The notes beneath the pieces were generated by a model. That model saw only the letters and a list, made by a program, of their open reading frames with translations, made no database searches and was not told the DNA's origin. Below are positions 1 through 64,000 of a stretch of 64,000 bases of DNA, one piece after another (position 1 is the first letter of the stretch; each line of letters begins with the position of its first letter). The stretch spans positions 186,001 through 250,000 of the forward strand of contig JAFWNM010000012.1 in NCBI GenBank assembly GCA_017510335.1, read 5' to 3'. A program made the position numbers and the translations under genes. The DNA is from Paracoccaceae bacterium. GTDB taxonomy: Bacteria; Pseudomonadota; Alphaproteobacteria; Rhodobacterales; Rhodobacteraceae.

Positions 1-421
1 GCAGCATGTGGCGGATGAACAGCCCGTGCCATGCAAGTTCAGTGACCACACGCACATCAAGCCGGTGTGCAGGGTCAGCCCCGCCATACAGGTCCTGCAC
101 GAATAATTCCCGCCCTTTGACATGTTCAAGCATGTCCTCATACAGGCGGTCAAACGCATCGGGTGCCATGGGGGCGTTGTTTTCCCACCAGATGGATTTT
201 TCGACAGACGGGGTGCGCACTACAAACTTGTCCTTGGGGGACCGGCCGGTATGCGTGCCGGTCGAGGCCAGCAATGCACCGCCAAGTCCCAGATGCCCTT
301 CGCCGCGGGTGATGGCCGCTTGGACAAGCGCTGGTTCCAGTAAGTTGTAATACACTGCCGACGCGCCGGTAATGCCTTGATCTTCCAAGCGTTTGTTTGG
401 GTTGACGCGGGGTTTTGTCAT
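1..421 (-). CDS. pckA: Phosphoenolpyruvate carboxykinase (ATP), N-terminal part
   Basis: Only the first 140 codons are in the window; the gene runs off the left edge. PckA converts oxaloacetate and ATP to phosphoenolpyruvate, the first committed step of gluconeogenesis. The reading frame opens with ATG (complement of 419-421) and gives [16 protein letters not shown], then an uninterrupted frame with the family segment [14 protein letters not shown] near residues 58-71 and [12 protein letters not shown] near 26-37, both typical of ATP-dependent PckA. It diverges from chvI, the classic alphaproteobacterial arrangement. The 350-base gap to chvI holds a tandem repeat that may be an operator. Identity is firm; the C-terminal catalytic half is not visible. 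Confidence 0.93.
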
Positions 422-771
422 TATGCCTGCTCCGTCTGGCGCGATAACAATCTGGGTCAAGGCCGGCCTTGGCCGACACCGGTTCGGGGGCTTGCGTCTG
501 CGCGCAACCGCCTTGCCCATCGCTATAACACTGGCGATGCAGCGATTGATAGGCGTGTTTGATGCAGTTAGCGCAACCAAATGCGCGTTAGCGCAATATT
601 AAGACCGGGCGCGGATAAATGTGTTGCGGATTCGCACGGTCCGCGGCGAATCCCGGCCTTGCCAGTTGCGCCTGACAAGTATTTTATTGCGTATCACCTG
701 CACTTGGGTGAATATGTGGCAAAAATAAGGCAGTCACGCCAACTACTCCAGCAGTGAAAAGGACAGGCAAT
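422..771. promoter_or_regulatory. pckA-chvI divergent intergenic region with tandem GTTAGCGCAA repeat
   Basis: This 350-base gap contains no credible gene. The decamer GTTAGCGCAA occurs at 568-577 and again at 588-597, so the copies are exactly 20 bases (about two helical turns) apart on the same face of the DNA. Each is an imperfect palindrome around GCGC. A weaker inverted repeat, CATCGC...GCGATG, lies at about 519-540. The placement between a gluconeogenic gene and a global two-component system suggests a regulator site. LacI-family control of pckA is known in alphaproteobacteria (for example PckR, and CceR in Rhodobacter), but assignment to either is inference. Confidence 0.5.
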
Positions 772-1470
772 ATGTCAAGGATTGCACTCGTCGATGATGA
801 CCGGAACATTCTGACTTCTGTTTCTATTTGTCTGGAAGCAGAAGGCTTCGAGGTTGAAACGTATAATGACGGCCAGTCTGCGCTGGAAGCATTCAACCGG
901 AAATTGCCCGACATGGCGGTTCTGGATATGAAGATGCCGCGCATGGACGGGATGGAGTTGTTGCAGCGTTTGCGCCAGAAAACCCAGATGCCCATCATCT
1001 TTCTGACATCCAAGGATGACGAAATTGACGAGGTTCTGGGCCTGCGCATGGGCGCCGATGACTACGTCAAGAAGCCGTTTTCCCAGCGTTTGCTGGTGGA
1101 ACGTATCCGGGCCTTGTTGCGGCGCAAACAGGCCATCGAAAGCGGCGAGGAAAACGGCGAGGAAGCGAAAACCATCGTGCGCGGCAACCTTGAAATGGAC
1201 CCTTTGCGCCACTCGGTCAAATGGAAGGACAAGGATGTGACGCTGACGGTCACGGAATTCCTGCTGCTTCAGGCGCTGGCGCAGCGGCCCGGTGTCGTGA
1301 AGTCGCGCGATCAGCTGATGGATGTGGCCTATGATGATCAGGTCTATGTGGATGACAGAACAATTGACAGCCATATCAAGCGCTTGCGCAAGAAAATGCG
1401 CAGTGTGGACGAAGAATTCTCGTCCATAGAAACGCTGTATGGGATTGGGTACAAGTATAACGAAGCCTGA
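772..1470 (+). CDS. chvI: Response regulator ChvI (OmpR family)
   Basis: A 232-residue DNA-binding response regulator. The receiver domain spans about residues 1-120 with the acidic cluster VDDD at 7-10, phospho-acceptor Asp52 in [11 protein letters not shown], and the switch lysine in YVKKPF. A winged-helix OmpR effector domain follows at about 135-232 (ending [23 protein letters not shown]). I chose ATG 772, preceded by AAGGAC, rather than the in-frame GTG at 754, because it starts directly at the receiver ([10 protein letters not shown]). It precedes chvG by 23 bases. ChvG/ChvI controls envelope, acid and metabolic responses in Rhizobiales; the neighbouring PTS genes suggest a link with carbon status. 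Confidence 0.93.
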
Positions 1471-1493
1471 TAATACAGGGGTAGCCCCTTGAG

Positions 1494-3173
1494 GTGGCAG
1501 CAGGTGGTAGTGTGAAAACAGAAGTCACAGCGTCCAGAACCGACGTTGTTCTTGGTGACGACTGGGTTGGCCCGGGGGATGCGGTCGAATCCGAAGTGCG
1601 TGCAACCCGTGCCAAGCGCGGGTTTCTTAGCATTTCCAGTTCACCGCTGGCGCGCAAGATTGTGCTGTTCAACCTTGTTGCGCTGGTTATCCTTGTGGTC
1701 AGCGTGTTGTTTACCAACCCGTTCCGGGACAGTTTGTTGCGCCAGCAGGAACAGACCTTGCGGCAAACTGCCCAGATCGTGGCAGATATTGTGGCCGCTG
1801 CGGGGGGGATCGATGCCTCGAAAGATGTCCTTGCCCGCCGCCTTACGCTGGATGAACGCTTTGCGATTGTCCTTGTCACGCAAGATGGCACCATTGCCGC
1901 GCAGCTAAACGGCACCGAGCGTCCGGATGATGACGTGTTGTCGGAAAAAACCACTTTCATCAGTGACCTGCTGACGCGCATCTGGTCGGCCATGACCTAT
2001 GTGACGGGGGCGAAGCTAGTTGAACAGCGCGCGCCGGAATTCAACGATATTGCGCAGGAGCTTTTTGCGCGCAATCAGCAGGGCCTGCGCGACAGTTATA
2101 CGCATCGCGGGCCAAATGACGATATGTGGATTGCCGCCAGCGCGCCGGTGCTGGCAAATGATGTGTTCGGCGGTGCGGTCATCCTGCGCCGTGACGCGCG
2201 CGATACTGCCGCGCTTATGCGCCATGACCGTGAACAGGTTTTGCAGTTTTTCCTGATCGCGCTTCTTGTGTCCATCGGGCTGAGTTTTGTTCTGGCATCC
2301 ACAATCGCGAACCCGTTGGCAGATTTGGCCATGGCTGCGGAACTGGGCAAGCGGCGCGACGGGCGGCGCACCCATGCCGGGCGCGTGCGGATTCCTGACC
2401 TGACCGGGCGGCCGGACGAAATTGGCGACCTGTCGCGCGCCATGCGTGGAATGGTCAGCGCCCTTTATGACCGGGTTGAGGCAAACGAGCAGTTCGCGGC
2501 CGATGTTGCGCATGAAATCAAGAACCCGCTTGCGTCATTGCGGTCTGCGGTCGGGTCGTTGCGCATGGCCAAACGCGAGGATCAGATCCAGCGTTTGCTG
2601 GATGTGATAGAACATGATGTGCGCAGGCTGGACCGTCTGGTGTCCGACACGTCCAATGCGTCGCGTCTGGATGCAGAACTTGTCAAGGAAGAAGAAGAAG
2701 AGTTTGACCTTATCAATCTGCTAAATAACCTGTGCGAGCACCTGAGTCAGGAAGCGCTGGCAAAAGGCGTGGAATTCATCAAGCTTCTGCCGCAGGACCC
2801 AATTATTGTGACAGGGCTGGAAGGGCGACTTGCGCAGGTGTTCGTCAACCTGATCACCAATGCGATTTCGTTTTGCGAAGACGGGGACGCGGTGCGCATC
2901 TGGGCACGCAAGCGCAACGAGCGCGTGTTGATTGTGGTGGAAGATACTGGCCCCGGTATTCCCGACAGCGCCCTTCAGAAGGTATTCAAACGCTTCTATT
3001 CGGAACGCCCCGTCAAGCAGTTTGGCAACCATTCCGGCCTTGGGCTGGCAATTTCCAAGCAGATTGTGGAAGCGCATCAAGGCGTGATCTGGGCCGAGAA
3101 TATCCGCCTGCCTGACGCGCCACTGGGCAGCCCGCCACTGGGGGCGCGTTTCGTAGTTGGCCTGCCCGTGTGA
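1494..3173 (+). CDS. chvG: Sensor histidine kinase ChvG
   Basis: Membrane histidine kinase of 559 residues partnering ChvI. It has a cytoplasmic N-terminal stretch, a first membrane segment near residues 58-78 (IVLFNLVALVILVVSVLF), a periplasmic sensor region, a second membrane segment near 250-275 (FFLIALLVSIGLSFVLAST), HAMP, HisKA with His340 in VAHEIKNPLASLR, and HATPase_c with NLITNAISF, EDTGPGIP and SGLGLAISKQIV. The periplasmic region is of the stimulus_sens_1 type usual for ChvG. The start is uncertain: GTG 1494 or GTG 1512 in the same frame. The stop overlaps the start of hprK, indicating one transcript with translational coupling. Confidence 0.9.
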   Translation: MAAGGSVKTEVTASRTDVVLGDDWVGPGDAVESEVRATRAKRGFLSISSSPLARKIVLFNLVALVILVVSVLFTNPFRDSLLRQQEQTLRQTAQIVADIVAAAGGIDASKDVLARRLTLDERFAIVLVTQDGTIAAQLNGTERPDDDVLSEKTTFISDLLTRIWSAMTYVTGAKLVEQRAPEFNDIAQELFARNQQGLRDSYTHRGPNDDMWIAASAPVLANDVFGGAVILRRDARDTAALMRHDREQVLQFFLIALLVSIGLSFVLASTIANPLADLAMAAELGKRRDGRRTHAGRVRIPDLTGRPDEIGDLSRAMRGMVSALYDRVEANEQFAADVAHEIKNPLASLRSAVGSLRMAKREDQIQRLLDVIEHDVRRLDRLVSDTSNASRLDAELVKEEEEEFDLINLLNNLCEHLSQEALAKGVEFIKLLPQDPIIVTGLEGRLAQVFVNLITNAISFCEDGDAVRIWARKRNERVLIVVEDTGPGIPDSALQKVFKRFYSERPVKQFGNHSGLGLAISKQIVEAHQGVIWAENIRLPDAPLGSPPLGARFVVGLPV

Positions 3174-3628
3174 GCGGGGCCGCCGAAACCCTGCTGCATG
3201 CCAGCGCGGTAGCCTTTGAAACAACAGGGGGGTGGCACGCGATTGTCGCAAAAGGGCGGTCCGGGTCTGGCAAGTCCGAACTCGCGCTGAACCTGATGGC
3301 CATGGGCGCGCGGCTTGTTGCGGATGACCAGACCCGCATGACCCGCGACGGTGCCAGTCTGTTTGCAGATTGTCCCGCGCCCATACGGGGGTTGGTCGAA
3401 ATGCGCGGGATCGGGCTAATTGCGGCGGCGCCTTTGCGCTGTGTGCGTGTATCGGTGCTGGTCGATCTGGACGTGACCGAAGACATGCGCATGCCGCCCC
3501 GACGGGTCACGACAATTCTGGGCGTTGATGTGCCGACCCTACACAAGGTCGAGAGCAGGGCTTTCGCCGCAGCGCTACGGCAATATGTTCTGTCGCAGTC
3601 CTGGCTTGATCAGGGGGGGCGGCCATGA
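3170..3628 (+). CDS. hprK: HPr kinase/phosphorylase, short alphaproteobacterial form
   Basis: A 152-residue protein equivalent to only the C-terminal catalytic half of Firmicutes HPrK (about 310 residues). Walker A is GRSGSGKS at residues 29-36; VADDQTRM follows at about 49-56, and the family signature appears as EMRGIGLI near 82-89. It would phosphorylate HPr on Ser46, and may dephosphorylate it, in response to metabolites. The GTG start at 3170 overlaps the chvG stop (GTGTGA), and the end overlaps rapZ (ATGA). Missing the N-terminal domain is normal in alphaproteobacteria, where the PTS is regulatory rather than for sugar uptake. Confidence 0.9.
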   Translation: MSGAAETLLHASAVAFETTGGWHAIVAKGRSGSGKSELALNLMAMGARLVADDQTRMTRDGASLFADCPAPIRGLVEMRGIGLIAAAPLRCVRVSVLVDLDVTEDMRMPPRRVTTILGVDVPTLHKVESRAFAAALRQYVLSQSWLDQGGRP

Positions 3629-4557
3629 CCGGGCCATCGGGGGAAGTTCAGGAAATGTCACGCCTGCCATCGGAAACCGAACGCCTGATCCTTGTCACCG
3701 GGCCAGCCGGATCAGGGCGCAGCACAGCATTGAAAGCGCTGGAAGATGTCGGGTTTGAAGCGATTGACAACATGCCCTCGTCCTTGGTGCCGCGATTGGT
3801 GAAAACACCGCTTCGGTGCCCGCTTGCCCTGGGAATTGATACGCGCAATCGTGATTTTTCAGTGAATGCCGTCCTGACCCTGGTTGAGATTCTGGCAGGA
3901 ATGCCGGACCTGGATTTCGAACTGGTGTATCTGGATTGCACTGCCGAAACGCTTGGACGGCGTTTTTCGGAAACGCGACGGCGCCATCCGCTGCGCCCCG
4001 AAGCCCCGGCAAGCGAAGGCATTGCACTGGAATTGCGCCTTCTGGAACCGTTGCGCCAACGTGCCGATGTGCTTATCGACACAAACCCCATGACGCCCCA
4101 TGATTTACGCGCCCATCTGCAGGACGTTTTCGGTCAGGACGGGCAGGGGGGGATGCATGTTCAGGTGCAGTCGTTTTCCTTCAAACGGGGGTTGCCGTCT
4201 GCGGTTGACATGGTTTTCGACTGCCGTTTTCTGAACAACCCGCATTGGGACCCTGAACTTCGTGCGTTTGACGGGCGCGATGCGCGGATTGCGGGGTTTG
4301 TAGAAGATGACGCGCGGTTCGCCCCGTTCTTTGGCCGTGTTCGTGATATGGTTGAGAGTTTGCTGCCAGAATTCGCCCAAGAGGGGAAATCGCACCTGAC
4401 AATCGCATTTGGCTGCACTGGCGGGCGCCACAGATCGGTTGCAACTGCAGAAAAACTGGCGCAAGCCCTTGCGCAGACAAGGTGGCGGGTGTCTATACGT
4501 CATAGGGAATTGGAACGTGTTTCAGCAACGAGGCTGGAAACTGGCAAAGATGAGTAA
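3625..4557 (+). CDS. rapZ: RapZ-type nucleotide-binding protein
   Basis: A 310-residue RapZ/YvcJ family protein. The N-terminal nucleotide-binding domain carries GPAGSGRST near residues 25-33, where arginine replaces the usual Walker A lysine; this variant is common in alphaproteobacterial RapZ. The C-terminal domain has the conserved QSFSFKRGLP, DCRFLNNPHWDPELR and IAFGCTGGRHRSVATAE segments. In enterobacteria RapZ controls GlmS through the small RNA GlmZ and also signals to envelope two-component systems. Its RNA target in this lineage is unknown, so only the family is certain. Its start overlaps the hprK stop and it lies 9 bases before the EIIA gene. Confidence 0.9.
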   Translation: MTGPSGEVQEMSRLPSETERLILVTGPAGSGRSTALKALEDVGFEAIDNMPSSLVPRLVKTPLRCPLALGIDTRNRDFSVNAVLTLVEILAGMPDLDFELVYLDCTAETLGRRFSETRRRHPLRPEAPASEGIALELRLLEPLRQRADVLIDTNPMTPHDLRAHLQDVFGQDGQGGMHVQVQSFSFKRGLPSAVDMVFDCRFLNNPHWDPELRAFDGRDARIAGFVEDDARFAPFFGRVRDMVESLLPEFAQEGKSHLTIAFGCTGGRHRSVATAEKLAQALAQTRWRVSIRHRELERVSATRLETGKDE

Positions 4558-4566
4558 GGTTCGGGC

Positions 4567-4971
4567 GTGATCGGAATCGTGATCGTCGCACATGGTGGTC
4601 TTGCGCGCGAATACCTCGCGGCGATTGAGCATGTGATCGGCAAACAAAACGGCATTCGGGCGATTGCGATCGAATATGATCATGATCGTGATGCCAAAAA
4701 GCTGGAAATCCTGAATGCAGCGGCCGCGGTTGACACTGGCAAGGGCGTGATCGTTGTGACCGACATGTTCGGGGGGTCCCCCTCGAACTTGTCCTTGCCC
4801 GCATGCGCATCGCCCAATCGCCGCATCCTTTATGGTGCGAATTTGCCGATGCTGATCAAGCTGGCCAAATCGCGTGACCTGTCCATGCAAGATGCGACCA
4901 CAGCGGCGCTGGATGCTGGCAGAAAGTACATTAACTCGCTTGAGGTTGGGGGTCAGGGGCAGGGTATATGA
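4567..4971 (+). CDS. PTS EIIA component, mannose type
   Basis: A 134-residue single-domain EIIA of the Man family (COG2893). The phosphorylated histidine is His9 in IVAHGGLAREYL, and VVTDMFGGSPSN near residues 59-70 is the other family hallmark. In alphaproteobacteria this protein (called PtsL, PtsM or EIIA-Man) takes phosphate from HPr and acts as a regulatory output, for example on ChvG or the stringent enzyme, rather than feeding a sugar permease. No EIIB or EIIC gene is nearby, consistent with that role. GTG start at 4567 is 9 bases after rapZ. Confidence 0.9.
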   Translation: MIGIVIVAHGGLAREYLAAIEHVIGKQNGIRAIAIEYDHDRDAKKLEILNAAAAVDTGKGVIVVTDMFGGSPSNLSLPACASPNRRILYGANLPMLIKLAKSRDLSMQDATTAALDAGRKYINSLEVGGQGQGI

Positions 4972-5008
4972 CGTTGTCCCCAGACCGGAGGAAGGATTTT
5001 GATTGACC

Positions 5009-5278
5009 ATGGTTGAACTGGTTCTGGAGATCATAAACGAAAAGGGGTTGCATGCGCGGGCCTCTGCCAAATTTGTCGAGGTGGTGGAACGTCATGACGC
5101 CACAGCCGAGGTCAGCAAGGACGGGATGAATGTGCCCGGCGATTCCATCATGGGGTTGCTGATGCTGGCCGCATCGCGGGGAACATCCATTCTGGTGCGC
5201 ACCAGTGGCGCACAGGCGCAAGACCTGGCCGATGCGCTAAGCGCGCTTGTCATGGACCGCTTCGGCGAAGGGATGTAG
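5009..5278 (+). CDS. ptsH: Phosphocarrier protein HPr
   Basis: An 89-residue HPr. With ATG 5009 the catalytic histidine in GLHARASAKF is exactly His15 and the regulatory serine in GDSIMGLLMLAA is exactly Ser46, the canonical numbering; this is why I prefer ATG 5009 to the upstream TTG 5003, even though the strong GGAGGAAGG ribosome site at 4987-4995 is closer to TTG. Both residues needed for Enzyme I and HPrK modification are therefore present. It is the last gene of the operon and is followed by the terminator at 5347. Enzyme I is not in the window. Confidence 0.93.
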   Translation: MVELVLEIINEKGLHARASAKFVEVVERHDATAEVSKDGMNVPGDSIMGLLMLAASRGTSILVRTSGAQAQDLADALSALVMDRFGEGM

Positions 5279-5346
5279 CGGCCGCATTCGGTCGCTGGCA
5301 CCATTCTAGGCGGCTGACATAGGTAAACTTGCCAAAACACCATAGA

Positions 5347-5379
5347 AAAAGCCGGGCTTTGCAGCAAAGCCCGGCTTTT
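5347..5379. terminator. Bidirectional rho-independent terminator after ptsH
   Basis: A perfect 15-base inverted repeat (AAAAGCCGGGCTTTG at 5347-5361, its complement at 5365-5379) encloses a 3-base CAG loop and is flanked by A and T runs. It lies between the convergent ptsH and NYN-domain genes and can terminate both. Confidence 0.9.
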
Positions 5380-5398
5380 GAAGTTATATCGCGCGCAG

Positions 5399-5971
5399 TT
5401 ACTCGACAGTTTCCTGCGCGGGGATCTGATCAAAGCGCGGTTCGCGTGGCGGCCTGCCAACAACATCGCGCAAGTCATCCAGTTCGATGAAATTATCCGC
5501 CTGACGGCGCAATTCATCCGCGATCATGGGCGGCTGGCTGCGTATGGTGGACACCACCGACACCCGCACCCCTTGGCGTTGCAGGCTTTCGACCAGCGGG
5601 CGGAAATCCCCGTCGCCGGAAAAAAGCACCGCATGGTCAAGGCGCGGGGCAAGTTCCATGGCATCCACGGCCAGTTCGATGTCCATATTTCCCTTGACCT
5701 TGCGACGACCCATGGAATCTGTGTATTCCTTGGCCGCTTTGGTGACCATGCTGTAGCCGTTATAATGCAGCCAGTCGACCAGCGGGCGTATGGGGGAATA
5801 TTCGTCGTTTTCCAGAAGTGCAGTGTAGTAGAATGCCCGAAGCAATTTACCACGGCGCATGAATTCCTGACGCAGAAGCTTGTAATCAATATCAAAGCCC
5901 AAGGCCTTGCCAGCCGCGTACAGGTTCGACCCGTCTATGAAAAGCGCCAAGCGCTCGTCTTTGTAAAACAT
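5399..5971 (-). CDS. NYN domain (LabA/DUF88 family) protein
   Basis: A 190-residue NYN/PIN-like protein. The acidic residues of the fold can be seen in LFIDGSNLYAAG (residues 9-20), in DIELAVDAMELA (about 97-108) and in VLFSGDGDFRPLVESLQRQG (about 115-134), the pattern expected for a metal-dependent ribonuclease-like active site. The C-terminus is a short charged tail. The cellular RNA or other target is unknown. It lies convergent to ptsH and divergent from folK with a 98-base gap. The start MFYKDERLALFIDG matches the usual family start a few residues before the first aspartate. Confidence 0.88.
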   Translation of the reverse strand: MFYKDERLALFIDGSNLYAAGKALGFDIDYKLLRQEFMRRGKLLRAFYYTALLENDEYSPIRPLVDWLHYNGYSMVTKAAKEYTDSMGRRKVKGNMDIELAVDAMELAPRLDHAVLFSGDGDFRPLVESLQRQGVRVSVVSTIRSQPPMIADELRRQADNFIELDDLRDVVGRPPREPRFDQIPAQETVE

Positions 5972-6069
5972 GGTTTTACCTTTGTGTTTTTAACCTATCA
6001 CACCATGACTTTCTCGAATACGCATGATGGCTGTGTCAAATATCCTGATCCAACAAGGACAGTTCATAT

Positions 6070-6660
6070 ATGCTAGATAGCTTAATTAAGTCTAAGTGCA
6101 ATCCGATCCTGATTGCACTTGGGTCAAACCTGGCGGGGCATTCGGATAGTCCGGTTGCCCAATTGGATAGGGCCATTCAAGAAATTTCAAAAAATTCAAT
6201 CACTATCGTTGAACGAAGTCCATACTATCGCACACCGTGTTTTCCTGCGGGGGCCGGTCCCGACTTTGTGAATGCCGCGATTGTGTGCGAATGTGTTTTT
6301 GCCCCGCGTGCGTTGCTTGATGTTTTGCATGCGATCGAACAGGCGGCGGGGCGCGAACGCACCGGGCGCTGGCAGGCGCGCGTTCTGGATCTTGATTTGC
6401 TGGCGATGGGCCAGATGATATTGCCCGATGTCGGGACATACCGTCATTGGGCGGGCCTGCCGCCAGCGCGGCAGATGCGCGAAACGCCCCCCGAACTTAT
6501 TTTGCCACATCCACGCCTGCAGGACCGCGCCTTCGTGTTGCAGCCGCTGCTGGATATCATTCCTGACTGGGTGCATCCCGACACTGGACTAAGCGTGCGC
6601 GACATGCATGCCGCACTTGATCGCCAGGAATTGGCACAGATTGTTCCGGTTTCGGGCTAG
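6070..6660 (+). CDS. folK: 2-amino-4-hydroxy-6-hydroxymethyldihydropteridine pyrophosphokinase
   Basis: FolK transfers pyrophosphate from ATP to hydroxymethyl-dihydropterin in folate synthesis. The 196-residue protein contains LIALGSNLAG near residues 14-23, SPYYRTPCFP near 50-59, DFVNAAI, and the catalytic segment ERTGRWQARVLDLDLLAMG (the family RxxRWxxRxxDLDLL pattern), followed by LPHPRLQDRAFVLQPL. An AAGGAC ribosome site precedes ATG 6070. It is separated from rpoZ by 98 bases on the same strand, as in many Rhodobacteraceae. Confidence 0.93.
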   Translation: MLDSLIKSKCNPILIALGSNLAGHSDSPVAQLDRAIQEISKNSITIVERSPYYRTPCFPAGAGPDFVNAAIVCECVFAPRALLDVLHAIEQAAGRERTGRWQARVLDLDLLAMGQMILPDVGTYRHWAGLPPARQMRETPPELILPHPRLQDRAFVLQPLLDIIPDWVHPDTGLSVRDMHAALDRQELAQIVPVSG

Positions 6661-6758
6661 AATGCAAGGAATTGTGACAAGCAGGCGCTTGCGCTGGGAC
6701 GATTCGCGCAGTATGCAGCAGGTCCTGGCCCACATCTGTTCTGAATTGGAGTCTGCTT

Positions 6759-7118
6759 ATGGCCCGCGTAACCGTAGAAGATTGCGTTGACAAGGTTCCC
6801 AACCGCTTCGAACTGGTCGCTCTTGCCGCGCATCGTGCGCGTGAAATCGCTGCGGGCGCGCCGATTACGGTTGAGCGTGACAATGACAAGAACCCCGTCG
6901 TTTCCTTGCGCGAAATCGCTGATGAAACGCAATCTGCGGACGAATTGCGTGAACGGCTGATCGAAAGCTTGCAAACCCAGATCGAAGTCGACCTGCCAGA
7001 GGATGACAACATGGCCCTGCTGATGGGGCGTGCGGAACATGACAAGCCCGAAGAAGACAGCATGAGCGAAGAACAGATGCTGCGCGCCTTGATGGAAGCA
7101 CAAGGGCAGGCAGGCTGA
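6759..7118 (+). CDS. rpoZ: RNA polymerase omega subunit
   Basis: Omega subunit of RNA polymerase, 119 residues, with the diagnostic start [30 protein letters not shown] and [11 protein letters not shown]. Omega helps assemble beta-prime and forms one of the ppGpp-binding sites, fitting the next gene being the ppGpp synthetase. The acidic C-terminal half ([10 protein letters not shown]...[12 protein letters not shown]) is longer than in enterobacteria, as usual in alphaproteobacteria. GGAG precedes the ATG. Confidence 0.95.
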
Positions 7119-7197
7119 CGCCATACAGCCAATGGATTGACACCTGCGACGGTGGTTCAATCATGTATAATAGACTTTCGGGGAAGGTTCTAAGCGC

Positions 7198-9315
7198 GTG
7201 ATCACATTTGCTGATCTGATCGCATTGGTGCGCAATTATAACCCGAAGACGGATGAAGACCTGATGCGGCGCGCCTGGGACTATGGCGAGGCCATGCATG
7301 AAGGGCAGTTCCGGCATTCGGGCGAACCTTACTTCACCCATCCTGTGGCTGTGGCGGCATTGCTGACCGAAATGCGGCTGGATGATGCGACCATCATCAC
7401 CGCCTTGTTGCATGACACCATCGAAGACACAAAATCCACCTATTCCGAGGTGGCGCAGATATTTGGCGATGAAATTGCCGAACTGGTCGATGGTGTTACC
7501 AAGCTGACCAACCTGCAGATCTCATCATCCGAAGCCAAGCAGGCAGAAAATATCCGCAAGTTGCTGATCGCCATGTCACGGGATTTGCGCGTCATTCTGG
7601 TGAAGCTGGCGGACCGGCTGCACAATATGCGCACCATCAGGTCAATGAAACCTGCCAAACAGGCGCAAAAAGCCCGCGAAACCATGGATATCTATGCCCC
7701 GCTTGCGGGCCGTATGGGCATGCAATGGATGCGCGAGGAACTGGAAGACCTGGCTTTCCGCGTGCTGAACCCGGAAGCGCGCAATTCCATCCTGCGCCGG
7801 TTCATCTCCTTGCAGCGCGAGGCTGGCGATGTGTTGCACCGCATCAGCGGGGATATTCGCACCGAACTGGAACGGGCGGATATTGACGCTGTTGTGTTCG
7901 GGCGCGCAAAAAAGCCGTATTCGATCTGGCGCAAGATGCAGGAAAAGGAACTGGCCTTTTCGCGGTTGTCGGATATTTACGGCTTTCGGATCATCACCAA
8001 CTCGGTCGAGGAATGCTACACCGTGCTGGGCCTGATGCATGGGCGCTGGCGTGCAGTGCCGGGCCGGTTCAAGGATTACATCAGCCAGCCCAAATCCAAC
8101 GGCTACAGGTCCATTCATACCACCGTTTCGGGGCGCGATGGCAAACGCGTTGAAATCCAGATCCGCACCCGCGAAATGCATGAAGTGGCTGAAGCGGGCG
8201 TGGCTGCACATTGGGCGTATCGCGATGGCCAGCGCAGTGTGAACCCGTTTGCCGTGGACCCCGCCAAATGGATTGCCACCCTGACCGAAGGGCTTGAATC
8301 CGAAGAAGATCACGATGCGTTTCTGGAACATGTCAAACTGGAAATGTATTCCGATCAGGCGTTCTGCTTCACGCCGAAGGGGGACGTGATACAGTTGCCG
8401 CGCGGTGCGACACCGCTGGATTTTGCCTATGCGATCCACACGCGCATCGGCAATAGCTGCGTTTCCGCCAAGGTGGACGGGTTGCGCGTTCCGCTATGGA
8501 CACGGTTGCGCAATGGGCAGTCGGTTGAAATTATCACCGCCGAAGGGCAGCGCCCACAGGCAAGCTGGATTGATATTGTCGCCACGGGCCGCGCCAAAGC
8601 CGCAATCCGGCGGTCCCTGCGCGACGAAGACAGGGCGCGCTTCATGCGGTTGGGCACGGAATTGCTGCGCGCCGCATTCGAAAATGCGGGCCGCGACATG
8701 AGCAATAAGGCCCTTGCAACGGCGTCCAAGATCATGGGCATTCCTGATGCCGCAGAATTGCGCGCGCGGGTCGGGTCTGCCGAAATCAGTGCGCGCCGCG
8801 TCGTGAGTGTATTGTATCCCGATGGGCTTGCGCAGACGCCACAGGTTGACGTCACGCGTCCTGTTCTTGGGTTGAATGCGGATCAGTCTTTCCGGCGCGC
8901 GGCCTGTTGCCAGCCCTTGCCCGGTGAACGTATTGTGGGAATAACCTATCGCGGCAAGGGGGTGGTGGCCCATGCCATGGATTGTGATGCCCTTGCCGAA
9001 TTCGAGGATCAGCCTGACCGCTGGATAGATTTGCGCTGGCAGGATGGAACACATCCGGCAGTGTATTCTGTTACGCTGGACCTGACGATTTCCAACGATG
9101 CCGGTGTTTTGGGACGCGTGTGCAGCTTGATCGGAGAGCATAAGGCGAATATCTCGGACTTGCGCTTCGTGGATCGTAAGCCGGACTTCTATCGGCTTTT
9201 GGTAGAAGCTGAAATGCGGGGTGTCTCGCATCTGCATGAAGTCATGACCGCGCTTGAAGCTGAAACCTCTGTTGCGCGTATTATTCGCACGCGTGATCCG
9301 TCGTTGCGCCCATGA
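7198..9315 (+). CDS. rsh: Bifunctional (p)ppGpp synthetase/hydrolase
   Basis: The single long RelA/SpoT homologue, 705 residues, that makes and degrades the stringent alarmone. Domains in order: HD hydrolase (about 20-200; HPVAVAALL, ALLHDTIEDT, KLADRLHNMRT, all intact), synthetase (about 235-350; SIWRKMQEKELAFSRLSDIYGFRII, KSNGYRSIHTTV), TGS (about 385-445; CFTPKGDVIQLPRGATPLDFAYAIHT), a conserved-cysteine region (RRAACCQPLPGERIVG) and a C-terminal ACT domain (about 625-705). Both catalytic domains look functional, so it is bifunctional. GTG start with GGGGAAGG upstream. In related bacteria regulatory PTS proteins bind this enzyme, and HPr/EIIA are encoded 2 kb away. Confidence 0.95.
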   Translation: MITFADLIALVRNYNPKTDEDLMRRAWDYGEAMHEGQFRHSGEPYFTHPVAVAALLTEMRLDDATIITALLHDTIEDTKSTYSEVAQIFGDEIAELVDGVTKLTNLQISSSEAKQAENIRKLLIAMSRDLRVILVKLADRLHNMRTIRSMKPAKQAQKARETMDIYAPLAGRMGMQWMREELEDLAFRVLNPEARNSILRRFISLQREAGDVLHRISGDIRTELERADIDAVVFGRAKKPYSIWRKMQEKELAFSRLSDIYGFRIITNSVEECYTVLGLMHGRWRAVPGRFKDYISQPKSNGYRSIHTTVSGRDGKRVEIQIRTREMHEVAEAGVAAHWAYRDGQRSVNPFAVDPAKWIATLTEGLESEEDHDAFLEHVKLEMYSDQAFCFTPKGDVIQLPRGATPLDFAYAIHTRIGNSCVSAKVDGLRVPLWTRLRNGQSVEIITAEGQRPQASWIDIVATGRAKAAIRRSLRDEDRARFMRLGTELLRAAFENAGRDMSNKALATASKIMGIPDAAELRARVGSAEISARRVVSVLYPDGLAQTPQVDVTRPVLGLNADQSFRRAACCQPLPGERIVGITYRGKGVVAHAMDCDALAEFEDQPDRWIDLRWQDGTHPAVYSVTLDLTISNDAGVLGRVCSLIGEHKANISDLRFVDRKPDFYRLLVEAEMRGVSHLHEVMTALEAETSVARIIRTRDPSLRP

Positions 9316-9358
9316 CTGGCCCTGTGGGGCCAGGTTCAATGAAAGTTTGCCGCCCGTG

Positions 9359-9985
9359 GTGTTCAAAAGACGCAACCCAAGGAACTTTCGCCAAAGTGTG
9401 GTGAATTTCTTCATTCCCGGCGGGGGGTGGGGCCGGTCGGCAAGCTATGTCATGCACAGGTTGCGCAGGCTGCCGGACAGCCCTGAACGCATTGCGCGCG
9501 GCATTGCCGCCGGTGTCGCCATAAGTTGCACGCCGCTTTTCGGAATGCATTTCGTGTCTGCGGCCCTTTTGGCCTGGGCGTTGCGGGGAAATGTTCTTGC
9601 GGCTATTCTGGCCACCTTCTTCGGGAACCCGTTTACCTTTCCGGTGATTGCAGTGTCGGCGCTGGAACTGGGCAGTTTTCTTTTGGGAATTGAAAACACC
9701 CTTAAGGGCAAATATGCCATACGCGCCTTCGGCGCTGTATGGCAGGAATTATGGCACAACAGCCTATCTGTGTTCACGTCCGAACCATTAAGCTGGCAGA
9801 ACATGGCGCATTTCGGTTGGGATGTATTCGTGCCCTATATGTTGGGCGGAACGCTGATTGGGGTGGTGTGCGGGGTTCCGGCCTATTTCCTGTCGCTTCC
9901 CCTGATCCGGGCCTACCGGAACCGCAGGATGAAGAAGATACAGGAACGCTTTGAACAAGCGCGCAAAAATGATCAGGGGCAGTGA
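9359..9985 (+). CDS. DUF2062 membrane protein
   Basis: A DUF2062 family protein of 208 residues with hydrophobic segments at VAISCTPLFGMHFVSAALLAWAL, VLAAILATFFGNPFTFPVIAVSALELGSFLLG and MLGGTLIGVVCGVPAYFLSLPLI. Function is unknown; it is conserved next to rsh and pdxJ in Rhodobacteraceae. An open frame extends upstream to 9254 inside rsh, but GTG 9359 (MFKRRNPRNFRQSVVNFF) matches the usual family start and avoids overlap, so I place the start there. The ribosome site is weak, so the start is the uncertain part. Confidence 0.82.
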   Translation: MFKRRNPRNFRQSVVNFFIPGGGWGRSASYVMHRLRRLPDSPERIARGIAAGVAISCTPLFGMHFVSAALLAWALRGNVLAAILATFFGNPFTFPVIAVSALELGSFLLGIENTLKGKYAIRAFGAVWQELWHNSLSVFTSEPLSWQNMAHFGWDVFVPYMLGGTLIGVVCGVPAYFLSLPLIRAYRNRRMKKIQERFEQARKNDQGQ

Positions 9986-10072
9986 ATTGCCCGCCCGGTC
10001 ATTGAGTTTGGCAGCCTGCCCGCTATTGTGTGTCACAATTGTCAGTTCGGTATAGGAAGTGTGGGAATCAAC

Positions 10073-10828
10073 ATGAGTAAGAGAACAGATCGTCCTTTGC
10101 GGCTTGGGGTGAATATCGACCATGTGGCGACGTTGCGAAATGCCCGTGGCGGGCGCGACCCTGACCCAGCGCGCGCGGCCATGCTGGCCCAACAGGCGGG
10201 CGCTGACGGGATTACGCTGCATCTGCGCGAAGACCGGCGCCACATAAGGGATGCGGATGTGCCTGCGGTCATGGCGGCTGTGACCCTGCCGATTAACCTT
10301 GAAATGGCCGCAACGGCCGAAATGCAAGCCATTGCCCTGAAATACAAGCCGCATGCCGTGTGCATTGTGCCCGAACGCCGTGAAGAACGCACAACCGAAG
10401 GTGGGCTTGACGTGATCGCGGATGTGGAGCGTTTGAGGCAGTATATTGCGCCGCTGCGCGCGGCAGGCAGTCGCGTGTCGTTGTTCATTGCCCCCGATGA
10501 GGCGCAGGTCGAGGCTGCCGCGCGCGTGGGCGCGCAGGTTGTCGAATTGCATGTGGGGGCGTATTGCGATTTCTGCACCGACGGGCAGGATGCGGAATGT
10601 GACCGTGAATTGCGCCGCCTGTTTTCCGCAGCCGCACGCGCCCAGGAACTGGGACTGGAGGTTCACGCAGGGCATGGGTTGAATTTCAGCAATGTCGGCC
10701 CAATCGCAGCCATCCCCGAGGTTGTGGAACTGAATATCGGGCATTTCCTGATTGGTGAAGCTGTGTTCATAGGGCTGGATGCCGCGTTGCGCGAAATGCG
10801 CCGCCAAATGGCACTTGCACGGATGTAG
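10073..10828 (+). CDS. pdxJ: Pyridoxine 5'-phosphate synthase
   Basis: PdxJ condenses 1-deoxyxylulose 5-phosphate with 3-amino-2-oxopropyl phosphate to pyridoxine 5'-phosphate in vitamin B6 synthesis. The 251-residue TIM barrel shows [17 protein letters not shown] (residues about 10-26), [35 protein letters not shown] and [11 protein letters not shown], all family hallmarks. ATG 10073 is chosen over an upstream in-frame GTG at 10028 because it gives the normal N-terminus; AGGAAG lies upstream. It leads directly into acpS after 7 bases. Confidence 0.95.
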
Positions 10829-10835
10829 CGGTTTC

Positions 10836-11237
10836 ATGATTTTGGGCGTCGGAACTGATCTGGCCAATATCGACCGCATAGCGGGAACCTTGGCGCGGTT
10901 CGGGGACCGCTTTCGCAACCGGGTCTTCACGCAAGAAGAACTTGCCCGCGCCAGACGCCGCGGGGATGATGTGGCCACTTATGCCAAACGCTGGGCCGCG
11001 AAAGAAGCCTGTTCCAAGGCGTTGGGAACGGGTCTTGCCATGGGTATTTCGTGGCGTGACATGTGGGTAAGCAACATGGCCGGTGGCCAGCCGGTGATGC
11101 ATGTGTCCGGATGGGCGGCGGCGCGTCTGGCGCAGATGACCCCGGATGGATATGAAGCCGCAATTCATGTCAGTCTGACCGATGACCACCCATGGGCGCA
11201 GGCGTTTGTCGTGATCGAGGCCCGCCCCCTGCGCTGA
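10836..11237 (+). CDS. acpS: Holo-[acyl-carrier-protein] synthase
   Basis: AcpS moves 4'-phosphopantetheine from CoA to a serine of acyl carrier protein. The 133-residue protein begins [16 protein letters not shown], with the metal-binding Asp in GTDL, and has [18 protein letters not shown] with the second acidic residue. ATG 10836 lies 7 bases after pdxJ, the usual linkage. In most Rhodobacteraceae acpS is followed by lepB-rnc-era, but here a SulP transporter follows. A second, dedicated ACP is encoded at 40.5 kb and may be another substrate. Confidence 0.94.
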
Positions 11238-11327
11238 AGGGGCGCTTGATATCTGGCCAGTGATCCTGCATAGACAGTGTGAAATTTATCTTGTTAAGAA
11301 TATTCGGGTGCCGGTCCTGGCCCAGAT

Positions 11328-13046
11328 ATGTGCAGCGACAAAATGACAGTCTCGAAATTCGATCCCCACACGCGCCCGACCTTCGCGGAACAATTCGCAC
11401 CCAAATTGCTGACGGTGCTGCGAGAGGGGTATGGCCCAAAGCAGTTGCGCGCCGATGCAATTGCCGGTCTGACAGTGGCGATTGTTGCCTTGCCCTTGTC
11501 TATGGCAATTGCCATCGCGTCAGGGGCCACGCCTGCGCAGGGGCTTTATACGGCAATTGTGGGCGGGTTCATCGTCTCCTTGTTGGGCGGGTCACGGTTC
11601 CAGATCGGGGGGCCTGCGGGGGCGTTCATCGTGCTGGTGGCCGCAACTGTCGCGCTGCACGGGATGGACGGGTTGATACTGGCCACCTTCCTGTCGGGGC
11701 TTATGCTGGCAGTGGCGGGGTTCCTGCGGCTGGGCACATTCGTAAAATTCGTGCCCTTTCCGGTGACAGTTGGTTTCACGGCAGGGATTGCGTTTATCAT
11801 CTTCGCCAGTCAGATCAAGGAAATCTTCGGCCTGTCCCTGGTGCATGAACCCGGCGAGTTGCTGGAAAAGCTGCCTGCACTATGGCAAGCGCGCCACAGC
11901 ATGACGCCCCATGCCCTTGGCCTGTCGCTGACAACGGTTGCGGTGATTGTGGCGCTGCGCCGCTGGCGGCCAAGCTGGCCGGGCATGTTGGTTGCTGTCG
12001 GGCTGGCGTCTGTGGTGGTTGCGCTGGCGGGACTGCCGGTGCAAACGATCGCAACGCAGTTCGGGGGTATTCCGTCTTCCTTGCCTGCGCCCGCGCTGCC
12101 TGTGGTGACATGGGCCAAGGTCTGGGCGGTTCTGCCCGCGGCTGCGTCTTTTGCACTGCTTGGCGCGATTGAATCGCTGTTGTCGGCCGTGGTGGCCGAT
12201 GGCATGACCGGACGGCGGCACAGGTCCAATTGCGAATTGGTGGCGCAGGGGGCGGCGAATGTCGGGACGTCGCTTTTTGGCGGGTTCTGTGTCACGGGCA
12301 CGATCGCGCGCACGGCCACAAATGTGCGCGCCGGGGCACATGGCCCGGTTGCGGGCATGCTGCATGCTGTGTTTTTGCTGGTGTTCATGCTGGTTGCGGC
12401 CCCGCTTGCGGGGTATATTCCCCTTGCCGCGCTGGCGGGGGTGCTGGTCGTGGTGGCGTGGAACATGATCGAAAAACCCGCTATCGCCATTTTGTTGCGG
12501 TCCGGCTGGGGCGAGGCCACTGTGCTGGGTGCCACGTTCTTCCTGACCATTTTCCGCGACCTGATCGAGGCAATTATCGTCGGTGTCGCGCTTGGGTCCA
12601 TCTTGTTTATTCAGCGCATGGGACGGGCAACTGCTGTTGACGCCCAGACCCCCTTCGTCGCCCGAGACGAGGCAGACATGGCCCGCCCGCGCGAAGCCTA
12701 TGCCAAGAATATGGCTGCGAACCCCGATATCGTTATATACCGGATTTCCGGCGCGCTGTTTTTCGGGGCCGCGGCAAGTATCGGGTCGGTGCTGGACCAG
12801 ATTCAAGACACGCATAAAGCACTGGTGGTGGATTTTTCGGCCGTGCCGTTTCTGGATTCAACGGGCGCGAACATGATCGAAGAACTGGCGCATAAGGCCC
12901 AGAAACGCGGCGCTACCTTGTGGTTGACCGGCGCTAGCCGGGATATCCGGCGCGTTTTCCTGATGCACGGGTTACGCAAACCGATGGTGCGCTATGCAGT
13001 CAGCGTGGAAGCGGCCATAGCCGAGCTTATGCCGCAGACGCCCTAG
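11328..13046 (+). CDS. SulP family anion transporter with STAS domain
   Basis: A 572-residue SLC26/SulP transporter (567 if ATG 11343 is the start). The membrane domain spans roughly residues 40-440 with the characteristic DAIAGLTVAIVALPLSMAIAIASGATPAQGLYTAIVGGFIVSLLGGSRFQIGGPAGAF region and many glycine-rich helices. A cytoplasmic STAS domain follows (about 465-572; VIYRISGALFFGAAASI, VVDFSAVPFLDSTGANMIEEL). The substrate could be sulfate, bicarbonate or another anion and cannot be told from sequence. It sits between acpS and an inverted recO, where lepB-rnc-era would normally be, and ends at a dispersed repeat. Confidence 0.88.
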   Translation: MCSDKMTVSKFDPHTRPTFAEQFAPKLLTVLREGYGPKQLRADAIAGLTVAIVALPLSMAIAIASGATPAQGLYTAIVGGFIVSLLGGSRFQIGGPAGAFIVLVAATVALHGMDGLILATFLSGLMLAVAGFLRLGTFVKFVPFPVTVGFTAGIAFIIFASQIKEIFGLSLVHEPGELLEKLPALWQARHSMTPHALGLSLTTVAVIVALRRWRPSWPGMLVAVGLASVVVALAGLPVQTIATQFGGIPSSLPAPALPVVTWAKVWAVLPAAASFALLGAIESLLSAVVADGMTGRRHRSNCELVAQGAANVGTSLFGGFCVTGTIARTATNVRAGAHGPVAGMLHAVFLLVFMLVAAPLAGYIPLAALAGVLVVVAWNMIEKPAIAILLRSGWGEATVLGATFFLTIFRDLIEAIIVGVALGSILFIQRMGRATAVDAQTPFVARDEADMARPREAYAKNMAANPDIVIYRISGALFFGAAASIGSVLDQIQDTHKALVVDFSAVPFLDSTGANMIEELAHKAQKRGATLWLTGASRDIRRVFLMHGLRKPMVRYAVSVEAAIAELMPQTP

Positions 13047-13060
13047 CGAATGTCGCCTGT

Positions 13061-13106
13061 CCGAGATGCTTGAAACCGGTTCCCACTTCTGAACAATATG
13101 CCCTAA
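13061..13106. repeat. Dispersed palindromic repeat, copy A
   Basis: Lies between the convergent sulP and recO stops. Its core (about 13075-13105) reads AACCGGTTCCCACTTCTGAA then CAATATGCCCTA, and aligns with copies B (14525-14628) and C (23493-23546) over about 30 bases with a handful of substitutions. The left arm of the palindrome is degenerate in this copy. It resembles the RIME/ABC-type intergenic elements of alphaproteobacteria. Confidence 0.6.
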
Positions 13107-13813
13107 TGCAGTGCAGCGATCATACGCGCGCGGGCTTCGGGCAGGGGGCGGCCCACGGCATGGGCTAACCATTGGTTCAGGAAATACCCGCTAATGGCCA
13201 GCGATTGTGTCAGATCGAGGGCGCTGAAAGAACCGCCATTCACAAGCGCGGCTGGCAAAGGCAACAGGCGCGCCGCATACGCGCCCGCCCCCTCGATGGT
13301 GACAGCGCGGCCCGTGCGGGGGCTGACATAAGCAAGGCCTTGCTGCGCCCCGGTGACTGCGCAGCGGTTCAGGTCCAGTCCGAAGCCGGTTTCTTCCAGC
13401 AAGTGCAATTCCCACAGCGCGTAAGTGCGCAGCCAGCCGGGTTGGCCCAAACTGTCCAGAATTTCCATTGTCGCTGCATATAACCCCGGATAGGCGGCGC
13501 GTTCGGGCAGCGCGTAGCGGCAAAGCGCACAGACCGACCCAAGCGCGAGCAGCGCCAGACGGTCGCCCAGAATAGGGGCGGCGCGCGGCTGCAACAATTC
13601 CACTGTGAAATTGCCCATCTGGTCTTCAAGCCTTGCGCGCCAATGCACATCCAGTTGCGCGCCCGGCTGCAGCACCGGGGCCATTTTGCGCGACGCGCCC
13701 CCGCGCACAGCGCCCGAATGACGTCCATGCAGCGCGGTGAATACCTCGATCAGGGCTGTTGCCTCGCCATGTTTGCGAACGCTTAATAATATGCCTTGAT
13801 CTCGCCACTCCAT
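13103..13813 (-). CDS. recO: DNA repair protein RecO
   Basis: RecO anneals single-stranded DNA and loads RecA in the RecFOR gap-repair pathway. The 236-residue protein starts MEWRDQGILLSVRKHGEATALIEVFTALHGRHSGAVRGG, the family OB-fold N-terminus, and has the helical C-terminal region with RTYALWELHLLEETGFGLDLNRCAVTG. I start it at the ATG at 13811-13813 because the 17 extra upstream codons overlap the divergent gene and lack family character. In relatives recO follows era on the same strand as acpS; here it is inverted and detached from that block. Confidence 0.93.
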   Translation of the reverse strand: MEWRDQGILLSVRKHGEATALIEVFTALHGRHSGAVRGGASRKMAPVLQPGAQLDVHWRARLEDQMGNFTVELLQPRAAPILGDRLALLALGSVCALCRYALPERAAYPGLYAATMEILDSLGQPGWLRTYALWELHLLEETGFGLDLNRCAVTGAQQGLAYVSPRTGRAVTIEGAGAYAARLLPLPAALVNGGSFSALDLTQSLAISGYFLNQWLAHAVGRPLPEARARMIAALH

Positions 13814-14525
13814 GATGCCAAGCCTTGCCCCGTCAGGCCGATTTCGGCAAGTGGAATTCAACACCGGATTTCAGGTATCGACCTTCTGCAGCATTGAAAA
13901 CCCGGGATCAACTGTTTTGGCAATAGACCCCAAATACCGCATCATTGCCGGGCTTATCGGCGGGCTTGCTGTTGCAGCGCTGGTGGCCCATGTGCTGGGG
14001 CGTATGGGCAATGCTGGTCTGGCTGCGGTTTTGTGGCGGTCAAGCGGGTATTTTACCATTCTGACCAATAGTCTGACGGCGGGCACATTCTTGACCATAG
14101 CGGCAAGCGGGCGGCGCATGTCCTTTGGCTGGATGAGCATGCTGACCCTGTCGATGATCATGGTTGCGCTGGTCTATCATATCCTGCTGGCACATCTGTT
14201 CAATCCGCATGGGCTTCGGTGGTGGGTTGATCAGGCATTTCACACGATTTTGCCCGCATCTGTGCTGTGGTTCTGGCTGATGGAGGTGACACGCAGTGAC
14301 CCGCGCGGCGGGCGACCACTGGTCTGGGCTATCTGGCCTGCCTGTTATGGTGCATATGCGCTGCTGCGCGGGGCCGTGACAGGGTGGTACCCTTATCCAT
14401 TCCTGAATGTCGGCACGATAGACTGGAGTGATGTTGCGCTTAATCTTGCGGGAATTACGCTTGCGTTTGTGGCGCTGGCCTATGTGATGAATTATCTTGG
14501 CCAGCGCATGCCGCTGCGCGACTAG
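13812..14525 (+). CDS. Pr6Pr family integral membrane protein
   Basis: A polytopic protein of up to 237 residues with about six membrane segments. Segments such as SSGYFTILTNSLTAGTFL, FHTILPASVLWFWLMEV and GWYPYPFLNVGTIDW are the recognisable Pr6Pr/FAR-17a-like family features. Function is unknown. The listed ATG 13812 would overlap the divergent recO start by 2 bases; the first 35 residues are poorly conserved in character, and a start near TTG 13917 (just before AIDPKYRIIAGLIGG) is as likely. It ends in dispersed repeat copy B. Confidence 0.72.
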   Translation: MMPSLAPSGRFRQVEFNTGFQVSTFCSIENPGSTVLAIDPKYRIIAGLIGGLAVAALVAHVLGRMGNAGLAAVLWRSSGYFTILTNSLTAGTFLTIAASGRRMSFGWMSMLTLSMIMVALVYHILLAHLFNPHGLRWWVDQAFHTILPASVLWFWLMEVTRSDPRGGRPLVWAIWPACYGAYALLRGAVTGWYPYPFLNVGTIDWSDVALNLAGITLAFVALAYVMNYLGQRMPLRD

Positions 14526-14628
14526 AGCATGCCGCGTTCATCCGCATTCAGGCAGCATGTTCTAAGTTATTGATTTTGCGTGTTCAAGACGCTCAAATCC
14601 GGGTCCCACTTTTGAGCGACATGCTCTT
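14525..14628. repeat. Dispersed palindromic repeat, copy B
   Basis: The longest copy, filling the space between the Pr6Pr-type gene and convergent glk. It begins AGAGCATGCCGCG at 14525 and ends TTTGAGCGACATGCTCTT, so its ends form an inverted repeat. The core TCCGGGTCCCACTTTTGAG (14598-14616) matches copies A and C. An internal AGCATGTTCTAAG at about 14552-14564 suggests that the element is composite or contains two nested palindromes. Confidence 0.65.
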
Positions 14629-14639
14629 GGGTATGCGTC

Positions 14640-15608
14640 CTAACGCGTTGTCAGATAGGCAGCGCAGCCAGCAAGGGCTGCATAATCATCTTCGACCAGG
14701 GCAACAGGGAACCGCTGCACGAGGTCCGACATGCGCCCCATATCGGTAAAGGCCGCTTCAAACCCGAATGTGTCCAGCCACGGGGCAAACGCGCGCGCCA
14801 CACCGCCAATCAGGTAAATTCCGGCATAGGGCAGGGTGACCAGTGCAAGACTGGCCATTGTCTGGGCCAGAAGCCGGACATAGTGACGTCCCACTGTCTG
14901 GGCCAGCGTGCATTCTGCATCCATGGCCGCAAGAATGGCGGCCGCGTCCTTGCCGCCGGCCATACCGGACTGTTCGGCATGGAAATCATAAAGCCGTTCC
15001 AGCCCCGCGCCTGCCAGAACATCCTCCACAGAGGCGATGCCGCGCCGCGCAATCAGCCAGTCGGCCAGCCTGTAATCGTCCTGCCCGCGCAAGGGCAGAT
15101 GAATATGCCCCGATTCCGATGGTGGAACGACCACTTGTCCTGTGCTTGTGCAATACACCGGGGCGGCATTCACGCCGGTGCCCAGCCCGATGACAAGGCG
15201 TGTGTTGCCTTCTTGCTGTCCTGTGCGGATCGGGCGCAGGTGGTTTTCCGCCAACCCGCCCACAGCATAGCCCTGCGCCTGAAGGTCATTCAGGAAATGC
15301 ACCTTTGCGATGTCATTGGTGCGCGCGATGTCCTGCGCATTGGCGGTCCATCCAAGGTTGGTCATCTCGGCTGTGTCACCATGGACCAGACCAGCCAGCG
15401 CGAAGGCGGCGTGTTGCGGCTTTTCATCATGCTGTGACAGAAATTCCACCACAATTTCACCAAGGCCCGAAAATTCGGCATTGCGAAAACGCGTCGTGCT
15501 TGGCGCGATCAACTTGTGCCCGCGGGCAAGGGCCATTCGCGTGTTGGTGCCGCCAATATCCGCCACCAGAACAAGCGGAGCGTGCGTTGTGGGCTGTGAT
15601 GCCGTCAT
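14640..15608 (-). CDS. glk: Glucokinase
   Basis: Phosphorylates glucose with ATP. The 322-residue protein belongs to the bacterial glucokinase (Glk) family: phosphate-binding motif LVADIGGTNTRMALARG near residues 13-29, a central LVIGLGTGVNAAPVY, PSESGHIHLPL, and GIYLIGGVARAFAPWL near the C-terminus. It lies 169 bases downstream of the LacI-type regulator on the same strand and next to the alpha-glucoside operon, so its job is probably to phosphorylate glucose released inside the cell by AglA. Confidence 0.93.
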   Translation of the reverse strand: MTASQPTTHAPLVLVADIGGTNTRMALARGHKLIAPSTTRFRNAEFSGLGEIVVEFLSQHDEKPQHAAFALAGLVHGDTAEMTNLGWTANAQDIARTNDIAKVHFLNDLQAQGYAVGGLAENHLRPIRTGQQEGNTRLVIGLGTGVNAAPVYCTSTGQVVVPPSESGHIHLPLRGQDDYRLADWLIARRGIASVEDVLAGAGLERLYDFHAEQSGMAGGKDAAAILAAMDAECTLAQTVGRHYVRLLAQTMASLALVTLPYAGIYLIGGVARAFAPWLDTFGFEAAFTDMGRMSDLVQRFPVALVEDDYAALAGCAAYLTTR

Positions 15609-15777
15609 GGGTGTGCCTTTGTCAGTTCATGCAAGCGCTTTGGATTGCGTGATAGGATGCTTATGCCAGGCGCTGCAAGGGCATATGCCCCCGCCATGCC
15701 CGGCATTGGTGTCTTTCACAGGCCACAACCTGCGGGGGCACAAGAATCCGGCGCGGTTATGGCGTGGCGGGTGGGGC

Positions 15778-16809
15778 TTACCGGATTGCCGCACCAGTGC
15801 TTTCCCCGACGATCAATGTGGTTTCCATCAGGCAGGTCAGGGGCGGGTGTTGCGGGGTGTGAATTGTTTTTAGCAACATTTCGGCGGCTTTGCGGCCTGC
15901 TTCGCGCACCGATGATTGTGTTGCCGTAAAAAGCGGCACGTCCCCGCCGTTTGGCAGGTAGGACAAGTCATCATCATGTGTGATGACCGAAACATCGCGC
16001 CCAAGGCGGACCCCCTGATCCACCAGCGCGCGCCGCAATCCATACGCCACCAGCATGGAGGACGACAAGAATGCCGTCGGCGGATCTGGCAGGCGCATCA
16101 GGTCGGTTGCGGCCCTGTGGCCAAACACTTCGGTCATTTCCGCCTGTCGCATTAGTGCAGGATCTGGCGCGACGCCCGCTTCCGTCAGGGCCTGAACATA
16201 GCCGGTGCGACGGCGCATGGCGAAATCCATGTGTTCCAACCCGTTGACCAGCGCGATCCTGCGGTGCCCCAGTTGCAGCAGGAATTCGGTTGCGCGCCTG
16301 AAGGACCGGTTGTTGTTGATATCCAGCCACGAATACGGCGCATCCACCCCGCTGGAGCGGCCATGAACGACGAAGGGAACCCCCAGTTGCGTCAGCATGG
16401 CAATGCGGGGATCGTTCAGTTTGGGGCCATGCACGATCATCCCGTCTACAGCGCCGCGCGCGATCATGTTGCGGTAAGCCTGTTCTTCATCCGCGTCGGG
16501 AACCATACTCAGGACCATTTCATAACCGGCCCGCGAATAGGTTTCGCCCGCCCCTGCAATGAAATCGGCAAATACCGGATTGACGATTTCATGGCTGTCC
16601 GACAGCGGGATAACATGGCCTATGGCATGCGTGCGTCCGGTGGCCAGACTTCTGGCGCGGGTGTTCGGGTGGTAATTGGCGCGATCGGCTGCATCGCGCA
16701 CACGCTTGCGGGTTTTGGCGTTCACTTCCGGATAGCCGTTCAGGGCGCGTGACACTGTCGTTGGCGACAGGTTCAGCGAAGCCGCAAGTTCTTTTAGGGT
16801 GACGCCCAT
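15778..16809 (-). CDS. aglR: LacI family transcriptional regulator, AglR-like
   Basis: A 343-residue LacI/GalR repressor: helix-turn-helix and hinge at residues 2-60 (VTLKELAASLNLSPTTVSRALNGYPEVNAKTRKRVRDAADRANYHPN), then a periplasmic-binding-protein-like ligand domain (IGHVIPLSDSHEIVNPVFADFIAGAG...). It is transcribed divergently from aglE across a 272-base gap that contains LacI-type palindromes. Its likely ligand is an alpha-glucoside or its product. The symbol follows the Sinorhizobium agl locus and is inferred from context. Confidence 0.87.
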   Translation of the reverse strand: MGVTLKELAASLNLSPTTVSRALNGYPEVNAKTRKRVRDAADRANYHPNTRARSLATGRTHAIGHVIPLSDSHEIVNPVFADFIAGAGETYSRAGYEMVLSMVPDADEEQAYRNMIARGAVDGMIVHGPKLNDPRIAMLTQLGVPFVVHGRSSGVDAPYSWLDINNNRSFRRATEFLLQLGHRRIALVNGLEHMDFAMRRRTGYVQALTEAGVAPDPALMRQAEMTEVFGHRAATDLMRLPDPPTAFLSSSMLVAYGLRRALVDQGVRLGRDVSVITHDDDLSYLPNGGDVPLFTATQSSVREAGRKAAEMLLKTIHTPQHPPLTCLMETTLIVGESTGAAIR

Positions 16810-16847
16810 TGTTTAGTCAAACCGCATTGGAAATTTGGGTGCAGTAT

Positions 16848-16862
16848 GCGCAAATTTTGCGC
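16848..16862. promoter_or_regulatory. Palindrome upstream of aglR
   Basis: A perfect 15-base inverted repeat, GCGCAAATTTTGCGC, lies 39 bases upstream of the aglR start codon, in its likely promoter or leader. It differs from the TCCAAA-type palindromes near aglE, so it could be a site for another regulator or an independent operator. Confidence 0.45.
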
Positions 16863-16981
16863 CTTGGAAAGTGGTATTTCGCGAATGCCTGATGCTGCAC
16901 ATGCGAAATATATCAACAAAAAAAGGGAATTCCCAAGATAGATTATTGACTTGAATTGGGTGATCGGCAAATGTCCGGTTA

Positions 16982-17010
16982 TCCAAAGCGTTTTGGAAGG
17001 TTGATTCCAA
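16982..17010. promoter_or_regulatory. Candidate LacI-type operators for aglEFGAK
   Basis: TCCAAAGCGTTTTGGA at 16982-16997 is a near-perfect palindrome centred on CG, the classic layout of LacI-family operators. It overlaps a second inverted repeat, TTGGAA-N6-TTCCAA, at 16993-17010. Both lie 72-100 bases upstream of aglE and about 180 bases from the divergent regulator gene, the natural place for AglR to repress the operon. Confidence 0.65.
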
Positions 17011-17081
17011 ACTGCTGGGATACTGATCAGCACAAGCCGAAAAATTGTGCATAACAGATCGTCAACCTTGGGAGGATGACA

Positions 17082-18434
17082 ATGAAGACCAAATTTTACG
17101 CAGGCGTTGCAACGCTTGCCCTGATGGCGGGCAGTGCCACTGCGCAAGACCTGATTATCGCGCCGGGAACGGACGGGTTTAATTGGGACAGCTTTGAGGA
17201 GTTCGCGGCTGCGCATGATTTCAGCGGCGAAACCATTACTGTTTCGGGGCCGTGGCTGCAGCCGGATGCGGGCATGCTGCGCAATGTTCTGGCCTATTTC
17301 GAACAAGCCACTGGCGCGACTGTCAACTATTCCGGTTCCGACAGTTTCGAGCAGGACATTGTCATTGCGGTTCAGGCCAATTCGGCACCCAATATCGCGG
17401 TGTTTCCACAGCCCGGGCTGGCATCGGACATGGCGGCCATTGGTGCGCTGGCGCCGCTGGGGCAGGAAACAGCCGACTGGATGGTGGAAAATTATGCCGC
17501 AGGCCAGTCCTGGGTTGATCTGGGCAGTTTCGCCAATGCAGACGGCGAACAGGAAATGTTCGGCTTCTTCTACAAGGTCGATGTGAAATCGCTTGTTTGG
17601 TATAGCCCCGAACAGTTCGATGAAATGGGCTATGACATTCCCGAAACCCTGGAAGACCTGAAAGCCCTGTCTGCGCAGATCGTCGAGGATGGTGGCACGC
17701 CATGGTGTGTCGGGCTTGGGTCTGGTGCGGCAACCGGCTGGCCCGCGACCGACTGGGTCGAGGATATGATGCTGCGCTTGCATGAACCGGAAGTCTATGA
17801 TGGCTGGATCACCAATGACGTGCCCTTCAATGACCCCCGCGTGGTCGAGGCGATCGAGGCGTATGGCGAATTCGTGCGCACCGATGGCTGGGCGCAAGGC
17901 GGCGCAGAAGCTTCCGCAACAACGGATTTCCGCGACAGCCCTGCCGGTTTGTTCCAGATCCCGCCTGCGTGCTACATGCACAAACAAGCGTCCTTCATTC
18001 CGTCCTTCTTTCCCGAAGGGTCTGAATATGGCGTGGATTTCGATTTCTTCTACTTTCCTGCATCAAGCGAGCGGGATTTGGGCGAACCGGTTCTTGGCGC
18101 TGGCACACAATTTGCCATCACCAATGACAGCCCCGCAACGCGCGGCTTGATCGAGTTCCTGAAAGCGCCCATCGCGCATGAAGTCTGGATGGCGCAGTCG
18201 GGCTTCCTGACGCCGCATACCGGCGTGAACCTGGACACATTCGGCGACGATTCGCTGCGCGCGATGAATGAAATCCTGCTGAACGCGACCACATTCCGCT
18301 TTGACGCATCTGACGTGATGCCGGGTGAAATTGGCGCAGGGGCGTTCTGGACGGGTATGGTTGATTACACCACCCAAGGCGATGCGCAAGCCGCCGCAGA
18401 TGCCATTCAACAGCGCTGGGATGCCATGCGCTAG
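17082..18434 (+). CDS. aglE: Alpha-glucoside ABC transporter, substrate-binding protein
   Basis: Periplasmic binding protein of a CUT1-type sugar importer, 450 residues. A Sec signal peptide (MKTKFYAGVATLALMAGSATAQ) is followed by a large extracytoplasmic-binding fold; the segment FSGETITVSGPWLQPDAGMLRNVLAYFEQATGATVNYSGSDSFEQD is characteristic of AglE. ATG 17082 is preferred to ATG 17076 because GGGAGG at 17070-17075 then sits 6 bases upstream. It is the first gene of the operon. A stem-loop lies between it and the permease genes, a common way of keeping binding-protein mRNA more abundant. Confidence 0.92.
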   Translation: MKTKFYAGVATLALMAGSATAQDLIIAPGTDGFNWDSFEEFAAAHDFSGETITVSGPWLQPDAGMLRNVLAYFEQATGATVNYSGSDSFEQDIVIAVQANSAPNIAVFPQPGLASDMAAIGALAPLGQETADWMVENYAAGQSWVDLGSFANADGEQEMFGFFYKVDVKSLVWYSPEQFDEMGYDIPETLEDLKALSAQIVEDGGTPWCVGLGSGAATGWPATDWVEDMMLRLHEPEVYDGWITNDVPFNDPRVVEAIEAYGEFVRTDGWAQGGAEASATTDFRDSPAGLFQIPPACYMHKQASFIPSFFPEGSEYGVDFDFFYFPASSERDLGEPVLGAGTQFAITNDSPATRGLIEFLKAPIAHEVWMAQSGFLTPHTGVNLDTFGDDSLRAMNEILLNATTFRFDASDVMPGEIGAGAFWTGMVDYTTQGDAQAAADAIQQRWDAMR

Positions 18435-18445
18435 GCCAATCTTGC

Positions 18446-18470
18446 AGGGCCGCGCCCCGTGTGCGGCCCT
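18446..18470 (+). promoter_or_regulatory. Intercistronic stem-loop between aglE and aglF
   Basis: An 8-base perfect inverted repeat, AGGGCCGC...GCGGCCCT, with a 9-base loop lies 12 bases after the aglE stop. No T run follows. It probably acts as a 3' mRNA stabiliser or partial terminator, as seen between binding-protein and permease genes elsewhere (for example malE-malF). Confidence 0.6.
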
Positions 18471-18564
18471 GAATTTTGCACATGGCTTGCTAATGGGAAA
18501 CGCGGCTGCCGGGGCATTGTCGGGACCGAGGGACTGACACAGCTGACGACCGCAAGGGGGGAAG

Positions 18565-19542
18565 ATGTCACCAGTCTTGCAAGGAATTGTGACGATCATC
18601 ATCGGGGTCGGTGGGTGCGTCGGGTATTTCTATGCGTCAAATCTGATCCTGGACAAGGTCATTTTTCCGGCGCGTGGGCCACAGGCCGGGCGCAATATCA
18701 ACCGCGCCAACAAGGTGCGCCCGTGGCTGTTCCTGTTTCCTGCCATGTTCGCCTTGGGGTTGTATCTGGTCTATCCTGTGGTGGGGTCGTTCTACAGATC
18801 GCTGTTTGACCGTTCTGGTATGAATTTCATAGGGTTGGGGAATTACTTTGACCTGATGAATGAAGGAACATTCCGCACCGCCGTATTCAACAACATGTTA
18901 TGGGTGCTGTTCGTCCCCGCAATGGCCACGTTTCTGGGCCTTCTGGTGGCGCAACTGACAGACCGCCTGTCATGGGGAAATATTGCCAAATCGCTGATCT
19001 TCATGCCTATGGCGATTTCCTTTGTGGGGGCGTCGCTGATCTGGAAATTCGTCTATTCGGCAAATCCGGATATCGGGATTATCAACGCGCTGCGCGACAC
19101 GTTCGGGATGGCACCAGTTGATCCCATTCAGGTGTCATTCTGGAACAATTTCTTCCTGATGTTCATTCTGGTCTGGATTCAGACAGGGTTTGCAATGGTC
19201 ATCCTGTCCGCAGCGTTGCGCGGCATTCCCGAAGAAACCATCGAGGCTGCGATCATAGATGGCGCGAACCCGTTTCAGGTGTTCTTTTCCATCAAGGTGC
19301 CCCAGATCATGGGGACGATTATTGTCGTCTGGACGACAATTACAATTCTGGTGCTGAAGGTGTTTGACATTGTCTACACCATGACGGGGGGCAATTTTGG
19401 AACCCATATTCTGCCCAGTTACATGATGACCTACATGTTCCGCGATGACGGGCGCGCGACTGCTGTTGCCTTCGTTATCATGATCCTCGTGCTGCCGGTG
19501 ATGGTCTGGAACATCCGGCAAGCCAGAAAAGAAATGCGCTAA
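18565..19542 (+). CDS. aglF: Alpha-glucoside ABC transporter permease AglF
   Basis: Inner-membrane permease, 325 residues, MalF-like half of the importer. It has an N-terminal membrane helix (LQGIVTIIIGVGGCVGYFYASNLI), further segments such as PWLFLFPAMFALGLYLVYPVVGSFYRSL, and the EAA loop that docks on the ATPase: IPEETIEAAIIDGANPFQVFFSIKVPQIMGTI near residues 214-245. ATG 18565 is preceded by GGGGGGAAG. It lies 18 bases upstream of aglG. Confidence 0.93.
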   Translation: MSPVLQGIVTIIIGVGGCVGYFYASNLILDKVIFPARGPQAGRNINRANKVRPWLFLFPAMFALGLYLVYPVVGSFYRSLFDRSGMNFIGLGNYFDLMNEGTFRTAVFNNMLWVLFVPAMATFLGLLVAQLTDRLSWGNIAKSLIFMPMAISFVGASLIWKFVYSANPDIGIINALRDTFGMAPVDPIQVSFWNNFFLMFILVWIQTGFAMVILSAALRGIPEETIEAAIIDGANPFQVFFSIKVPQIMGTIIVVWTTITILVLKVFDIVYTMTGGNFGTHILPSYMMTYMFRDDGRATAVAFVIMILVLPVMVWNIRQARKEMR

Positions 19543-19560
19543 GGCGCGGAGGGCAGGACA

Positions 19561-20712
19561 ATGGACAATATCGCGGGACAAAATCAGGGCGGAAGGCTGG
19601 CAGTCAACATCACTGTGGTTATTCTGGTGCTGTTGTGGCTGTTGCCGACCATCGGGTTATTCGTGTCATCCTTCCGTGACCGCGACCAGATTTCGAATTC
19701 CGGTTGGTGGCAGGCGCCCTTTTCGGTGGACCTGAATTTTCGCACGCGTGTGGCGGCGGATGGCGTGCGCGAAGAAGGCGGGGTTTTCATCGTAGAAGGC
19801 AATGTCTTCGATGACCCGGCACTGGCGCAGAATTTTCCGGATGGTGAAGGCATCGTTGCGGCGTATGGCACGCGCGCTGTGGCCCCAGGCGAATTTCGCG
19901 CAGGTCAGGTTTCGGAGTTGCGCAGCGGGGGCACCGTGGTCGTCGAACGCGACGGGCGCTACAGGGTAGAAAGTGCCGAAGAAATCGCGCGTGGCCCAAC
20001 GCTGTATTTTGAAGCGCGCACCCCGCCCAAGTTCACTTTGGCCAATTACCGCACCGTGCTGTTTGCCGACGGGATGGACCGCGCTTTTATCAATACCCTG
20101 ACGGTGACCATTCCTGCCACGGTCATTCCAATACTGATCGCGGCCTTCGCGGCCTATGCACTGGCATGGATGGATTTTCCGGGCAGGGGGCTGTTGATTG
20201 CAGCGGTCGTGGGGCTTCTGGTTGTGCCGCTGCAGCTGGCGCTGGTGCCTTTGCTGAAATTGCACACCGACATTGGCATAGGGCAAAGTTTCTTTGGCAT
20301 ATGGCTGGCGCACACGGGGTTTGGCTTGCCGCTGGCGGTATATCTGTTGCGAAACTACATGGTTGGCCTGCCGCGTGATATTATTGAATCCGCAAAAGTT
20401 GACGGCGCCACGGATTTCCAGATTTTCGTTCGGATCATCCTGCCGCTTAGTTTTCCCGCACTTGCGTCTTTTGCGATCTTCCAGTTCCTGTGGACATGGA
20501 ATGACCTGCTTGTGGCCAAGGTTTTCCTGCCATCAGGCGCGGCAAGCCAGGTCATGACTGTTAAAATTGCCGACGATCTGCTCGGGTCCCGTGGCGGGGA
20601 TTGGGGTATTCTGGCGACAGCGGCATTTGTGTCCATTGCGGTCCCGCTGCTGGTCTTCTTTACAATGCAACGCTATCTGGTGCGCGGCCTGCTGGCCGGC
20701 TCTGTCAAATAA
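19561..20712 (+). CDS. aglG: Alpha-glucoside ABC transporter permease AglG
   Basis: Second permease, 383 residues, MalG-like. After the first membrane helix (VNITVVILVLLWLLPTIGLFVSSF, about 16-39) there is an unusually long hydrophilic periplasmic segment of about 100 residues (roughly 45-155) before the permease core resumes at RTVLFADGMDRAFINTLTVTIPATVIPILIAAFAAYALAWMDF. The EAA motif is LPRDIIESAKVDGATDFQIFVRIILPLSFPAL. Long insertions here are a family feature of AglG rather than an anomaly. The gene ends 14 bases before the aglA start. Confidence 0.93.
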   Translation: MDNIAGQNQGGRLAVNITVVILVLLWLLPTIGLFVSSFRDRDQISNSGWWQAPFSVDLNFRTRVAADGVREEGGVFIVEGNVFDDPALAQNFPDGEGIVAAYGTRAVAPGEFRAGQVSELRSGGTVVVERDGRYRVESAEEIARGPTLYFEARTPPKFTLANYRTVLFADGMDRAFINTLTVTIPATVIPILIAAFAAYALAWMDFPGRGLLIAAVVGLLVVPLQLALVPLLKLHTDIGIGQSFFGIWLAHTGFGLPLAVYLLRNYMVGLPRDIIESAKVDGATDFQIFVRIILPLSFPALASFAIFQFLWTWNDLLVAKVFLPSGAASQVMTVKIADDLLGSRGGDWGILATAAFVSIAVPLLVFFTMQRYLVRGLLAGSVK

Positions 20713-20726
20713 GGAAAGAGAACCTC

Positions 20727-22379
20727 GTGTCTGTTCAAACTCTGTTGCAGCCTGAACGCGGGCTGGAGCTTTCGCCAGAATGGTGGCGTGGCGCGGTGAT
20801 ATATCAAGTTTATCCGCGCAGCTACCAAGACAGCAATGGCGATGGTATCGGCGATTTGCGCGGTATCGTGGAACGCCTGCCGTATATCGCCAGCCTTGGG
20901 GTAGATGCGATCTGGATCAGCCCGTTCTTCACATCACCGATGAAGGATTTCGGCTATGATGTGTCGGACTATTGCGATGTCGATCCGATGTTCGGCGCCT
21001 TGTCGGATTTCGATGCGCTGGTGGGCATGGCCCATAAACTGGGGATCAAGGTTCTGATTGATCTGGTGTTGTCGCATACATCTGACCAGCACCCTTGGTT
21101 CAAGGACAGTCGCGCAAGCCGCGACAATGCGCGCGCAAACTGGTATGTCTGGTCCGACCCCAAACCTGATGGAACCCCGCCAAATAACTGGCTGTCCATC
21201 TTTGGTGGGTCTGCCTGGGCTTGGGACGCGACACGGTGCCAGTATTACTTGCATAACTTTCTGGCCTCTCAGCCCGACCTGAATTTCCATGAACCCGCTG
21301 TGCAGGAAGAGTTGCTGAATGTCGCGCGCTTCTGGCTGGAACGCGGCGTGAACGGGTTTCGCCTGGATACGATCAATTTCTATGTTCATGACCGTGAATT
21401 GCGGGACAATCCGCCGCTGCCGCCAGAACAGCGCAATGCAAATATTGCCCCTGCAGTGAACCCCTATAACCATCAGGAACATATCTACGATAAGAACCAA
21501 CCGGAAAATCTGGATTTCCTGCGCCGGTTCCGCGCTGTTCTGGACACCTATGGCGCCTGCGCCGTAGGCGAGGTGGGCGACGCGCAAAAAGGGCTTGAAA
21601 TACTGGGCGAATACACATCTGGCGGCGACAAGGTGCAGATGTGTTATGCATTTGAATTTCTGGCTGCCGATGCGCCATCTGCGGCGCGCATTTCGGCAGT
21701 TTTGCGCCATCTGGACCATGTGGCCCCGGATGGCTGGGCCTGCTGGGCGTTTTCAAACCATGATGTGCCACGCCATATCACGCGCTGGAACCTTAGCCCC
21801 GCGGCCGCGCGGGCCTATGCGACCTTGATGATGTGCATGCGCGGGTCGGTATGCCTGTATCAAGGCGAAGAACTGGGCCTGCCAGAAGCGGAATTGTGCT
21901 TTGAGGATCTTCAGGATCCTTATGGCATTCAGTTCTGGCCTGAATTCAAGGGCCGTGACGGGTGCCGCACGCCGATGGTCTGGACCGGGGCTGTGGTGAA
22001 TGGCGGGTTTTCGACTGCCGTGCCGTGGTTGCCGGTGGCGCGCGAGCATGTCGGGCTGGCGGTTGATATCCAGGAACGCGCCCCCGATGCCTTGTTGCAC
22101 CACTACCGCCGTGCGGTGGCTTTTCGGCGGGCGCATCGTGCGCTGACGCATGGCAGCTTGCGCGATTTGCATGTGTCCGGAGATACGCTGTCCTTCATCC
22201 GCGAGGAGGCGGGCGAAGTGATGTTCTGCGCGTTCAACCTTAGCCATGAACCTGCAACATTGTATCTGCCGCAGGGGCATTGGGTAACGGTTGCAGGGGA
22301 TCTGAACAGTTCCGGCCCCGGCGAGGACGGTTTGGTGCATCTGGGGCCATGGCAGCCCTGTCTTGTCGTGAAACGATAA
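20727..22379 (+). CDS. aglA: Alpha-glucosidase (GH13)
   Basis: Cytoplasmic hydrolase of 550 residues that splits imported alpha-glucosides such as maltose, sucrose or trehalose. The GH13 regions are all visible: WWRGAVIYQVYPRSYQDSNGDGIGDLRG near the N-terminus, DLVLSHTSDQHPWF, the nucleophile Asp214 in GFRLDTINFY, the acid/base Glu282 in AVGEVGD, and Asp346 in FSNHDVPR. GTG 20727 (MSVQTLLQPERGLEL), with AAGGAAAGAG upstream, is chosen over a longer frame that would overlap aglG. There is no signal peptide, in keeping with action after uptake. Confidence 0.93.
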   Translation: MSVQTLLQPERGLELSPEWWRGAVIYQVYPRSYQDSNGDGIGDLRGIVERLPYIASLGVDAIWISPFFTSPMKDFGYDVSDYCDVDPMFGALSDFDALVGMAHKLGIKVLIDLVLSHTSDQHPWFKDSRASRDNARANWYVWSDPKPDGTPPNNWLSIFGGSAWAWDATRCQYYLHNFLASQPDLNFHEPAVQEELLNVARFWLERGVNGFRLDTINFYVHDRELRDNPPLPPEQRNANIAPAVNPYNHQEHIYDKNQPENLDFLRRFRAVLDTYGACAVGEVGDAQKGLEILGEYTSGGDKVQMCYAFEFLAADAPSAARISAVLRHLDHVAPDGWACWAFSNHDVPRHITRWNLSPAAARAYATLMMCMRGSVCLYQGEELGLPEAELCFEDLQDPYGIQFWPEFKGRDGCRTPMVWTGAVVNGGFSTAVPWLPVAREHVGLAVDIQERAPDALLHHYRRAVAFRRAHRALTHGSLRDLHVSGDTLSFIREEAGEVMFCAFNLSHEPATLYLPQGHWVTVAGDLNSSGPGEDGLVHLGPWQPCLVVKR

Positions 22380-22400
22380 AACAATGAAGGGGAGGACACC

Positions 22401-23492
22401 ATGGCAGATCTGAAGCTGACTGATGTCGAAAAGGCCTATGGCGAAGTCAAAGTGCTGTCTGATGTCAATCTGGACATCAAGAAGGGCGAACTTGTCGTCT
22501 TTGTCGGGCCGTCGGGGTGTGGTAAATCCACACTGCTGCGCATGATTGCAGGTCTGGAAAAGATAACGGGCGGCACATTGGAAATTGATGGCATGGTCGT
22601 CAATGACATTCCGCCCGCGCAGCGCGGCATTGCCATGGTGTTCCAATCCTACGCGCTATATCCGCATATGACAGTGCGCGACAATATGGCCTTCGCGTTG
22701 AAAATCGCCAAGAAAAGCAAGGCCGAAATTGACGCTGCGGTAAACAGGGCCGCCGATATCTTGCAACTTGACCCCTATCTGGACCGGCTGCCAAAGGCGC
22801 TGTCGGGGGGGCAGCGCCAGCGCGTGGCCATCGGGCGTTCCATTGTGCGCGATCCGAAAGTGTATCTGTTTGATGAACCGCTTTCGAACCTTGATGCGGC
22901 GCTGCGCGTGGCAACGCGCATTGAAATTGCCAAACTGAAGGAATCGATGCCCGATTCTACCATGGTGTATGTGACCCATGACCAGGTCGAAGCGATGACC
23001 CTTGCGACGCGCATTGTCGTTCTTGCAGGTGGCGGAATTGCGCAAGTGGGCACGCCCCTGGAACTTTATGAACGTCCAAACGGTGAATTCGTCGCGCAAT
23101 TCATTGGATCACCGGCAATGAACCTGCTTGCGGGCGAGGTGACGCAAACAGGGCCGCAAACGTCTGTCAAGCTGACAGGTGGCGGCACAGCGCGCGCTGA
23201 TATTCCTACAACGGATGCCGATATGGGGCTTGCCGTTAACCTGGGTGTGCGTCCAGAAGACCTGATCGCCACGGATGACGATGATTTCCTGTTTCAGGGA
23301 GAAGTTGATCTGGTCGAAGCTTTGGGTGAATTGACCGTTCTGTACTTCAAACCCCATGCGCCCGATGCGGCCCCTGTGCTGGCAAAACTGGCAGGCACAC
23401 ATAGCGGCCTAAGGGGCAAAACTGTCAAGTTGAAGGCCGATCCCGCAAAGCTGCATCTGTTTCATAACAAAGTATCGCTATTGTATCGTTAG
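22401..23492 (+). CDS. aglK: Alpha-glucoside ABC transporter ATP-binding protein (MalK type)
   Basis: ATPase subunit, 363 residues, that powers AglEFG. Walker A GPSGCGKST (about residues 36-44), Q-loop VFQSYALYPHMTV, signature LSGGQRQRVAIGR (about 135-147), Walker B VYLFDEPLSNLDA, H-loop VYVTHDQ, then the C-terminal MalK/TOBE regulatory region (about 240-363). ATG 22401 follows GGGGAGGA. It is the last gene of the operon; dispersed repeat copy C and a strong terminator follow. Confidence 0.94.
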   Translation: MADLKLTDVEKAYGEVKVLSDVNLDIKKGELVVFVGPSGCGKSTLLRMIAGLEKITGGTLEIDGMVVNDIPPAQRGIAMVFQSYALYPHMTVRDNMAFALKIAKKSKAEIDAAVNRAADILQLDPYLDRLPKALSGGQRQRVAIGRSIVRDPKVYLFDEPLSNLDAALRVATRIEIAKLKESMPDSTMVYVTHDQVEAMTLATRIVVLAGGGIAQVGTPLELYERPNGEFVAQFIGSPAMNLLAGEVTQTGPQTSVKLTGGGTARADIPTTDADMGLAVNLGVRPEDLIATDDDDFLFQGEVDLVEALGELTVLYFKPHAPDAAPVLAKLAGTHSGLRGKTVKLKADPAKLHLFHNKVSLLYR

Positions 23493-23546
23493 AGAGCATG
23501 TTCGAGAAGCCCGGAAACGGGTGCCAGTTTTGAACAACATGCTTTA
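23493..23546. repeat. Dispersed palindromic repeat, copy C
   Basis: Begins directly after the aglK stop. GAGCATGTTC on the left pairs with GAACAACATGCTTT on the right, and the core ACGGGTGCCAGTTTTGAAC aligns with copies A and B. It is followed 20 bases later by the operon terminator. Confidence 0.65.
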
Positions 23547-23565
23547 GGGCGCATTGTTAAACTGG

Positions 23566-23597
23566 AAAAGGCCGCGCTTTCCCAGCGCGGCCTTTTT
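23566..23597. terminator. Bidirectional terminator after aglK
   Basis: Perfect 13-base inverted repeat (AAAAGGCCGCGCT at 23566-23578, complement at 23584-23596) with a 5-base loop and a T run. It lies between convergent aglK and the DEAD-box helicase gene and can serve both. Confidence 0.9.
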
Positions 23598-23655
23598 CGT
23601 GTTGTTGTATATCAATATACCAAGCGGCCCGCACCTATGGGCGCATTGTATCGTT

Positions 23656-25092
23656 TCAGGCGCTGCGGAATTCCCGCATCAGGAAATCCGGCACATGGTC
23701 GCCCATGCCAATGACGGCCCCATCGCGGTTTGAACCCCGTTCGCGCGGGGCGTGATCCCTGCCTGCGTTGCTGCGCTGTTGTGATCTGCGCTGTGGCGGA
23801 TCATTGCGCGCAGCGGCGGGTTCGGGCGTTACAGCTTGCTCTGGCTTGCTGGGGGGTGGTGCAGGGTCTTCCTTCGCATCAACCGGGGCAGCTGCTTCGG
23901 CTTTTGCGGGGCGGTCCTTGTGACGCACCCGCACAGGTGCTTGCACGTCAGGGGCTGCGGCGCGCGGCAGTTGCTTTTGCAGCAGCGCTTCGATCGCATC
24001 CAGATATTTCTTGTCAGACGGCACCATGATCGAAATGGCCTTGCCTGACCGTCCAGCGCGTCCCGTGCGCCCGATACGGTGCACATAATCTTCAGGATGC
24101 GAGGGCAGATCGAAATTGAACACATGGCTGACCGATGGCACATCAAGGCCGCGCGCGGCCACGTCAGACGCAATCAAAAGCCGCAATTCACCGGCACGAA
24201 ACCGTTCCAGTGTGCGTGTCCTTACAGACTGGTCAAGGTCGCCATGAATGGGGGCAGCATCGAACTTGTGCTTGATCAGGGATTTGGAAACGATATCGAC
24301 ATCGACCTTGCGGTTACAGAAGATAATTGCGTTTTCCAGCTTGTCGCCTTCGACATTGATCAGGCTGCGCAGGGTTTCGCGCTTGAGCTTGGCGGCTGTA
24401 TCCCGCCGGGTTGCCTGCAGTTCGATCAGTTCCTGCGCAATCGTTTCTGACGCTGTTGCCTGACGTGCAATTTCGACACGCGCGGGGTTTGACAGGAACG
24501 TATTTGTAATACGTTCAATTTCCGGCGCCATGGTGGCGGAATAGAAGAACGTCTGGCGCGTGAATGGTGTCAGGCCGAAAATGCGTTCGATATCGGGGAT
24601 GAACCCCATATCAAGCATGCGGTCCGCTTCATCGACAACCATGACTTCAACGCCGGTCAACAGCAGTTTGCCGCGCTCAAAATGGTCCAGCAACCGCCCC
24701 GGGGTGGCGATCAGCACATCAACGCCACGGTCAATCAGTTTGTCCTGTTCACCGAAGGCGACGCCGCCGATCAAAAGTGCCTTGGTCAGGCGGGTGTATT
24801 TGGCGTAGGTGTCGAAGTTTTCGGCCACTTGGGCGGCCAGTTCACGCGTCGGCGCAAGAACCAGCGAGCGCGGCATGCGTGCGCGCGCCCGACCACGACC
24901 AAGGCGCGTGATCAAGGGCAAGGTAAAAGACGCGGTTTTCCCGGTGCCCGTCTGGGCAATGCCAAGTATATCGCGCCCTTCCAATGCAAAGGGAATGGCC
25001 TGCGCCTGAATGGGGGTAGGGGCTGTGTAGCCCGCTTCATGAACAGCTTTGAGGACCTTGGGGTCCAGCTTCAGATCAGAGAATGTGGTCAT
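23656..25092 (-). CDS. DEAD-box RNA helicase, RhlE-like
   Basis: ATP-dependent RNA helicase of 478 residues. Motifs in order: Q motif PTPIQAQAIPFAL, Walker A AQTGTGKTASFTLPL (motif I), PTRELAAQV (Ia), TPGRLLDHF (Ib), VVDEADRMLDMGF (II), SATM (III), VFNFDLPSHPEDYVHRIGRTGRAGRSG (V and VI). The last ~100 residues are a low-complexity tail rich in Ala, Pro, Arg and Lys, typical of RhlE-type enzymes that act in ribosome assembly or RNA turnover. The start MTTFSDLKLDP is used; an in-frame extension of 17 codons upstream lacks family character. Confidence 0.92.
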   Translation of the reverse strand: MTTFSDLKLDPKVLKAVHEAGYTAPTPIQAQAIPFALEGRDILGIAQTGTGKTASFTLPLITRLGRGRARARMPRSLVLAPTRELAAQVAENFDTYAKYTRLTKALLIGGVAFGEQDKLIDRGVDVLIATPGRLLDHFERGKLLLTGVEVMVVDEADRMLDMGFIPDIERIFGLTPFTRQTFFYSATMAPEIERITNTFLSNPARVEIARQATASETIAQELIELQATRRDTAAKLKRETLRSLINVEGDKLENAIIFCNRKVDVDIVSKSLIKHKFDAAPIHGDLDQSVRTRTLERFRAGELRLLIASDVAARGLDVPSVSHVFNFDLPSHPEDYVHRIGRTGRAGRSGKAISIMVPSDKKYLDAIEALLQKQLPRAAAPDVQAPVRVRHKDRPAKAEAAAPVDAKEDPAPPPSKPEQAVTPEPAAARNDPPQRRSQQRSNAGRDHAPRERGSNRDGAVIGMGDHVPDFLMREFRSA

Positions 25093-25319
25093 GCGTTTCC
25101 ATGGTTTCGGCTTCGGGCCGGAACAGTTATAGGACGCATGCATTTCGCGTCCCGCGATCGGATCAATTGCTGATGCAACATCCTTGCCCTACTGCAATTC
25201 CTACCTTGAGTCAATGTGAAGGCACAGATGGCAGTTTGCGCAGCAAAAATATCTTGTTCGGGGCGCATCTTCGCAGTTGCAGCCCGCGTCAAGGCGCGTT
25301 ATTAGCCCCATGCTGGCAC

Positions 25320-25403
25320 GCGGGTGTGGCGGAATGGTAGACGCAGGGGATTCAAAATCCCCCGCCGCAAGGCTTGGGAGTTCGAGTCTCCCCACCCGTA
25401 CCA
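25320..25403 (+). tRNA. tRNA-Leu (anticodon CAA)
   Basis: An 84-base tRNA with encoded CCA. Acceptor arm GCGGGTG pairs with CACCCGT (one G-U), the D region is TGGCGGAATGGTAGACGC as in leucine tRNAs, the anticodon arm GGGGATTCAAAATCCCC reads CAA, a short variable arm follows, and the T arm contains GTTCGAGTC. It decodes TTG codons. Confidence 0.96.
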
Positions 25404-25487
25404 GCTATTTGTTTCCAAAAATTCAGGCAAGCGCGAATGCGGGCAATCAAGCCAGCAGCCTGTGTTCATTGCCGTTTGAAAAGCAAT

Positions 25488-25530
25488 AAAAAAGGCCATG
25501 ATTGGCTTTTGTCCAATCATGGCCTTTTTT
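25488..25530. terminator. Bidirectional terminator between tRNA-Leu and bactofilin gene
   Basis: Perfect 18-base inverted repeat (left arm 25488-25505 beginning with six A, right arm 25513-25530 ending with six T) with a 7-base loop. It can end transcripts arriving from either side. Confidence 0.92.
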
Positions 25531-25544
25531 GCATTAAATCCGGT

Positions 25545-26129
25545 TCAGGAATTGCCGGCGTTCTTCTTTTGCTCGGTCGCTTTTTTGACAGCTTCCGACA
25601 TCGCAGCAGGGGCAGGTTGCGGGGGCACATTCTGCGCTGGCTGTGTCTGTTGGGCCGCGCCGCGATTGGTTTGCAGCGGATCGTCCTGCCGCTGGACCGA
25701 CCCTTCAAAATGCGCACCGGATTCGATTGCGATGGTCTTATGGATGATATCACCCTCGACCTGCGCTGCCGATGTCAGGCGCACTTTCAACCCGCGCACG
25801 CGCCCGATGACGCGCCCGTTGATGACAATATCATCAGCGACAATCTCGCCGCGAATCGTTGCGGTTTCACCGACAGTCAGAAGATGCGCGCGGATGTCGC
25901 CATCCACATTACCTTCGATGACGATGTCACCTGTTGTGCGCAGATTGCCGGTGATTGTCAGATCCGACGCCAGCACAGATGCAGCGGGCTTGGATTTTGT
26001 CACTTGTGACGGGGCAGTATCAACGCTGCTTTGACGCAGAAACGAAGGTGTTTCTGCAGAAGGCGACGGCGAAGCACCCTCGTTCGAGGGTTTTGTCGCG
26101 GTTTCGTTGATGCGGCTTTTAGAAAACAT
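25545..26129 (-). CDS. Bactofilin
   Basis: A 194-residue bactofilin (DUF583/CcmA family), a self-assembling cytoskeletal protein that scaffolds cell-wall enzymes. The beta-helical core spans about residues 52-150 (SVLASDLTITGNLRTTGDIVIEGNVDGDIRAHLLTVGETATIRGEIVADDIVINGRVIGRV...), flanked by disordered Ser/Pro/Gln-rich tails. It overlaps the end of the upstream M23 peptidase gene by 11 bases on the same strand; this bactofilin-endopeptidase pairing is known from other bacteria and implies a shared role in cell shape. Confidence 0.92.
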   Translation of the reverse strand: MFSKSRINETATKPSNEGASPSPSAETPSFLRQSSVDTAPSQVTKSKPAASVLASDLTITGNLRTTGDIVIEGNVDGDIRAHLLTVGETATIRGEIVADDIVINGRVIGRVRGLKVRLTSAAQVEGDIIHKTIAIESGAHFEGSVQRQDDPLQTNRGAAQQTQPAQNVPPQPAPAAMSEAVKKATEQKKNAGNS

Positions 26130-27459
26130 GCTGTCCAGCCCTTATGTAGGTTATCGGGTTTACTGGTCGACCGTTGATTCGCACTTCATAGTGCAAATGC
26201 ACACCGGTTGACGCGCCAGTGGTGCCCATACCACCAATTCGTTGCCCGCGCGATACCCTTTGTCCCGCGCGCACATCGAGGGAGTTCAAATGAGCGTAAT
26301 AGGTTTCAATTCCGAAATCATGTTCAATGACGACAAGGTTGCCATAACCGCCTTGCCGGCCTGCAGATTTCACCACGCCATCGGCGGTCGCGTGAATTGC
26401 TGTTCCGCGTGATCCTGCCCAGTCCAGCCCGTTATGCATGGTGCTGCGTCCGGTCAACGGGTGGCGGCGCATGCCAAAGCCGGATGTTTCGCGTACATTT
26501 GCAGAAACGGGGCGGGCAACTGGCATACGGTTGATTCCAAGGCGATAGGCATGAATATCTGCCAGGCGCTGCAAGACGGCGTTTGCGCGGGCGATGTCCT
26601 GATCCTGGGCCATCACGCCAGAGGTCGACACCGAAATCGGGCGCAGCGACGCGGTTTGCGAATTAGCACCCTGACGCACCAGACGCCGTATTTGTTCGGG
26701 CGTCACACCGGCTGCGCGGAAAACGCGTTCCAATGGTTCCACGACCATTTCCAGCGCTTCTTCCAGCTGCGAAAAAATCATGTGGTTGCGGTCGCGCAGC
26801 AATTCGTTTTCCAGCGCCAGATGACGCGCCTGATTTACCGATTGTTCCGCATCAAGGGTAAGTTCACGGGTCGAACCCGCCATCTTGTCCATGGCGACAA
26901 GCAGGTAGTCCAGCATGTCTTCTGTTTCGCGTGCCCGGTCCGCACTGGTCTGGGTGGTGCCGGTTTCGGCCTGCAGGGTATTTGTCACTTCTGCCAGTCT
27001 GGCGCGCGCTTCATCGCGTTCGCGCACAACCCGGCGGATGGTGTGCTGAATGTTGTCTATGCCGGTTTCAAGTTCCAGACGCCGTTCTTCTGATGCAAGC
27101 AATTGCAATTGCATGTCCGAAATGCGGGTCATGGCTTCAGCAAAGCGGGCTTGCGCGGCTTCGGTTTCGATGGCGCGCTGGTCACGCTCTGCAGCCAGAT
27201 CGTTCAGGCGCTGCTCGTAATTTGCCTGATCGCGCACGGCATGGTCCCGCAGCGTGCCCGACCCGATTGAATCCATTAACAGGATGGATGTTGCGATAAT
27301 ACCCCATGCGAAAAAACTGGTCACAGAAGCAAGCGCGATGGCCTGTGTCATGGGGCGAAGGCGAACAAAGCGTGTCGTCGTCTCTGATCGAAGGAAAAGC
27401 CTTTGTTCGGGTAGGTGGCGCTCCAGCCGGTGATTCAGTTGCGCAAGCAGTTGTTTCAA
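26119..27459 (-). CDS. M23 family metallopeptidase with membrane anchor and coiled coil (DUF5930 type)
   Basis: Putative peptidoglycan endopeptidase of about 446 residues. A cytoplasmic N-terminus (HRLERHLPEQRLFLRSETTTRFVRLRP), one membrane helix (MTQAIALASVTSFFAWGIIATSILLM), a long periplasmic coiled coil (QANYEQRLNDLAAERDQRAIETEAAQARF... to about residue 250) and a C-terminal LytM domain with zinc-site segments MHNGLDWAGSRGTAI, IEHDFGIETYYAHL and GVHLHYEVRING, all present. The frame stays open to 27516; TTG at 27459 (MKQLLAQLNHRLERHLPEQ) best fits relatives. Its stop overlaps the bactofilin start. Confidence 0.88.
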   Translation of the reverse strand: MKQLLAQLNHRLERHLPEQRLFLRSETTTRFVRLRPMTQAIALASVTSFFAWGIIATSILLMDSIGSGTLRDHAVRDQANYEQRLNDLAAERDQRAIETEAAQARFAEAMTRISDMQLQLLASEERRLELETGIDNIQHTIRRVVRERDEARARLAEVTNTLQAETGTTQTSADRARETEDMLDYLLVAMDKMAGSTRELTLDAEQSVNQARHLALENELLRDRNHMIFSQLEEALEMVVEPLERVFRAAGVTPEQIRRLVRQGANSQTASLRPISVSTSGVMAQDQDIARANAVLQRLADIHAYRLGINRMPVARPVSANVRETSGFGMRRHPLTGRSTMHNGLDWAGSRGTAIHATADGVVKSAGRQGGYGNLVVIEHDFGIETYYAHLNSLDVRAGQRVSRGQRIGGMGTTGASTGVHLHYEVRINGRPVNPITYIRAGQHVF

Positions 27460-27627
27460 AGCACAGTTCCCATATCGCCATCTGACAAGGGCATGCGAAA
27501 TAACCTTCGCGAACACAAATGCACAAACCAGCGCCCCCCGCGTGATTACGCAAGCTTAACCAGTGCTGCAAGATTTTTCCTGACTGTTGCGCTGCCACAT
27601 CACCCCCAACGCCCATAATCAGCGAAA

Positions 27628-27648
27628 AACTGCCGATTCAGGGCAGTT
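27628..27648 (-). terminator. Possible terminator after DUF455 gene
   Basis: AACTGCC at 27628-27634 and GGCAGTT at 27642-27648 form a 7-base stem with a 7-base loop. Read on the minus strand it is followed by TTTCGC, a short T run, downstream of the DUF455 gene and upstream of the M23 peptidase gene. Confidence 0.55.
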
Positions 27649-27724
27649 CGCTGTCACTTCGGCGCGTATGCGCGTTTAGAAATGCACGCGTAAGGTGTTC
27701 TTCTTTGCCAGTTGGCACAAAGGG

Positions 27725-28552
27725 TTAACGTGCGGCACCCATATCCGGTTCCGTAAGCGGCCAGTAGAAATCTGGCGGAATGCCCGCTTGGGCGCGTTTT
27801 TCTTCGTTGAAGGGGGGGCGCAGCGGGCTGTGGAAATACTTGCGCACAAGGTCAAGAAACACAGGTTGCGGGTCTTTGCCGTCGCGCCCGCAAAGGAAGT
27901 TGAACCATTTTGACCCATAAGCCACATGGCCGACTTCTTCGGCGTAAATGATGTTCAGGGCCGCAACGACATTGTCCATACCGGCGCGGGTAAAGATGTC
28001 GATCATGCCGGGGGTGACATCCAGACCGCGCGCTTCCAGCACCATGGGCACAACTGCCAGACGCGCCAGAATGTCGGCTGCGGTGTCTTCGGCGGCGCGC
28101 CACATGCCTGCATGGGCGGGCAGGGCGCCATAATGGCTGCCAAGCGATTCCAGACAGTCGCAGACCAGCCCGAAATGCTTTGATTCCTCGTCCGCAGCCT
28201 TGACCCAGTCATCATAGAACCCCAGCGGCATATGGGTCTGGCCAAAGCGCGCGATCATGTCCCAATGCAGGTCCACTGCGTTCAGTTCGATATGGGCAAT
28301 GGCGTGCAAAATCGCAATCTGCCCCTGCGCGCTGCCGGGTCGGCGGCGCGGCACATCGCGCGGGTCCAGCAATTCGGGGTGGTCCGGGCGGGCGGGGGTC
28401 AGGGGTGGTTCGGCAACCCCAAGGGGCAGGGGCGTGCCCGCCTTGCGCGCGTCAAACCACGCCGCTGCATGGTGCCGGGACCGGGCGCATTTTTCGCGCC
28501 CGTCCGCAGTTGTCAGCACATCCACGGCCATTTCCCTAAGCGAAAGAGTCAT
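27725..28552 (-). CDS. DUF455 ferritin-like protein
   Basis: A 275-residue DUF455 (PF04305-type) protein with a predicted ferritin-like four-helix fold. Candidate carboxylate/histidine metal ligands can be seen in LHAIAHIELNAVDLHWDM (about 84-101), ADEESKHFGLV (about 118-128) and IIYAEEVGHVAYG (about 200-212), the E-x-x-H pattern of di-iron proteins. The reaction is unknown. Its ATG overlaps the stop of the bcp gene by 4 bases on the same strand, suggesting a shared oxidative-stress or metal role. Confidence 0.85.
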   Translation of the reverse strand: MTLSLREMAVDVLTTADGREKCARSRHHAAAWFDARKAGTPLPLGVAEPPLTPARPDHPELLDPRDVPRRRPGSAQGQIAILHAIAHIELNAVDLHWDMIARFGQTHMPLGFYDDWVKAADEESKHFGLVCDCLESLGSHYGALPAHAGMWRAAEDTAADILARLAVVPMVLEARGLDVTPGMIDIFTRAGMDNVVAALNIIYAEEVGHVAYGSKWFNFLCGRDGKDPQPVFLDLVRKYFHSPLRPPFNEEKRAQAGIPPDFYWPLTEPDMGAAR

Positions 28553-29010
28553 AGTCCTTGCGCAGCTTTCAGCACATCCTGAGCATGGCCCTGCGCCTTG
28601 ACCTTGCGCCAGATCTGCGCGATGCGCCCGTCGCTTCCGACAAGGAATGTTGCGCGTTCAATACCCATCGACACCTTGCCATACATGTTCTTTTCAACCC
28701 ACACCCCATAGCGTTCGCACACATCACTGTCAGCATCTGACACCAGCGCGACCCCAAGGTTATGTTTGGTGATGAACTTGTCATGCTTGGCGACAGTATC
28801 TTTGGATATGCCGACAACCTGCGTCCCCGCAGCGGCAAATTCCGATGCAAGTGCTGTGAATTCAAGCGCTTCGGTGGTGCATCCGGGCGTGTCATCGCGC
28901 GGATAGAAATACAGCACGACCTTGGCGGGCTGCAGGGCCGACAATGTCAATTCGCCGCCGCCATCGCGGGGCAGGGTGAAATCGGGGGCGGTATGACCTT
29001 GTTCATGCAT
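28549..29010 (-). CDS. bcp: Thioredoxin-dependent peroxiredoxin (Bcp/PrxQ)
   Basis: Reduces hydrogen peroxide and organic hydroperoxides. The 153-residue protein has the peroxidatic cysteine in [16 protein letters not shown] (about residues 36-51) and the typical N-terminus [22 protein letters not shown]. The second cysteine usual five residues on in E. coli Bcp is absent (Glu-Ala-Leu there); a distant cysteine lies in [11 protein letters not shown], so it may act as a 1-Cys or atypical 2-Cys enzyme. It diverges from queA with 89 bases between and is coupled to the DUF455 gene. Confidence 0.92.
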
Positions 29011-29099
29011 GTCGGTTTCCTTTTATTGAAGACTTGCCCTGTTGTAGCGGTCTTTGCGACAAGTTAAAGGGGCCAGCCCAACCAAGCGCGGTGTTTGCG

Positions 29100-30152
29100 A
29101 TGAAGCTGTCTGATTTCGATTTTGACCTGCCCGAAAACCTGATTGCTACGCGTCCTGTGCGCCCGCGCCCTGCCGCGCGTATGTTGCTGGCCGAGGGCGA
29201 CAGGTTTTCAGACCGCCATGTGCAGGATTTGCCCACCATCTTGCGGGCCGGTGACCTTCTGGTGATCAACACCACGCGCGTCATTCCCGCGCGCCTGACA
29301 GGCCAGCGGCCGCGCGACAGTGCCCAAGGGCCGGTCAGCGCGAAGATAGAGGTGACATTGACCGAACCGCGCCCGGACGGGACATGGCGCGCATTGGCCA
29401 AGCCGTTGCGCAAGCTTGCTGCCGGCGACAATGTGGTTTTTTCCCCAAGCTTGCAGGCGCACGTCGTGGAAAAAACGGCAGAAGATGTGGTGCTTCGGTT
29501 CAATCTGGAAGGCGATGATTTCGACGTTGCGCTGGATATGGCCGGCCAGATGCCGCTGCCCCCCTATATTGCGGGTCGCCGTGCTGCCGATGCGCAGGAC
29601 CGCGACGACTATCAGACGGTGTTCGCGCGCGACAAGGGCGCGGTGGCTGCCCCGACGGCGTCACTGCATTTCGACGCGGCGCTGATGGCGTCCTTGCGGT
29701 CCGTTGGTGTGAATTTTGCCGAAGTCACCTTGCATGTCGGTGCGGGCACGTTCCTGCCCGTCAAGACAGATGACATCCGCGACCATAAAATGCACGCGGA
29801 ATGGGGCCAGATCACCGCCCCCGCCGCGCAGGCGATTATCGACACCAAGGCAGCGGGCGGGCGTGTCATTCCCGTGGGCACAACCGCCCTGCGCCTGATC
29901 GAGACTGCGGCCACAGCGCCGGGCCAGATTGCCCCCTGGAGTGGCAAGACCGATATCTTCATAACCCCCGGCTTCCAGTTTCGGATTGCTGACGGGCTGA
30001 TGACGAATTTCCATTTGCCGAAATCGACACTGATGATGCTGGTATCTGCCCTTATGGGCGCGGATCGTATTCGGGCGATCTATGCCCATGCGATTGCCAA
30101 TCAGTATCGGTTCTTTTCGTATGGGGACTCGTCGCTTCTGTTTCCTGACTGA
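29100..30152 (+). CDS. queA: tRNA preQ1(34) S-adenosylmethionine ribosyltransferase-isomerase
   Basis: QueA moves the ribosyl part of S-adenosylmethionine to preQ1 in tRNA, forming epoxyqueuosine. The 350-residue protein starts [29 protein letters not shown], the canonical N-terminus, and has [68 protein letters not shown] and [23 protein letters not shown] 29100 is chosen over an in-frame TTG 66 bases upstream. The rest of the queuosine pathway is not in this window. Confidence 0.95.
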
Positions 30153-30268
30153 AAAGCCGCTAAAGGGTCGCTTTGATCATATTTCCGACATGACCGCCGG
30201 ACTATTGGTTTCGCTGGGGGCCACTAGCCTATAGGCTATGTCCAGGTAACGAACAGGCAGGCGCGACA

Positions 30269-31522
30269 ATGTTTTATGTATTCACCGGGTCCTGGGCGCT
30301 TTTGCTGGGCATGCTGTTGCTGATGGTTGGCAACGGGGTTCAAGGCACGCTTCTGGGGATTCGCGGCGCGATTGAAGGGTTTTCCACCTTTCAGATGTCC
30401 ATTGTCATGTCGGCCTATTTCCTTGGCTTTCTGTTCGGGTCGCGCGCTGCCCCCGAACTTATCCGTCGTGTTGGCCATGTGCGGGTGTTTGCTGCGCTTG
30501 GGTCGCTGATTTCTGCCGTGCTGGTGCTGTATGCCGCCATTCCTGACTGGATCGTGTGGGCCTTGTTGCGCGTTCTGATCGGGTTTTGCTTCTCGGGGGT
30601 TTATGTCACGGCGGAAAGCTGGCTGAACAATGCCTCTACTAACGAAAACCGCGGGCAAACGCTGTCGCTTTACATGATCGTGCAGATGGTAGGGATTATC
30701 AGCGCGCAGGCGCTGATCAACTTTGCAGATCCGGCGGGCTTTTTGCTGTTCGTTATTCCATCCGTGCTGGTGTCGCTGGCATTTGCGCCGATTTTGCTGT
30801 CGGTCAGTCCTGCACCCACCTTCGGCACGACAAAATCCATGAGCATTCGCCAACTATATGATGTGTCCCCGCTTGGCGTGGTGGGCATTTTCCTGATGGG
30901 GGGGGTGTTTGCCGCCATGTTTGGCATGACCGCTGTTTGGGGAACGCAAGCGGGGCTAAGTGTGCTGGAAATATCTATCTTCACGGGGGCCATCTATTTT
31001 GGCGGGCTGGTGTTCCAGTTTCCGCTGGGGTGGCTGTCGGACCGGATGGACCGGCGCAAACTGGTTGTCTATGTGGCCCTTGTGGGCACTGTGGGCGGTG
31101 CGATGGCGGTGATATTCGACCTGAGTTTCATCTGGTTGGTGGGGGTCGCGCTAATCATCGGGGGCATTTCCAACCCGCTGTATTCATTGCTGGTGGCCTA
31201 TACGAATGATTATCTGGATACGGACCAGATGGCGGCAGCGTCGGGGGGGCTGCTGTTCGTCAACGGTGTGGGCGCGATTGTTGGTCCGCTGTGCATCGGG
31301 TGGCTGATGGGGGTGATGGGTCCGTCGGGCTTTTTCCTGTTTATTATCATCCTGACATTGGCGCTGGCACTGTATGCAATGTGGCGCATGACCCAGCGCG
31401 CGGCCACGCCTGTGGACCAGACAGGGCCATTTGCACCCGTGTCGCCGGTTGTGTCGGCAGCCACAGTTGAGGCCGTCTATACCGAAATGACCGAAAATGC
31501 CGAACAGGATAATACGCCCTGA
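30269..31522 (+). CDS. MFS transporter
   Basis: A 417-residue major facilitator protein with about 12 membrane helices (first: WALLLGMLLLMVGNGVQGTLLGIRG). The loop 2-3 motif is degenerate; the interdomain equivalent is GWLSDRMDRRKLVVYVA near residues 256-272. The overall type (MFYVFTGSWALLLGMLLLMVGNGVQGTLLGIR, WLNNASTNENRGQTLSLYMIVQMVG) resembles the YcaD/UMF-like MFS group common in Rhodobacteraceae. The substrate cannot be inferred and no neighbouring gene suggests one. Confidence 0.85.
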   Translation: MFYVFTGSWALLLGMLLLMVGNGVQGTLLGIRGAIEGFSTFQMSIVMSAYFLGFLFGSRAAPELIRRVGHVRVFAALGSLISAVLVLYAAIPDWIVWALLRVLIGFCFSGVYVTAESWLNNASTNENRGQTLSLYMIVQMVGIISAQALINFADPAGFLLFVIPSVLVSLAFAPILLSVSPAPTFGTTKSMSIRQLYDVSPLGVVGIFLMGGVFAAMFGMTAVWGTQAGLSVLEISIFTGAIYFGGLVFQFPLGWLSDRMDRRKLVVYVALVGTVGGAMAVIFDLSFIWLVGVALIIGGISNPLYSLLVAYTNDYLDTDQMAAASGGLLFVNGVGAIVGPLCIGWLMGVMGPSGFFLFIIILTLALALYAMWRMTQRAATPVDQTGPFAPVSPVVSAATVEAVYTEMTENAEQDNTP

Positions 31523-31644
31523 TATCCTGAACCTGTTGTAAAACAGCAAGATACTGTTGTTTTTGCCAGCATGACGGGTAAATGACTTGCCTGATTGCAG
31601 GGGGGCTGGCACGGTTGTTGTCAGGCAGCACAAGGAAAAAGATC

Positions 31645-32223
31645 ATGTCCAGCGTTGATGACGTCATTTCGTTCTGGTTGGAAGAGGTCGGCCCCGCGCA
31701 ATGGTATGTGCAAAGCGACGCACTGGATGACCAAATCCGCGACCGATACATGCCCCTGTGGCAAAAAGCCCGCGACGGGCGTTTGCTGAACTGGGCCTCA
31801 TGCCCGCGCGGGGCCTTGGCGTTCCTGATTGTAACCGACCAGTTCCCGCGCAACATGTTTCGCAATGATGCGCGCGCTTTTGCAACAGATGACATGGCGC
31901 GGCGTGTTGCGGCACGCGCCTGTCACCTTGGGTTCGATTGCCAGATTGACGAACCTGCGCGCCAGTTCTTCTATCTGCCGTTGATGCATTCCGAAAGCCA
32001 GATGGACCAGGACCGGTGCGTGCGCATGTTCCTGTTGCGAATGCCACAAACCGGGGCCGATAATTTGTTGCACGCGCGCGCACATCGCGCCGTGATCCGC
32101 GAATTCGGGCGCTTTCCCTATCGCAATGACGCCTTGGGGCGGACCAGTACGGCACCTGAACGCGCCTTTTTAGCGCGTGGCGGATATATGGACGCACTGA
32201 CGCAACTGAAAACTGCCGCGTAA
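31645..32223 (+). CDS. DUF924 family protein
   Basis: A 192-residue DUF924 (TPR-like helical) protein of unknown function. Recognisable segments are DVISFWLEEVGPAQWYVQSDALDDQIRDRY (about 6-35), LAFLIVTDQFPRNMFRNDARAFATD (about 60-84), FFYLPLMHSESQMDQDR and HRAVIREFGRFPYRNDALGR. ATG 31645 (MSSVDDVISFWL) is the usual start; the frame is open 63 bases further upstream. Confidence 0.9.
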   Translation: MSSVDDVISFWLEEVGPAQWYVQSDALDDQIRDRYMPLWQKARDGRLLNWASCPRGALAFLIVTDQFPRNMFRNDARAFATDDMARRVAARACHLGFDCQIDEPARQFFYLPLMHSESQMDQDRCVRMFLLRMPQTGADNLLHARAHRAVIREFGRFPYRNDALGRTSTAPERAFLARGGYMDALTQLKTAA

Positions 32224-32284
32224 ACGCGATATGCCGGGAACGCATGACAGGGTTTCGTCTTGCGCGTTGCGACGTGACAGTAAA

Positions 32285-32302
32285 TAGTTTAATGGCAAAC
32301 TA
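32285..32302. promoter_or_regulatory. Perfect inverted repeat upstream of lpd
   Basis: TAGTTT-N6-AAACTA is a perfect 6+6 palindrome 33 bases before the lpd start, in the expected promoter or leader. It looks like an operator for a MarR- or similar dimeric regulator; no specific regulator can be named. Confidence 0.45.
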
Positions 32303-32334
32303 CTTTCAGATGTGCGTGCAGGAGGAAAAACCAT

Positions 32335-33729
32335 ATGGCCGACAGATCGTTTGACGTTGTCGTAATCGGTGCAGGGCCGGGGGGCTATGTTGCGGCCATT
32401 CGCGCAGCACAATTGGGCAAATCGGTGGCAATTGTCGAACGCGAGAATTTGGGCGGCATTTGCCTGAACTGGGGGTGCATTCCAACCAAGGCATTGTTGC
32501 GGTCTGCCGAAGTGTTCCACCTGATGCACCGCGCCAAGGAATTTGGACTGACCGCCGATAAAATCGGTTTCGACCTGGATGCGGTGGTCAAACGATCCCG
32601 CAAGGTGGCAGGGCAATTGTCAGGTGGGATTGGCCACCTGATGAAAAAGAACAAGATCACCGTCGTGATGGGTGATGCGACCATACCGGCAAAAGGCAAG
32701 GTCAGCGTGAAGACTGACAAGGGCACTGAAGACCTTCGTGCCGCGAATATCATCCTGGCAACTGGCGCGCGGGCGCGCGAATTGCCAGGGCTGGAAGCCG
32801 ATGGTGACCTTGTGTGGACCTACAGGCACGCCTTGCAGCCCAAGCGCATGCCAAAGAAACTGCTGGTAATCGGGTCAGGGGCCATCGGGATTGAATTCGC
32901 CAGTTTCTTCAACACGCTTGGCGCGGATGTCACTGTTGTAGAAGTGATGGAGCGTATTTTGCCTGTCGAGGATGCCGAAATCAGCGCCTTTGCGCAAAAG
33001 CAGTTCGAAAAGCAGGGCATGACCATCATGACCAAAGCCATGGTCAAGAAACTGGACCGCGCCAAAGGTAAGGTCACGGCCCATATCGAACGGGCCGGCA
33101 AAGTCGAGACGCAGGAGTTCGACACAGTGATTTCTGCTGTGGGAATAGTAGCCAATACCGAAGGGCTGGGGCTGGAAAAACTGGGCGCGAAGATTGACCG
33201 TTCGTTTGTGGTGACCGATGAATATTGCCGCACAGGTGTTGAGGGCCTGTATGTGATTGGTGATGCGACCAATGGGCCGTGGCTTGCGCATAAGGCCAGC
33301 CACGAAGGCGTGATGGTTGCCGAACTTATTGCGGGGGGCCATCCGCATGCTGTTGACCCGAGCAGTATTGCAGGTTGCACCTATTGCCACCCGCAAGTTG
33401 CATCAGTAGGCCTGACCGAGGCCAAGGCAAAAGAGCAGGGCCATGCAATCAAGGTCGGACGCTTCCCGTTTATCGGCAATGGCAAGGCAATTGCCCTGGG
33501 CGAGCAGGAAGGCATGATCAAGACCATATTCGACGCAAAAACCGGCGAGTTGCTGGGCGCGCATATGATCGGGGCCGAGGTGACCGAGCTGATTCAGGGC
33601 TATGTGATTGGCCGGACGCTGGAAACGACAGAAGAAGATTTGATGAACACAGTCTTCCCTCACCCGACGCTTAGCGAAATGCTGCATGAATCCGTGCTTG
33701 ACGCATATGGGCGCGCGCTGCATTTCTGA
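32335..33729 (+). CDS. lpdA: Dihydrolipoamide dehydrogenase
   Basis: Flavoprotein E3 subunit that reoxidises dihydrolipoamide in 2-oxoacid dehydrogenase complexes, 464 residues. FAD site VVVIGAGPGGYVAAIRAAQLG (about 7-27), redox disulfide in GGICLNWGCIPTKALL (about 41-56), NAD site LLVIGSGAIGIEFASFF, FAD site 2 GLYVIGDATNGPWLAHKASHEG, and the C-terminal catalytic His-Glu in FPHPTLSEMLHE. ATG follows GGAGG. No pyruvate or oxoglutarate dehydrogenase gene is adjacent, so this copy is transcribed alone. Confidence 0.94.
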   Translation: MADRSFDVVVIGAGPGGYVAAIRAAQLGKSVAIVERENLGGICLNWGCIPTKALLRSAEVFHLMHRAKEFGLTADKIGFDLDAVVKRSRKVAGQLSGGIGHLMKKNKITVVMGDATIPAKGKVSVKTDKGTEDLRAANIILATGARARELPGLEADGDLVWTYRHALQPKRMPKKLLVIGSGAIGIEFASFFNTLGADVTVVEVMERILPVEDAEISAFAQKQFEKQGMTIMTKAMVKKLDRAKGKVTAHIERAGKVETQEFDTVISAVGIVANTEGLGLEKLGAKIDRSFVVTDEYCRTGVEGLYVIGDATNGPWLAHKASHEGVMVAELIAGGHPHAVDPSSIAGCTYCHPQVASVGLTEAKAKEQGHAIKVGRFPFIGNGKAIALGEQEGMIKTIFDAKTGELLGAHMIGAEVTELIQGYVIGRTLETTEEDLMNTVFPHPTLSEMLHESVLDAYGRALHF

Positions 33730-33769
33730 CATTGCCAAAATGTGCGGCTGCGCCGCAAGCCTATATGTC

Positions 33770-33792
33770 ACGCCCTGCCTGCGGCAGGGCGT
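33770..33792 (+). terminator. Likely terminator after lpdA
   Basis: A perfect 10-base stem (ACGCCCTGCC at 33770-33779, GGCAGGGCGT at 33783-33792) with a 3-base loop lies 40 bases after the lpdA stop. The following T-rich stretch (TCCTGTTT) is interrupted, so termination may be partial. Confidence 0.65.
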
Positions 33793-33832
33793 TCCTGTTT
33801 GGCGCCCAAGCAAAGGGGAGTGATCAATTACG

Positions 33833-35011
33833 ATGCAGCGGTTTGACGTCATCATCCTTGGGGCAGGGGCTGCGGGGCTGTTTTGCGCCATAGAGGCGGG
33901 CCGGCGTGGGCGGCGTGTCGCGCTGATTGACCATGCCCGCGCACCAGGCGAGAAAATCCGTATTTCTGGGGGCGGGCGGTGCAATTTCACCAATCTTCAT
34001 ATCGGACCCGAGAAGTTCATGTCCCAAAACCCGCGCTTCGCGCTGTCCGCGTTACGCCGGTATACGCAGCATGATTTCGTTGAAAGGGTTCGCCGCGCGG
34101 GTATCGCGTATCACGAAAAGACCCTCGGACAGTTGTTTTGCGACGGATCTTCGCGCGAAATTGTGTCGATGTTGCTGGGCGATATCGCTCAGGCGGGTGT
34201 GCAACTGCATCTTGGCACCACAGTGGGCGGTGTTTCCCATGATGGCGGCAGTTTCATTGTTCAAACCAGTGCAGGCCAGTTTGATGCCACGCATCTTGTG
34301 GTTGCGACCGGGGGAAAATCCATACCCAAAATGGGTGCGACGGGGCTGGGCTATCAATTGGCAGAACAATTCGGGCACCATGTTGTCGAAACACGCCCGG
34401 CCCTGGTGCCGCTGGTGTTTTCCGCTGGGCAGCTGGAAGAGATGACGCCGCTTGCCGGGCTTTCGGTTCAGGCAGTTGTTTCCTGTGGCAAAGCCAAATT
34501 TCACGAAGGGCTGCTGTTCACACATCGGGGGCTGTCTGGCCCGTCTATCCTGCAAATTTCAAGCTATTGGCGCGAAGGGCAGGGGGTTGTTGTAAATCTT
34601 GCCCCAGAGGCTGATGCCTTGTCTTTGCTAGAGGAACAGAAGCACCGCAACGGGCGGCAGGCGGTGCACACTGCATTGAACAGGTTTCTGCCAGAGAAGC
34701 TGGCGCGGCAAGTGGCGCAGCGTGCGCAGCTTCAGGGGAATTTGGCAGATCAACCCAGGTTGGCGCTGGCGCGTGTGCACGAAGCTGTTCACGGGTGGCA
34801 TGTGATCCCAGTTGGCACCGAAGGCTACCGGACCGCTGAGGTTACACTGGGCGGAGTGGACACCAGGGAACTGGACGCGCGCACAATGGAATCGCGTTCC
34901 CAAAAGGGGCTGTTCTTCATTGGCGAGGTGGTTGATGTGACAGGCTGGCTGGGCGGGTATAATTTCCAATGGGCCTGGTCATCAGGCTGGGCTGCGGGTC
35001 AGGTGGCCTGA
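33833..35011 (+). CDS. BaiN/RdsA-type NAD(P)/FAD-dependent oxidoreductase (HI0933 family)
   Basis: A 392-residue flavoprotein of the HI0933-like family. FAD-binding N-terminus FDVIILGAGAAGLFCAIEAGRRGRRVALIDH (about 3-33), the family stretch KIRISGGGRCNFTN (about 42-55), LVVATGGKSIPKMGATGLGYQLAEQFGH, and C-terminal GLFFIGEVVDVTGWLGGYNFQWAWSSGWAAG. The physiological substrate is unknown. GGGGAG precedes ATG 33833. It ends convergent to the capsule export gene. Confidence 0.88.
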   Translation: MQRFDVIILGAGAAGLFCAIEAGRRGRRVALIDHARAPGEKIRISGGGRCNFTNLHIGPEKFMSQNPRFALSALRRYTQHDFVERVRRAGIAYHEKTLGQLFCDGSSREIVSMLLGDIAQAGVQLHLGTTVGGVSHDGGSFIVQTSAGQFDATHLVVATGGKSIPKMGATGLGYQLAEQFGHHVVETRPALVPLVFSAGQLEEMTPLAGLSVQAVVSCGKAKFHEGLLFTHRGLSGPSILQISSYWREGQGVVVNLAPEADALSLLEEQKHRNGRQAVHTALNRFLPEKLARQVAQRAQLQGNLADQPRLALARVHEAVHGWHVIPVGTEGYRTAEVTLGGVDTRELDARTMESRSQKGLFFIGEVVDVTGWLGGYNFQWAWSSGWAAGQVA

Positions 35012-35054
35012 TGACCACCCGACCACGCCAACCATACGCTGGCAGCGAAAAACC

Positions 35055-36869
35055 CTATCCCGACACTTGTTCGCGCAACACCGAAGCTGTCATCGACAAC
35101 AGCAAATACACACCAAGGAAGATCAGGAACGCCACGATCGAATTTTCCAGTTTGCGCGGATAAGTGGCTTCGTCCGGGGCTATGGGTTCGACTGAAAGCG
35201 CCAGATACCGCACTTGCCTGCTGACTTCCATTCGGGCGCTTTCAAGCTGTTGCATGGCTTGCGCGCGCATCATTTCGCGGGTCTGGACCTCTGCTTCGGC
35301 CATGATCAGTTCGCTTTGAATACGGGCAAGCGATGATCCCTGACTGGTGCCTTGGGTCATGGAATTGCGCAAAGTCTCGATTTCGGCGCGCAGGGCTTCT
35401 TCGCGGCGTTCCAGGGGTTGGACCCGTGCGGCGCTGGGGCGCGCGTTCGACATCATTTCCTGAAGGCTCAGGCGGGTCTGGGTCAGTTCGGTTTCAAGCG
35501 CCACAATACGCTGTGACAGCAAGGACAACTCCACCTCGCCCGAAATGATAGAGGAGCGTTCCTGCAACTCAACAGCGGCTTGCCGGGCCTCGACCAGGTT
35601 TTGTTGCGCTTCGTCCAGGCTTGCACGGGCTTCGCGCATCTGGCTGTCGCGCAAGCGCTGGGTCATCATGTCGACATGTTCTTCCGCATACCGGATCAAC
35701 GCCCGTGCAAAACGCTCGCTATCTGCGGGCGAGGCAGCGATCACTTCCATGCGCACCACGCCCTCGGTCGGGTCATAGCCGATCTGGACGTTGCGCTGAT
35801 ATAACTTATAGGCGGCTTCATCGGTAGAATCGTCTGACAGGCGGCGCAGGATATCTATTTGCGGGGTGCGGAAATGGTCCTTGAACCCTTCTTCGGCGTC
35901 CAGCCGCAGCATTGCACCGCGCGATTGCAAGAAGCTTTGCACTGATGTGGCTTCGTTCTGGCCGCCCATGCCCATGCCCGCCGCCGATGGAAGCACACCT
36001 GACAGCGCGCCCATACCAGACTGGCTGTCAGCCTGCTGGATGACAAATTCGCTTTGGGTTGCATACATGGGCGTCGCGATAACATAGAAATACCATGTCA
36101 CAATGAAGGTGGGCAACGTGACGAAGGCCAGCAGGCGTGCACCAAGCAAGGCCAGCCGTTTGCGACGGCGCTTGGTAATGTCGCGGCGCACTTTCGCAAG
36201 TTCGCGTTCGCGGTCTGCCGCAATTCGGGCCATGCGCGATTGTGCAACGTTCAGCGGGTCATCTGCGGGCGCAGGTGCAGTTTCGCCCCGCAACGCAATC
36301 TCTCGGGAAGGTGACTTTTCCCCGTCCCCCAACAAATCCAGCATTGTCGAGCGTGCGAAAGGGTCTATGCCGCGCTGGCGCAAGATAAGCACAGCTTCAT
36401 ACGCGGATGTGGCGCGAATGCCGTGTTTCTGGGCAACACGCATGGCCATGCGCAGCTGGCGCGCGGTCAATCCTTCGCTGCGGATTGCTTCAATCGTGAG
36501 GGCAACATTTGCAGCCCCTTCGACATCGGCGGAATGCTCGGCCACTTCAGCGGGCGGGGGCGTTTCTATGGAATCCGTATATTCGGGCTGCGGGGCGCCG
36601 GGGGCGGTTTGTGTTTGTCTTGCATCCGACGCGATGCCCGCTTGCCTGGCGTCCGCGCCTGAGGGGGGCGCAGGTGCGGGGTCAGTATGTGCCGGTGCGG
36701 CCCTTGGCCGCTTCTGAACGCTTATTGCCGCGACTGGTCGGGGTGAAGGGTGTGGATGCGACGGCGCGTCTGGATGTGGCGGCGCATCCGCGCCCGCAAC
36801 GGCCGACAGGGTCGCGGATTGCGCGGTTTTGCGCAGACGAAATCGCTGGGATTTAACTGGAGTAGTCAT
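35055..36869 (-). CDS. Capsule polysaccharide export protein, KpsE/Wzz-like
   Basis: A 604-residue inner-membrane, periplasm-spanning protein of the polysaccharide co-polymerase/export family. A long Pro/Ala-rich cytoplasmic region (about 20-125) precedes a small helical domain (LTIEAIRSEGLTARQLRMAMRVAQKHG), a membrane helix (LLAFVTLPTFIVTWYFYVIA), a periplasmic Wzz-like domain with a long coiled coil (DSQMREARASLDEAQQNLVEARQAAVELQ), and a C-terminal helix (NSIVAFLIFLGVYLLLSMTASVL). Its start overlaps the kpsT stop by 17 bases, so the two are one transcript. It would couple the ABC exporter to the periplasm. Confidence 0.85.
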   Translation of the reverse strand: MTTPVKSQRFRLRKTAQSATLSAVAGADAPPHPDAPSHPHPSPRPVAAISVQKRPRAAPAHTDPAPAPPSGADARQAGIASDARQTQTAPGAPQPEYTDSIETPPPAEVAEHSADVEGAANVALTIEAIRSEGLTARQLRMAMRVAQKHGIRATSAYEAVLILRQRGIDPFARSTMLDLLGDGEKSPSREIALRGETAPAPADDPLNVAQSRMARIAADRERELAKVRRDITKRRRKRLALLGARLLAFVTLPTFIVTWYFYVIATPMYATQSEFVIQQADSQSGMGALSGVLPSAAGMGMGGQNEATSVQSFLQSRGAMLRLDAEEGFKDHFRTPQIDILRRLSDDSTDEAAYKLYQRNVQIGYDPTEGVVRMEVIAASPADSERFARALIRYAEEHVDMMTQRLRDSQMREARASLDEAQQNLVEARQAAVELQERSSIISGEVELSLLSQRIVALETELTQTRLSLQEMMSNARPSAARVQPLERREEALRAEIETLRNSMTQGTSQGSSLARIQSELIMAEAEVQTREMMRAQAMQQLESARMEVSRQVRYLALSVEPIAPDEATYPRKLENSIVAFLIFLGVYLLLSMTASVLREQVSG

Positions 36870-37506
36870 ACAGTTCTTTCGCTTGTTCAAGCGTATCAAA
36901 AAAATACATCTTGCCATCCCGCAGCACGGCAGCAGAGCTGCAGAATTGTTGCAAGGTTTCTACCTGATGCGATACGATTACAAGACCGGATTGATCAAAC
37001 CGTTCCTGCATGACCGTGCCCGCGCGCTTGTTGAACGCGGTGTCCGTTGTCGATGGCATCCCCTCATCCACGAGATAGAGGTCGAAGTTCATTGCCAGCA
37101 TCAACGCAAGTGCCAGTCGCGCGCGCATGCCGGCACTGTATGTGCCAATTGGCATGTCAAAATATTCGCCGATGTCACACATCCAGCGGCAGAATGCTTC
37201 CACATAATCGGGGTCAAGGCTGTATAGGGTTGCAATATACCGGATGTTTTCGGTGGCCGTGTGTTTGGTGATCAGCCCGCCCATGAACCCCAGTGGGAAG
37301 GACACACTGCAATTGCGGTGAATCTTGCCACTGTCTGGTTTTTCCAGACCTGCCATCATGTTGATAACAGTGGTTTTTCCGGTTCCGTTCTGGGCCAGCA
37401 CGCCCAGTCGCATACCCGGTGTTATGGTAAAGCTGGCATCGGCCAGAATGACCTTGTGCTGTGTGCCTGTCCAGTAGGACTTGCTGACACTCTCGAAGCT
37501 TAACAT
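36853..37506 (-). CDS. kpsT: Capsule polysaccharide ABC transporter ATP-binding protein, KpsT-like
   Basis: ATPase of 217 residues from the ABC-2 polysaccharide exporter group. Walker A appears as LAQNGTGKTT (the first glycine of GxxGxGKT is Ala-Gln here, still with GKT), signature YSAGMRARLALALMLAM, Walker B LYLVDEG, and VSHQVETLQQF with the H-loop. The family short form without extra C-terminal domain matches KpsT. The partner permease KpsM is not adjacent. ATG 37506 (MLSFESVSKSYWTG) is preferred; a GTG 12 bases upstream is possible. Confidence 0.88.
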   Translation of the reverse strand: MLSFESVSKSYWTGTQHKVILADASFTITPGMRLGVLAQNGTGKTTVINMMAGLEKPDSGKIHRNCSVSFPLGFMGGLITKHTATENIRYIATLYSLDPDYVEAFCRWMCDIGEYFDMPIGTYSAGMRARLALALMLAMNFDLYLVDEGMPSTTDTAFNKRAGTVMQERFDQSGLVIVSHQVETLQQFCSSAAVLRDGKMYFFDTLEQAKELYDYSS

Positions 37507-37729
37507 ACCTGTATACACCTGGAACTTATAGAGAACGGATACAAACGCGGTCTGGTCGTGCGATGTTACGACTTAAGGGTATGTAGTGTGATAATGCGGC
37601 GAAAATATGGGTAACACGTGCAACAAACAAGGGCTTCACGTTGATTTTAATGCTGGACGGGACCGACGCAAACACGCATCAGTCCCGGCTGTTTATGCAA
37701 GTTTCAGCCACGCATGGTCAAAGCGGCTG

Positions 37730-38299
37730 TCAACGCCCCCAGGTGCGGTTTGCGCCGCAATCGAAATGCACGAAATTGGACCCGGAATAGCGCCCGACAC
37801 CGCCAGCACGGCAGGCTTCTGCAGCTTGCGCAATCTGCGAAACGGACCGTGATTGTAGCCGGACGTCAGCGGCCTGGCCTTTCAAATGCAACGAGTTTTG
37901 CGCCACATTGCGCGAACGCGCCCGCAACATCGCGTTGGTTTGCGGCGAACGATACCCCGACAGAAGCATGTAAGGTTCGTTCGCGCCCAGCAAGTTATGC
38001 GCAGCGGCCAGAAAGTCGACAGTGCGCGTGTCAATCCCGTGCACGGCGTTATTACGCCAGTCGCGGAAGAAATGGTTAATCTCGGTCAGGGATTCTGGAA
38101 TATACGTTCCATCGATCCAGTAGATCAGATTGATGCGTTCGCCCGTGCGGCCGGAATAAAACTGTAGCTTCCGGATGTCGCCAGCACCGCGTGCATAGGC
38201 CGTCACACCGGGAAAGAACGGGGCAGCGGTAATGGCCGTGGCTGCAAATGCCCCAAGAATTGATCGACGGGTAACCCTGCTGGATTTGTTTTCACACAT
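37730..38299 (-). CDS. DUF882 / MepK-like peptidoglycan endopeptidase, Tat-exported
   Basis: A 189-residue protein of the M15/DUF882 (YcbK, now MepK) family. The N-terminus MCENKSSRVTRRSILGAFAATAITAAPFFPG has the twin-arginine pattern (TRRSILG). The putative zinc ligands are in SGYRSPQTNAML, SLHLKGQAADVRL and FVHFDCG (His, Asp, His). E. coli MepK cuts the 3-3 cross-links made by LdtD (YcbB), and the YcbB-like gene lies divergently next door, so the same pairing is likely. An upstream in-frame ATG at 38335 is possible but would put extra residues before the Tat motif. Confidence 0.87.
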   Translation of the reverse strand: MCENKSSRVTRRSILGAFAATAITAAPFFPGVTAYARGAGDIRKLQFYSGRTGERINLIYWIDGTYIPESLTEINHFFRDWRNNAVHGIDTRTVDFLAAAHNLLGANEPYMLLSGYRSPQTNAMLRARSRNVAQNSLHLKGQAADVRLQSRSVSQIAQAAEACRAGGVGRYSGSNFVHFDCGANRTWGR

Positions 38300-38735
38300 C
38301 TGAACGGCTGTCCCTTTTCCTGTCCTGACGGTCATTTTTTTATATGGCAATGGTCCCCATGACGGGCGCGACATTGATATTTTTATATCTGTGTCACGCA
38401 TGCCATGCACCGCCGTTGGCAGGTTTGTTACATATTTGCGCAGGCAACCCAAGAAAAGATCGGCGCATGGTTCCACCTTGTGGCGCAACTAAGCGGAAAA
38501 TTGCCCACTGCCAGGGCGTGTCCAATGGAACAGGACTATGATCTGGCGACATTCTTATCGCGCATTGGGAACGTGTCATGCTGGCATCATTATCGGAAAT
38601 TGCTGAAAGAAACCTTAAAGCAACACTCGACATGCGCGGGTGGCTTCCTCTCAGGCTTGTGAGTGGACGTGATCGGCGGTATTTTGCCAAGCTTGTGATC
38701 ACTGCTTTTTGATTCCCCCCCGCAGGAGGTGCGTT
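38300..38735. other. Divergent intergenic region between mepK-like and ldtD-like genes
   Basis: A 436-base gap. An 85-codon open frame (38405-38662) has no recognisable features. AT-rich patches near 38335-38395 could hold promoters for the minus-strand gene. The clear signal is the AGGAGG ribosome site at 38724-38729, which fixes the start of the plus-strand gene. I see no RNA gene or repeat. Confidence 0.5.
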
Positions 38736-40343
38736 TTGTTGTTTAGGAATGTCGTTTCGAAGATCAATTCCGGCGTTATTGTGTTCGGCCTTGTGTGTGT
38801 GTTGGGGACGGGTGGTGTATTGCCTGCCCATGCGCAACAGTTTCCGGCGTTTCGTCAGGCATTGGCTGAAGGCGCATCCTTCGACAGCGGCGTGTCGGCA
38901 TTCTACCGCGACCGCGACTTTGCCCCCCTGTGGACAGGGGCGGAGCATGCCAGCCGGCGCGCGGCCCTTGTGAACGCCCTGTCGCGTGCCGCAGATCACG
39001 GGTTGCCCGCCGCGCGGTATGACCTTGACGGGCTGCTGGCCGCATTTGAAGCTGTTGAAAGCGAGCGCGACCGCGCGCTTCTGGAAGCGCGGATTACCCG
39101 TGTGTTTCTAAGCTTCGCCACCGACCTGACCAGTGGCGTGCTGGACCCGCGCCGGATTGACCGCAACATTGTGCGCGAATTGCCGCGCCCTGATCCCGAA
39201 ACCCTGCTGCGCGCGTTCGAACAGGCGCAGCCCGCAGCGTTCATGCGCAATCTGGCACCGAGTGCGCCGGAATATGCGCGGCTATTCCGCGCAAAGCAGC
39301 AGCTGGAATACACCATTCGCAACGGGGGGTGGGGGCCGCGCGTTCCTGACGTGCGTTTCACGCCCGGCACATCCAGCGAAGCGGTGATTGCGTTGCGCAA
39401 CAGACTGATAGCCATGGGCTATCTGGGGCGTTCCGCGTCGGCCAGCTATGATGCGGCCTTGCAAACTGCAGTGCTGAATTTTCAGGTGAACCACGGTATC
39501 GAAGCCGACGGAATTGCAGGCACGGCCACGATTCGCGCGCTGAATGTCAGCGCGCAGGACCGTCTGGAGTCAGTGCTTGTCGCCATGGAGCGGGAGCGCT
39601 GGTTGAACATTCCGCGCGGTGACCGGCATATTTGGGTCAACCTTACCGATTTCAACGCCCAGATCGTGGATTTCGATCAGGTCACATTCGAGACACGCGC
39701 TGTTGTGGGGGCGCAGGCAAGCGACCGGCAGACGCCGGAGTTTTCACACCGCATGACCTATCTGGAAATCAACCCGGACTGGACGTTGCCGCGTTCGATC
39801 CTTGCGCGGTCCTATTGGGGGGCATTGGCGTCTGGCGGGGCGCGGCATCTGGAAGTTGTTGATGCACAGGGTCGGGTTGTGCCACGGTCCGCGATCAATT
39901 TTGCGCGCTACACGCCTGCGAATTTCCCCTTCAATGTGCGCCAACCCCCGGGGCCGACGAATGCACTTGGCGAAGTGAAGTTCATGTTCCCGAATCCTTA
40001 TGCAATTTATTTACATGACACGCCCGAACGCCACCTGTTTAACACCACAGTGCGCACGCATTCATCGGGCTGCGTCCGGCTGAATGACCCCAGAGATTTT
40101 GCCTATGAACTGCTTTCGCGCCAGAGTGATGACCCGCAGGCGCTGTATCATTCCGTGCTGAACACACGTCAACAGACGCGGGTTTTCCTGGATGACCCTG
40201 TGCAAATCCATCTGGTTTACCGCACTGCGTTTACCAATGCGCGGGGGGATCTGAACTTCCGCGAGGACATGTATGGGCGTGATGCCCGCATTCATGAGGC
40301 CCTGAAAAACGCAGGGGCGGTAACTGGCGGTATCCCGAGTTGA
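38736..40343 (+). CDS. L,D-transpeptidase, YcbB/LdtD-like
   Basis: Periplasmic enzyme of about 535 residues that would make 3-3 peptidoglycan cross-links. A signal peptide (NSGVIVFGLVCVLGTGGVLPAHAQ) is followed by a scaffold domain, a peptidoglycan-binding helical domain (SSEAVIALRNRLIAMGYLG...LQTAVLNFQVNHGIEADGIAGTATIRALN) and a YkuD catalytic domain with His and Cys446 in RTHSSGCVRLNDPRDFAYEL. There is no ATG near the strong AGGAGG (38724-38729); TTG 38736 or 38739 is the probable start. It diverges from the MepK-like gene that would cut its product. Confidence 0.88.
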   Translation: MLFRNVVSKINSGVIVFGLVCVLGTGGVLPAHAQQFPAFRQALAEGASFDSGVSAFYRDRDFAPLWTGAEHASRRAALVNALSRAADHGLPAARYDLDGLLAAFEAVESERDRALLEARITRVFLSFATDLTSGVLDPRRIDRNIVRELPRPDPETLLRAFEQAQPAAFMRNLAPSAPEYARLFRAKQQLEYTIRNGGWGPRVPDVRFTPGTSSEAVIALRNRLIAMGYLGRSASASYDAALQTAVLNFQVNHGIEADGIAGTATIRALNVSAQDRLESVLVAMERERWLNIPRGDRHIWVNLTDFNAQIVDFDQVTFETRAVVGAQASDRQTPEFSHRMTYLEINPDWTLPRSILARSYWGALASGGARHLEVVDAQGRVVPRSAINFARYTPANFPFNVRQPPGPTNALGEVKFMFPNPYAIYLHDTPERHLFNTTVRTHSSGCVRLNDPRDFAYELLSRQSDDPQALYHSVLNTRQQTRVFLDDPVQIHLVYRTAFTNARGDLNFREDMYGRDARIHEALKNAGAVTGGIPS

Positions 40344-40482
40344 CATCGCGCGCGCCGGGTCAGCCCCGGCGCGGTCTGATCGCTGGCATACGACCCACAG
40401 CGATTTGAGTTGCCCTCTGTTGCGAAGCTGTTACATTCTGGGACGATATGGAACGCACCTGCCACGATACGGAGTGTTCCCG

Positions 40483-40770
40483 ATGGGACTGGAATACATG
40501 CAGACTACGACTGACACCGCCCTGCGCGTGATTGATATCATCGCACAACAAGCGATGCTCGACACATCCGAGGTGGGCATGGATATGGCCATGAGTGACC
40601 TTGGGCTTGATAGTCTTGGTCTTGTCGAGTGTATCTTCGGGATAGAGGAAGCATTCGACATATCCGTTCCGTTCAACGCCAACGCGCCCGATCAAGCCGA
40701 GTTCGATATTTCTACAGTTGGTGCGATCATTTCGGAAGTCGAGAAGCTGATCGCCAGAAAAGCTGCATGA
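40483..40770 (+). CDS. Acyl carrier protein, specialised
   Basis: A 95-residue acyl carrier protein. The phosphopantetheine attachment serine is Ser44 in MSDLGLDSLGLVECIFGIEEAFDISVPF. It is not the housekeeping AcpP (its sequence around the serine and its C-terminus ISTVGAIISEVEKLIARKAA differ from the usual form). ATG 40483 with GGAG 8 bases upstream is chosen; ATG 40498 is possible. The stop overlaps the ketoacyl synthase start (ATGA), so the pair is coupled and probably forms a dedicated acyl-chain module. Confidence 0.88.
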   Translation: MGLEYMQTTTDTALRVIDIIAQQAMLDTSEVGMDMAMSDLGLDSLGLVECIFGIEEAFDISVPFNANAPDQAEFDISTVGAIISEVEKLIARKAA

Positions 40771-41978
40771 AGCGGGTTGTCATAACCGGCGCCGGCACTG
40801 TGAATGCGTTGGCCAATGACAGTGTCGGCACCTACACGGCCCTGCAAGAAGGCCAGTGCGGTATTGGCCCGCTGACATGTCGGGATGTGGACCGCCTGAA
40901 TGTGCGGGTCGGTGCGGAAATTCGCGGGTTTGACCCTGAACAGCATTTCCCGCGCAATACCTTGCCATTGCTGGACCGCTTTGCCCAGATCGCACTTGTG
41001 GCCGCACGCGAAGCAGTCGCGTATGCGGGGCTGCAGTTTGACGCGGCGCTGGGACTGCGGGCCGGTGTCATCATGGGAACGGCAGGGGGCGGGAATCTGA
41101 CTGTGGATGACAATTATCGCGCGGTCTATGCAGACGGGAAGAACCGTGTTCACCCGTTTGTGGTGCCACGCCTGATGCATAACGCTGCCACGTCCCATAT
41201 TTCGATGGAATTCGGCCTGAAGGGGCCTGCCTTTACTGTGTCCACAGCCTGCGCGTCTGCCAACCATGCAATGGGGCAGGCGTTCCAGATGGTGCGTTGC
41301 GGTATGGCGGATGTCATGCTGACGGGCGGATCAGAAGCGATGCTGGGCTTTGGCGGAATCAAGGCATGGGAAGGGTTGCGCGTCATGGCGCGCGACACAT
41401 GCCGCCCTTTTTCGCGTGATCGCACCGGCATGATTCAGGGCGAAGGGGGCGCGGTCTTCGTGTTTGAGGAGTTGGAACATGCGCGTGCGCGCGGTGCGCC
41501 CATACTGGCCGAAGTGGCTGGTTTCGGCCTAAGTGCCGATGCAGGCGACATTGTCATGCCCGATGTTGACGGGCCAGTGCGTGCCATGCGTGCCGCCCTG
41601 TCCGACGCCGGGATCGCGGCGCAGGATGTGGGGTATGTCAACGCCCATGGCACGGGCACGGCCGCGAATGACCGGGTGGAATCGCAGGCGTTGCGCGTTG
41701 TGATGAGGGCGCATCTGGACAAGCTTCCGGTGTCGTCGACCAAATCCATGCATGGCCATATCATTGGTGGAACCAGCGCGGTGGAACTTCTGGCCTGCCT
41801 GATGGCGCTGAAGGACGGTGTCATTGCGCCCACAATCAACCATACCGAATTTGACCCGGACTGTGTGCCGGACCCGGTGCCCAATGAAGCGCGCCGCGCC
41901 AGCGTTGATATCGTTATGAGCAATGCGTTCGCCTTCGGGGGCCTGAATGCAGTGCTTGTCTTGCGCAGATCGCCCTGA
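40767..41978 (+). CDS. Beta-ketoacyl-ACP synthase, FabF-like
   Basis: A 403-residue KAS II-type condensing enzyme. The catalytic triad is intact: Cys162 in VSTACASANHAMG, His294 in YVNAHGTGTAANDRVE and His329 in STKSMHGHIIGGTSAVE. It would extend an acyl chain on the ACP encoded just upstream. ATG 40767 (MKRVVITGAGTVNALAND) is the family start and overlaps the ACP stop. No ketoreductase, dehydratase or acyltransferase is adjacent, so the pair must borrow other FAS enzymes or modify a preformed chain. The product is unknown; a special lipid or envelope acyl group is the best guess. Confidence 0.9.
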   Translation: MKRVVITGAGTVNALANDSVGTYTALQEGQCGIGPLTCRDVDRLNVRVGAEIRGFDPEQHFPRNTLPLLDRFAQIALVAAREAVAYAGLQFDAALGLRAGVIMGTAGGGNLTVDDNYRAVYADGKNRVHPFVVPRLMHNAATSHISMEFGLKGPAFTVSTACASANHAMGQAFQMVRCGMADVMLTGGSEAMLGFGGIKAWEGLRVMARDTCRPFSRDRTGMIQGEGGAVFVFEELEHARARGAPILAEVAGFGLSADAGDIVMPDVDGPVRAMRAALSDAGIAAQDVGYVNAHGTGTAANDRVESQALRVVMRAHLDKLPVSSTKSMHGHIIGGTSAVELLACLMALKDGVIAPTINHTEFDPDCVPDPVPNEARRASVDIVMSNAFAFGGLNAVLVLRRSP

Positions 41979-41982
41979 CCAA

Positions 41983-42483
41983 TCAGGAACCGGCTGTCGT
42001 GGCCTTGTCGTTGTCGTCATCTGGCGGATTGTCGACCATACCTTGCGCAGTGTCGCGCAGTTCGTTCAGAAGATCCAGAAGCATATCAAGGCGTTGCGGC
42101 CCGAACGCTTTTGCCAAACGGGTGTAGTCGGGTTCTGATTCCTGCAAAACCTGTTCAAACAATGCCCGCCCTGTTTCTGTCAGGGCAACCATATGCCTGC
42201 GCGCGTCCGCACATTCGACCTGACGGATCAACCCCCGCTGTGTCATCGCGCGGAAAATGCGGGTCAGCGACGGCGGCAGAATGACACAGCGTTCAGAAAG
42301 CGTGCGTGCATCAAGGGCGTCTGCTTCGGCCAACGCGCGCAAAACCCGCCATTGCGGCATGGTCAAGTCATGACCATCGATGAAAGGTTTGAACAACCGC
42401 GTTGTTGCCTCTCGGGTGCGCAAAAGCGCAATGGGCAAGGATTTTTCGAATTTGTGCAGCTCGCGCTTGGGTGTCTGGTTCAT
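41983..42483 (-). CDS. MarR family regulator, HpaR-like
   Basis: A 166-residue winged-helix regulator. LPIALLRTREATTRLFKPFIDGHDLTMPQWRVLRALAEADALDARTLSERCVILPPSLTRIFRAMTQRGLIRQ is close to the HpaR type, which controls homoprotocatechuate (aromatic) degradation genes. No aromatic catabolic gene is nearby. ATG at 42481-42483 (MNQTPKRELHKF) is chosen over a 27-codon upstream extension that would run through the operator-like palindrome at 42504. It is convergent with the ketoacyl synthase gene, 4 bases apart, and divergent from gapR. Confidence 0.85.
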   Translation of the reverse strand: MNQTPKRELHKFEKSLPIALLRTREATTRLFKPFIDGHDLTMPQWRVLRALAEADALDARTLSERCVILPPSLTRIFRAMTQRGLIRQVECADARRHMVALTETGRALFEQVLQESEPDYTRLAKAFGPQRLDMLLDLLNELRDTAQGMVDNPPDDDNDKATTAGS

Positions 42484-42503
42484 TACTCCGCCTGTCCGTA
42501 TTT

Positions 42504-42518
42504 TTGACACAGTATCAA
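42504..42518. promoter_or_regulatory. Candidate MarR operator upstream of hpaR-like gene
   Basis: TTGACACAGTATCAA is a palindrome with 6 of 7 matching positions per half around a central A (TTGAtAC-type half-sites, typical for MarR proteins). It lies 20 bases upstream of the regulator start codon, the position expected for autorepression. Confidence 0.55.
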
Positions 42519-42682
42519 GCTCTGCCGATATTTCAAAATGAAAATTATTTCGCTGTTGCGGCAAATTGGCACCCGCGCAGGCACAAGATTTCCTGACCGC
42601 GCGTTTGCGTCAGGGGTTGCGCCTGCAGGCGCGATTGGGCATCACCCCCCAACTGCGAACCAGTCCAGAACAGGGACAGACC

Positions 42683-42940
42683 ATGACCGACCTTTCAAAT
42701 GACGCTTATAATGTCACTGCCGATGAACTGCGCCAGTTTATCGAACGCTACGAACATCTGGATGCCGAGAAGAAAGATATCGCTGACCAGCAAAAGGAAG
42801 TGATGGCCGAGGCCAAGGGCCGCGGCTATGACACCAAGGTTCTGCGCAAGATCATCGCAATGCGCAAACGCAAGCCTGATGAAATTGCCGAAGAAGAAGC
42901 CGTGCTTGACTTGTATAAAGCGGCGCTTGGTATGGTCTGA
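42683..42940 (+). CDS. gapR: GapR (DUF2312) nucleoid-associated protein
   Basis: An 85-residue DUF2312 protein. GapR binds overtwisted DNA ahead of forks and transcription and helps topoisomerases in Caulobacter. The sequence TADELRQFIERYEHLDAEKKDIADQQKEVMAEAKGRGYDTKVLRKIIAMRKRKPDEIAEEEAVLDLYKAALG is the full conserved domain with two long helices. ATG 42683 (MTDLSNDAYNVTADEL) is the usual start; the longer frame from 42566 lacks support. Confidence 0.93.
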   Translation: MTDLSNDAYNVTADELRQFIERYEHLDAEKKDIADQQKEVMAEAKGRGYDTKVLRKIIAMRKRKPDEIAEEEAVLDLYKAALGMV

Positions 42941-43118
42941 TGGCGCTGCGCGCCAGAATCGCGCGCGAAGCCGGACCCTGCGCGGTCCCCCACACCCTGA
43001 AACGACACGCAAAACGCGTTTGAAACATGGCGCAAGGCCGGTTTGGAACGCGGCCTGCGCTGCGTTTCAGCCTGGGCCAACGTCACAGGTCAGAAATGCC
43101 CGCCACGGCGGCGGCAGG

Positions 43119-43994
43119 TCAGGGTTCAATGACAGTTACCCCGTCCAGCCCTGCAAGCGTCATGACATCATCTTCATATAGTGTTGAGAGAAGATCAACT
43201 TTCTCCTCTGTCCAGCCGGTAATGCTGACATCGACTTCCATCTTGGATTCATCACAGAATTTGTCCAGAAACGCGCTGATCACGCGCTGGCGATGCATGT
43301 CATCCATCGGGGGCGCAGCGTTCAGATAGGTTTCCAGCTTCTCGGCCCCGCCGGGAACCATGACTTCGTCAAACCATTCAAAGCTGTGCTTCAACGGCGT
43401 ATCGGGGCCATAGCCGCCAACGGCCCCCAGCAGTTTGTGCCAGATAAAGGGCGTGTCTTCATCACACCAGACAGTAATCTGCGCCTCTGGCCACGCGTCC
43501 CTTAGGGTGTGCAGCAACATCGACCAGCGTAATTCTTCTGGCTTTAGCGTTTTCAGAATCTTTTCGGCCTGTCCGCGTTTTAACCGGCCCAGAAGTGCTG
43601 GCAAGAACGAGGCCGGATTGCGTATTGCCAAAAACAGCCGCACGTCATGGCCGCTGAAGCACGCGCGCAGTGCCTGCAGTCGCTGCGCTGCAGCGGGGTA
43701 GAACTGCGCAGTGCGCACCGCGCCGCCTTGCCATGCCAGCAGATCGGGCGCTGACAGGACCAGTCTGGTGGGGTTTTCGTGGTCCAGAATGTTGTCCATG
43801 ACCATCTGGCCGGTATCTTCTTCGAACTGCGCCCCCGGTTCCGAGGCAGCAAGCTGAAGCAGCATATCGCGGTATCGTGCCTGTTTGGGAACGTCGATTC
43901 CCTGGCCTGCCAGCAGGTCACGATTCTTGATCAAACACCGCAGCAATCTGCCATCGTCTGTCAGGTGCACGCCCAAGTGTAACGCAATATCCAT
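43119..43994 (-). CDS. Conserved-looking protein of unknown function
   Basis: A 291-residue soluble protein with no signal peptide or membrane helix. I do not recognise the family with certainty. The start MDIALHLGVHLTDDGRLLRCLIKNRDLLAGQGI and the segment VRLFLAIRNPASFLPALLGRL (about 116-136) are reminiscent of the phosphosulfate-binding elements of sulfotransferase-like proteins, with an N-terminal glycan- or nucleotide-type loop replaced by HLGVHLT. A run of charged residues and a WF/WC-rich centre follow. It stands alone, 178 bases after gapR (convergent) and upstream of tRNA-Thr (divergent). Sulfotransferase relation is a guess only. Confidence 0.7.
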   Translation of the reverse strand: MDIALHLGVHLTDDGRLLRCLIKNRDLLAGQGIDVPKQARYRDMLLQLAASEPGAQFEEDTGQMVMDNILDHENPTRLVLSAPDLLAWQGGAVRTAQFYPAAAQRLQALRACFSGHDVRLFLAIRNPASFLPALLGRLKRGQAEKILKTLKPEELRWSMLLHTLRDAWPEAQITVWCDEDTPFIWHKLLGAVGGYGPDTPLKHSFEWFDEVMVPGGAEKLETYLNAAPPMDDMHRQRVISAFLDKFCDESKMEVDVSITGWTEEKVDLLSTLYEDDVMTLAGLDGVTVIEP

Positions 43995-44170
43995 CTACAA
44001 AACCCCCTGTTCGTTCAACAGCTTTGCTTAAAATTATGTCAGATTTTAGCCACTTATGAGACGAAAATCGTAAGGTCCCCTATCTGAACCGGAAAGTGTT
44101 GTTTTCTGCACGGATACATGAAAATCAGTGTTGAGTAATGCCGCGTTTGGAAATATTACGGGCACACGGT

Positions 44171-44246
44171 GCCGGCTTAGCTCAGTTGGTAGAGCAGTGG
44201 TTTTGTAAACCGAAGGTCGGGGGTTCGAGTCCCTCAGCCGGCACCA
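44171..44246 (+). tRNA. tRNA-Thr (anticodon TGT)
   Basis: A 76-base tRNA with encoded CCA. Acceptor GCCGGCT pairs with AGCCGGC, D arm TAGCTCAGTTGGTAGAGCA, anticodon arm GTGGTTTTGTAAACCGA with loop reading TGT, T arm GGGGGTTCGAGTCCCTC. It decodes ACA and, with modification, other threonine codons. Confidence 0.96.
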
Positions 44247-44346
44247 TTTATAATTACTGCCGTCAACGACACGGCAGATTTGTTTGTTTAAGCCCAATAT
44301 CTTCAAACGCTGCTTCACTCAAAAAGTGGAAATTGGTGGACTATTA

Positions 44347-45231
44347 ATGACCCGAATAACGAAAGCTGTGTTTCCTGTTGCTGGCCTTGGAACCCGTTTT
44401 TTGCCTGCAACCAAAGCAATGCCAAAGGAACTTTTGCCGATCATCGACAAGCCGATTGTTCAGTATGCCGTGGAAGAGGCCATCGCCGCCGGTATAACAG
44501 AGCTTATCTTTGTGACCGGACGCAACAAGCGCGCGGTGGGGGACCATTTCGACGCGAATCTTGAACTGGAAAACCAGCTTCTTGAATCCGGCAAGACAGA
44601 GATGCGCGACATGGTGCGCAATATCGTCCCCGAGGGTGTGTCATGCCTTTTCGTGCGCCAACCCGCCCCGCTTGGACTTGGGCATGCGGTTTTGTGCGCC
44701 GCGCCCGCAGTTGGCAACGCGCCGTTTGCGGTTCTTCTGGCCGATGACTTCATGAAAGGGGCGTTGCTGCCAACCGAGGCGCTGATCCGCGCCTATGGGG
44801 CGAAGCCGCAAACCTTGCTGTCAGTGGGGCAGGTTGCCCCTGAGGATGTTTCCAAATTCGGCATTTTGCGACCGGGCAAGGAAAATGACGACGGCACCCT
44901 GGCCGTTGACGGGCTGGTTGAAAAACCAAAGCGTGAAGACGCGCCGTCAAATCTGGCATCCTATGGCCGGTATGTGTTCCAGCCCGAAGTGTTTGACATT
45001 CTGCGCGGGCTAAAGCCGGGCGCAGGCGGGGAAATTCAGTTGGCGGATGCAATCGATATTCTGGCGGCACAGGGCAAGGTTTCAGCCATTGTGAACCAGT
45101 CGCAACGCTTTGATTGCGGGTCAAAGCACGGGTATCTGCAAGCGATCATGGATGTCGCGCTGGATGATCCGAAGTATCGGGACTTCATGCTGGCGCTGAT
45201 GCGCGAAAAGCTGGATCTGGCACTGCGCTGA
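44347..45231 (+). CDS. galU: UTP-glucose-1-phosphate uridylyltransferase
   Basis: Makes UDP-glucose from UTP and glucose 1-phosphate, the precursor for many surface polysaccharides. The 294-residue protein has the nucleotidyltransferase signature FPVAGLGTRFLPATKAMPKELLPIIDKPIVQYAVEEAI (about 8-45), LGLGHAVLCA, LLADDF, and GLVEKPKREDAPSNLASYGRYVFQP. ATG 44347 is chosen; the open frame extends 63 bases upstream towards tRNA-Thr. A strong terminator follows. It would feed the polysaccharide genes at 35-37 and 54-59 kb. Confidence 0.94.
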   Translation: MTRITKAVFPVAGLGTRFLPATKAMPKELLPIIDKPIVQYAVEEAIAAGITELIFVTGRNKRAVGDHFDANLELENQLLESGKTEMRDMVRNIVPEGVSCLFVRQPAPLGLGHAVLCAAPAVGNAPFAVLLADDFMKGALLPTEALIRAYGAKPQTLLSVGQVAPEDVSKFGILRPGKENDDGTLAVDGLVEKPKREDAPSNLASYGRYVFQPEVFDILRGLKPGAGGEIQLADAIDILAAQGKVSAIVNQSQRFDCGSKHGYLQAIMDVALDDPKYRDFMLALMREKLDLALR

Positions 45232-45257
45232 CGGTTGTTTCGCAACCCCGGATAATC

Positions 45258-45295
45258 ACGGCACCTGCAGCCCACCCGCTGCAGGTGCCGTTTTT
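45258..45295 (+). terminator. Terminator after galU
   Basis: A 13-base perfect stem (ACGGCACCTGCAG at 45258-45270, complement at 45279-45291) with an 8-base loop, followed by a T run to 45295. Confidence 0.9.
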
Positions 45296-45331
45296 ATACA
45301 ATTTGAACGCCGTGAATAACCGACACCTGGT

Positions 45332-47167
45332 CTATTGAGCAGTGTTGGCGCGTTGGCGTTCCCACATCGCGGTGTAGTGGCCATTGCGCGGCAACAGGTC
45401 GTCATGGGTGCCCGTTTCGACAATCTGCCCGTCATCAAGCACCACAATCAGGTCGGCATCCACGACTGTTGACAGGCGGTGTGCGATGGTAATGACCGTG
45501 CGTCCCTGACCCATTTGGCGCAGACTGTCCTGAATGCTGCGTTCGGTCTGTGTGTCCAGCGCAGATGTCGCTTCATCCAGCAGCAGAATGGGCGGGTTTT
45601 TCAGCAAGGTTCGCGCGATTCCCACGCGCTGCTTCTCGCCGCCCGACAGTTTCAGCCCACGTTCGCCCACAGCGGTGTCATACCCTTCAGGCAATGAACA
45701 GATGAAGTCATGAATGCGCGCGGCGCGTGCGGCATCTTCCACTTCCTCGCGGGTGGCACCGTCGCGGCCATAGGCAATATTATAGGCGATGGTGTCATTG
45801 AACAGGACAGTATCTTGCGGGACAACCCCGATCGCGTTGTGCAGGCTGGACTGTGTGACATGGCGCAGGTCCTGCCCGTCAATAAGAACCGCCCCGCCTG
45901 TCACATCATAGAACCGGAACAGCAAACGGCCAATCGTGGATTTTCCCGACCCCGACGGCCCGATAATCGCGACGGTTTGGCCCGCGCGCACGGTCAGGTC
46001 AATGCCCTTCAGGATGGGGCGCGCAGCGTCATATCCGAACTGTACATTGTCGAACCGGATTTCCCCGCCGCCAACCTTAAGGGGGCGGGCGTCGGGCGCG
46101 TCAGTTACATCGGGGGGCTGGTCCAGCAGGTCGAACATTTCAGCCATGTCGACAAGGGCCTGCCGGATTTCGCGGTAGACTGTCCCCAGAAAGTTCAGGG
46201 GCATGGTAATCTGAATCATGTAAGCATTGACCAGAACGAAATCACCAACTGTCAACGCGCCGTTCTGCACGCCGATGGCGGCCATCACCATCACCACCAC
46301 CAAGCCGGTTGTGATAAGAAAGGCCTGTCCGAAATTCAGGAATGCCAGCGAATAGTTTGTGGCGACAGCCGCAGTTTCATATTGCGCCATGGCACCATCA
46401 TAGCGCCGTGCTTCCATGCCTTCGGCATTGAAGTATTTGACAGTTTCAAAATTCAGCAGACTGTCTATCGCCTTTTGGTTGGCGTCTGTGTCCTGACGGT
46501 TCATCTCCCGGCGCTGTTTCACGCGCCATTCGGTGATCCGGAAGGTGAACCACACATATAGCGAAATCGTCGCCACCACTGCGACCAGATACCAGACATC
46601 GAACATCAGAAAGAAAATTACCGCGATCATTAATAACTGCAAGATCAACGGAAAGATCGAAAACAGCAAAAACCGCAGCAGGAATTCAACCCCTTTCACA
46701 CCCCGTTCGATAATTCGGCTTAGCCCGCCTGTTTTGCGGGTAATGTGATAGCGCAGCGAAAGCCTGTGGATATGCTCGAAGGTTTCAAGCGCCAGTTTGC
46801 GCAGCGCCCGCTGGCCGACGCGTGTGAACAACACATTGCGCAATTCCTGAAACGCGATTTCCATCAATCGCGCCATCCCGTAGGCGATTGTCAAGCCCAC
46901 TGCCCCCAGCGCAAGCATCCATGCCGCCCCTTCGCCCGCCAGGGCGTCGACCGCCGCCTTGTAGAAAAACGGTGTGCCAACGGCGACCAGCTTCGCGATG
47001 ACCAGCATTATCAGCGCCAGAACGATGCGGCGTCTTACCCATAATTCGCCCTTCGGCCAAAGATAGGGGATGACGCGGCGAATGATGCGCAGCCCGCTGG
47101 ACGGTGGTTTGGTCTGGGTCTTTCCGTCGGGTTGGCCGGACACCTGCGCACGAGAGGATGGTGACAT
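45332..47167 (-). CDS. Atm1-type ABC exporter (fused permease-ATPase)
   Basis: A 611-residue half-transporter of the Atm1/HMT1 group, whose members export glutathione-linked sulfur or metal compounds. The transmembrane domain (about 45-330) includes MARLMEIAFQELRNVLFTRVGQRALRKLALETFEHIHRLSLRYHITRKTGGLSRIIERGVKGVEFLLRF and FLNFGQAFLITTGL, both Atm1 hallmarks near the glutathione pocket. The ATPase has Walker A GPSGSGKST, signature LSGGEKQRVGIARTLL, Walker B ILLLDEATSALD and H-loop IAHRLST. It would act as a homodimer in the inner membrane. It is convergent with galU. Confidence 0.9.
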   Translation of the reverse strand: MSPSSRAQVSGQPDGKTQTKPPSSGLRIIRRVIPYLWPKGELWVRRRIVLALIMLVIAKLVAVGTPFFYKAAVDALAGEGAAWMLALGAVGLTIAYGMARLMEIAFQELRNVLFTRVGQRALRKLALETFEHIHRLSLRYHITRKTGGLSRIIERGVKGVEFLLRFLLFSIFPLILQLLMIAVIFFLMFDVWYLVAVVATISLYVWFTFRITEWRVKQRREMNRQDTDANQKAIDSLLNFETVKYFNAEGMEARRYDGAMAQYETAAVATNYSLAFLNFGQAFLITTGLVVVMVMAAIGVQNGALTVGDFVLVNAYMIQITMPLNFLGTVYREIRQALVDMAEMFDLLDQPPDVTDAPDARPLKVGGGEIRFDNVQFGYDAARPILKGIDLTVRAGQTVAIIGPSGSGKSTIGRLLFRFYDVTGGAVLIDGQDLRHVTQSSLHNAIGVVPQDTVLFNDTIAYNIAYGRDGATREEVEDAARAARIHDFICSLPEGYDTAVGERGLKLSGGEKQRVGIARTLLKNPPILLLDEATSALDTQTERSIQDSLRQMGQGRTVITIAHRLSTVVDADLIVVLDDGQIVETGTHDDLLPRNGHYTAMWERQRANTAQ

Positions 47168-47266
47168 GATTTGCCTTCGGTTATCAATGGGCGCACTCTA
47201 GTCACCCCGGTGCGGATTGACCATTTGGTTGTGAATGCGGGTGTGTGGAGGGCGTTGCGCGCGCGC

Positions 47267-48523
47267 TTACCCTTCGGGCGGGGGCACGATGAACACTTGC
47301 CCCGGGAAAATCAGGTTCGGATTGCGAATCTGGTCGCGGTTGGCGTCGAATATGCGCATATACCGCCGCCCGTCACCGAATCTTGCTTCTGACATGGCCC
47401 AAAGCGTGTTGCCCGGCTGCACAATAAGGGCCTGTGGTCCTGCGGCGTCACGGGCAATCTGTGGTGTGACACGTTCAAAGGGTATCTCGGCCCGAGAGAT
47501 GACCTGCGCGGCCTCGTCGAGTTCATCGACCCGCAGCCTGTAGACGCCACGTTCAATTCCAGCAAGCTGGGCTTGCCAGTTTCCGTCTGCGCCAGCCCTT
47601 GTGCGAATGATGGGCTGGTTGTCCAGATAGACCTGAATTTCAGATCCGGCCGAACGACTGCGCCCGCCAAGGGCAACTTCACCTTCGGCGTCGTACACAA
47701 CGCTTTCGACAGACACGTTAGCTTCCTGCCCGGCCTGCGGCAGGCGGGCCGCATCGCCCAGAACCTGCACACTGCCATCAGACCGCATCAGAACCGCCAT
47801 CGGGGCCGCTTGTGGGCGGGCTTGGGTGCGGGCCTGGTCGGGCAGGGGGGTATCGTCTTGCGGTTGTGGTGTCGTAATCCGTGCTTGCGCAAGCTCCGGC
47901 GCATCCGCGCCGCCATCAACCTGCGGGCGCGCGGGGGGGGACATTCCGGGAAACAAGGGTTGGGTCTGAACTTCTGCTGCCATTTGAACAGGATAGTTGG
48001 TTCCATCCGTGTCCCGCTGTCCAACCAGAAGCTCGCTGCGCGGCGCAAGCATCAGCGTGTCTTGCGACCTGACGCGGTGCCCGCTTGGCAGGCGCACTTC
48101 CAGTTCAAGGACGCGCGGAACAGCGCTGGGGCGCAAATCGAACATCATCACAAATTCGCCCGCGGGGCTGCTGATGGCCTGCGTGACCTGTTCTTCATCA
48201 ATCAAGGCGGCAACCTGACTTGTTGCGGGTGCCTTGCCAGCAATCAGGATATCCCCCAGATCGGTGACCCGCACCAGATCGAATTTCGGGGCGGAATCGG
48301 TGAACTGATCAGCTATCGCCAGCCGCAGGTCAGCTTCGGGCGCGTCGCCCGGTCCGGCCAGTGCGGCGGGTTCTGTCACATTGCCAAGGCGCGGGGGCGT
48401 CAGGACGGGTTCGGAACTGTCTGGCGGAAATATCAGGATATAGGCCAAGGACGCAGCCCCCGCGACAGCAACAGACCCCACAGCCCATTGCGCCAAGGTA
48501 TCTTTGGGCAGATATTTCAGCAT
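47267..48523 (-). CDS. LysM domain protein with membrane anchor
   Basis: A 418-residue envelope protein. One N-terminal membrane helix (WAVGSVAVAGAASLAYILIF, about 13-32) is followed by a long Ala/Pro/Gln-rich periplasmic region with Ig/BON-like beta segments (for example SRSAGSEIQVYLDNQPIIRTRAGADGNWQAQLAGI) and a C-terminal LysM motif (ALIVQPGNTLWAMSEARFGDGRRYMRIFDANRDQIRNPNLIFPGQVFIVPP, about 364-413) that binds peptidoglycan. The role is probably structural or regulatory at the cell wall. It lies upstream of the Atm1-type gene on the same strand and divergent from the LOG gene. Confidence 0.88.
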   Translation of the reverse strand: MLKYLPKDTLAQWAVGSVAVAGAASLAYILIFPPDSSEPVLTPPRLGNVTEPAALAGPGDAPEADLRLAIADQFTDSAPKFDLVRVTDLGDILIAGKAPATSQVAALIDEEQVTQAISSPAGEFVMMFDLRPSAVPRVLELEVRLPSGHRVRSQDTLMLAPRSELLVGQRDTDGTNYPVQMAAEVQTQPLFPGMSPPARPQVDGGADAPELAQARITTPQPQDDTPLPDQARTQARPQAAPMAVLMRSDGSVQVLGDAARLPQAGQEANVSVESVVYDAEGEVALGGRSRSAGSEIQVYLDNQPIIRTRAGADGNWQAQLAGIERGVYRLRVDELDEAAQVISRAEIPFERVTPQIARDAAGPQALIVQPGNTLWAMSEARFGDGRRYMRIFDANRDQIRNPNLIFPGQVFIVPPPEG

Positions 48524-48644
48524 GACGTGATCCTTTGGGCGTGTATGAACCTGCAGCTTGCATCACACGCCGCCTTTACCTTGCGCCAGCATAGCAAGCA
48601 GGGTATCCGAGAGCAAAAGAAAACCGACACAAGGTCTTGTAGTA

Positions 48645-49214
48645 ATGCCAGTTTTGCCACTTTCTGTATGCGTCTTTTGCGGTGCGCGCTCAGGCGCTGA
48701 CCCTGCTTTTGTGCAAGCGGGGCGCGATATGGGCCAGTTGATTGCGCAGCGCGGCTGGCGGCTGGTTTATGGCGCAGGCGATGTCGGCATAATGGGCGAG
48801 GTGGCGCGCGCCGCGCAAGCTGGCGGTGCCCCGACATTCGGCGTTATTCCCACCCATCTGATGCATGCGGAAAAGGGCAGGCAATCGCTGTCAACCCTGG
48901 TGGTCACCGAAACCATGCATGAACGCAAGAAGGTGATGTTCACCAATTCCGATGCCATCGTCGTTTTGCCGGGCGGGGCAGGGTCGCTGGACGAATTTTT
49001 CGAAGTTCTGACATGGCGCCAGCTTGGTTTGCACAAAAAACCTATCCTGTTGCTGAATACGAACGGATACTGGACCCCCTTGGCGGCCCTGATCGATCAT
49101 GTGATCGAACAACGCTTCGCCGAGGGGAGCATTCGCAGCTTTTTCCAACTGGTCGATACTGTGGATGATGCAGGCCGCAGGCTGGATGCGTATTTCCACA
49201 GCCTGCCTGCCTGA
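48645..49214 (+). CDS. LOG family protein (cytokinin riboside monophosphate phosphoribohydrolase-like)
   Basis: A 189-residue Rossmann-fold protein of the TIGR00730/LOG family, which hydrolyse nucleoside 5'-monophosphates to free base and ribose 5-phosphate. It shows VCVFCGARSGADP (about 6-18), YGAGDVGIMGEVARAA, METM-HERKKVMF with the arginine-lysine, and the active-site motif LPGGAGSLDEFFEVLTWRQLG. In bacteria without cytokinins it probably has a nucleotide-salvage role. ATG 48645 is chosen over a 29-codon extension. It is convergent with uvrA, 10 bases apart. Confidence 0.9.
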   Translation: MPVLPLSVCVFCGARSGADPAFVQAGRDMGQLIAQRGWRLVYGAGDVGIMGEVARAAQAGGAPTFGVIPTHLMHAEKGRQSLSTLVVTETMHERKKVMFTNSDAIVVLPGGAGSLDEFFEVLTWRQLGLHKKPILLLNTNGYWTPLAALIDHVIEQRFAEGSIRSFFQLVDTVDDAGRRLDAYFHSLPA

Positions 49215-49224
49215 CGCCTGCAGT

Positions 49225-52077
49225 TTATTCTGCGGCCACGCGCCCTTGCTTCAGCATGGGCGCCAGATAGCGGCCTGTATGGCTGGCGTCTACTTTGGCA
49301 ACCTGTTCGGGCGTTCCTGTCGCCACTACCTGTCCGCCGCCATCGCCGCCTTCTGGCCCTATGTCGATAATCCAGTCAGCGGTTTTCACCACATCCAGAT
49401 TGTGTTCAATCACCACAACAGTGTTGCCCTGATCCACCAGTTCATGCAGCACTTCCAGCAATTTGCGGACATCTTCGAAATGCAGGCCGGTTGTCGGCTC
49501 ATCCAGAATATACAGCGTTCGCCCTGTGGACCGACGCGAAAGTTCCTTGGCCAGCTTTACGCGCTGCGCTTCGCCGCCTGACAAGGTGGTGGCTTGTTGG
49601 CCAACCTTGATATAGCCCAGCCCAACGCGCATCAGCGCATCCATTTTGTCGCGGATGGACGGGACTGCCTGAAAGAAGCCTTGGGCTTCTTCAACTGTCA
49701 TATCAAGAACGCCAGCTATGCTTTTGCCTTTGAACAGAATTTCCAGCGTTTCGCGGTTATAGCGCGCCCCTTTGCAGGTTTCGCAGGTGACATAGACATC
49801 GGGCAGGAAGTTCATTTCGATCTTCAACACCCCATCGCCCTGACACGCTTCGCAGCGCCCGCCCTTCACGTTGAAGGAAAACCGCCCCGGTTTGTAACCG
49901 CGCGCCTTGGACTCCGGCAAACCCGCAAACCAGTCGCGGATCGGCCCGAAGGCCCCTGTATAGGTCGCTGGGTTTGACCGGGGCGTGCGCCCGATGGGGC
50001 GCTGGTCGATGTCGATCACCATGTCCAGATGCTCCAACCCCTTGATGGTTTCGCAAGGGGCGGGCGTTTGGCGTGCCCCGTTCAACCGCATGCTGGCCGT
50101 CTTGAACAAGGTTTCAATGGTCAGCGTGGATTTGCCGCCCCCAGAAACACCTGTGACGCACACGAATTTTCCCAATGGAAAATCCACAGTCACATCATGC
50201 AGGTTGTTTCCGCTGGCCTTCACCACTTTCAGCTTCTTGCCATTGCCCTTGCGCCGTGTTTTCGGAACCGTGATTTGCCGCGCGCCTGTCAGGTATTGCC
50301 CTGTCACGCTGGCAGGGTCCGCCATGATCTGTTCAGGGGTGCCCTGTGCCACCACACGCCCGCCATGCACACCCGCACCGGGGCCGAAATCCAGCACATG
50401 ATCGGCGGTGCGGATGGCTTCTTCATCATGCTCCACAACAATGACAGTATTGCCCTGATCGCGCAGGTTTCGCAGCGTCACAAGCAACCTGTCATTGTCG
50501 CGCTGGTGTAACCCGATACTGGGTTCGTCCAGCACATACAGCACCCCTGTCAAACCGCTGCCAATCTGGCTGGCCAGACGAATGCGCTGGCTCTCGCCGC
50601 CCGAAAGCGTGCCTGCATGCCGCCCCAGTGTCAGGTAATCCAGCCCCACATTCACCAGAAAACCAAGACGTTCGCGTATTTCCTTCAAGATGGCGCGGGC
50701 GATTTCATTCTTTTGTTTGCTCAGGTGGTCGGGCACACCCTCAACCCAGTCCAGCGCTTCCTTGATGGCCATCTGGGTGACCTGCCCGACATGCAAACCG
50801 CCAATCTTGACCGCCAGCGCTTCGGGTTTCAGCCGGTAGCCCCCGCAGACCCCGCAATCCCGGTGGTTCTGGTATTGCTCGAACTCTTCTCGAATCCAGT
50901 TGCTGTCCGTTTCGCGGTAGCGCCGTTCCATGTTCGGCACAACCCCCTCAAAGGCGCGGGTCACATTATAGACGCGCCCGCCTTCGTCATAACGGAAGGG
51001 CAACTCTTCGCCGTTGGACCCATATAGCAAAACCTGCTTCACATGGGCGGGCAAATCCTTCCATGGGGATTTGGCATCGAATTCATAATGTTTCGCCAGG
51101 GATTCAATCGTTTGCAAAAAGTAAGGGGATTTTCCCTTGCGCCATGGCGCAATTGCCCCGTCATACAATTTCAGCGCATGGTCGGGCACGACAAGGCGTT
51201 CGTCAAAAAACAGTTCCACCCCCAACCCGTCACAGGCAGGGCAGGCGCCGGTCGGCGCATTGTAGGAAAACAGACGCGGCTCGATTTCCGATATTGTGAA
51301 ACCGCTGACCGGGCAGGCAAATTTTTCCGAAAATGTCATGCGCGCGCCATCTTCACGCGCTTCTTCCAGAACTGCAATTCCGTCCGCCAGATCAAGCGCC
51401 GTGCGCAAACTGTCGGCCAGACGGGTTTCCATGCCGTCGCGCACCACCAAGCGGTCCACCACAACGTCAATATCATGGCGGAATTTCTTGTCCAAGGTCG
51501 GCGGCTCGTCCAGTTCGTAAAACTGCCCGTCAACCTTGACCTGCTGGAACCCCTGCTTGCGCAGTTCCAGAAACTCCTTGCGGTATTCGCCCTTGCGGTC
51601 GCGCACGATGGGGGCCAGCAAATAGGCGCGGGTGCCATCCTCCAACGCCATGATCCGGTCGACCATGTCCTGAACTTGCTGCGCTTCGATCGGCAGGCCG
51701 GTTTCGGGGCTGTAGGGGGTGCCGGCGCGCGCGAAAAGCAGGCGCATATAATCATAAATTTCGGTCACCGTGCCGACAGTAGACCGCGGGTTCTTGCTGG
51801 TTGTTTTCTGCTCAATGGAAATTGCGGGCGACAAGCCTGAAATATGGTCCATATCGGGCTTTTGCATCATGTCCAGAAACTGGCGCGCATAGGCGGACAG
51901 GCTTTCGACATAGCGCCGCTGACCTTCGGCATAGATCGTGTCAAACGCAAGCGACGATTTCCCGGACCCTGACAGACCAGTGATAACCACCAGTTGATCG
52001 CGCGGGATATCCACATCGATGTTTTTCAGGTTATGTTCGCGCGCACCGCGCACTTCGATGAATTTCTGCTCGGCCAT
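49225..52077 (-). CDS. uvrA: Excinuclease ABC subunit A
   Basis: UvrA recognises DNA damage in nucleotide excision repair together with UvrB. The 950-residue protein is full length: first ATPase with Walker [11 protein letters not shown], first zinc module (CPACDGLG...CGVCGG), first signature [16 protein letters not shown], second Walker [11 protein letters not shown], second zinc finger (CEACQGDG...CETCKG), and second signature [16 protein letters not shown] with [33 protein letters not shown] is the family start, 6 codons inside the longest frame. It is the only excision-repair gene in the window. Confidence 0.96.
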
Positions 52078-52354
52078 GTGCATCCCCAACGACACCTTGC
52101 GTTAACATAGACCTGTGGTGGACGAAGGCCAAGTATAAATATAGAACATTGCCAGAACGCGGCGGGAATTCCCTTTCACCTGGTCGTGTTGACAGACGGG
52201 TATAAAATGCCGCGCAAAAGGCTGTTAAATTTTTGATTTAATTTTAAAAAGAAGAATTTGAACAGTTAAAATAGCTTTAAGTCCTATATGAAAAGCTGTC
52301 CTTGCCCGAGGTGCTCAGAAGGGTGGGCAGAGCGCCGTTTTCAAGGACTTAAAC
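52078..52354. promoter_or_regulatory. AT-rich divergent region between uvrA and COG3904-type gene
   Basis: This 277-base gap contains a markedly AT-rich core (about 52200-52300, with runs such as TTAAATTTTTGATTTAATTT), unlike the rest of the window. It probably carries the promoters for uvrA on one side and the secreted protein on the other. AAGGAC at 52343-52348 is the ribosome site of the latter. No gene, terminator or LexA-type site is evident to me. Confidence 0.5.
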
Positions 52355-52960
52355 ATGTTTGACTCAGCTTTGTGGGGGGCTGAACAAACCCGTATTCGAA
52401 CGACACTGAATATCTGTCGGGGTTTGTTGAATGTGGCACATAACAGTGCCGCAAAACTGCTTGCTATGGTGGCAACAGTGGCCTTTTGTTCGACAGTTCT
52501 AACTGTCACTGATGCGCAGGCGCGGGTGCGATTTCCAAGCCCGGCGGGGCAGGATGCGATAATGCGCTACCTGATTCCCGCGCAAATGGCCCCGATGCGC
52601 ATTACTCTGGATCGCGGTGGTGAATTGCCGACCTATATGCGCAAGGTGGAACAGGCGCGTATTACCGGCCAACCAATCCAGATTACCGGACAGTGTATGT
52701 CGGCCTGCACGCTTTTTCTGGGCACGGAGAATGTGTGCGTGACCCGTTCTGCGCGTCTTGGCTTTCATGGGCCGTCCAACCGGGGCGTCCCGTTAAGCCC
52801 GGTGCTTTTTGAACTATGGTCGCAATATATGGCGGACCATTACCCGGAGCCGATCCGCACATGGTATCTTCGAGACGCGCGCCACAGCATAGGGCCGATG
52901 GCGTTTGTATCCGGGCAGGAACTGATTCGGCTTGGCGTTTCGGAATGTGCAACTGCCTGA
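52355..52960 (+). CDS. Secreted ClpP-fold-like (COG3904-type) protein
   Basis: A 201-residue periplasmic protein of unknown function. A signal-type helix (LLAMVATVAFCSTVLTVTDAQA, about 34-56) is preceded by an unusually long N-terminal segment, so a start at an internal ATG is possible. The mature part shows the ClpP/crotonase-like layout of COG3904: GGELPTYMRKVEQARITGQPIQITGQCMSACTLFLG, with Ser116 in the CxSAC motif, and GFHG with His138, a plausible Ser-His dyad. It may be a protease-like enzyme or a non-catalytic relative. A long terminator hairpin follows. Confidence 0.75.
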   Translation: MFDSALWGAEQTRIRTTLNICRGLLNVAHNSAAKLLAMVATVAFCSTVLTVTDAQARVRFPSPAGQDAIMRYLIPAQMAPMRITLDRGGELPTYMRKVEQARITGQPIQITGQCMSACTLFLGTENVCVTRSARLGFHGPSNRGVPLSPVLFELWSQYMADHYPEPIRTWYLRDARHSIGPMAFVSGQELIRLGVSECATA

Positions 52961-53026
52961 CCTGAACATGCGAAGGGCAGGGCACGCGCATCTTTCCTAA
53001 GGGATGGCTGTTTGTGGTCTCGTCTG

Positions 53027-53081
53027 AAGCATTTTCAAGCAAAAAGGCCATGTCTTGTGACATGGCCTTTTGAAAATGCTT
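53027..53081. terminator. Long bidirectional terminator hairpin
   Basis: Inner stem AAAAGGCCATGTC (53042-53054) pairs with its complement at 53059-53071 around a TTGT loop; an outer stem AAGCATTTTC (53027-53036) pairs with GAAAATGCTT (53072-53081). The only mismatch is a 5-base bulge at 53037-53041. It separates two convergent genes. Confidence 0.9.
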
Positions 53082-53099
53082 TTACTGCCTGGCGCGCGC

Positions 53100-53633
53100 T
53101 TAGTTCGGCGATGCCGCGGTTGGTGCGTCAGGGGCTTCAGCGGTCGGCGTTTCGGTCACAGGGGCCGGCGCAACGCCGCCAACAGCCACGGAACCTGTTT
53201 GTGTTCCTGTCGAAACTGCGGCTGCTGTTGCTGTCACTTCAGCGATGACATCGGCAGGCAGTGACGATGCCTGAACTGTCGCGGTCACTTGCTGGGCAAC
53301 TGCGGCGCGCTGCGCTGTAGGCATGGAGGTGTTTGCGACGGACAACACTTCTGCGGTCATGGCGCGCACAGTTGCCACGTTGCCACTCCGTACGGCGTTT
53401 GCTGTTGCTGCAGCAAGTGCTGTTTGAACTGCTGCAACCTGCGCGGGTGGAACGGGCAGTGCCCCCAGCGATGCGCGCAAGGTGCGCAATGCGGCAACAC
53501 AATCCCCGGAGGACCCGGTGTTGCAGGCTGATTCCACGATTTGTGCCAGATCTGCGACCTGTGCAGACGCGGTTACGGGGGCAGAAACTGCCAGTGCGGT
53601 TCCTAACAGGACAGAATATGTAAACTTGCGCAT
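53100..53633 (-). CDS. Small Ala/Val-rich secreted protein
   Basis: A 177-residue exported protein. The signal peptide is MRKFTYSVLLGTALAVSAPVTASAQ, and AAGGAG sits at the right distance before the ATG, which fixes the start well inside the longest open frame. The mature part has two cysteines (ESACNTGSSGDC, probably a disulfide), then a long Ala/Val/Thr-rich helical region and a Pro/Thr/Ala-rich C-terminus (VTETPTAEAPDAPTAASPN). Function is unknown. It is not part of the polysaccharide operon that starts on the opposite strand. Confidence 0.78.
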   Translation of the reverse strand: MRKFTYSVLLGTALAVSAPVTASAQVADLAQIVESACNTGSSGDCVAALRTLRASLGALPVPPAQVAAVQTALAAATANAVRSGNVATVRAMTAEVLSVANTSMPTAQRAAVAQQVTATVQASSLPADVIAEVTATAAAVSTGTQTGSVAVGGVAPAPVTETPTAEAPDAPTAASPN

Positions 53634-53979
53634 AACTTTGCTCCTTATAAAGCTTTGATTAATGAATATACCACAGCACCGACGAGTGCAATCGCTTTTG
53701 GTCCTGTATAGCCCGTGTGTGCGCGGCGAGGGGCAAAATGTGTCTTTCAACTGCTGGATGATTAAAAATAAGTCGAAATTGTCCGAAAATTCCCCAATAC
53801 ACACACCAACACGTGATCTTATGCTGTTCAAATAGGCGTCACTCGCCTTGACTCGCAGGATGCTGCACGCCAAGTGTTCGGATAAAGTCGCTTTTGAGCA
53901 TTGCGGATTAAACTACAAAATTGCGTGAGCGATCACAAGCCATGCGTTTGTTCATTGGGAAACAAGAAAGGTTGCGCTG
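53634..53979. other. Divergent intergenic region before the polysaccharide operon
   Basis: A 346-base gap between the small secreted protein gene (minus) and the first gene of the polysaccharide operon (plus). It is somewhat AT-rich around 53760-53810 and must contain promoters for both sides. I see no ORF, repeat or clear operator; the ribosome site AAGAAAGG (53964-53971) precedes the next gene. Confidence 0.5.
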
Positions 53980-54663
53980 TTGGTTCGGATTTCGTTCGCA
54001 GTATTTTCAGTGATTCTAATGATTTGGGCCGTCTATCACGCGCGCGCGGAATTTGTCGCAAGTCAGGAAAGACAGATGACCCAGGCTGCCTTCGCGGTCA
54101 GGTTGATGAACCAGAGTGACGACGCGCCCATCACGCTTGTGGCTGCAAATGCCGCACTTAGCCAGCGCGAACAGATGACCATGTGTTTTGATAGCCAGAT
54201 TTACGGCGTTTACGCGGCGCTGCCAGCAGGAACGCGCCGGTCCATGGCGGAACTGTGCCTGGAGCGCGCGCAAGACATCTTGCGGGCTGCACCGACGCGG
54301 TCGGTCGCCCATATGGCGGCTGCAGTGTCCCTGTGGCGTCTGGGTGAACCAGAAGCCGCAACGCAGGCGTTGCAACGCGCGCAAGACACTGGACTGTTTG
54401 AAGGTTGGCTGTCGTCGCGGCGTTTGCAGCTTGCAGTCTCCATGGCGTTTGAGGAGGCTGCTTCACTGGAACCAAAAGACGATATTCTGGTTGTTGCAGT
54501 GCCGGAATTTGAAACTCTGCTCAGTTCGGGGCCTTTGACGGATGATCTGGTTGAAATATACCAGTCCCATCCGCGCGCCAGAGAATGGTTCATCCAAACG
54601 CTGGAAACCCTTCCGGCGCAACAGCAACAACGGTTCATAGTTCGGCTTCGTGCAGCTGGTTAA
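53980..54663 (+). CDS. Membrane-anchored TPR-like protein of polysaccharide operon
   Basis: A 227-residue protein with one N-terminal membrane helix (VRISFAVFSVILMIWAVYHARAEF) and a helical periplasmic body; LERAQDILRAAPTRSVAHMAAAVSLWRLGEPEAATQALQRAQDTGLFEGWL is like a tetratricopeptide pair. I do not recognise a named family. TTG 53980 is the probable start, preceded by AAGAAAGG. It lies 29 bases before the Wzy/ligase-like gene in the same direction, so it probably assists polymerisation or export. Confidence 0.7.
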   Translation: MVRISFAVFSVILMIWAVYHARAEFVASQERQMTQAAFAVRLMNQSDDAPITLVAANAALSQREQMTMCFDSQIYGVYAALPAGTRRSMAELCLERAQDILRAAPTRSVAHMAAAVSLWRLGEPEAATQALQRAQDTGLFEGWLSSRRLQLAVSMAFEEAASLEPKDDILVVAVPEFETLLSSGPLTDDLVEIYQSHPRAREWFIQTLETLPAQQQQRFIVRLRAAG

Positions 54664-54692
54664 GGTTATGGTTCTGTCCCGGGGGACGCGTA

Positions 54693-56183
54693 ATGATTGA
54701 TTTCGACAAACGGCGGTCCACCGCATCCGAGCGCATTGCCAATCGCGCAGAAGCGGCCAGACAGGAAGACAGCCTGACCATGGAATTCGAGGAAATCGCC
54801 CTTCAGCATTCCAACGGGGACCGTGCGGTGCACGGGACCGCTGGTCGGCGCATCAACGACGTTGCAGGCTGGGCCTTGATTGTCTTTCTGGCAATTGCGC
54901 CTATTCCGCTTGCATCGGCGCGGCCGGTATTCTGGCTGGCGTGGTCTGTTTTGCTGTTTCTGACACTCGCATGTTATATGCTGGCCATGCAGCTTGCAGA
55001 ACCGGGGCGCAAGCTGGCGGTGCTGCAGGTCTGGCCGTTGCTTGGCGCGGCCGCGCTGCTGCCGGTCGCGGGGGGTGTGCAATACTTCCTTGCCATGTCC
55101 GGGGCGCGCACCGAATTTGCGGGCCACGCTGTGCCCTTGGGCAGCATCGTGCCCGAAGCGACCTTGATTGCGGTGATCCGCCTGCTTGGATTGCTGGCGC
55201 TTTTCATTCTTGCCTATGAAGTGTCGACGCGCGCACAGCGCGTTTCACGCATGGCGTGGGCCTTGTTCGCAATCATTCTGGCGCATGGGCTTTGGGCCAT
55301 TATTGCGCTGATATTTCTGGATGATTTCGTCATCTGGGGTGAAAAAATCGCCTATGAGGGGGTGGCCACCGGCACTTTCGTAAACCGCAATTCCTTCGCC
55401 ACGTTCATGGGTATGGGGCTGGTTGCCGGGGTCTGCCTGATCATGGAGCGCGCGCATCGGCCGCATGTCCGCCACCCCAGCGGCAGCACATGGCTTAGCG
55501 AAACCAATATCGAACTGGCCGCGCTATGGGGGGCTGTGGCAATCATTGCGCTGGCGCTGGTTCTGACCCAGTCCCGGATGGGGGTTTTCGCCGGTTTCGT
55601 GGCGGCATGGTGCGGTTATATCGTCATGAGCCTGAAATATCATGATAGCATTTCAAGGGTCATCTTGCGCGGGGCGGCGTTGTCGCTGGCGGGGGGGGTG
55701 GTCTTCCTGACCAGTTTCCAGACGGGTGTGCTTGAACGCGGTGTTCTTGTCAGCACTGCCTCGGATGTCCGCACGGACCTGTATCTGCAGGTTCTTTCAA
55801 TGATTCGCGAAGCACCTTTTGGGGGCACCGGGCTGGACAGTTTCGCCGCTGCGTATGAGTTGGTGCACCGCCCGCCGGTGTCCAGTGCGCTGATATGGGA
55901 TCTGGCGCATTCCACCTATCTGACGTGGTGGCAGGAAGCCGGTCTCATCATCGGAAGCCTGCCCATCGTTATTTTGTGTGCTGCTGCAGTCAGCCTTGTC
56001 AGGACAATCCGGCGGCGGCGCACGAATTATGTGGCCCCTGCGATTGGCCTTGCCGCGATCGTGCTGGTCGCGCTTCATTCGCTTGTGGATTTCAGCATGG
56101 AAATACAGGCCAATGCGATGGTATTTACCGTTATTCTGGGCATGGCGCTTGGGCGTTTGCGCCGCAAAGAAGACAGGTCCTGA
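54693..56183 (+). CDS. O-antigen polymerase/ligase-like membrane protein (Wzy/WaaL type)
   Basis: A 496-residue polytopic membrane protein. After a 60-residue cytoplasmic N-terminus it has about 10-12 membrane helices (WALIVFLAIAPIPLASARPVFWLAWSVLLFLTLACYML...) and the Wzy_C/O-antigen ligase type loop: GTFVNRNSFATFMGMGLVAGVCLIME (about 218-243) and TQSRMGVFAGFVAAW, then a large periplasmic region (GTGLDSFAAAYELVHRPPVSSALIWDLAHSTYLTWWQEAGL). It would polymerise or transfer polysaccharide repeat units. Its stop overlaps the phosphatase start (TGATG). Confidence 0.87.
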   Translation: MIDFDKRRSTASERIANRAEAARQEDSLTMEFEEIALQHSNGDRAVHGTAGRRINDVAGWALIVFLAIAPIPLASARPVFWLAWSVLLFLTLACYMLAMQLAEPGRKLAVLQVWPLLGAAALLPVAGGVQYFLAMSGARTEFAGHAVPLGSIVPEATLIAVIRLLGLLALFILAYEVSTRAQRVSRMAWALFAIILAHGLWAIIALIFLDDFVIWGEKIAYEGVATGTFVNRNSFATFMGMGLVAGVCLIMERAHRPHVRHPSGSTWLSETNIELAALWGAVAIIALALVLTQSRMGVFAGFVAAWCGYIVMSLKYHDSISRVILRGAALSLAGGVVFLTSFQTGVLERGVLVSTASDVRTDLYLQVLSMIREAPFGGTGLDSFAAAYELVHRPPVSSALIWDLAHSTYLTWWQEAGLIIGSLPIVILCAAAVSLVRTIRRRRTNYVAPAIGLAAIVLVALHSLVDFSMEIQANAMVFTVILGMALGRLRRKEDRS

Positions 56184-57016
56184 TGGCTGGATTTCTGAAG
56201 GGGGTATTCGGACAGCGGCGCACGGCCGCATCGTCTGATCCTGACAGGGGGGCAGTGACGGGCACGGCGCCGCGGATTTTATCGTTAAAGCAAATGCCTG
56301 CCGCAGTTTACGCTATTGGCGATGCGCACGGGTGCAATGCACTGTATCGCAAACTGGAACATGACATCGTAAACGATGCCGAGGCGTCAGGCATCACAGG
56401 CCCGAAGCTGATTGTCGTTTTGGGGGATTTCGTTGATCGCGGGCCAGACAGCGCGGGGTTGTTGCGCCACCTGCTGGACCCGCCCCCCCCCGGTTTCCAG
56501 CGAGTTGTGTTGCGCGGAAACCACGAAGACATGATGCTGGCCTTTTTGCAAGACCCGGCCCCTGCGCGCCAGTGGTTGCACTTCGGCGGGACCGAAACGC
56601 TTGTGTCCTATGGCATGCATCCGGACCCCGAACATGGTTTTGCACGGCCTGTGCGACATTTGAAACAAATGCTTGATGCGACGATACCCGCAGCACATCG
56701 CGAGTTTTTGACGAAACTGCCCTATGGCCTGTCAGTGGGGGGGTATTTCCTGTGCCATGCGGGCATTGATCCGGCGCGCAGCCTTGCGCACCAGCGCCCC
56801 GAAGATCTGCTTTGGGGGGGCGGGGACAAAATCGATGCGGCCGCAGGCACCTTCCCTGTCATTGTTCATGGCCATGTCATCACTGAAGATGTGCTTTTGA
56901 CTTCAAAACGCATAAACGTTGATACGGGTGCTTATGAAAGTGGCAAATTGTCCGCAGTGCGGCTGGTAGAGGATATGCCGCCAATTGTGCTTTCCGTCGG
57001 GGGCATTCCTGTTTAG
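56183..57016 (+). CDS. PPP-type metallophosphatase (calcineurin-like)
   Basis: A 277-residue phosphatase of the calcineurin-like superfamily, similar to bacterial Ser/Thr PPP enzymes. The metal and catalytic motifs are all present: GDAHG (about 47-51), GDFVDRGPDS (about 81-90), RGNHEDMM (about 113-120), HAGI (about 198-201) and VHGHV (about 233-237). ATG 56183 overlaps the polymerase stop. A phosphatase sits directly before the BY-kinase gene, where a Wzb-type tyrosine phosphatase would be expected. Its substrate (BY-kinase or another protein) is inference. The longest frame from 55895 lies inside the polymerase gene and is not used. Confidence 0.87.
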   Translation: MAGFLKGVFGQRRTAASSDPDRGAVTGTAPRILSLKQMPAAVYAIGDAHGCNALYRKLEHDIVNDAEASGITGPKLIVVLGDFVDRGPDSAGLLRHLLDPPPPGFQRVVLRGNHEDMMLAFLQDPAPARQWLHFGGTETLVSYGMHPDPEHGFARPVRHLKQMLDATIPAAHREFLTKLPYGLSVGGYFLCHAGIDPARSLAHQRPEDLLWGGGDKIDAAAGTFPVIVHGHVITEDVLLTSKRINVDTGAYESGKLSAVRLVEDMPPIVLSVGGIPV

Positions 57017-57053
57017 AGAGTGAGTGCAAAGAAATTCATTGAGGCCAGACGAA

Positions 57054-59192
57054 ATGAAGACGGTTCGCGAAAGCCAGTTTGAGAATATGGAAGTTGAAGA
57101 CACGATCGATCTGCGGGCGATCATTTCCATGTTGCGGCGACGTTTGAAAATTATTCTTTTTTCCGTTGCCATTATCATGAGTGTGGCTTTCATCTATCTG
57201 GCCCAGACAACGCCCCTATACACATCGCGGGCACTGGTTCTGGTGGATACTGCGCAAAAGAACCTTCTGCAGCCCGGTCCGGAAGGGGGGCAGAACGCTT
57301 CGCTGGCGTCGTCAATCATCGAAAGCGAAGTTGAGTTGCTGCGCTCTGATACAGTGCTTCTGGAACTGATATCTGCAAGCAGCTTGATGCAGGACCCCGA
57401 ATTCGGTCCATCGCTGTCCCTTACGGACAAGGTGCGGCAGGCAGTGGGAATGGGCGTCACAGAACGCTCTGGCGACGCGCTTTTGAATTCCACCTTGTCA
57501 AAGCTGCGCGCAGCGGTATCTGTGCGCCGGCGGGGGCTTACAAACCTTATTGAGGTGTCCATCACATCTGCGAATCCGCAGCGTGCGGCTGATTTGGCCA
57601 ACACCTTGATCGAAGTGTATATTGACCTTCAGGTGGCTGCGAAATCCGAAGGGTACCTGACCGCGACTTCGGTTCTGAGCCGTCAGATGGATTCCGCCGA
57701 AGCAGCGCTTGCGCGGTCCGATCAGGCGCTTGCCGATTTCATTGATACCAATATTGACGCGCTGGAACGCGAAAGCGGTTCTGCATCCGTCGCGCGTTTG
57801 CGCCAGCGGCTGGAAGACCTGAACTCCAGCCGGCTGGAAGCGCAAACCCAGATCGAAGCCAGCACACTTGCGCTGGAACGGCAGGATTGGTCCACCCTTG
57901 CCTCCCAACTGGAGGCCGAGGGCCTGAGCGCGCTGGAAACCCAGCGTCAAGCGCTTGCCAGCCGACTGGGCGAGGTTCAGGATGGCAGCCCCATAGCCGT
58001 TAACCTGCGCTTGAGTCTGGACAACATAGAGCGCCAGCTTGAACAGCAGGGGCGCTTCGCTGTCGCATCTTTGCAAGAGGAAACACAAAGCTTTCAGCGT
58101 GACGCCGAAGAAGTGCGCGAAAACATCCGGCGCGAATTGCTGGGCGGCGAGCTTTCGGCTGAAACCCTGTCGCGGATTTACGGATTGCAACAGGAAGCCG
58201 CAATTGCACAACGGCAGTATAACACGTTGCTGAACCGTATTCGTGAACTGGAAACCCAGGCCATGGTGCAGATTGCCGATTCGCGCATGGCGTCTGCTGC
58301 AATCGCGCCGAATCGCAAGTCCTTTCCCAACACACGCCTTGTTCTGGCGGCCGCTTTCGTGGTGTCGCTGGGGCTTGGGGTCGGCCTTGCCTTTTTAAGC
58401 GAATTTTATTTCGGTGGCGTCAATTCGTCTACGCAATTGTCGAATGTGACAGGGGCGCGCGTTGGGGCTGTCGTGCCCAGAATCTCGCAATCCGGTGACC
58501 AATTGTCGGTTGCGGATATTATCGCAGAAGCGCCGATGTCACAATTTCCCGAAGCGATGCGCCGTTTGCGGGCCAATATCGAACGGTTTTCCCCTGCACC
58601 CAAACGCGGCGTTCCTGTCATCATGGTCACATCTGCCGTTCCCGCCGAAGGGAAATCCGTTCTGGCACTGTCACTGGCGCGGACCTTGGCTGCGGCGGGA
58701 AAGCGCACATTGCTGATCGACGCGGACATGCGCAAGCCGTCGATGCACAAGTTGACCGGGGTGGAGTTGTCGTCGGGGTTGTATGAATTCCTGGTATCCG
58801 GTCAGGAAAGTGAAGCTGCGGCCGATTGTTATGATTTTGACCCGCGCAGCGATGTAGGCATCATCTTCGGGCGCGAAAGGTCCGGCCAGCCCACTGACCA
58901 GTTGGTTCAGTCCGAAGCGTTCCGTGCTGTCATCGATGATGGGTGCAAGCGTTTTGATGTGGTTATCATCGATACACCGCCGCTTATTCCTGTGGTGGAT
59001 GCGCGCTATATCGCCATGCAATCGGATTGCGCGATTTTCTGTGTGCGTGCTGGCGAAACGAGTCAGTCAGATGTCCGCTTCGCCCATGAGCAGCTGGTCG
59101 ACTACATGAGCGAGGACGCCGCCGTGCTGGCGGTGCTGAACTTCCATGTCGGTCAGGAAAGCGACACGCGCTATTCGGGTTATTATTACTGA
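57054..59192 (+). CDS. Polysaccharide co-polymerase/BY-kinase (Wzc/ExoP type)
   Basis: A 712-residue inner-membrane protein controlling polysaccharide chain length. Wzz domain with first membrane helix near residue 37 (IILFSVAIIMSVAFIYLAQTTPLYTS), a long periplasmic coiled coil (about 190-400) and second helix (LVLAAAFVVSLGLGVGLAFL), then a cytoplasmic BY-kinase: Walker A AVPAEGKSVLALSLA (Lys534), A-prime LLIDADMRKPS, Walker B FDVVIIDTPPL. It ends with a tyrosine cluster, SGYYY, the autophosphorylation tail. ATG 57054 with GAGG 9 bases upstream is chosen over GTG 57024. It follows the phosphatase by 37 bases. Confidence 0.93.
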   Translation: MKTVRESQFENMEVEDTIDLRAIISMLRRRLKIILFSVAIIMSVAFIYLAQTTPLYTSRALVLVDTAQKNLLQPGPEGGQNASLASSIIESEVELLRSDTVLLELISASSLMQDPEFGPSLSLTDKVRQAVGMGVTERSGDALLNSTLSKLRAAVSVRRRGLTNLIEVSITSANPQRAADLANTLIEVYIDLQVAAKSEGYLTATSVLSRQMDSAEAALARSDQALADFIDTNIDALERESGSASVARLRQRLEDLNSSRLEAQTQIEASTLALERQDWSTLASQLEAEGLSALETQRQALASRLGEVQDGSPIAVNLRLSLDNIERQLEQQGRFAVASLQEETQSFQRDAEEVRENIRRELLGGELSAETLSRIYGLQQEAAIAQRQYNTLLNRIRELETQAMVQIADSRMASAAIAPNRKSFPNTRLVLAAAFVVSLGLGVGLAFLSEFYFGGVNSSTQLSNVTGARVGAVVPRISQSGDQLSVADIIAEAPMSQFPEAMRRLRANIERFSPAPKRGVPVIMVTSAVPAEGKSVLALSLARTLAAAGKRTLLIDADMRKPSMHKLTGVELSSGLYEFLVSGQESEAAADCYDFDPRSDVGIIFGRERSGQPTDQLVQSEAFRAVIDDGCKRFDVVIIDTPPLIPVVDARYIAMQSDCAIFCVRAGETSQSDVRFAHEQLVDYMSEDAAVLAVLNFHVGQESDTRYSGYYY

Positions 59193-59370
59193 GAATTTTG
59201 AAATTTGACGCCAATCTGCAGCAGGGGGCGCGCGTGGCGTGCCCCCATACTGTGCGAGCATTATCAAGGGCAGCGTTAGACGTTTGTATCGGTGCGGTCC
59301 GGTCCATAAATTACTTGTAAAGTTATTCTGAATAGGGTTGCTCAGAGCTATTTATTTTTGACGGATCAAG

Positions 59371-61635
59371 ATGCACATTGTCATTGTCGAAGATCATCCC
59401 ATGATCCTGCAGGTGCTGACAGCCGCTCTTGCTGCGATTGCCGATTACACGGTTGAGGGGTGCAGTTCTGCCGCCGCCGGAATAGCGGCCTGCCGCAACG
59501 GGGCCGATCTGGCGATATTTGATTATCGTCTGCCTGACATGACAGGCACAGATGCAGTCAGAATTCTGCGCGACGATCCGCTGACGCGGCATTTGCCCAT
59601 CATCATGATTACCGGCGACAATGATGCGCGCACGCGGCTGGAGGCCATCAAGGCGGGCGCCACCGATTTTTTGCAAAAGCCGGTGAATATTGATGAATTT
59701 CGGTTGCGCGTCCGGAACCTGCTGGCGTTGCATGATGCGCAGAAAACATCTGAAGAACGCGAAAGATTGTTGGAAACCGTGATCGCGGCAGCCGGTGCCT
59801 GTATTGCGGTCGCAGATGCCCGCGCCCCCGAAACCCCGATCCTGTTCGCCAGTGATGCATTGGCAAAGTTCACAGGCCGCCACATCCATGACCTTATTGG
59901 CAAGGATCCGCTGCAATTCTTGCAAGAAGATGCAGGGTCCCCCGTTCTGCGCGACATCGAAGCGGCCATCACGGCGCGTCAATCCGGAAGCTGCAGTATC
60001 GAACTGAAACGGTCCGACGGCGCGCGGTCCTGGACGCAGGTGACCCTGCGGCCCGTGCCGGATACGGGCAAGCAGGCGCGCTTTCTGGTTATCACGTTAA
60101 GCGATATATCGGATATGGTTGAAATTCGTGCGGCCCATGACAAGCTTGCAGCAAGGATGAGCGACATCGCCCGCATCAGTGGCGCATGGTTTTTCGAGAT
60201 CGATGACGCCTGCTGCTTGTCCTATGTCTCCGAAGCGATGGCCACCGCGCTCGGTGCTTCTGCGGACATGGTTCAAGGGGTGCATGTTGACCAGCTTGGG
60301 GGGCGCTTTGCGTCGCCTGCGCGCAAGGGCCAGCCCCTTAGCACGCTTTTCGGCGCACCGTTCCATCCTGTCGAAAATGAATTGCTGACCTTCCGTCTGC
60401 TTGATGGTCAGGTTCGCGCAGTGCAGGTCAGTATCGTGCCGTTCAAGGATGCAGACGGGCAGTTCGCGGGGTATCGCGGTTATGCGGGCGATGTCAGTGA
60501 CATTGCGCAGGCGCGTGACGCTGCCGCACGTGCCAGCAGGGCGAAATCAGCGTTTCTTGCCACCATGAGTCACGAGATGCGCACCCCCCTGACAGCTATC
60601 ATGGGGATGTCGGAACTGCTGACCCGCGACAGCACCGACCCCGACCAACGCGCCAATCTGGGCATGATTACCGATGCCGCGATGAACCTTTCCGATGTGC
60701 TGGGCAATTTGCTGGATGTCGCAATAATGGAAAGCGGCACTCTTGGGCTGAATACCGCAGAGTTTGATCCGGTTCTTGCGTTGGACCGGGCGACGCGCAT
60801 CCATCGTCAGGATGCGCAGGCCAAAGGTCTGTCATTTGATTGTCGCATTGAAGGGGCCGCGCGTGGGGTGCGGTTGGGCGACGGGGCGCGGGTGCGTCAG
60901 ATTATCCATCATTTGCTGTCCAACGCCGTCAAGTTTACCCCGCAGGGGGCCGTTAGCGTTGTTCTGGATTTGCACAAGGTTGACGCGCTGACGCTAACCG
61001 TCACGGATACAGGCATAGGCATGCGCCCCGAGGAACTGGAGGCGGCGTTTCAACCCTTTCTGCAAGCCGATGATGGAATCGCCCGCCGCTATGGCGGCAG
61101 TGGTCTTGGGCTGAGCATTGCGCGCTGGTTAAGCAACGCCATGAATGGCAGCTTGCGACTGGACTCGCATTTTGGGAAGGGAAGCACGGCCACACTGACC
61201 TTGCCGTTGCCGCAAACCAGAAACACGCAGGTCGATGCCGATGACATCAGTCTTCACGGGCACCATGTGCTTGTCGCCGATGACAATCGCGCCAATCGTA
61301 AAATTCTGGATGTGATGCTGCGCAAGATGGGGGCCGATGTCACATTATGCGCAGATGGACAGGAAGCGATCGGGTTATGGAAAACGCAGCCCTTCGACCT
61401 GCTTTTGCTGGATATCAACATGCCAGAGGTGGCGGGAACTGATGTCATGCGAAATGTGCGCGAAACCGAAGCGCAGCGCGCCGCGCCGCCGGTGCCAGCA
61501 CTTGCTGTGACTGCGAATGCCATGCCCGATCAGGTCGCGCATTACCTGGAGGTGGGGTTTGACGGATGCGTGGGAAAACCTTTCACCCGCGCGGCCCTTG
61601 CCTCTGCGCTGCGACATGTCCTTCATCATGGGTGA
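59371..61635 (+). CDS. Soluble hybrid histidine kinase (receiver-PAS-PAS-HK-receiver)
   Basis: A 754-residue cytoplasmic signalling protein without membrane helices. N-terminal receiver (1-120; acidic pair Glu7-Asp8, phospho-acceptor Asp51 in FDYRLPDMTG, FLQKP), first PAS (about 140-250), second PAS (about 262-380), HisKA with His401 in FLATMSHEMRTPLTAIMG, HATPase_c (LLSNAVKFTPQG, VTDTGIGM, GGSGLGLSIA), and C-terminal receiver with Asp681 in LLLDINMPEV. The two receivers and lack of an output domain suggest a phosphorelay hub. It starts 178 bases after the BY-kinase gene and may regulate it; no Hpt protein is adjacent. Confidence 0.9.
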   Translation: MHIVIVEDHPMILQVLTAALAAIADYTVEGCSSAAAGIAACRNGADLAIFDYRLPDMTGTDAVRILRDDPLTRHLPIIMITGDNDARTRLEAIKAGATDFLQKPVNIDEFRLRVRNLLALHDAQKTSEERERLLETVIAAAGACIAVADARAPETPILFASDALAKFTGRHIHDLIGKDPLQFLQEDAGSPVLRDIEAAITARQSGSCSIELKRSDGARSWTQVTLRPVPDTGKQARFLVITLSDISDMVEIRAAHDKLAARMSDIARISGAWFFEIDDACCLSYVSEAMATALGASADMVQGVHVDQLGGRFASPARKGQPLSTLFGAPFHPVENELLTFRLLDGQVRAVQVSIVPFKDADGQFAGYRGYAGDVSDIAQARDAAARASRAKSAFLATMSHEMRTPLTAIMGMSELLTRDSTDPDQRANLGMITDAAMNLSDVLGNLLDVAIMESGTLGLNTAEFDPVLALDRATRIHRQDAQAKGLSFDCRIEGAARGVRLGDGARVRQIIHHLLSNAVKFTPQGAVSVVLDLHKVDALTLTVTDTGIGMRPEELEAAFQPFLQADDGIARRYGGSGLGLSIARWLSNAMNGSLRLDSHFGKGSTATLTLPLPQTRNTQVDADDISLHGHHVLVADDNRANRKILDVMLRKMGADVTLCADGQEAIGLWKTQPFDLLLLDINMPEVAGTDVMRNVRETEAQRAAPPVPALAVTANAMPDQVAHYLEVGFDGCVGKPFTRAALASALRHVLHHG

Positions 61636-61763
61636 CGGGGTTCAGGACAAAAAAATGAACTTGATTCAGTCTTGGTTAAGATTTTGATGACACACAGCGC
61701 ATAAAGCTGCATTACGCAAGGGGTAAAGCAGGTTTTTCTTATTAAGGGTACGAGGATAGACAA

Positions 61764-62273
61764 ATGACCGGATTTGCACGTTTTTTCATCCCAGTCTTGA
61801 TGGCTTTTTCCGCCAGTGTTGCGACGGCACAGCAGATTGAACAGCCACAAGATACTGTTCTTCTGACGATTTCGGGAGAAGTCTCGGTTACCAATGCGGA
61901 CGACACCGCGCTGTTCGATCTGGCGATGCTTGAAGCGCTTGATCAGCATGTTACTGATGTGGAAACACCCTGGCATGACGGGCCGCAGCAGTTCACTGGC
62001 CCGCGCATTATCGACTTGCTGAACGCAGTGGGCGCGGCGGGGTCCGAGCTGCGTTTTGTGGCAATCAACGACTATGCCGCGAATATGCCCTGGGGCGATA
62101 TCGAAGCCTTTGACGTGATTCTGGCCACACGCCAGAACGGCGAAACAATGTCCGTGCGCGACAAGGGGCCGCTGTTTGTAATCTATCCCTTCAACCAGAA
62201 CCCCGAATTGCGCAACGAAGTGTATTACGGGCGTTCGGTCTGGCAGGTGAAAGAGATTCAGGTGCTTCCGTGA
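61764..62273 (+). CDS. Secreted molybdopterin-oxidoreductase-fold (SUOX-like) protein without cysteine
   Basis: A 169-residue exported protein. Signal peptide MTGFARFFIPVLMAFSASVATAQ, then a domain related to the oxidoreductase molybdopterin-binding fold (COG3915-type: LLTISGEVSVTNADDTALFDLAMLEAL, GPRIIDLLNAVGAAGSELRFVAINDYAANMPWGDIEAFDVILATRQNGETM, GPLFVIYPF, YYGRSVWQVKEIQV). The protein has no cysteine at all, so the molybdenum-binding cysteine of true enzymes is missing and it is probably not a redox enzyme. The stop overlaps the GTG of the next kinase gene, pointing to a ligand-binding partner. Confidence 0.8.
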   Translation: MTGFARFFIPVLMAFSASVATAQQIEQPQDTVLLTISGEVSVTNADDTALFDLAMLEALDQHVTDVETPWHDGPQQFTGPRIIDLLNAVGAAGSELRFVAINDYAANMPWGDIEAFDVILATRQNGETMSVRDKGPLFVIYPFNQNPELRNEVYYGRSVWQVKEIQVLP

Positions 62274-64000
62274 AACTTCCACGACGCCATCCCGCAAGCT
62301 TCTGGCGAGATCGTGTTGGCGTCGTTTTCCTAAGTATTGTTGCGCTTCTCTCGGTGCTTGCCGCTGGCATGCTGTTTTCGCGTCTTCTGGACACGGAACG
62401 AGAGATGGATTCCATCGTGCGCGAAGATGCAATGTGGGCCGTGTTCCAGTCCGACAGGCATTTGCGGACGCTGGAAAGCCTGGCCTTCGTGATTGTTGAA
62501 ACAGGCGAGGCAAAATACCACGACCGTTTCGTGCAGAATTACGACATCTTGTATAGTCGTGTCAGCCTGCTTGATGGCGGCACTTTCTTTCTGGACCTTA
62601 GCGGGGATGGTGCCCTGTCCCGGCGCGTCGTTGAATTTAACCGCACGATAAGGGGCTTGGCGCCGCGCATTGACGCACTTGTGCCAGCATCACAGGACTA
62701 TCTTCCAGAGATTTCGCTCCTCGCGGCAGAACTTCGGGATCTGGCGCAATTGTCAAACGACCTTGTTCTAGGGGCAAATGCGGCAATCAATGTCATGCGC
62801 GTGGGGGACAGGGCGTTGCGGCGCGAAATACAAGATCAGCTTGCAATGCTGGCGCTGGTCTTGATTGTAGCGTTTCTGGGCATTTTTGCACTGCTGATGA
62901 CGCAGCTGCGACGGATTGGCAAATCAAACCGCCACATGGCCTTGTTACAGGAACGTAGCCGCCGACAAGCCCAGCGTGCACAAGCGGCCAGCCGTGCGAA
63001 ATCGGCGTTCCTTGCCACCATGAGTCATGAAATTCGCACACCATTGAACGGAATCATCGGGTCGGCTGATCTGCTTTCGCTGGCGTCCATGCCGCCCCAA
63101 CACATGCGACGCCTGGACACGATCCGGGCCTCGGCAGCGCTGTTGCGTGATCTGATCGATGGCATTCTGGACTTTTCCAAGCTGGAATCGGGCGCATCAG
63201 ACGGGCGCTTGGCGGAAATCGACCTTGATGATCTGGGTGACATCATGATCCGGGCCTTCGCGGATCAGGCGCATGAAGCAGGGTTGACGCTGAGTGTGGA
63301 CATGCCATCGGGCCGAATTGTGACAAATGACTCACGCTTGCGGCAAGTCATGATAAACCTGATTGGAAATGCGATCAAATTCACGCCGCAAGGGCGCGTG
63401 CAGGTGCGTGGCGTCATACAAGGCGACACGGTCCTGCGTATCGAGGTCGAGGATGACGGTATCGGCATCGCAGAAGAAGACATGCCGCGCCTGTTTCGGG
63501 AGTTCAGCCAGCTGGACGGATCTTTTTCGCGCAAATATGGTGGCAGTGGCCTGGGGCTGGCGATTTGCAAGCGGATTGTCGACGGCATGAACGGCAGGAT
63601 CGGGGTCCAAAGCAAGCTGGGCAAGGGAAGCTTGTTCTGGTTCGAAATACCTGTTCAAGAAAACACCGCTTTAGAAGACGAAAAAACCGAATTGCGGGAT
63701 GTTGTTGGCCGGTCAATCCCTGAAAAAGTGCTTCATGTTCTTGTCGTGGAGGATAATGAAGTTAATTTGGATGTCATGAAGGGAATTCTTGCACATCTTG
63801 GTCATGACTGTTCCGAGGCGCGAAACGGGCATGATGCGGTTGCCTTCTTGCAAAATATTGTCCCCGATATTGTTTTGATGGACATGCAGATGCCCGTCAT
63901 GGACGGCGTGGACGCGACACGCCGCATTCGCGCGATGGGGCTGACTTTGCCCATTATCGGGGTCACGGCGAATGCGTTTTCCGAGGATCGCGACGCCTGC
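62270..64000 (+). CDS. Membrane hybrid histidine kinase, 3' end outside window
   Basis: At least 577 residues; the frame is open at the right edge. Domains: membrane helix near residues 15-38 (VGVVFLSIVALLSVLAAGML), periplasmic sensor (about 40-185) of no family I recognise, second helix near 190-212 (LAMLALVLIVAFLGIFALLM), HisKA with His253 in FLATMSHEIRTPLNGIIG, HATPase_c (NLIGNAIKFTPQG, VEDDGIGI, GGSGLGLAICKRIV), and a receiver with Glu494-Asp495 and phospho-acceptor Asp538 in VLMDMQMPVMDG. A C-terminal Hpt domain could follow. GTG 62270 overlaps the upstream stop (GTGA). Confidence 0.9.
   Translation, partial: MKLPRRHPASFWRDRVGVVFLSIVALLSVLAAGMLFSRLLDTEREMDSIVREDAMWAVFQSDRHLRTLESLAFVIVETGEAKYHDRFVQNYDILYSRVSLLDGGTFFLDLSGDGALSRRVVEFNRTIRGLAPRIDALVPASQDYLPEISLLAAELRDLAQLSNDLVLGANAAINVMRVGDRALRREIQDQLAMLALVLIVAFLGIFALLMTQLRRIGKSNRHMALLQERSRRQAQRAQAASRAKSAFLATMSHEIRTPLNGIIGSADLLSLASMPPQHMRRLDTIRASAALLRDLIDGILDFSKLESGASDGRLAEIDLDDLGDIMIRAFADQAHEAGLTLSVDMPSGRIVTNDSRLRQVMINLIGNAIKFTPQGRVQVRGVIQGDTVLRIEVEDDGIGIAEEDMPRLFREFSQLDGSFSRKYGGSGLGLAICKRIVDGMNGRIGVQSKLGKGSLFWFEIPVQENTALEDEKTELRDVVGRSIPEKVLHVLVVEDNEVNLDVMKGILAHLGHDCSEARNGHDAVAFLQNIVPDIVLMDMQMPVMDGVDATRRIRAMGLTLPIIGVTANAFSEDRDAC

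Follow-up and report, generated by a model that had tools for sequence, protein, structure and literature searches.

The window, by which we mean the whole stretch of 64,000 nucleotides analyzed here, encodes near its end a small exported protein directly ahead of a membrane-bound hybrid kinase. What does the small protein bind, and which partners would receive the signal from the kinase? The initial annotation read the arrangement as a two-part sensor, with a former enzyme fold binding a ligand and passing the signal on to the kinase. On the basis of sequence, structure models, and analogy with Agrobacterium, it is highly likely that the pair is a pterin sensor of the PruR-DTB type, whose signal is relayed through the REC and Hpt domains of the kinase to partners encoded in the same gene block. 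Pairs of PruR with a DTB kinase are a kind already published in a 2026 review (PMC13259868, used here in its available part), and >5500 PruR pairs are in print. The sensory role first proposed agrees with a known class, which by analogy would include this pair; the initial annotation neither named the ligand nor recognized the class, and the finding is less new than it first seemed.

Identity of the exported protein and its kinase

The features of the locus are as follows.

59371..61635, + strand: gene for a 754-aa kinase with domain matches in the order REC-PAS-HisKA-HATPase-REC, upstream of the pair and part of the block in the window's clade
61764..62273, + strand: pruR, ATG start, 169 aa, predicted exported, cysteine-free SUOX-fold protein of the PruR family (periplasmic pterin-binding protein)
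61764..61829, + strand: likely signal peptide, residues 1-22 (ending ATA before Q), from the translation, by eye
61971..61973, + strand: W70, Trp near the place of the Mo-ligating Cys in SUOX enzymes
62067..62075, + strand: N102-D103-Y104, containing the named pterin-site residues N102 and Y104
62241..62243, + strand: W160, pterin-associated Trp
62270..62273, + strand: GTGA, the 4-nt stop/start overlap of pruR and the kinase gene, from the sequence
62270..64000, + strand: 5' part of the gene for a DTB-type hybrid kinase, GTG start; the full gene encodes 741 aa and its stop lies 495 nt beyond the window (L005:4496)
62435..62461, + strand: WX7H (W56...H64), in the place of the WX7E of DcpA/DTB periplasmic domains, by alignment
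63026..63028, + strand: H253, phospho-accepting His in the SHEIRTP box, from sequence and domain match

The small protein begins with an export signal, MTGFARFFIPVLMAFSASVATA-Q, as read by eye. A search of PDB sequences produced four matches at E values up to 0.1 (7kos, 7rkb, 7kp2, and 7kom), all to PruR or putative pterin-binding proteins: 7kos matches with an E value of 2e-41, the entry names of 7kos, 7rkb, and 7kp2 read pterin-binding or putative pterin-binding, and 7kom is titled PruR in the fold search. An AlphaFold2 model built from 30 sequences has the SUOX fold with a mean pLDDT of 92.2, with lower confidence for residues 1-20. It matches 7kos and 7rkb with a TMt of 0.95-0.96 (rmsd of 0.8-1.2 for 7kos), and the Foldseek ranking places PruR crystal structures first and sulfite oxidases much lower. 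Judged by sequence and predicted fold, the small protein is PruR, a periplasmic pterin-binding protein; the initial annotation had already recognized a secreted protein with a fold like that of molybdopterin oxidoreductases.

PruR is described in the available part of the review as an exported protein of ~170 aa that carries SUOX motifs, with a Trp replacing the Mo-ligating Cys (PMC13259868). The pterin-site residues named there for Agrobacterium tumefaciens PruR are N102, Y104 (Tyr/Phe), and W160 (PMC13259868). These three residues carry the same numbers in the window protein; along with W70, they do not vary among the 30 family proteins aligned, of which the window protein is one. The Trp that replaces the Cys is presumably W70; alignments by hhalign with two SUOX proteins from the window's own genome covered only the stretch after the replaced position. 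Over the structural alignment, the window protein is ~47% identical to A. tumefaciens PruR (PDB 7kos/7kou) and has the same fold. Thus, going by these residues and by analogy, it very probably binds a small pterin.

The kinase gene begins within the pruR stop codon region, as had been noted from the start. Its product has the domain order TM, helical periplasmic domain, TM, HisKA, HATPase, REC, and Hpt, of which the Hpt domain is a marginal match (26.3 bits versus a cut-off of 24.6). Two membrane spans enclose a periplasmic part of ~145-150 residues by eye, consistent with the ~145 residues of the earlier estimate. Residues 1-232 are predicted to form long helices (mean pLDDT 91.9). TorS is the best NCBIfam match of the part of the kinase inside the window, with 339.6 bits, below the cut-off of 676.5. 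The nearest solved folds of the sensor domain are those of NarQ (best E value 8.8e-3) and, lower, of QseE and other kinase sensors, all of them weak matches; a profile search of the PDB with this domain returned chiefly coiled coils and designed helical proteins.

Two types of partner are reported to follow pruR in the available part of the review: DcpA, a GGDEF-EAL protein, or DTB, a kinase most like TorS/BaeS (PMC13259868). DTB stands for DcpA-TorS-BaeS, and an example pair there includes Ruegeria pomeroyi WP_011045932.1 (PMC13259868). Judged by its position directly after pruR, its predicted helical periplasmic domain, and its TorS/BaeS-like kinase part, the window kinase is a DTB-type partner. 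The published PruR-DTB systems, of which the R. pomeroyi example can be likened by description only, have in common with the window pair an exported, cysteine-free SUOX-fold protein of ~170 aa, the residues N102, Y104, and W160, and a next gene encoding a membrane kinase with a DcpA-type periplasmic domain. The window pair differs from them in having WX7H rather than WX7E and a kinase that ends in REC and Hpt domains, and at its locus two further kinases and a LuxR-type regulator are part of the block. The PruR-DcpA system of A. tumefaciens (Greenwich et al. 2024, as cited in the review) likewise has an adjacent membrane partner, but DcpA is a GGDEF-EAL enzyme with direct c-di-GMP output, whereas the window partner is a kinase.

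In pairs of the TorT-TorS type, a periplasmic binding protein docks on the helical sensor domain of a hybrid kinase. These pairs work in the way proposed for the window pair, but their binding-protein fold is unrelated, and the window pair is not a member of that group.

The following mechanism may be proposed. After export to the periplasm, PruR would bind a small reduced pterin in its SUOX-type pocket, which lacks the Mo-cofactor cysteine, and the cell's PruA-like reductase is the probable source of this pterin. With pterin bound, PruR would then dock on the helical domain that the kinase exposes in the periplasm, thereby changing kinase activity, and phosphate would pass from the kinase, by way of its REC and Hpt domains, to proteins encoded in the same block. 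The most likely target would be the LuxR-type response regulator encoded 3.8 kb downstream, the receiver domain of the upstream kinase, or both. For Agrobacterium PruR, pterin binding, periplasmic location, and PruA-dependent docking on DcpA are reported in the available part of the review (PMC13259868); by analogy, we infer pterin binding by the window PruR and its docking on the window kinase, as well as the direction and target of the signal.

A supply of pterin is plausible. The window genome encodes, outside the window, a PruA-like pteridine reductase (L036:1492-2271, on G000 C36) with both the TGX3RXG and YX3K motifs. Its closest counterpart in an Agrobacterium genome, L125, is 42% identical and scores 181 bits, as against 64 bits for the next match there; L125 is probably pruA itself, judging from the score and not from a name. 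Against the FolM-type model NF005066 (E. coli FolM) the reductase scores 98.8 bits, well under the cut-off of 249. A search of the window genome produced no match to FolE1; FolE2 is present, and the pterin precursor can therefore be made.

Motif change, missing cysteine, and linkage

WX7E is reported in the available part of the review for the vast majority of partner periplasmic domains, although not as an absolute criterion (PMC13259868). The window kinase has WX7H where this criterion for a DTB partner calls for WX7E. In a 123-row alignment that mixes kinase and DcpA types and includes some misread frames (such as L062, L119, and L122), the last motif column contains E in 101 rows, D in 9, H in 6, S in 3, Q in 2, N in 1, and a gap in 1. 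The H rows are the window and five of its nearest relatives (L128, L129, L044, L045, and L046); in L047, which belongs to the same PruR clade, the motif ends in N. H is also found in 13 of 13 further loci of the genus, defined as places scoring >170 bits in the PruR search. Because it carries WX7H, the window kinase is filed as a variant DTB kinase, WX7E not being absolute and other rows departing from it too.

A rival reading is that the pair is PruR-DTB by descent and that direct docking was lost in the window's clade, so that PruR acts on another partner or the pair needs the second kinase. The presence of WX7H in the window, in five of its nearest relatives, and in all 13 genus loci would fit such a loss, as would the extra kinases present in many of these loci. 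We nevertheless consider it improbable: the order pruR-kinase is kept in 13 of 13 genus loci, the pocket residues are intact, and residues other than E occur elsewhere too in the alignment (the D, S, Q, and N rows, a few misread frames among them).

Less probable still is a genuine molybdoenzyme of the sulfite oxidase/YedY kind that uses another ligand and whose redox product the kinase senses. Its Pfam Oxidored_molyb match is marginal (24.4 bits; cut-off 24), and it shares its overall fold with these enzymes (Foldseek E values of ~1e-6 to 1e-3). However, it is shorter than they are and lacks their metal-ligating cysteine, PruR is nearer than any enzyme by both sequence and fold, and the strong SUOX-type matches of the genome (180, 173, and 125 bits) are other genes. 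Moreover, the truncated PruR site is described in the available part of the review as likely unable to hold Moco (PMC13259868). An enzyme function is not expected, and the identification of PruR as a molybdoenzyme was rejected on the grounds that the Mo-ligand cysteine is missing and PruR structures are nearer.

The translation bears out the earlier remark that all 169 residues are free of cysteine. Taken alone this is a weak sign, for about one protein in five of this length would lack cysteine if it made up an assumed 1% of residues. It gains weight because none of the 30 family proteins examined, the window's included, has a cysteine after residue 25, and the same is true of 74 of 80 named PruR relatives. 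The remaining six have a single cysteine, either in the place of S158 (L060, L064, L100, and L101) or just past the helix near residue 90 (L065 and L067). These positions are away from the expected metal-ligand site; the cysteine in the place of S158 is two residues ahead of a conserved Trp. On this evidence the absence of cysteine is a trait of the PruR family.

A PruR match is present in 111 of 198 genomes of the family set, the window's own included. We sampled 49 family loci besides the window, 29 from the best-scoring genomes and 20 taken as every fourth of ~80 next places among ~120 remaining, the sample thus reaching through the stronger two thirds of these. The two counts proposed with the initial annotation, of adjacent kinases and of missing cysteines, both come out in its favor: a kinase is encoded by the next gene in most of these loci (43 of 49; the others are L143, L147, L150, L158 on a 3-kb contig, L173, and L174). 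In the named set, made up of the 80 top-scoring loci among at least 590 confirmed for PruR, the next gene encodes a kinase in 57, a DcpA-type GGDEF-EAL protein in 19, and neither in 4. Of these four, L061 is cut off by the edge of its contig, a kinase or DcpA gene follows ~1.2-1.3 kb further along in L119 and L122, and L062 is without one. One genome is common to both sets (L051 has the coordinates of L130). That a PF00174-like protein merely happens to precede a kinase has a negligible probability: hybrid kinases are common and short proteins often lack cysteine, but the linkage counts (a kinase or DcpA-type protein next in 76 of 80 named loci and a kinase in 43 of 49 family loci, across many families) refute it.

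Several loci depart from the usual arrangement. L147 and L150 (the same loci as L026 and L029) form a clade of two family loci in which pruR is without a kinase after it; the gene that follows is, we presume, SelO/YdiU. Eight genomes of the window's genus have two divergent PruR-like frames on opposite strands, with the matched parts ~0.4-0.7 kb apart (G207:C23, G229:C56, G220:C196, G222:C48, G223:C220, G227:C126, G204:C264, and G205:C211), apparently a second PruR arrangement unlike that of the window. PruR is described for Proteobacteria in the available part of the review (PMC13259868). Two metagenome bins, either of which may be misbinned, contain PruR-kinase loci with other labels: L065, on a contig labeled Verrucomicrobia, has two PruR-kinase pairs in tandem, and L115 is labeled Deltaproteobacteria (Myxococcota in the tree label).

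The gene block in the window's clade

The end of the DTB kinase gene is overlapped by 4 nt by a gene for a 1242-aa kinase with GAF/PAS domains, which is followed by a gene for a 207-aa receiver-LuxR-type regulator, 3.8 kb downstream. The full block thus consists of the receiver-kinase, pruR, DTB kinase, PAS-kinase, and LuxR-type regulator genes. Besides the window, 7 of 20 close loci have it complete, with gene order and strand unchanged; the others hold parts of it.

Among the 13 genus loci, the receiver-kinase is directly upstream on the same strand in 9; of the other four, L196 and L202 lack it, L201 has it inverted next to the contig edge, and L200 is at a contig start. The PAS-kinase follows in all 9 genus loci with sequence extending more than ~0.4 kb past the DTB kinase, and 8 of these 9 have the LuxR-type regulator, on the same strand in 6. 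Among the seven other close loci, the upstream kinase is present in five (not in L045 or L062), and the PAS-kinase and regulator are present in two (L044 and L045); neither of the latter genes was found in the 3.9-6.8 kb of sequence available for L046, L047, and L129.

The LuxR-type regulator is a candidate output. A receiver-LuxR regulator occurs within 5 kb of the pair in 33 of 49 family loci, in 22 of them divergent and upstream at a distance of at most 500 nt, and LuxR-type HTH matches number only six across the 3.6 Mb of the window genome. In a regulator tree that includes only two regulators from outside PruR neighborhoods, the window's regulator lies among PruR-neighboring regulators (93/82, not a starred fork). 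However, similarity alone is no proof of partnership, because a paralog in the same genome scores 186 bits, inside the range of 166-238 bits of the family-set matches listed. This paralog is a receiver-LuxR regulator at G000:C40:77247-77414 (L178); the GGDEF match of that contig is 5.4 kb away. With a paralog present and two other kinases in the block that could drive the regulator, its assignment to the DTB kinase is a guess.

In the PruR tree, the window's clade is placed beside a Devosia locus with an HD-GYP protein, apart from the main group with LuxR regulators. A phmmer search with the receiver of the upstream kinase returned, after receivers of its own kind, those of HD-GYP proteins from L049, L051/L130, L101, L123, L100, L108, and L053 (54-84 bits). 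No other receiver of that set scores above 49 bits, and a receiver elsewhere in the window genome scores 51. The HD-GYP receiver of L118 scores only 37 bits, and that of L115 is absent among the 34 best matches listed. The ranking favors a swap in which the receiver domain passed from an HD-GYP protein to the kinase; the receiver tree does not settle the matter.

Just upstream on the same strand are exopolysaccharide genes, encoding a Wzy-like ligase (54585-56183), a metallophosphoesterase, and a Wzz/Wzc-type chain-length protein (57024-59192). The frames at 54585-56183 and 55895-57016 overlap by ~290 nt, and one start is probably later. PruR-DcpA controls polysaccharide adhesins. None of the 20 close loci (3-18 kb each) has a match of >40 bits to these genes, and a link between them and the pair was dropped on that account.

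Neighbors elsewhere and possible outputs

The targets of PruR-DTB kinases are unstated in the available part of the review, in which the terms "response regulator," "phosphorelay," and "LuxR" are also absent (PMC13259868). Among the papers listed in searches of the accessible literature, no other is devoted to this PruR and a few name it in passing. An unrelated Pseudomonas regulator is also named PruR. What appears to be new here is the change to WX7H in one clade, the multi-kinase block, and the phosphodiesterase and LuxR-regulator neighbors.

A Pfam-confirmed receiver-phosphodiesterase is encoded within 360 nt of the pair in 16 of 57 kinase-type named loci. It is a REC-HD-GYP protein in L049, L051, L053, L100, L101, L108, L115, and L123, and a REC-EAL protein in L048, L076, L083, L089, L097, L114, L117, and L120. 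The EAL protein encoded in L055, at a contig end, shows no receiver match. Within 2.5 kb, kinase loci L069 and L090 have a GGDEF-EAL protein and a receiver-free GGDEF protein, respectively, and in family locus L168 a GGDEF-EAL protein is encoded 115 nt behind the kinase. No phosphodiesterase neighbor was found within 2.5 kb in any of the 19 DcpA-type loci (single-sequence queries, >40 bits). By Fisher's test, 16/57 versus 0/19 gives a one-sided p of 0.005, a value that ignores kinship, 7 of the 19 DcpA rows being near-copies from Agrobacterium/Rhizobium. Mapped onto the PruR tree, the 17 rows with a phosphodiesterase (counting L055) require 9 changes of label, of which starred branches force 6. 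The neighbor is absent in 41 of 57 kinase-type loci.

The background for this share is partial and consists of counts in a few genomes: 1-11 HD-GYP matches per genome in six genomes, 14-24 EAL matches in each of five Halomonas-type genomes, and 26 EAL matches in a Chromobacterium genome. Because EAL matches are so abundant, a lone EAL neighbor is weaker evidence than an HD-GYP neighbor. In Devosia sp. YR412 and Rhizobium sp. FKL33 (G241 and G244), the HD-GYP neighbor is the only HD-GYP match of the genome, which makes a genetic test simple.

Other neighbors are also found. In a Hydrogenophaga-type clade (L056, L077, L084, L085, L091, and L111), a receiver-CheB gene is directly upstream of pruR-kinase on the same strand, which suggests a link to chemotaxis; with CheB instead of a phosphodiesterase in these six loci, partners differ by lineage. 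In the Halomonas-type loci L055, L076, L083, L089, L097, and L120, an OmpR-type regulator is encoded divergently from pruR, in addition to the EAL protein that follows the kinase, and is a competing candidate partner.

Because phosphodiesterase neighbors occur in kinase-type but not DcpA-type loci, c-di-GMP breakdown may be the final output of some DTB kinases, as it is for DcpA. The output of the window block may be a transcription factor; the window genome has three GGDEF matches. Tentatively, and with the odds rather against it, we propose that in several lineages PruR-DTB is a phosphorelay form of the DcpA pterin-to-c-di-GMP switch that acts through a neighboring REC-HD-GYP or REC-EAL protein, and that in the window's clade a receiver-kinase has come to occupy the phosphodiesterase slot, with a LuxR-type output and a change from WX7E to WX7H.

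The neighbors described here are testable partners of DTB kinases: in several lineages these are receiver-phosphodiesterases, in the family of the window a LuxR-type regulator, and in the Hydrogenophaga-type clade a receiver-CheB. If the proposal is true, pterin sensing would reach c-di-GMP in two ways, through an enzyme fused to the sensor or through a kinase and a separate enzyme.
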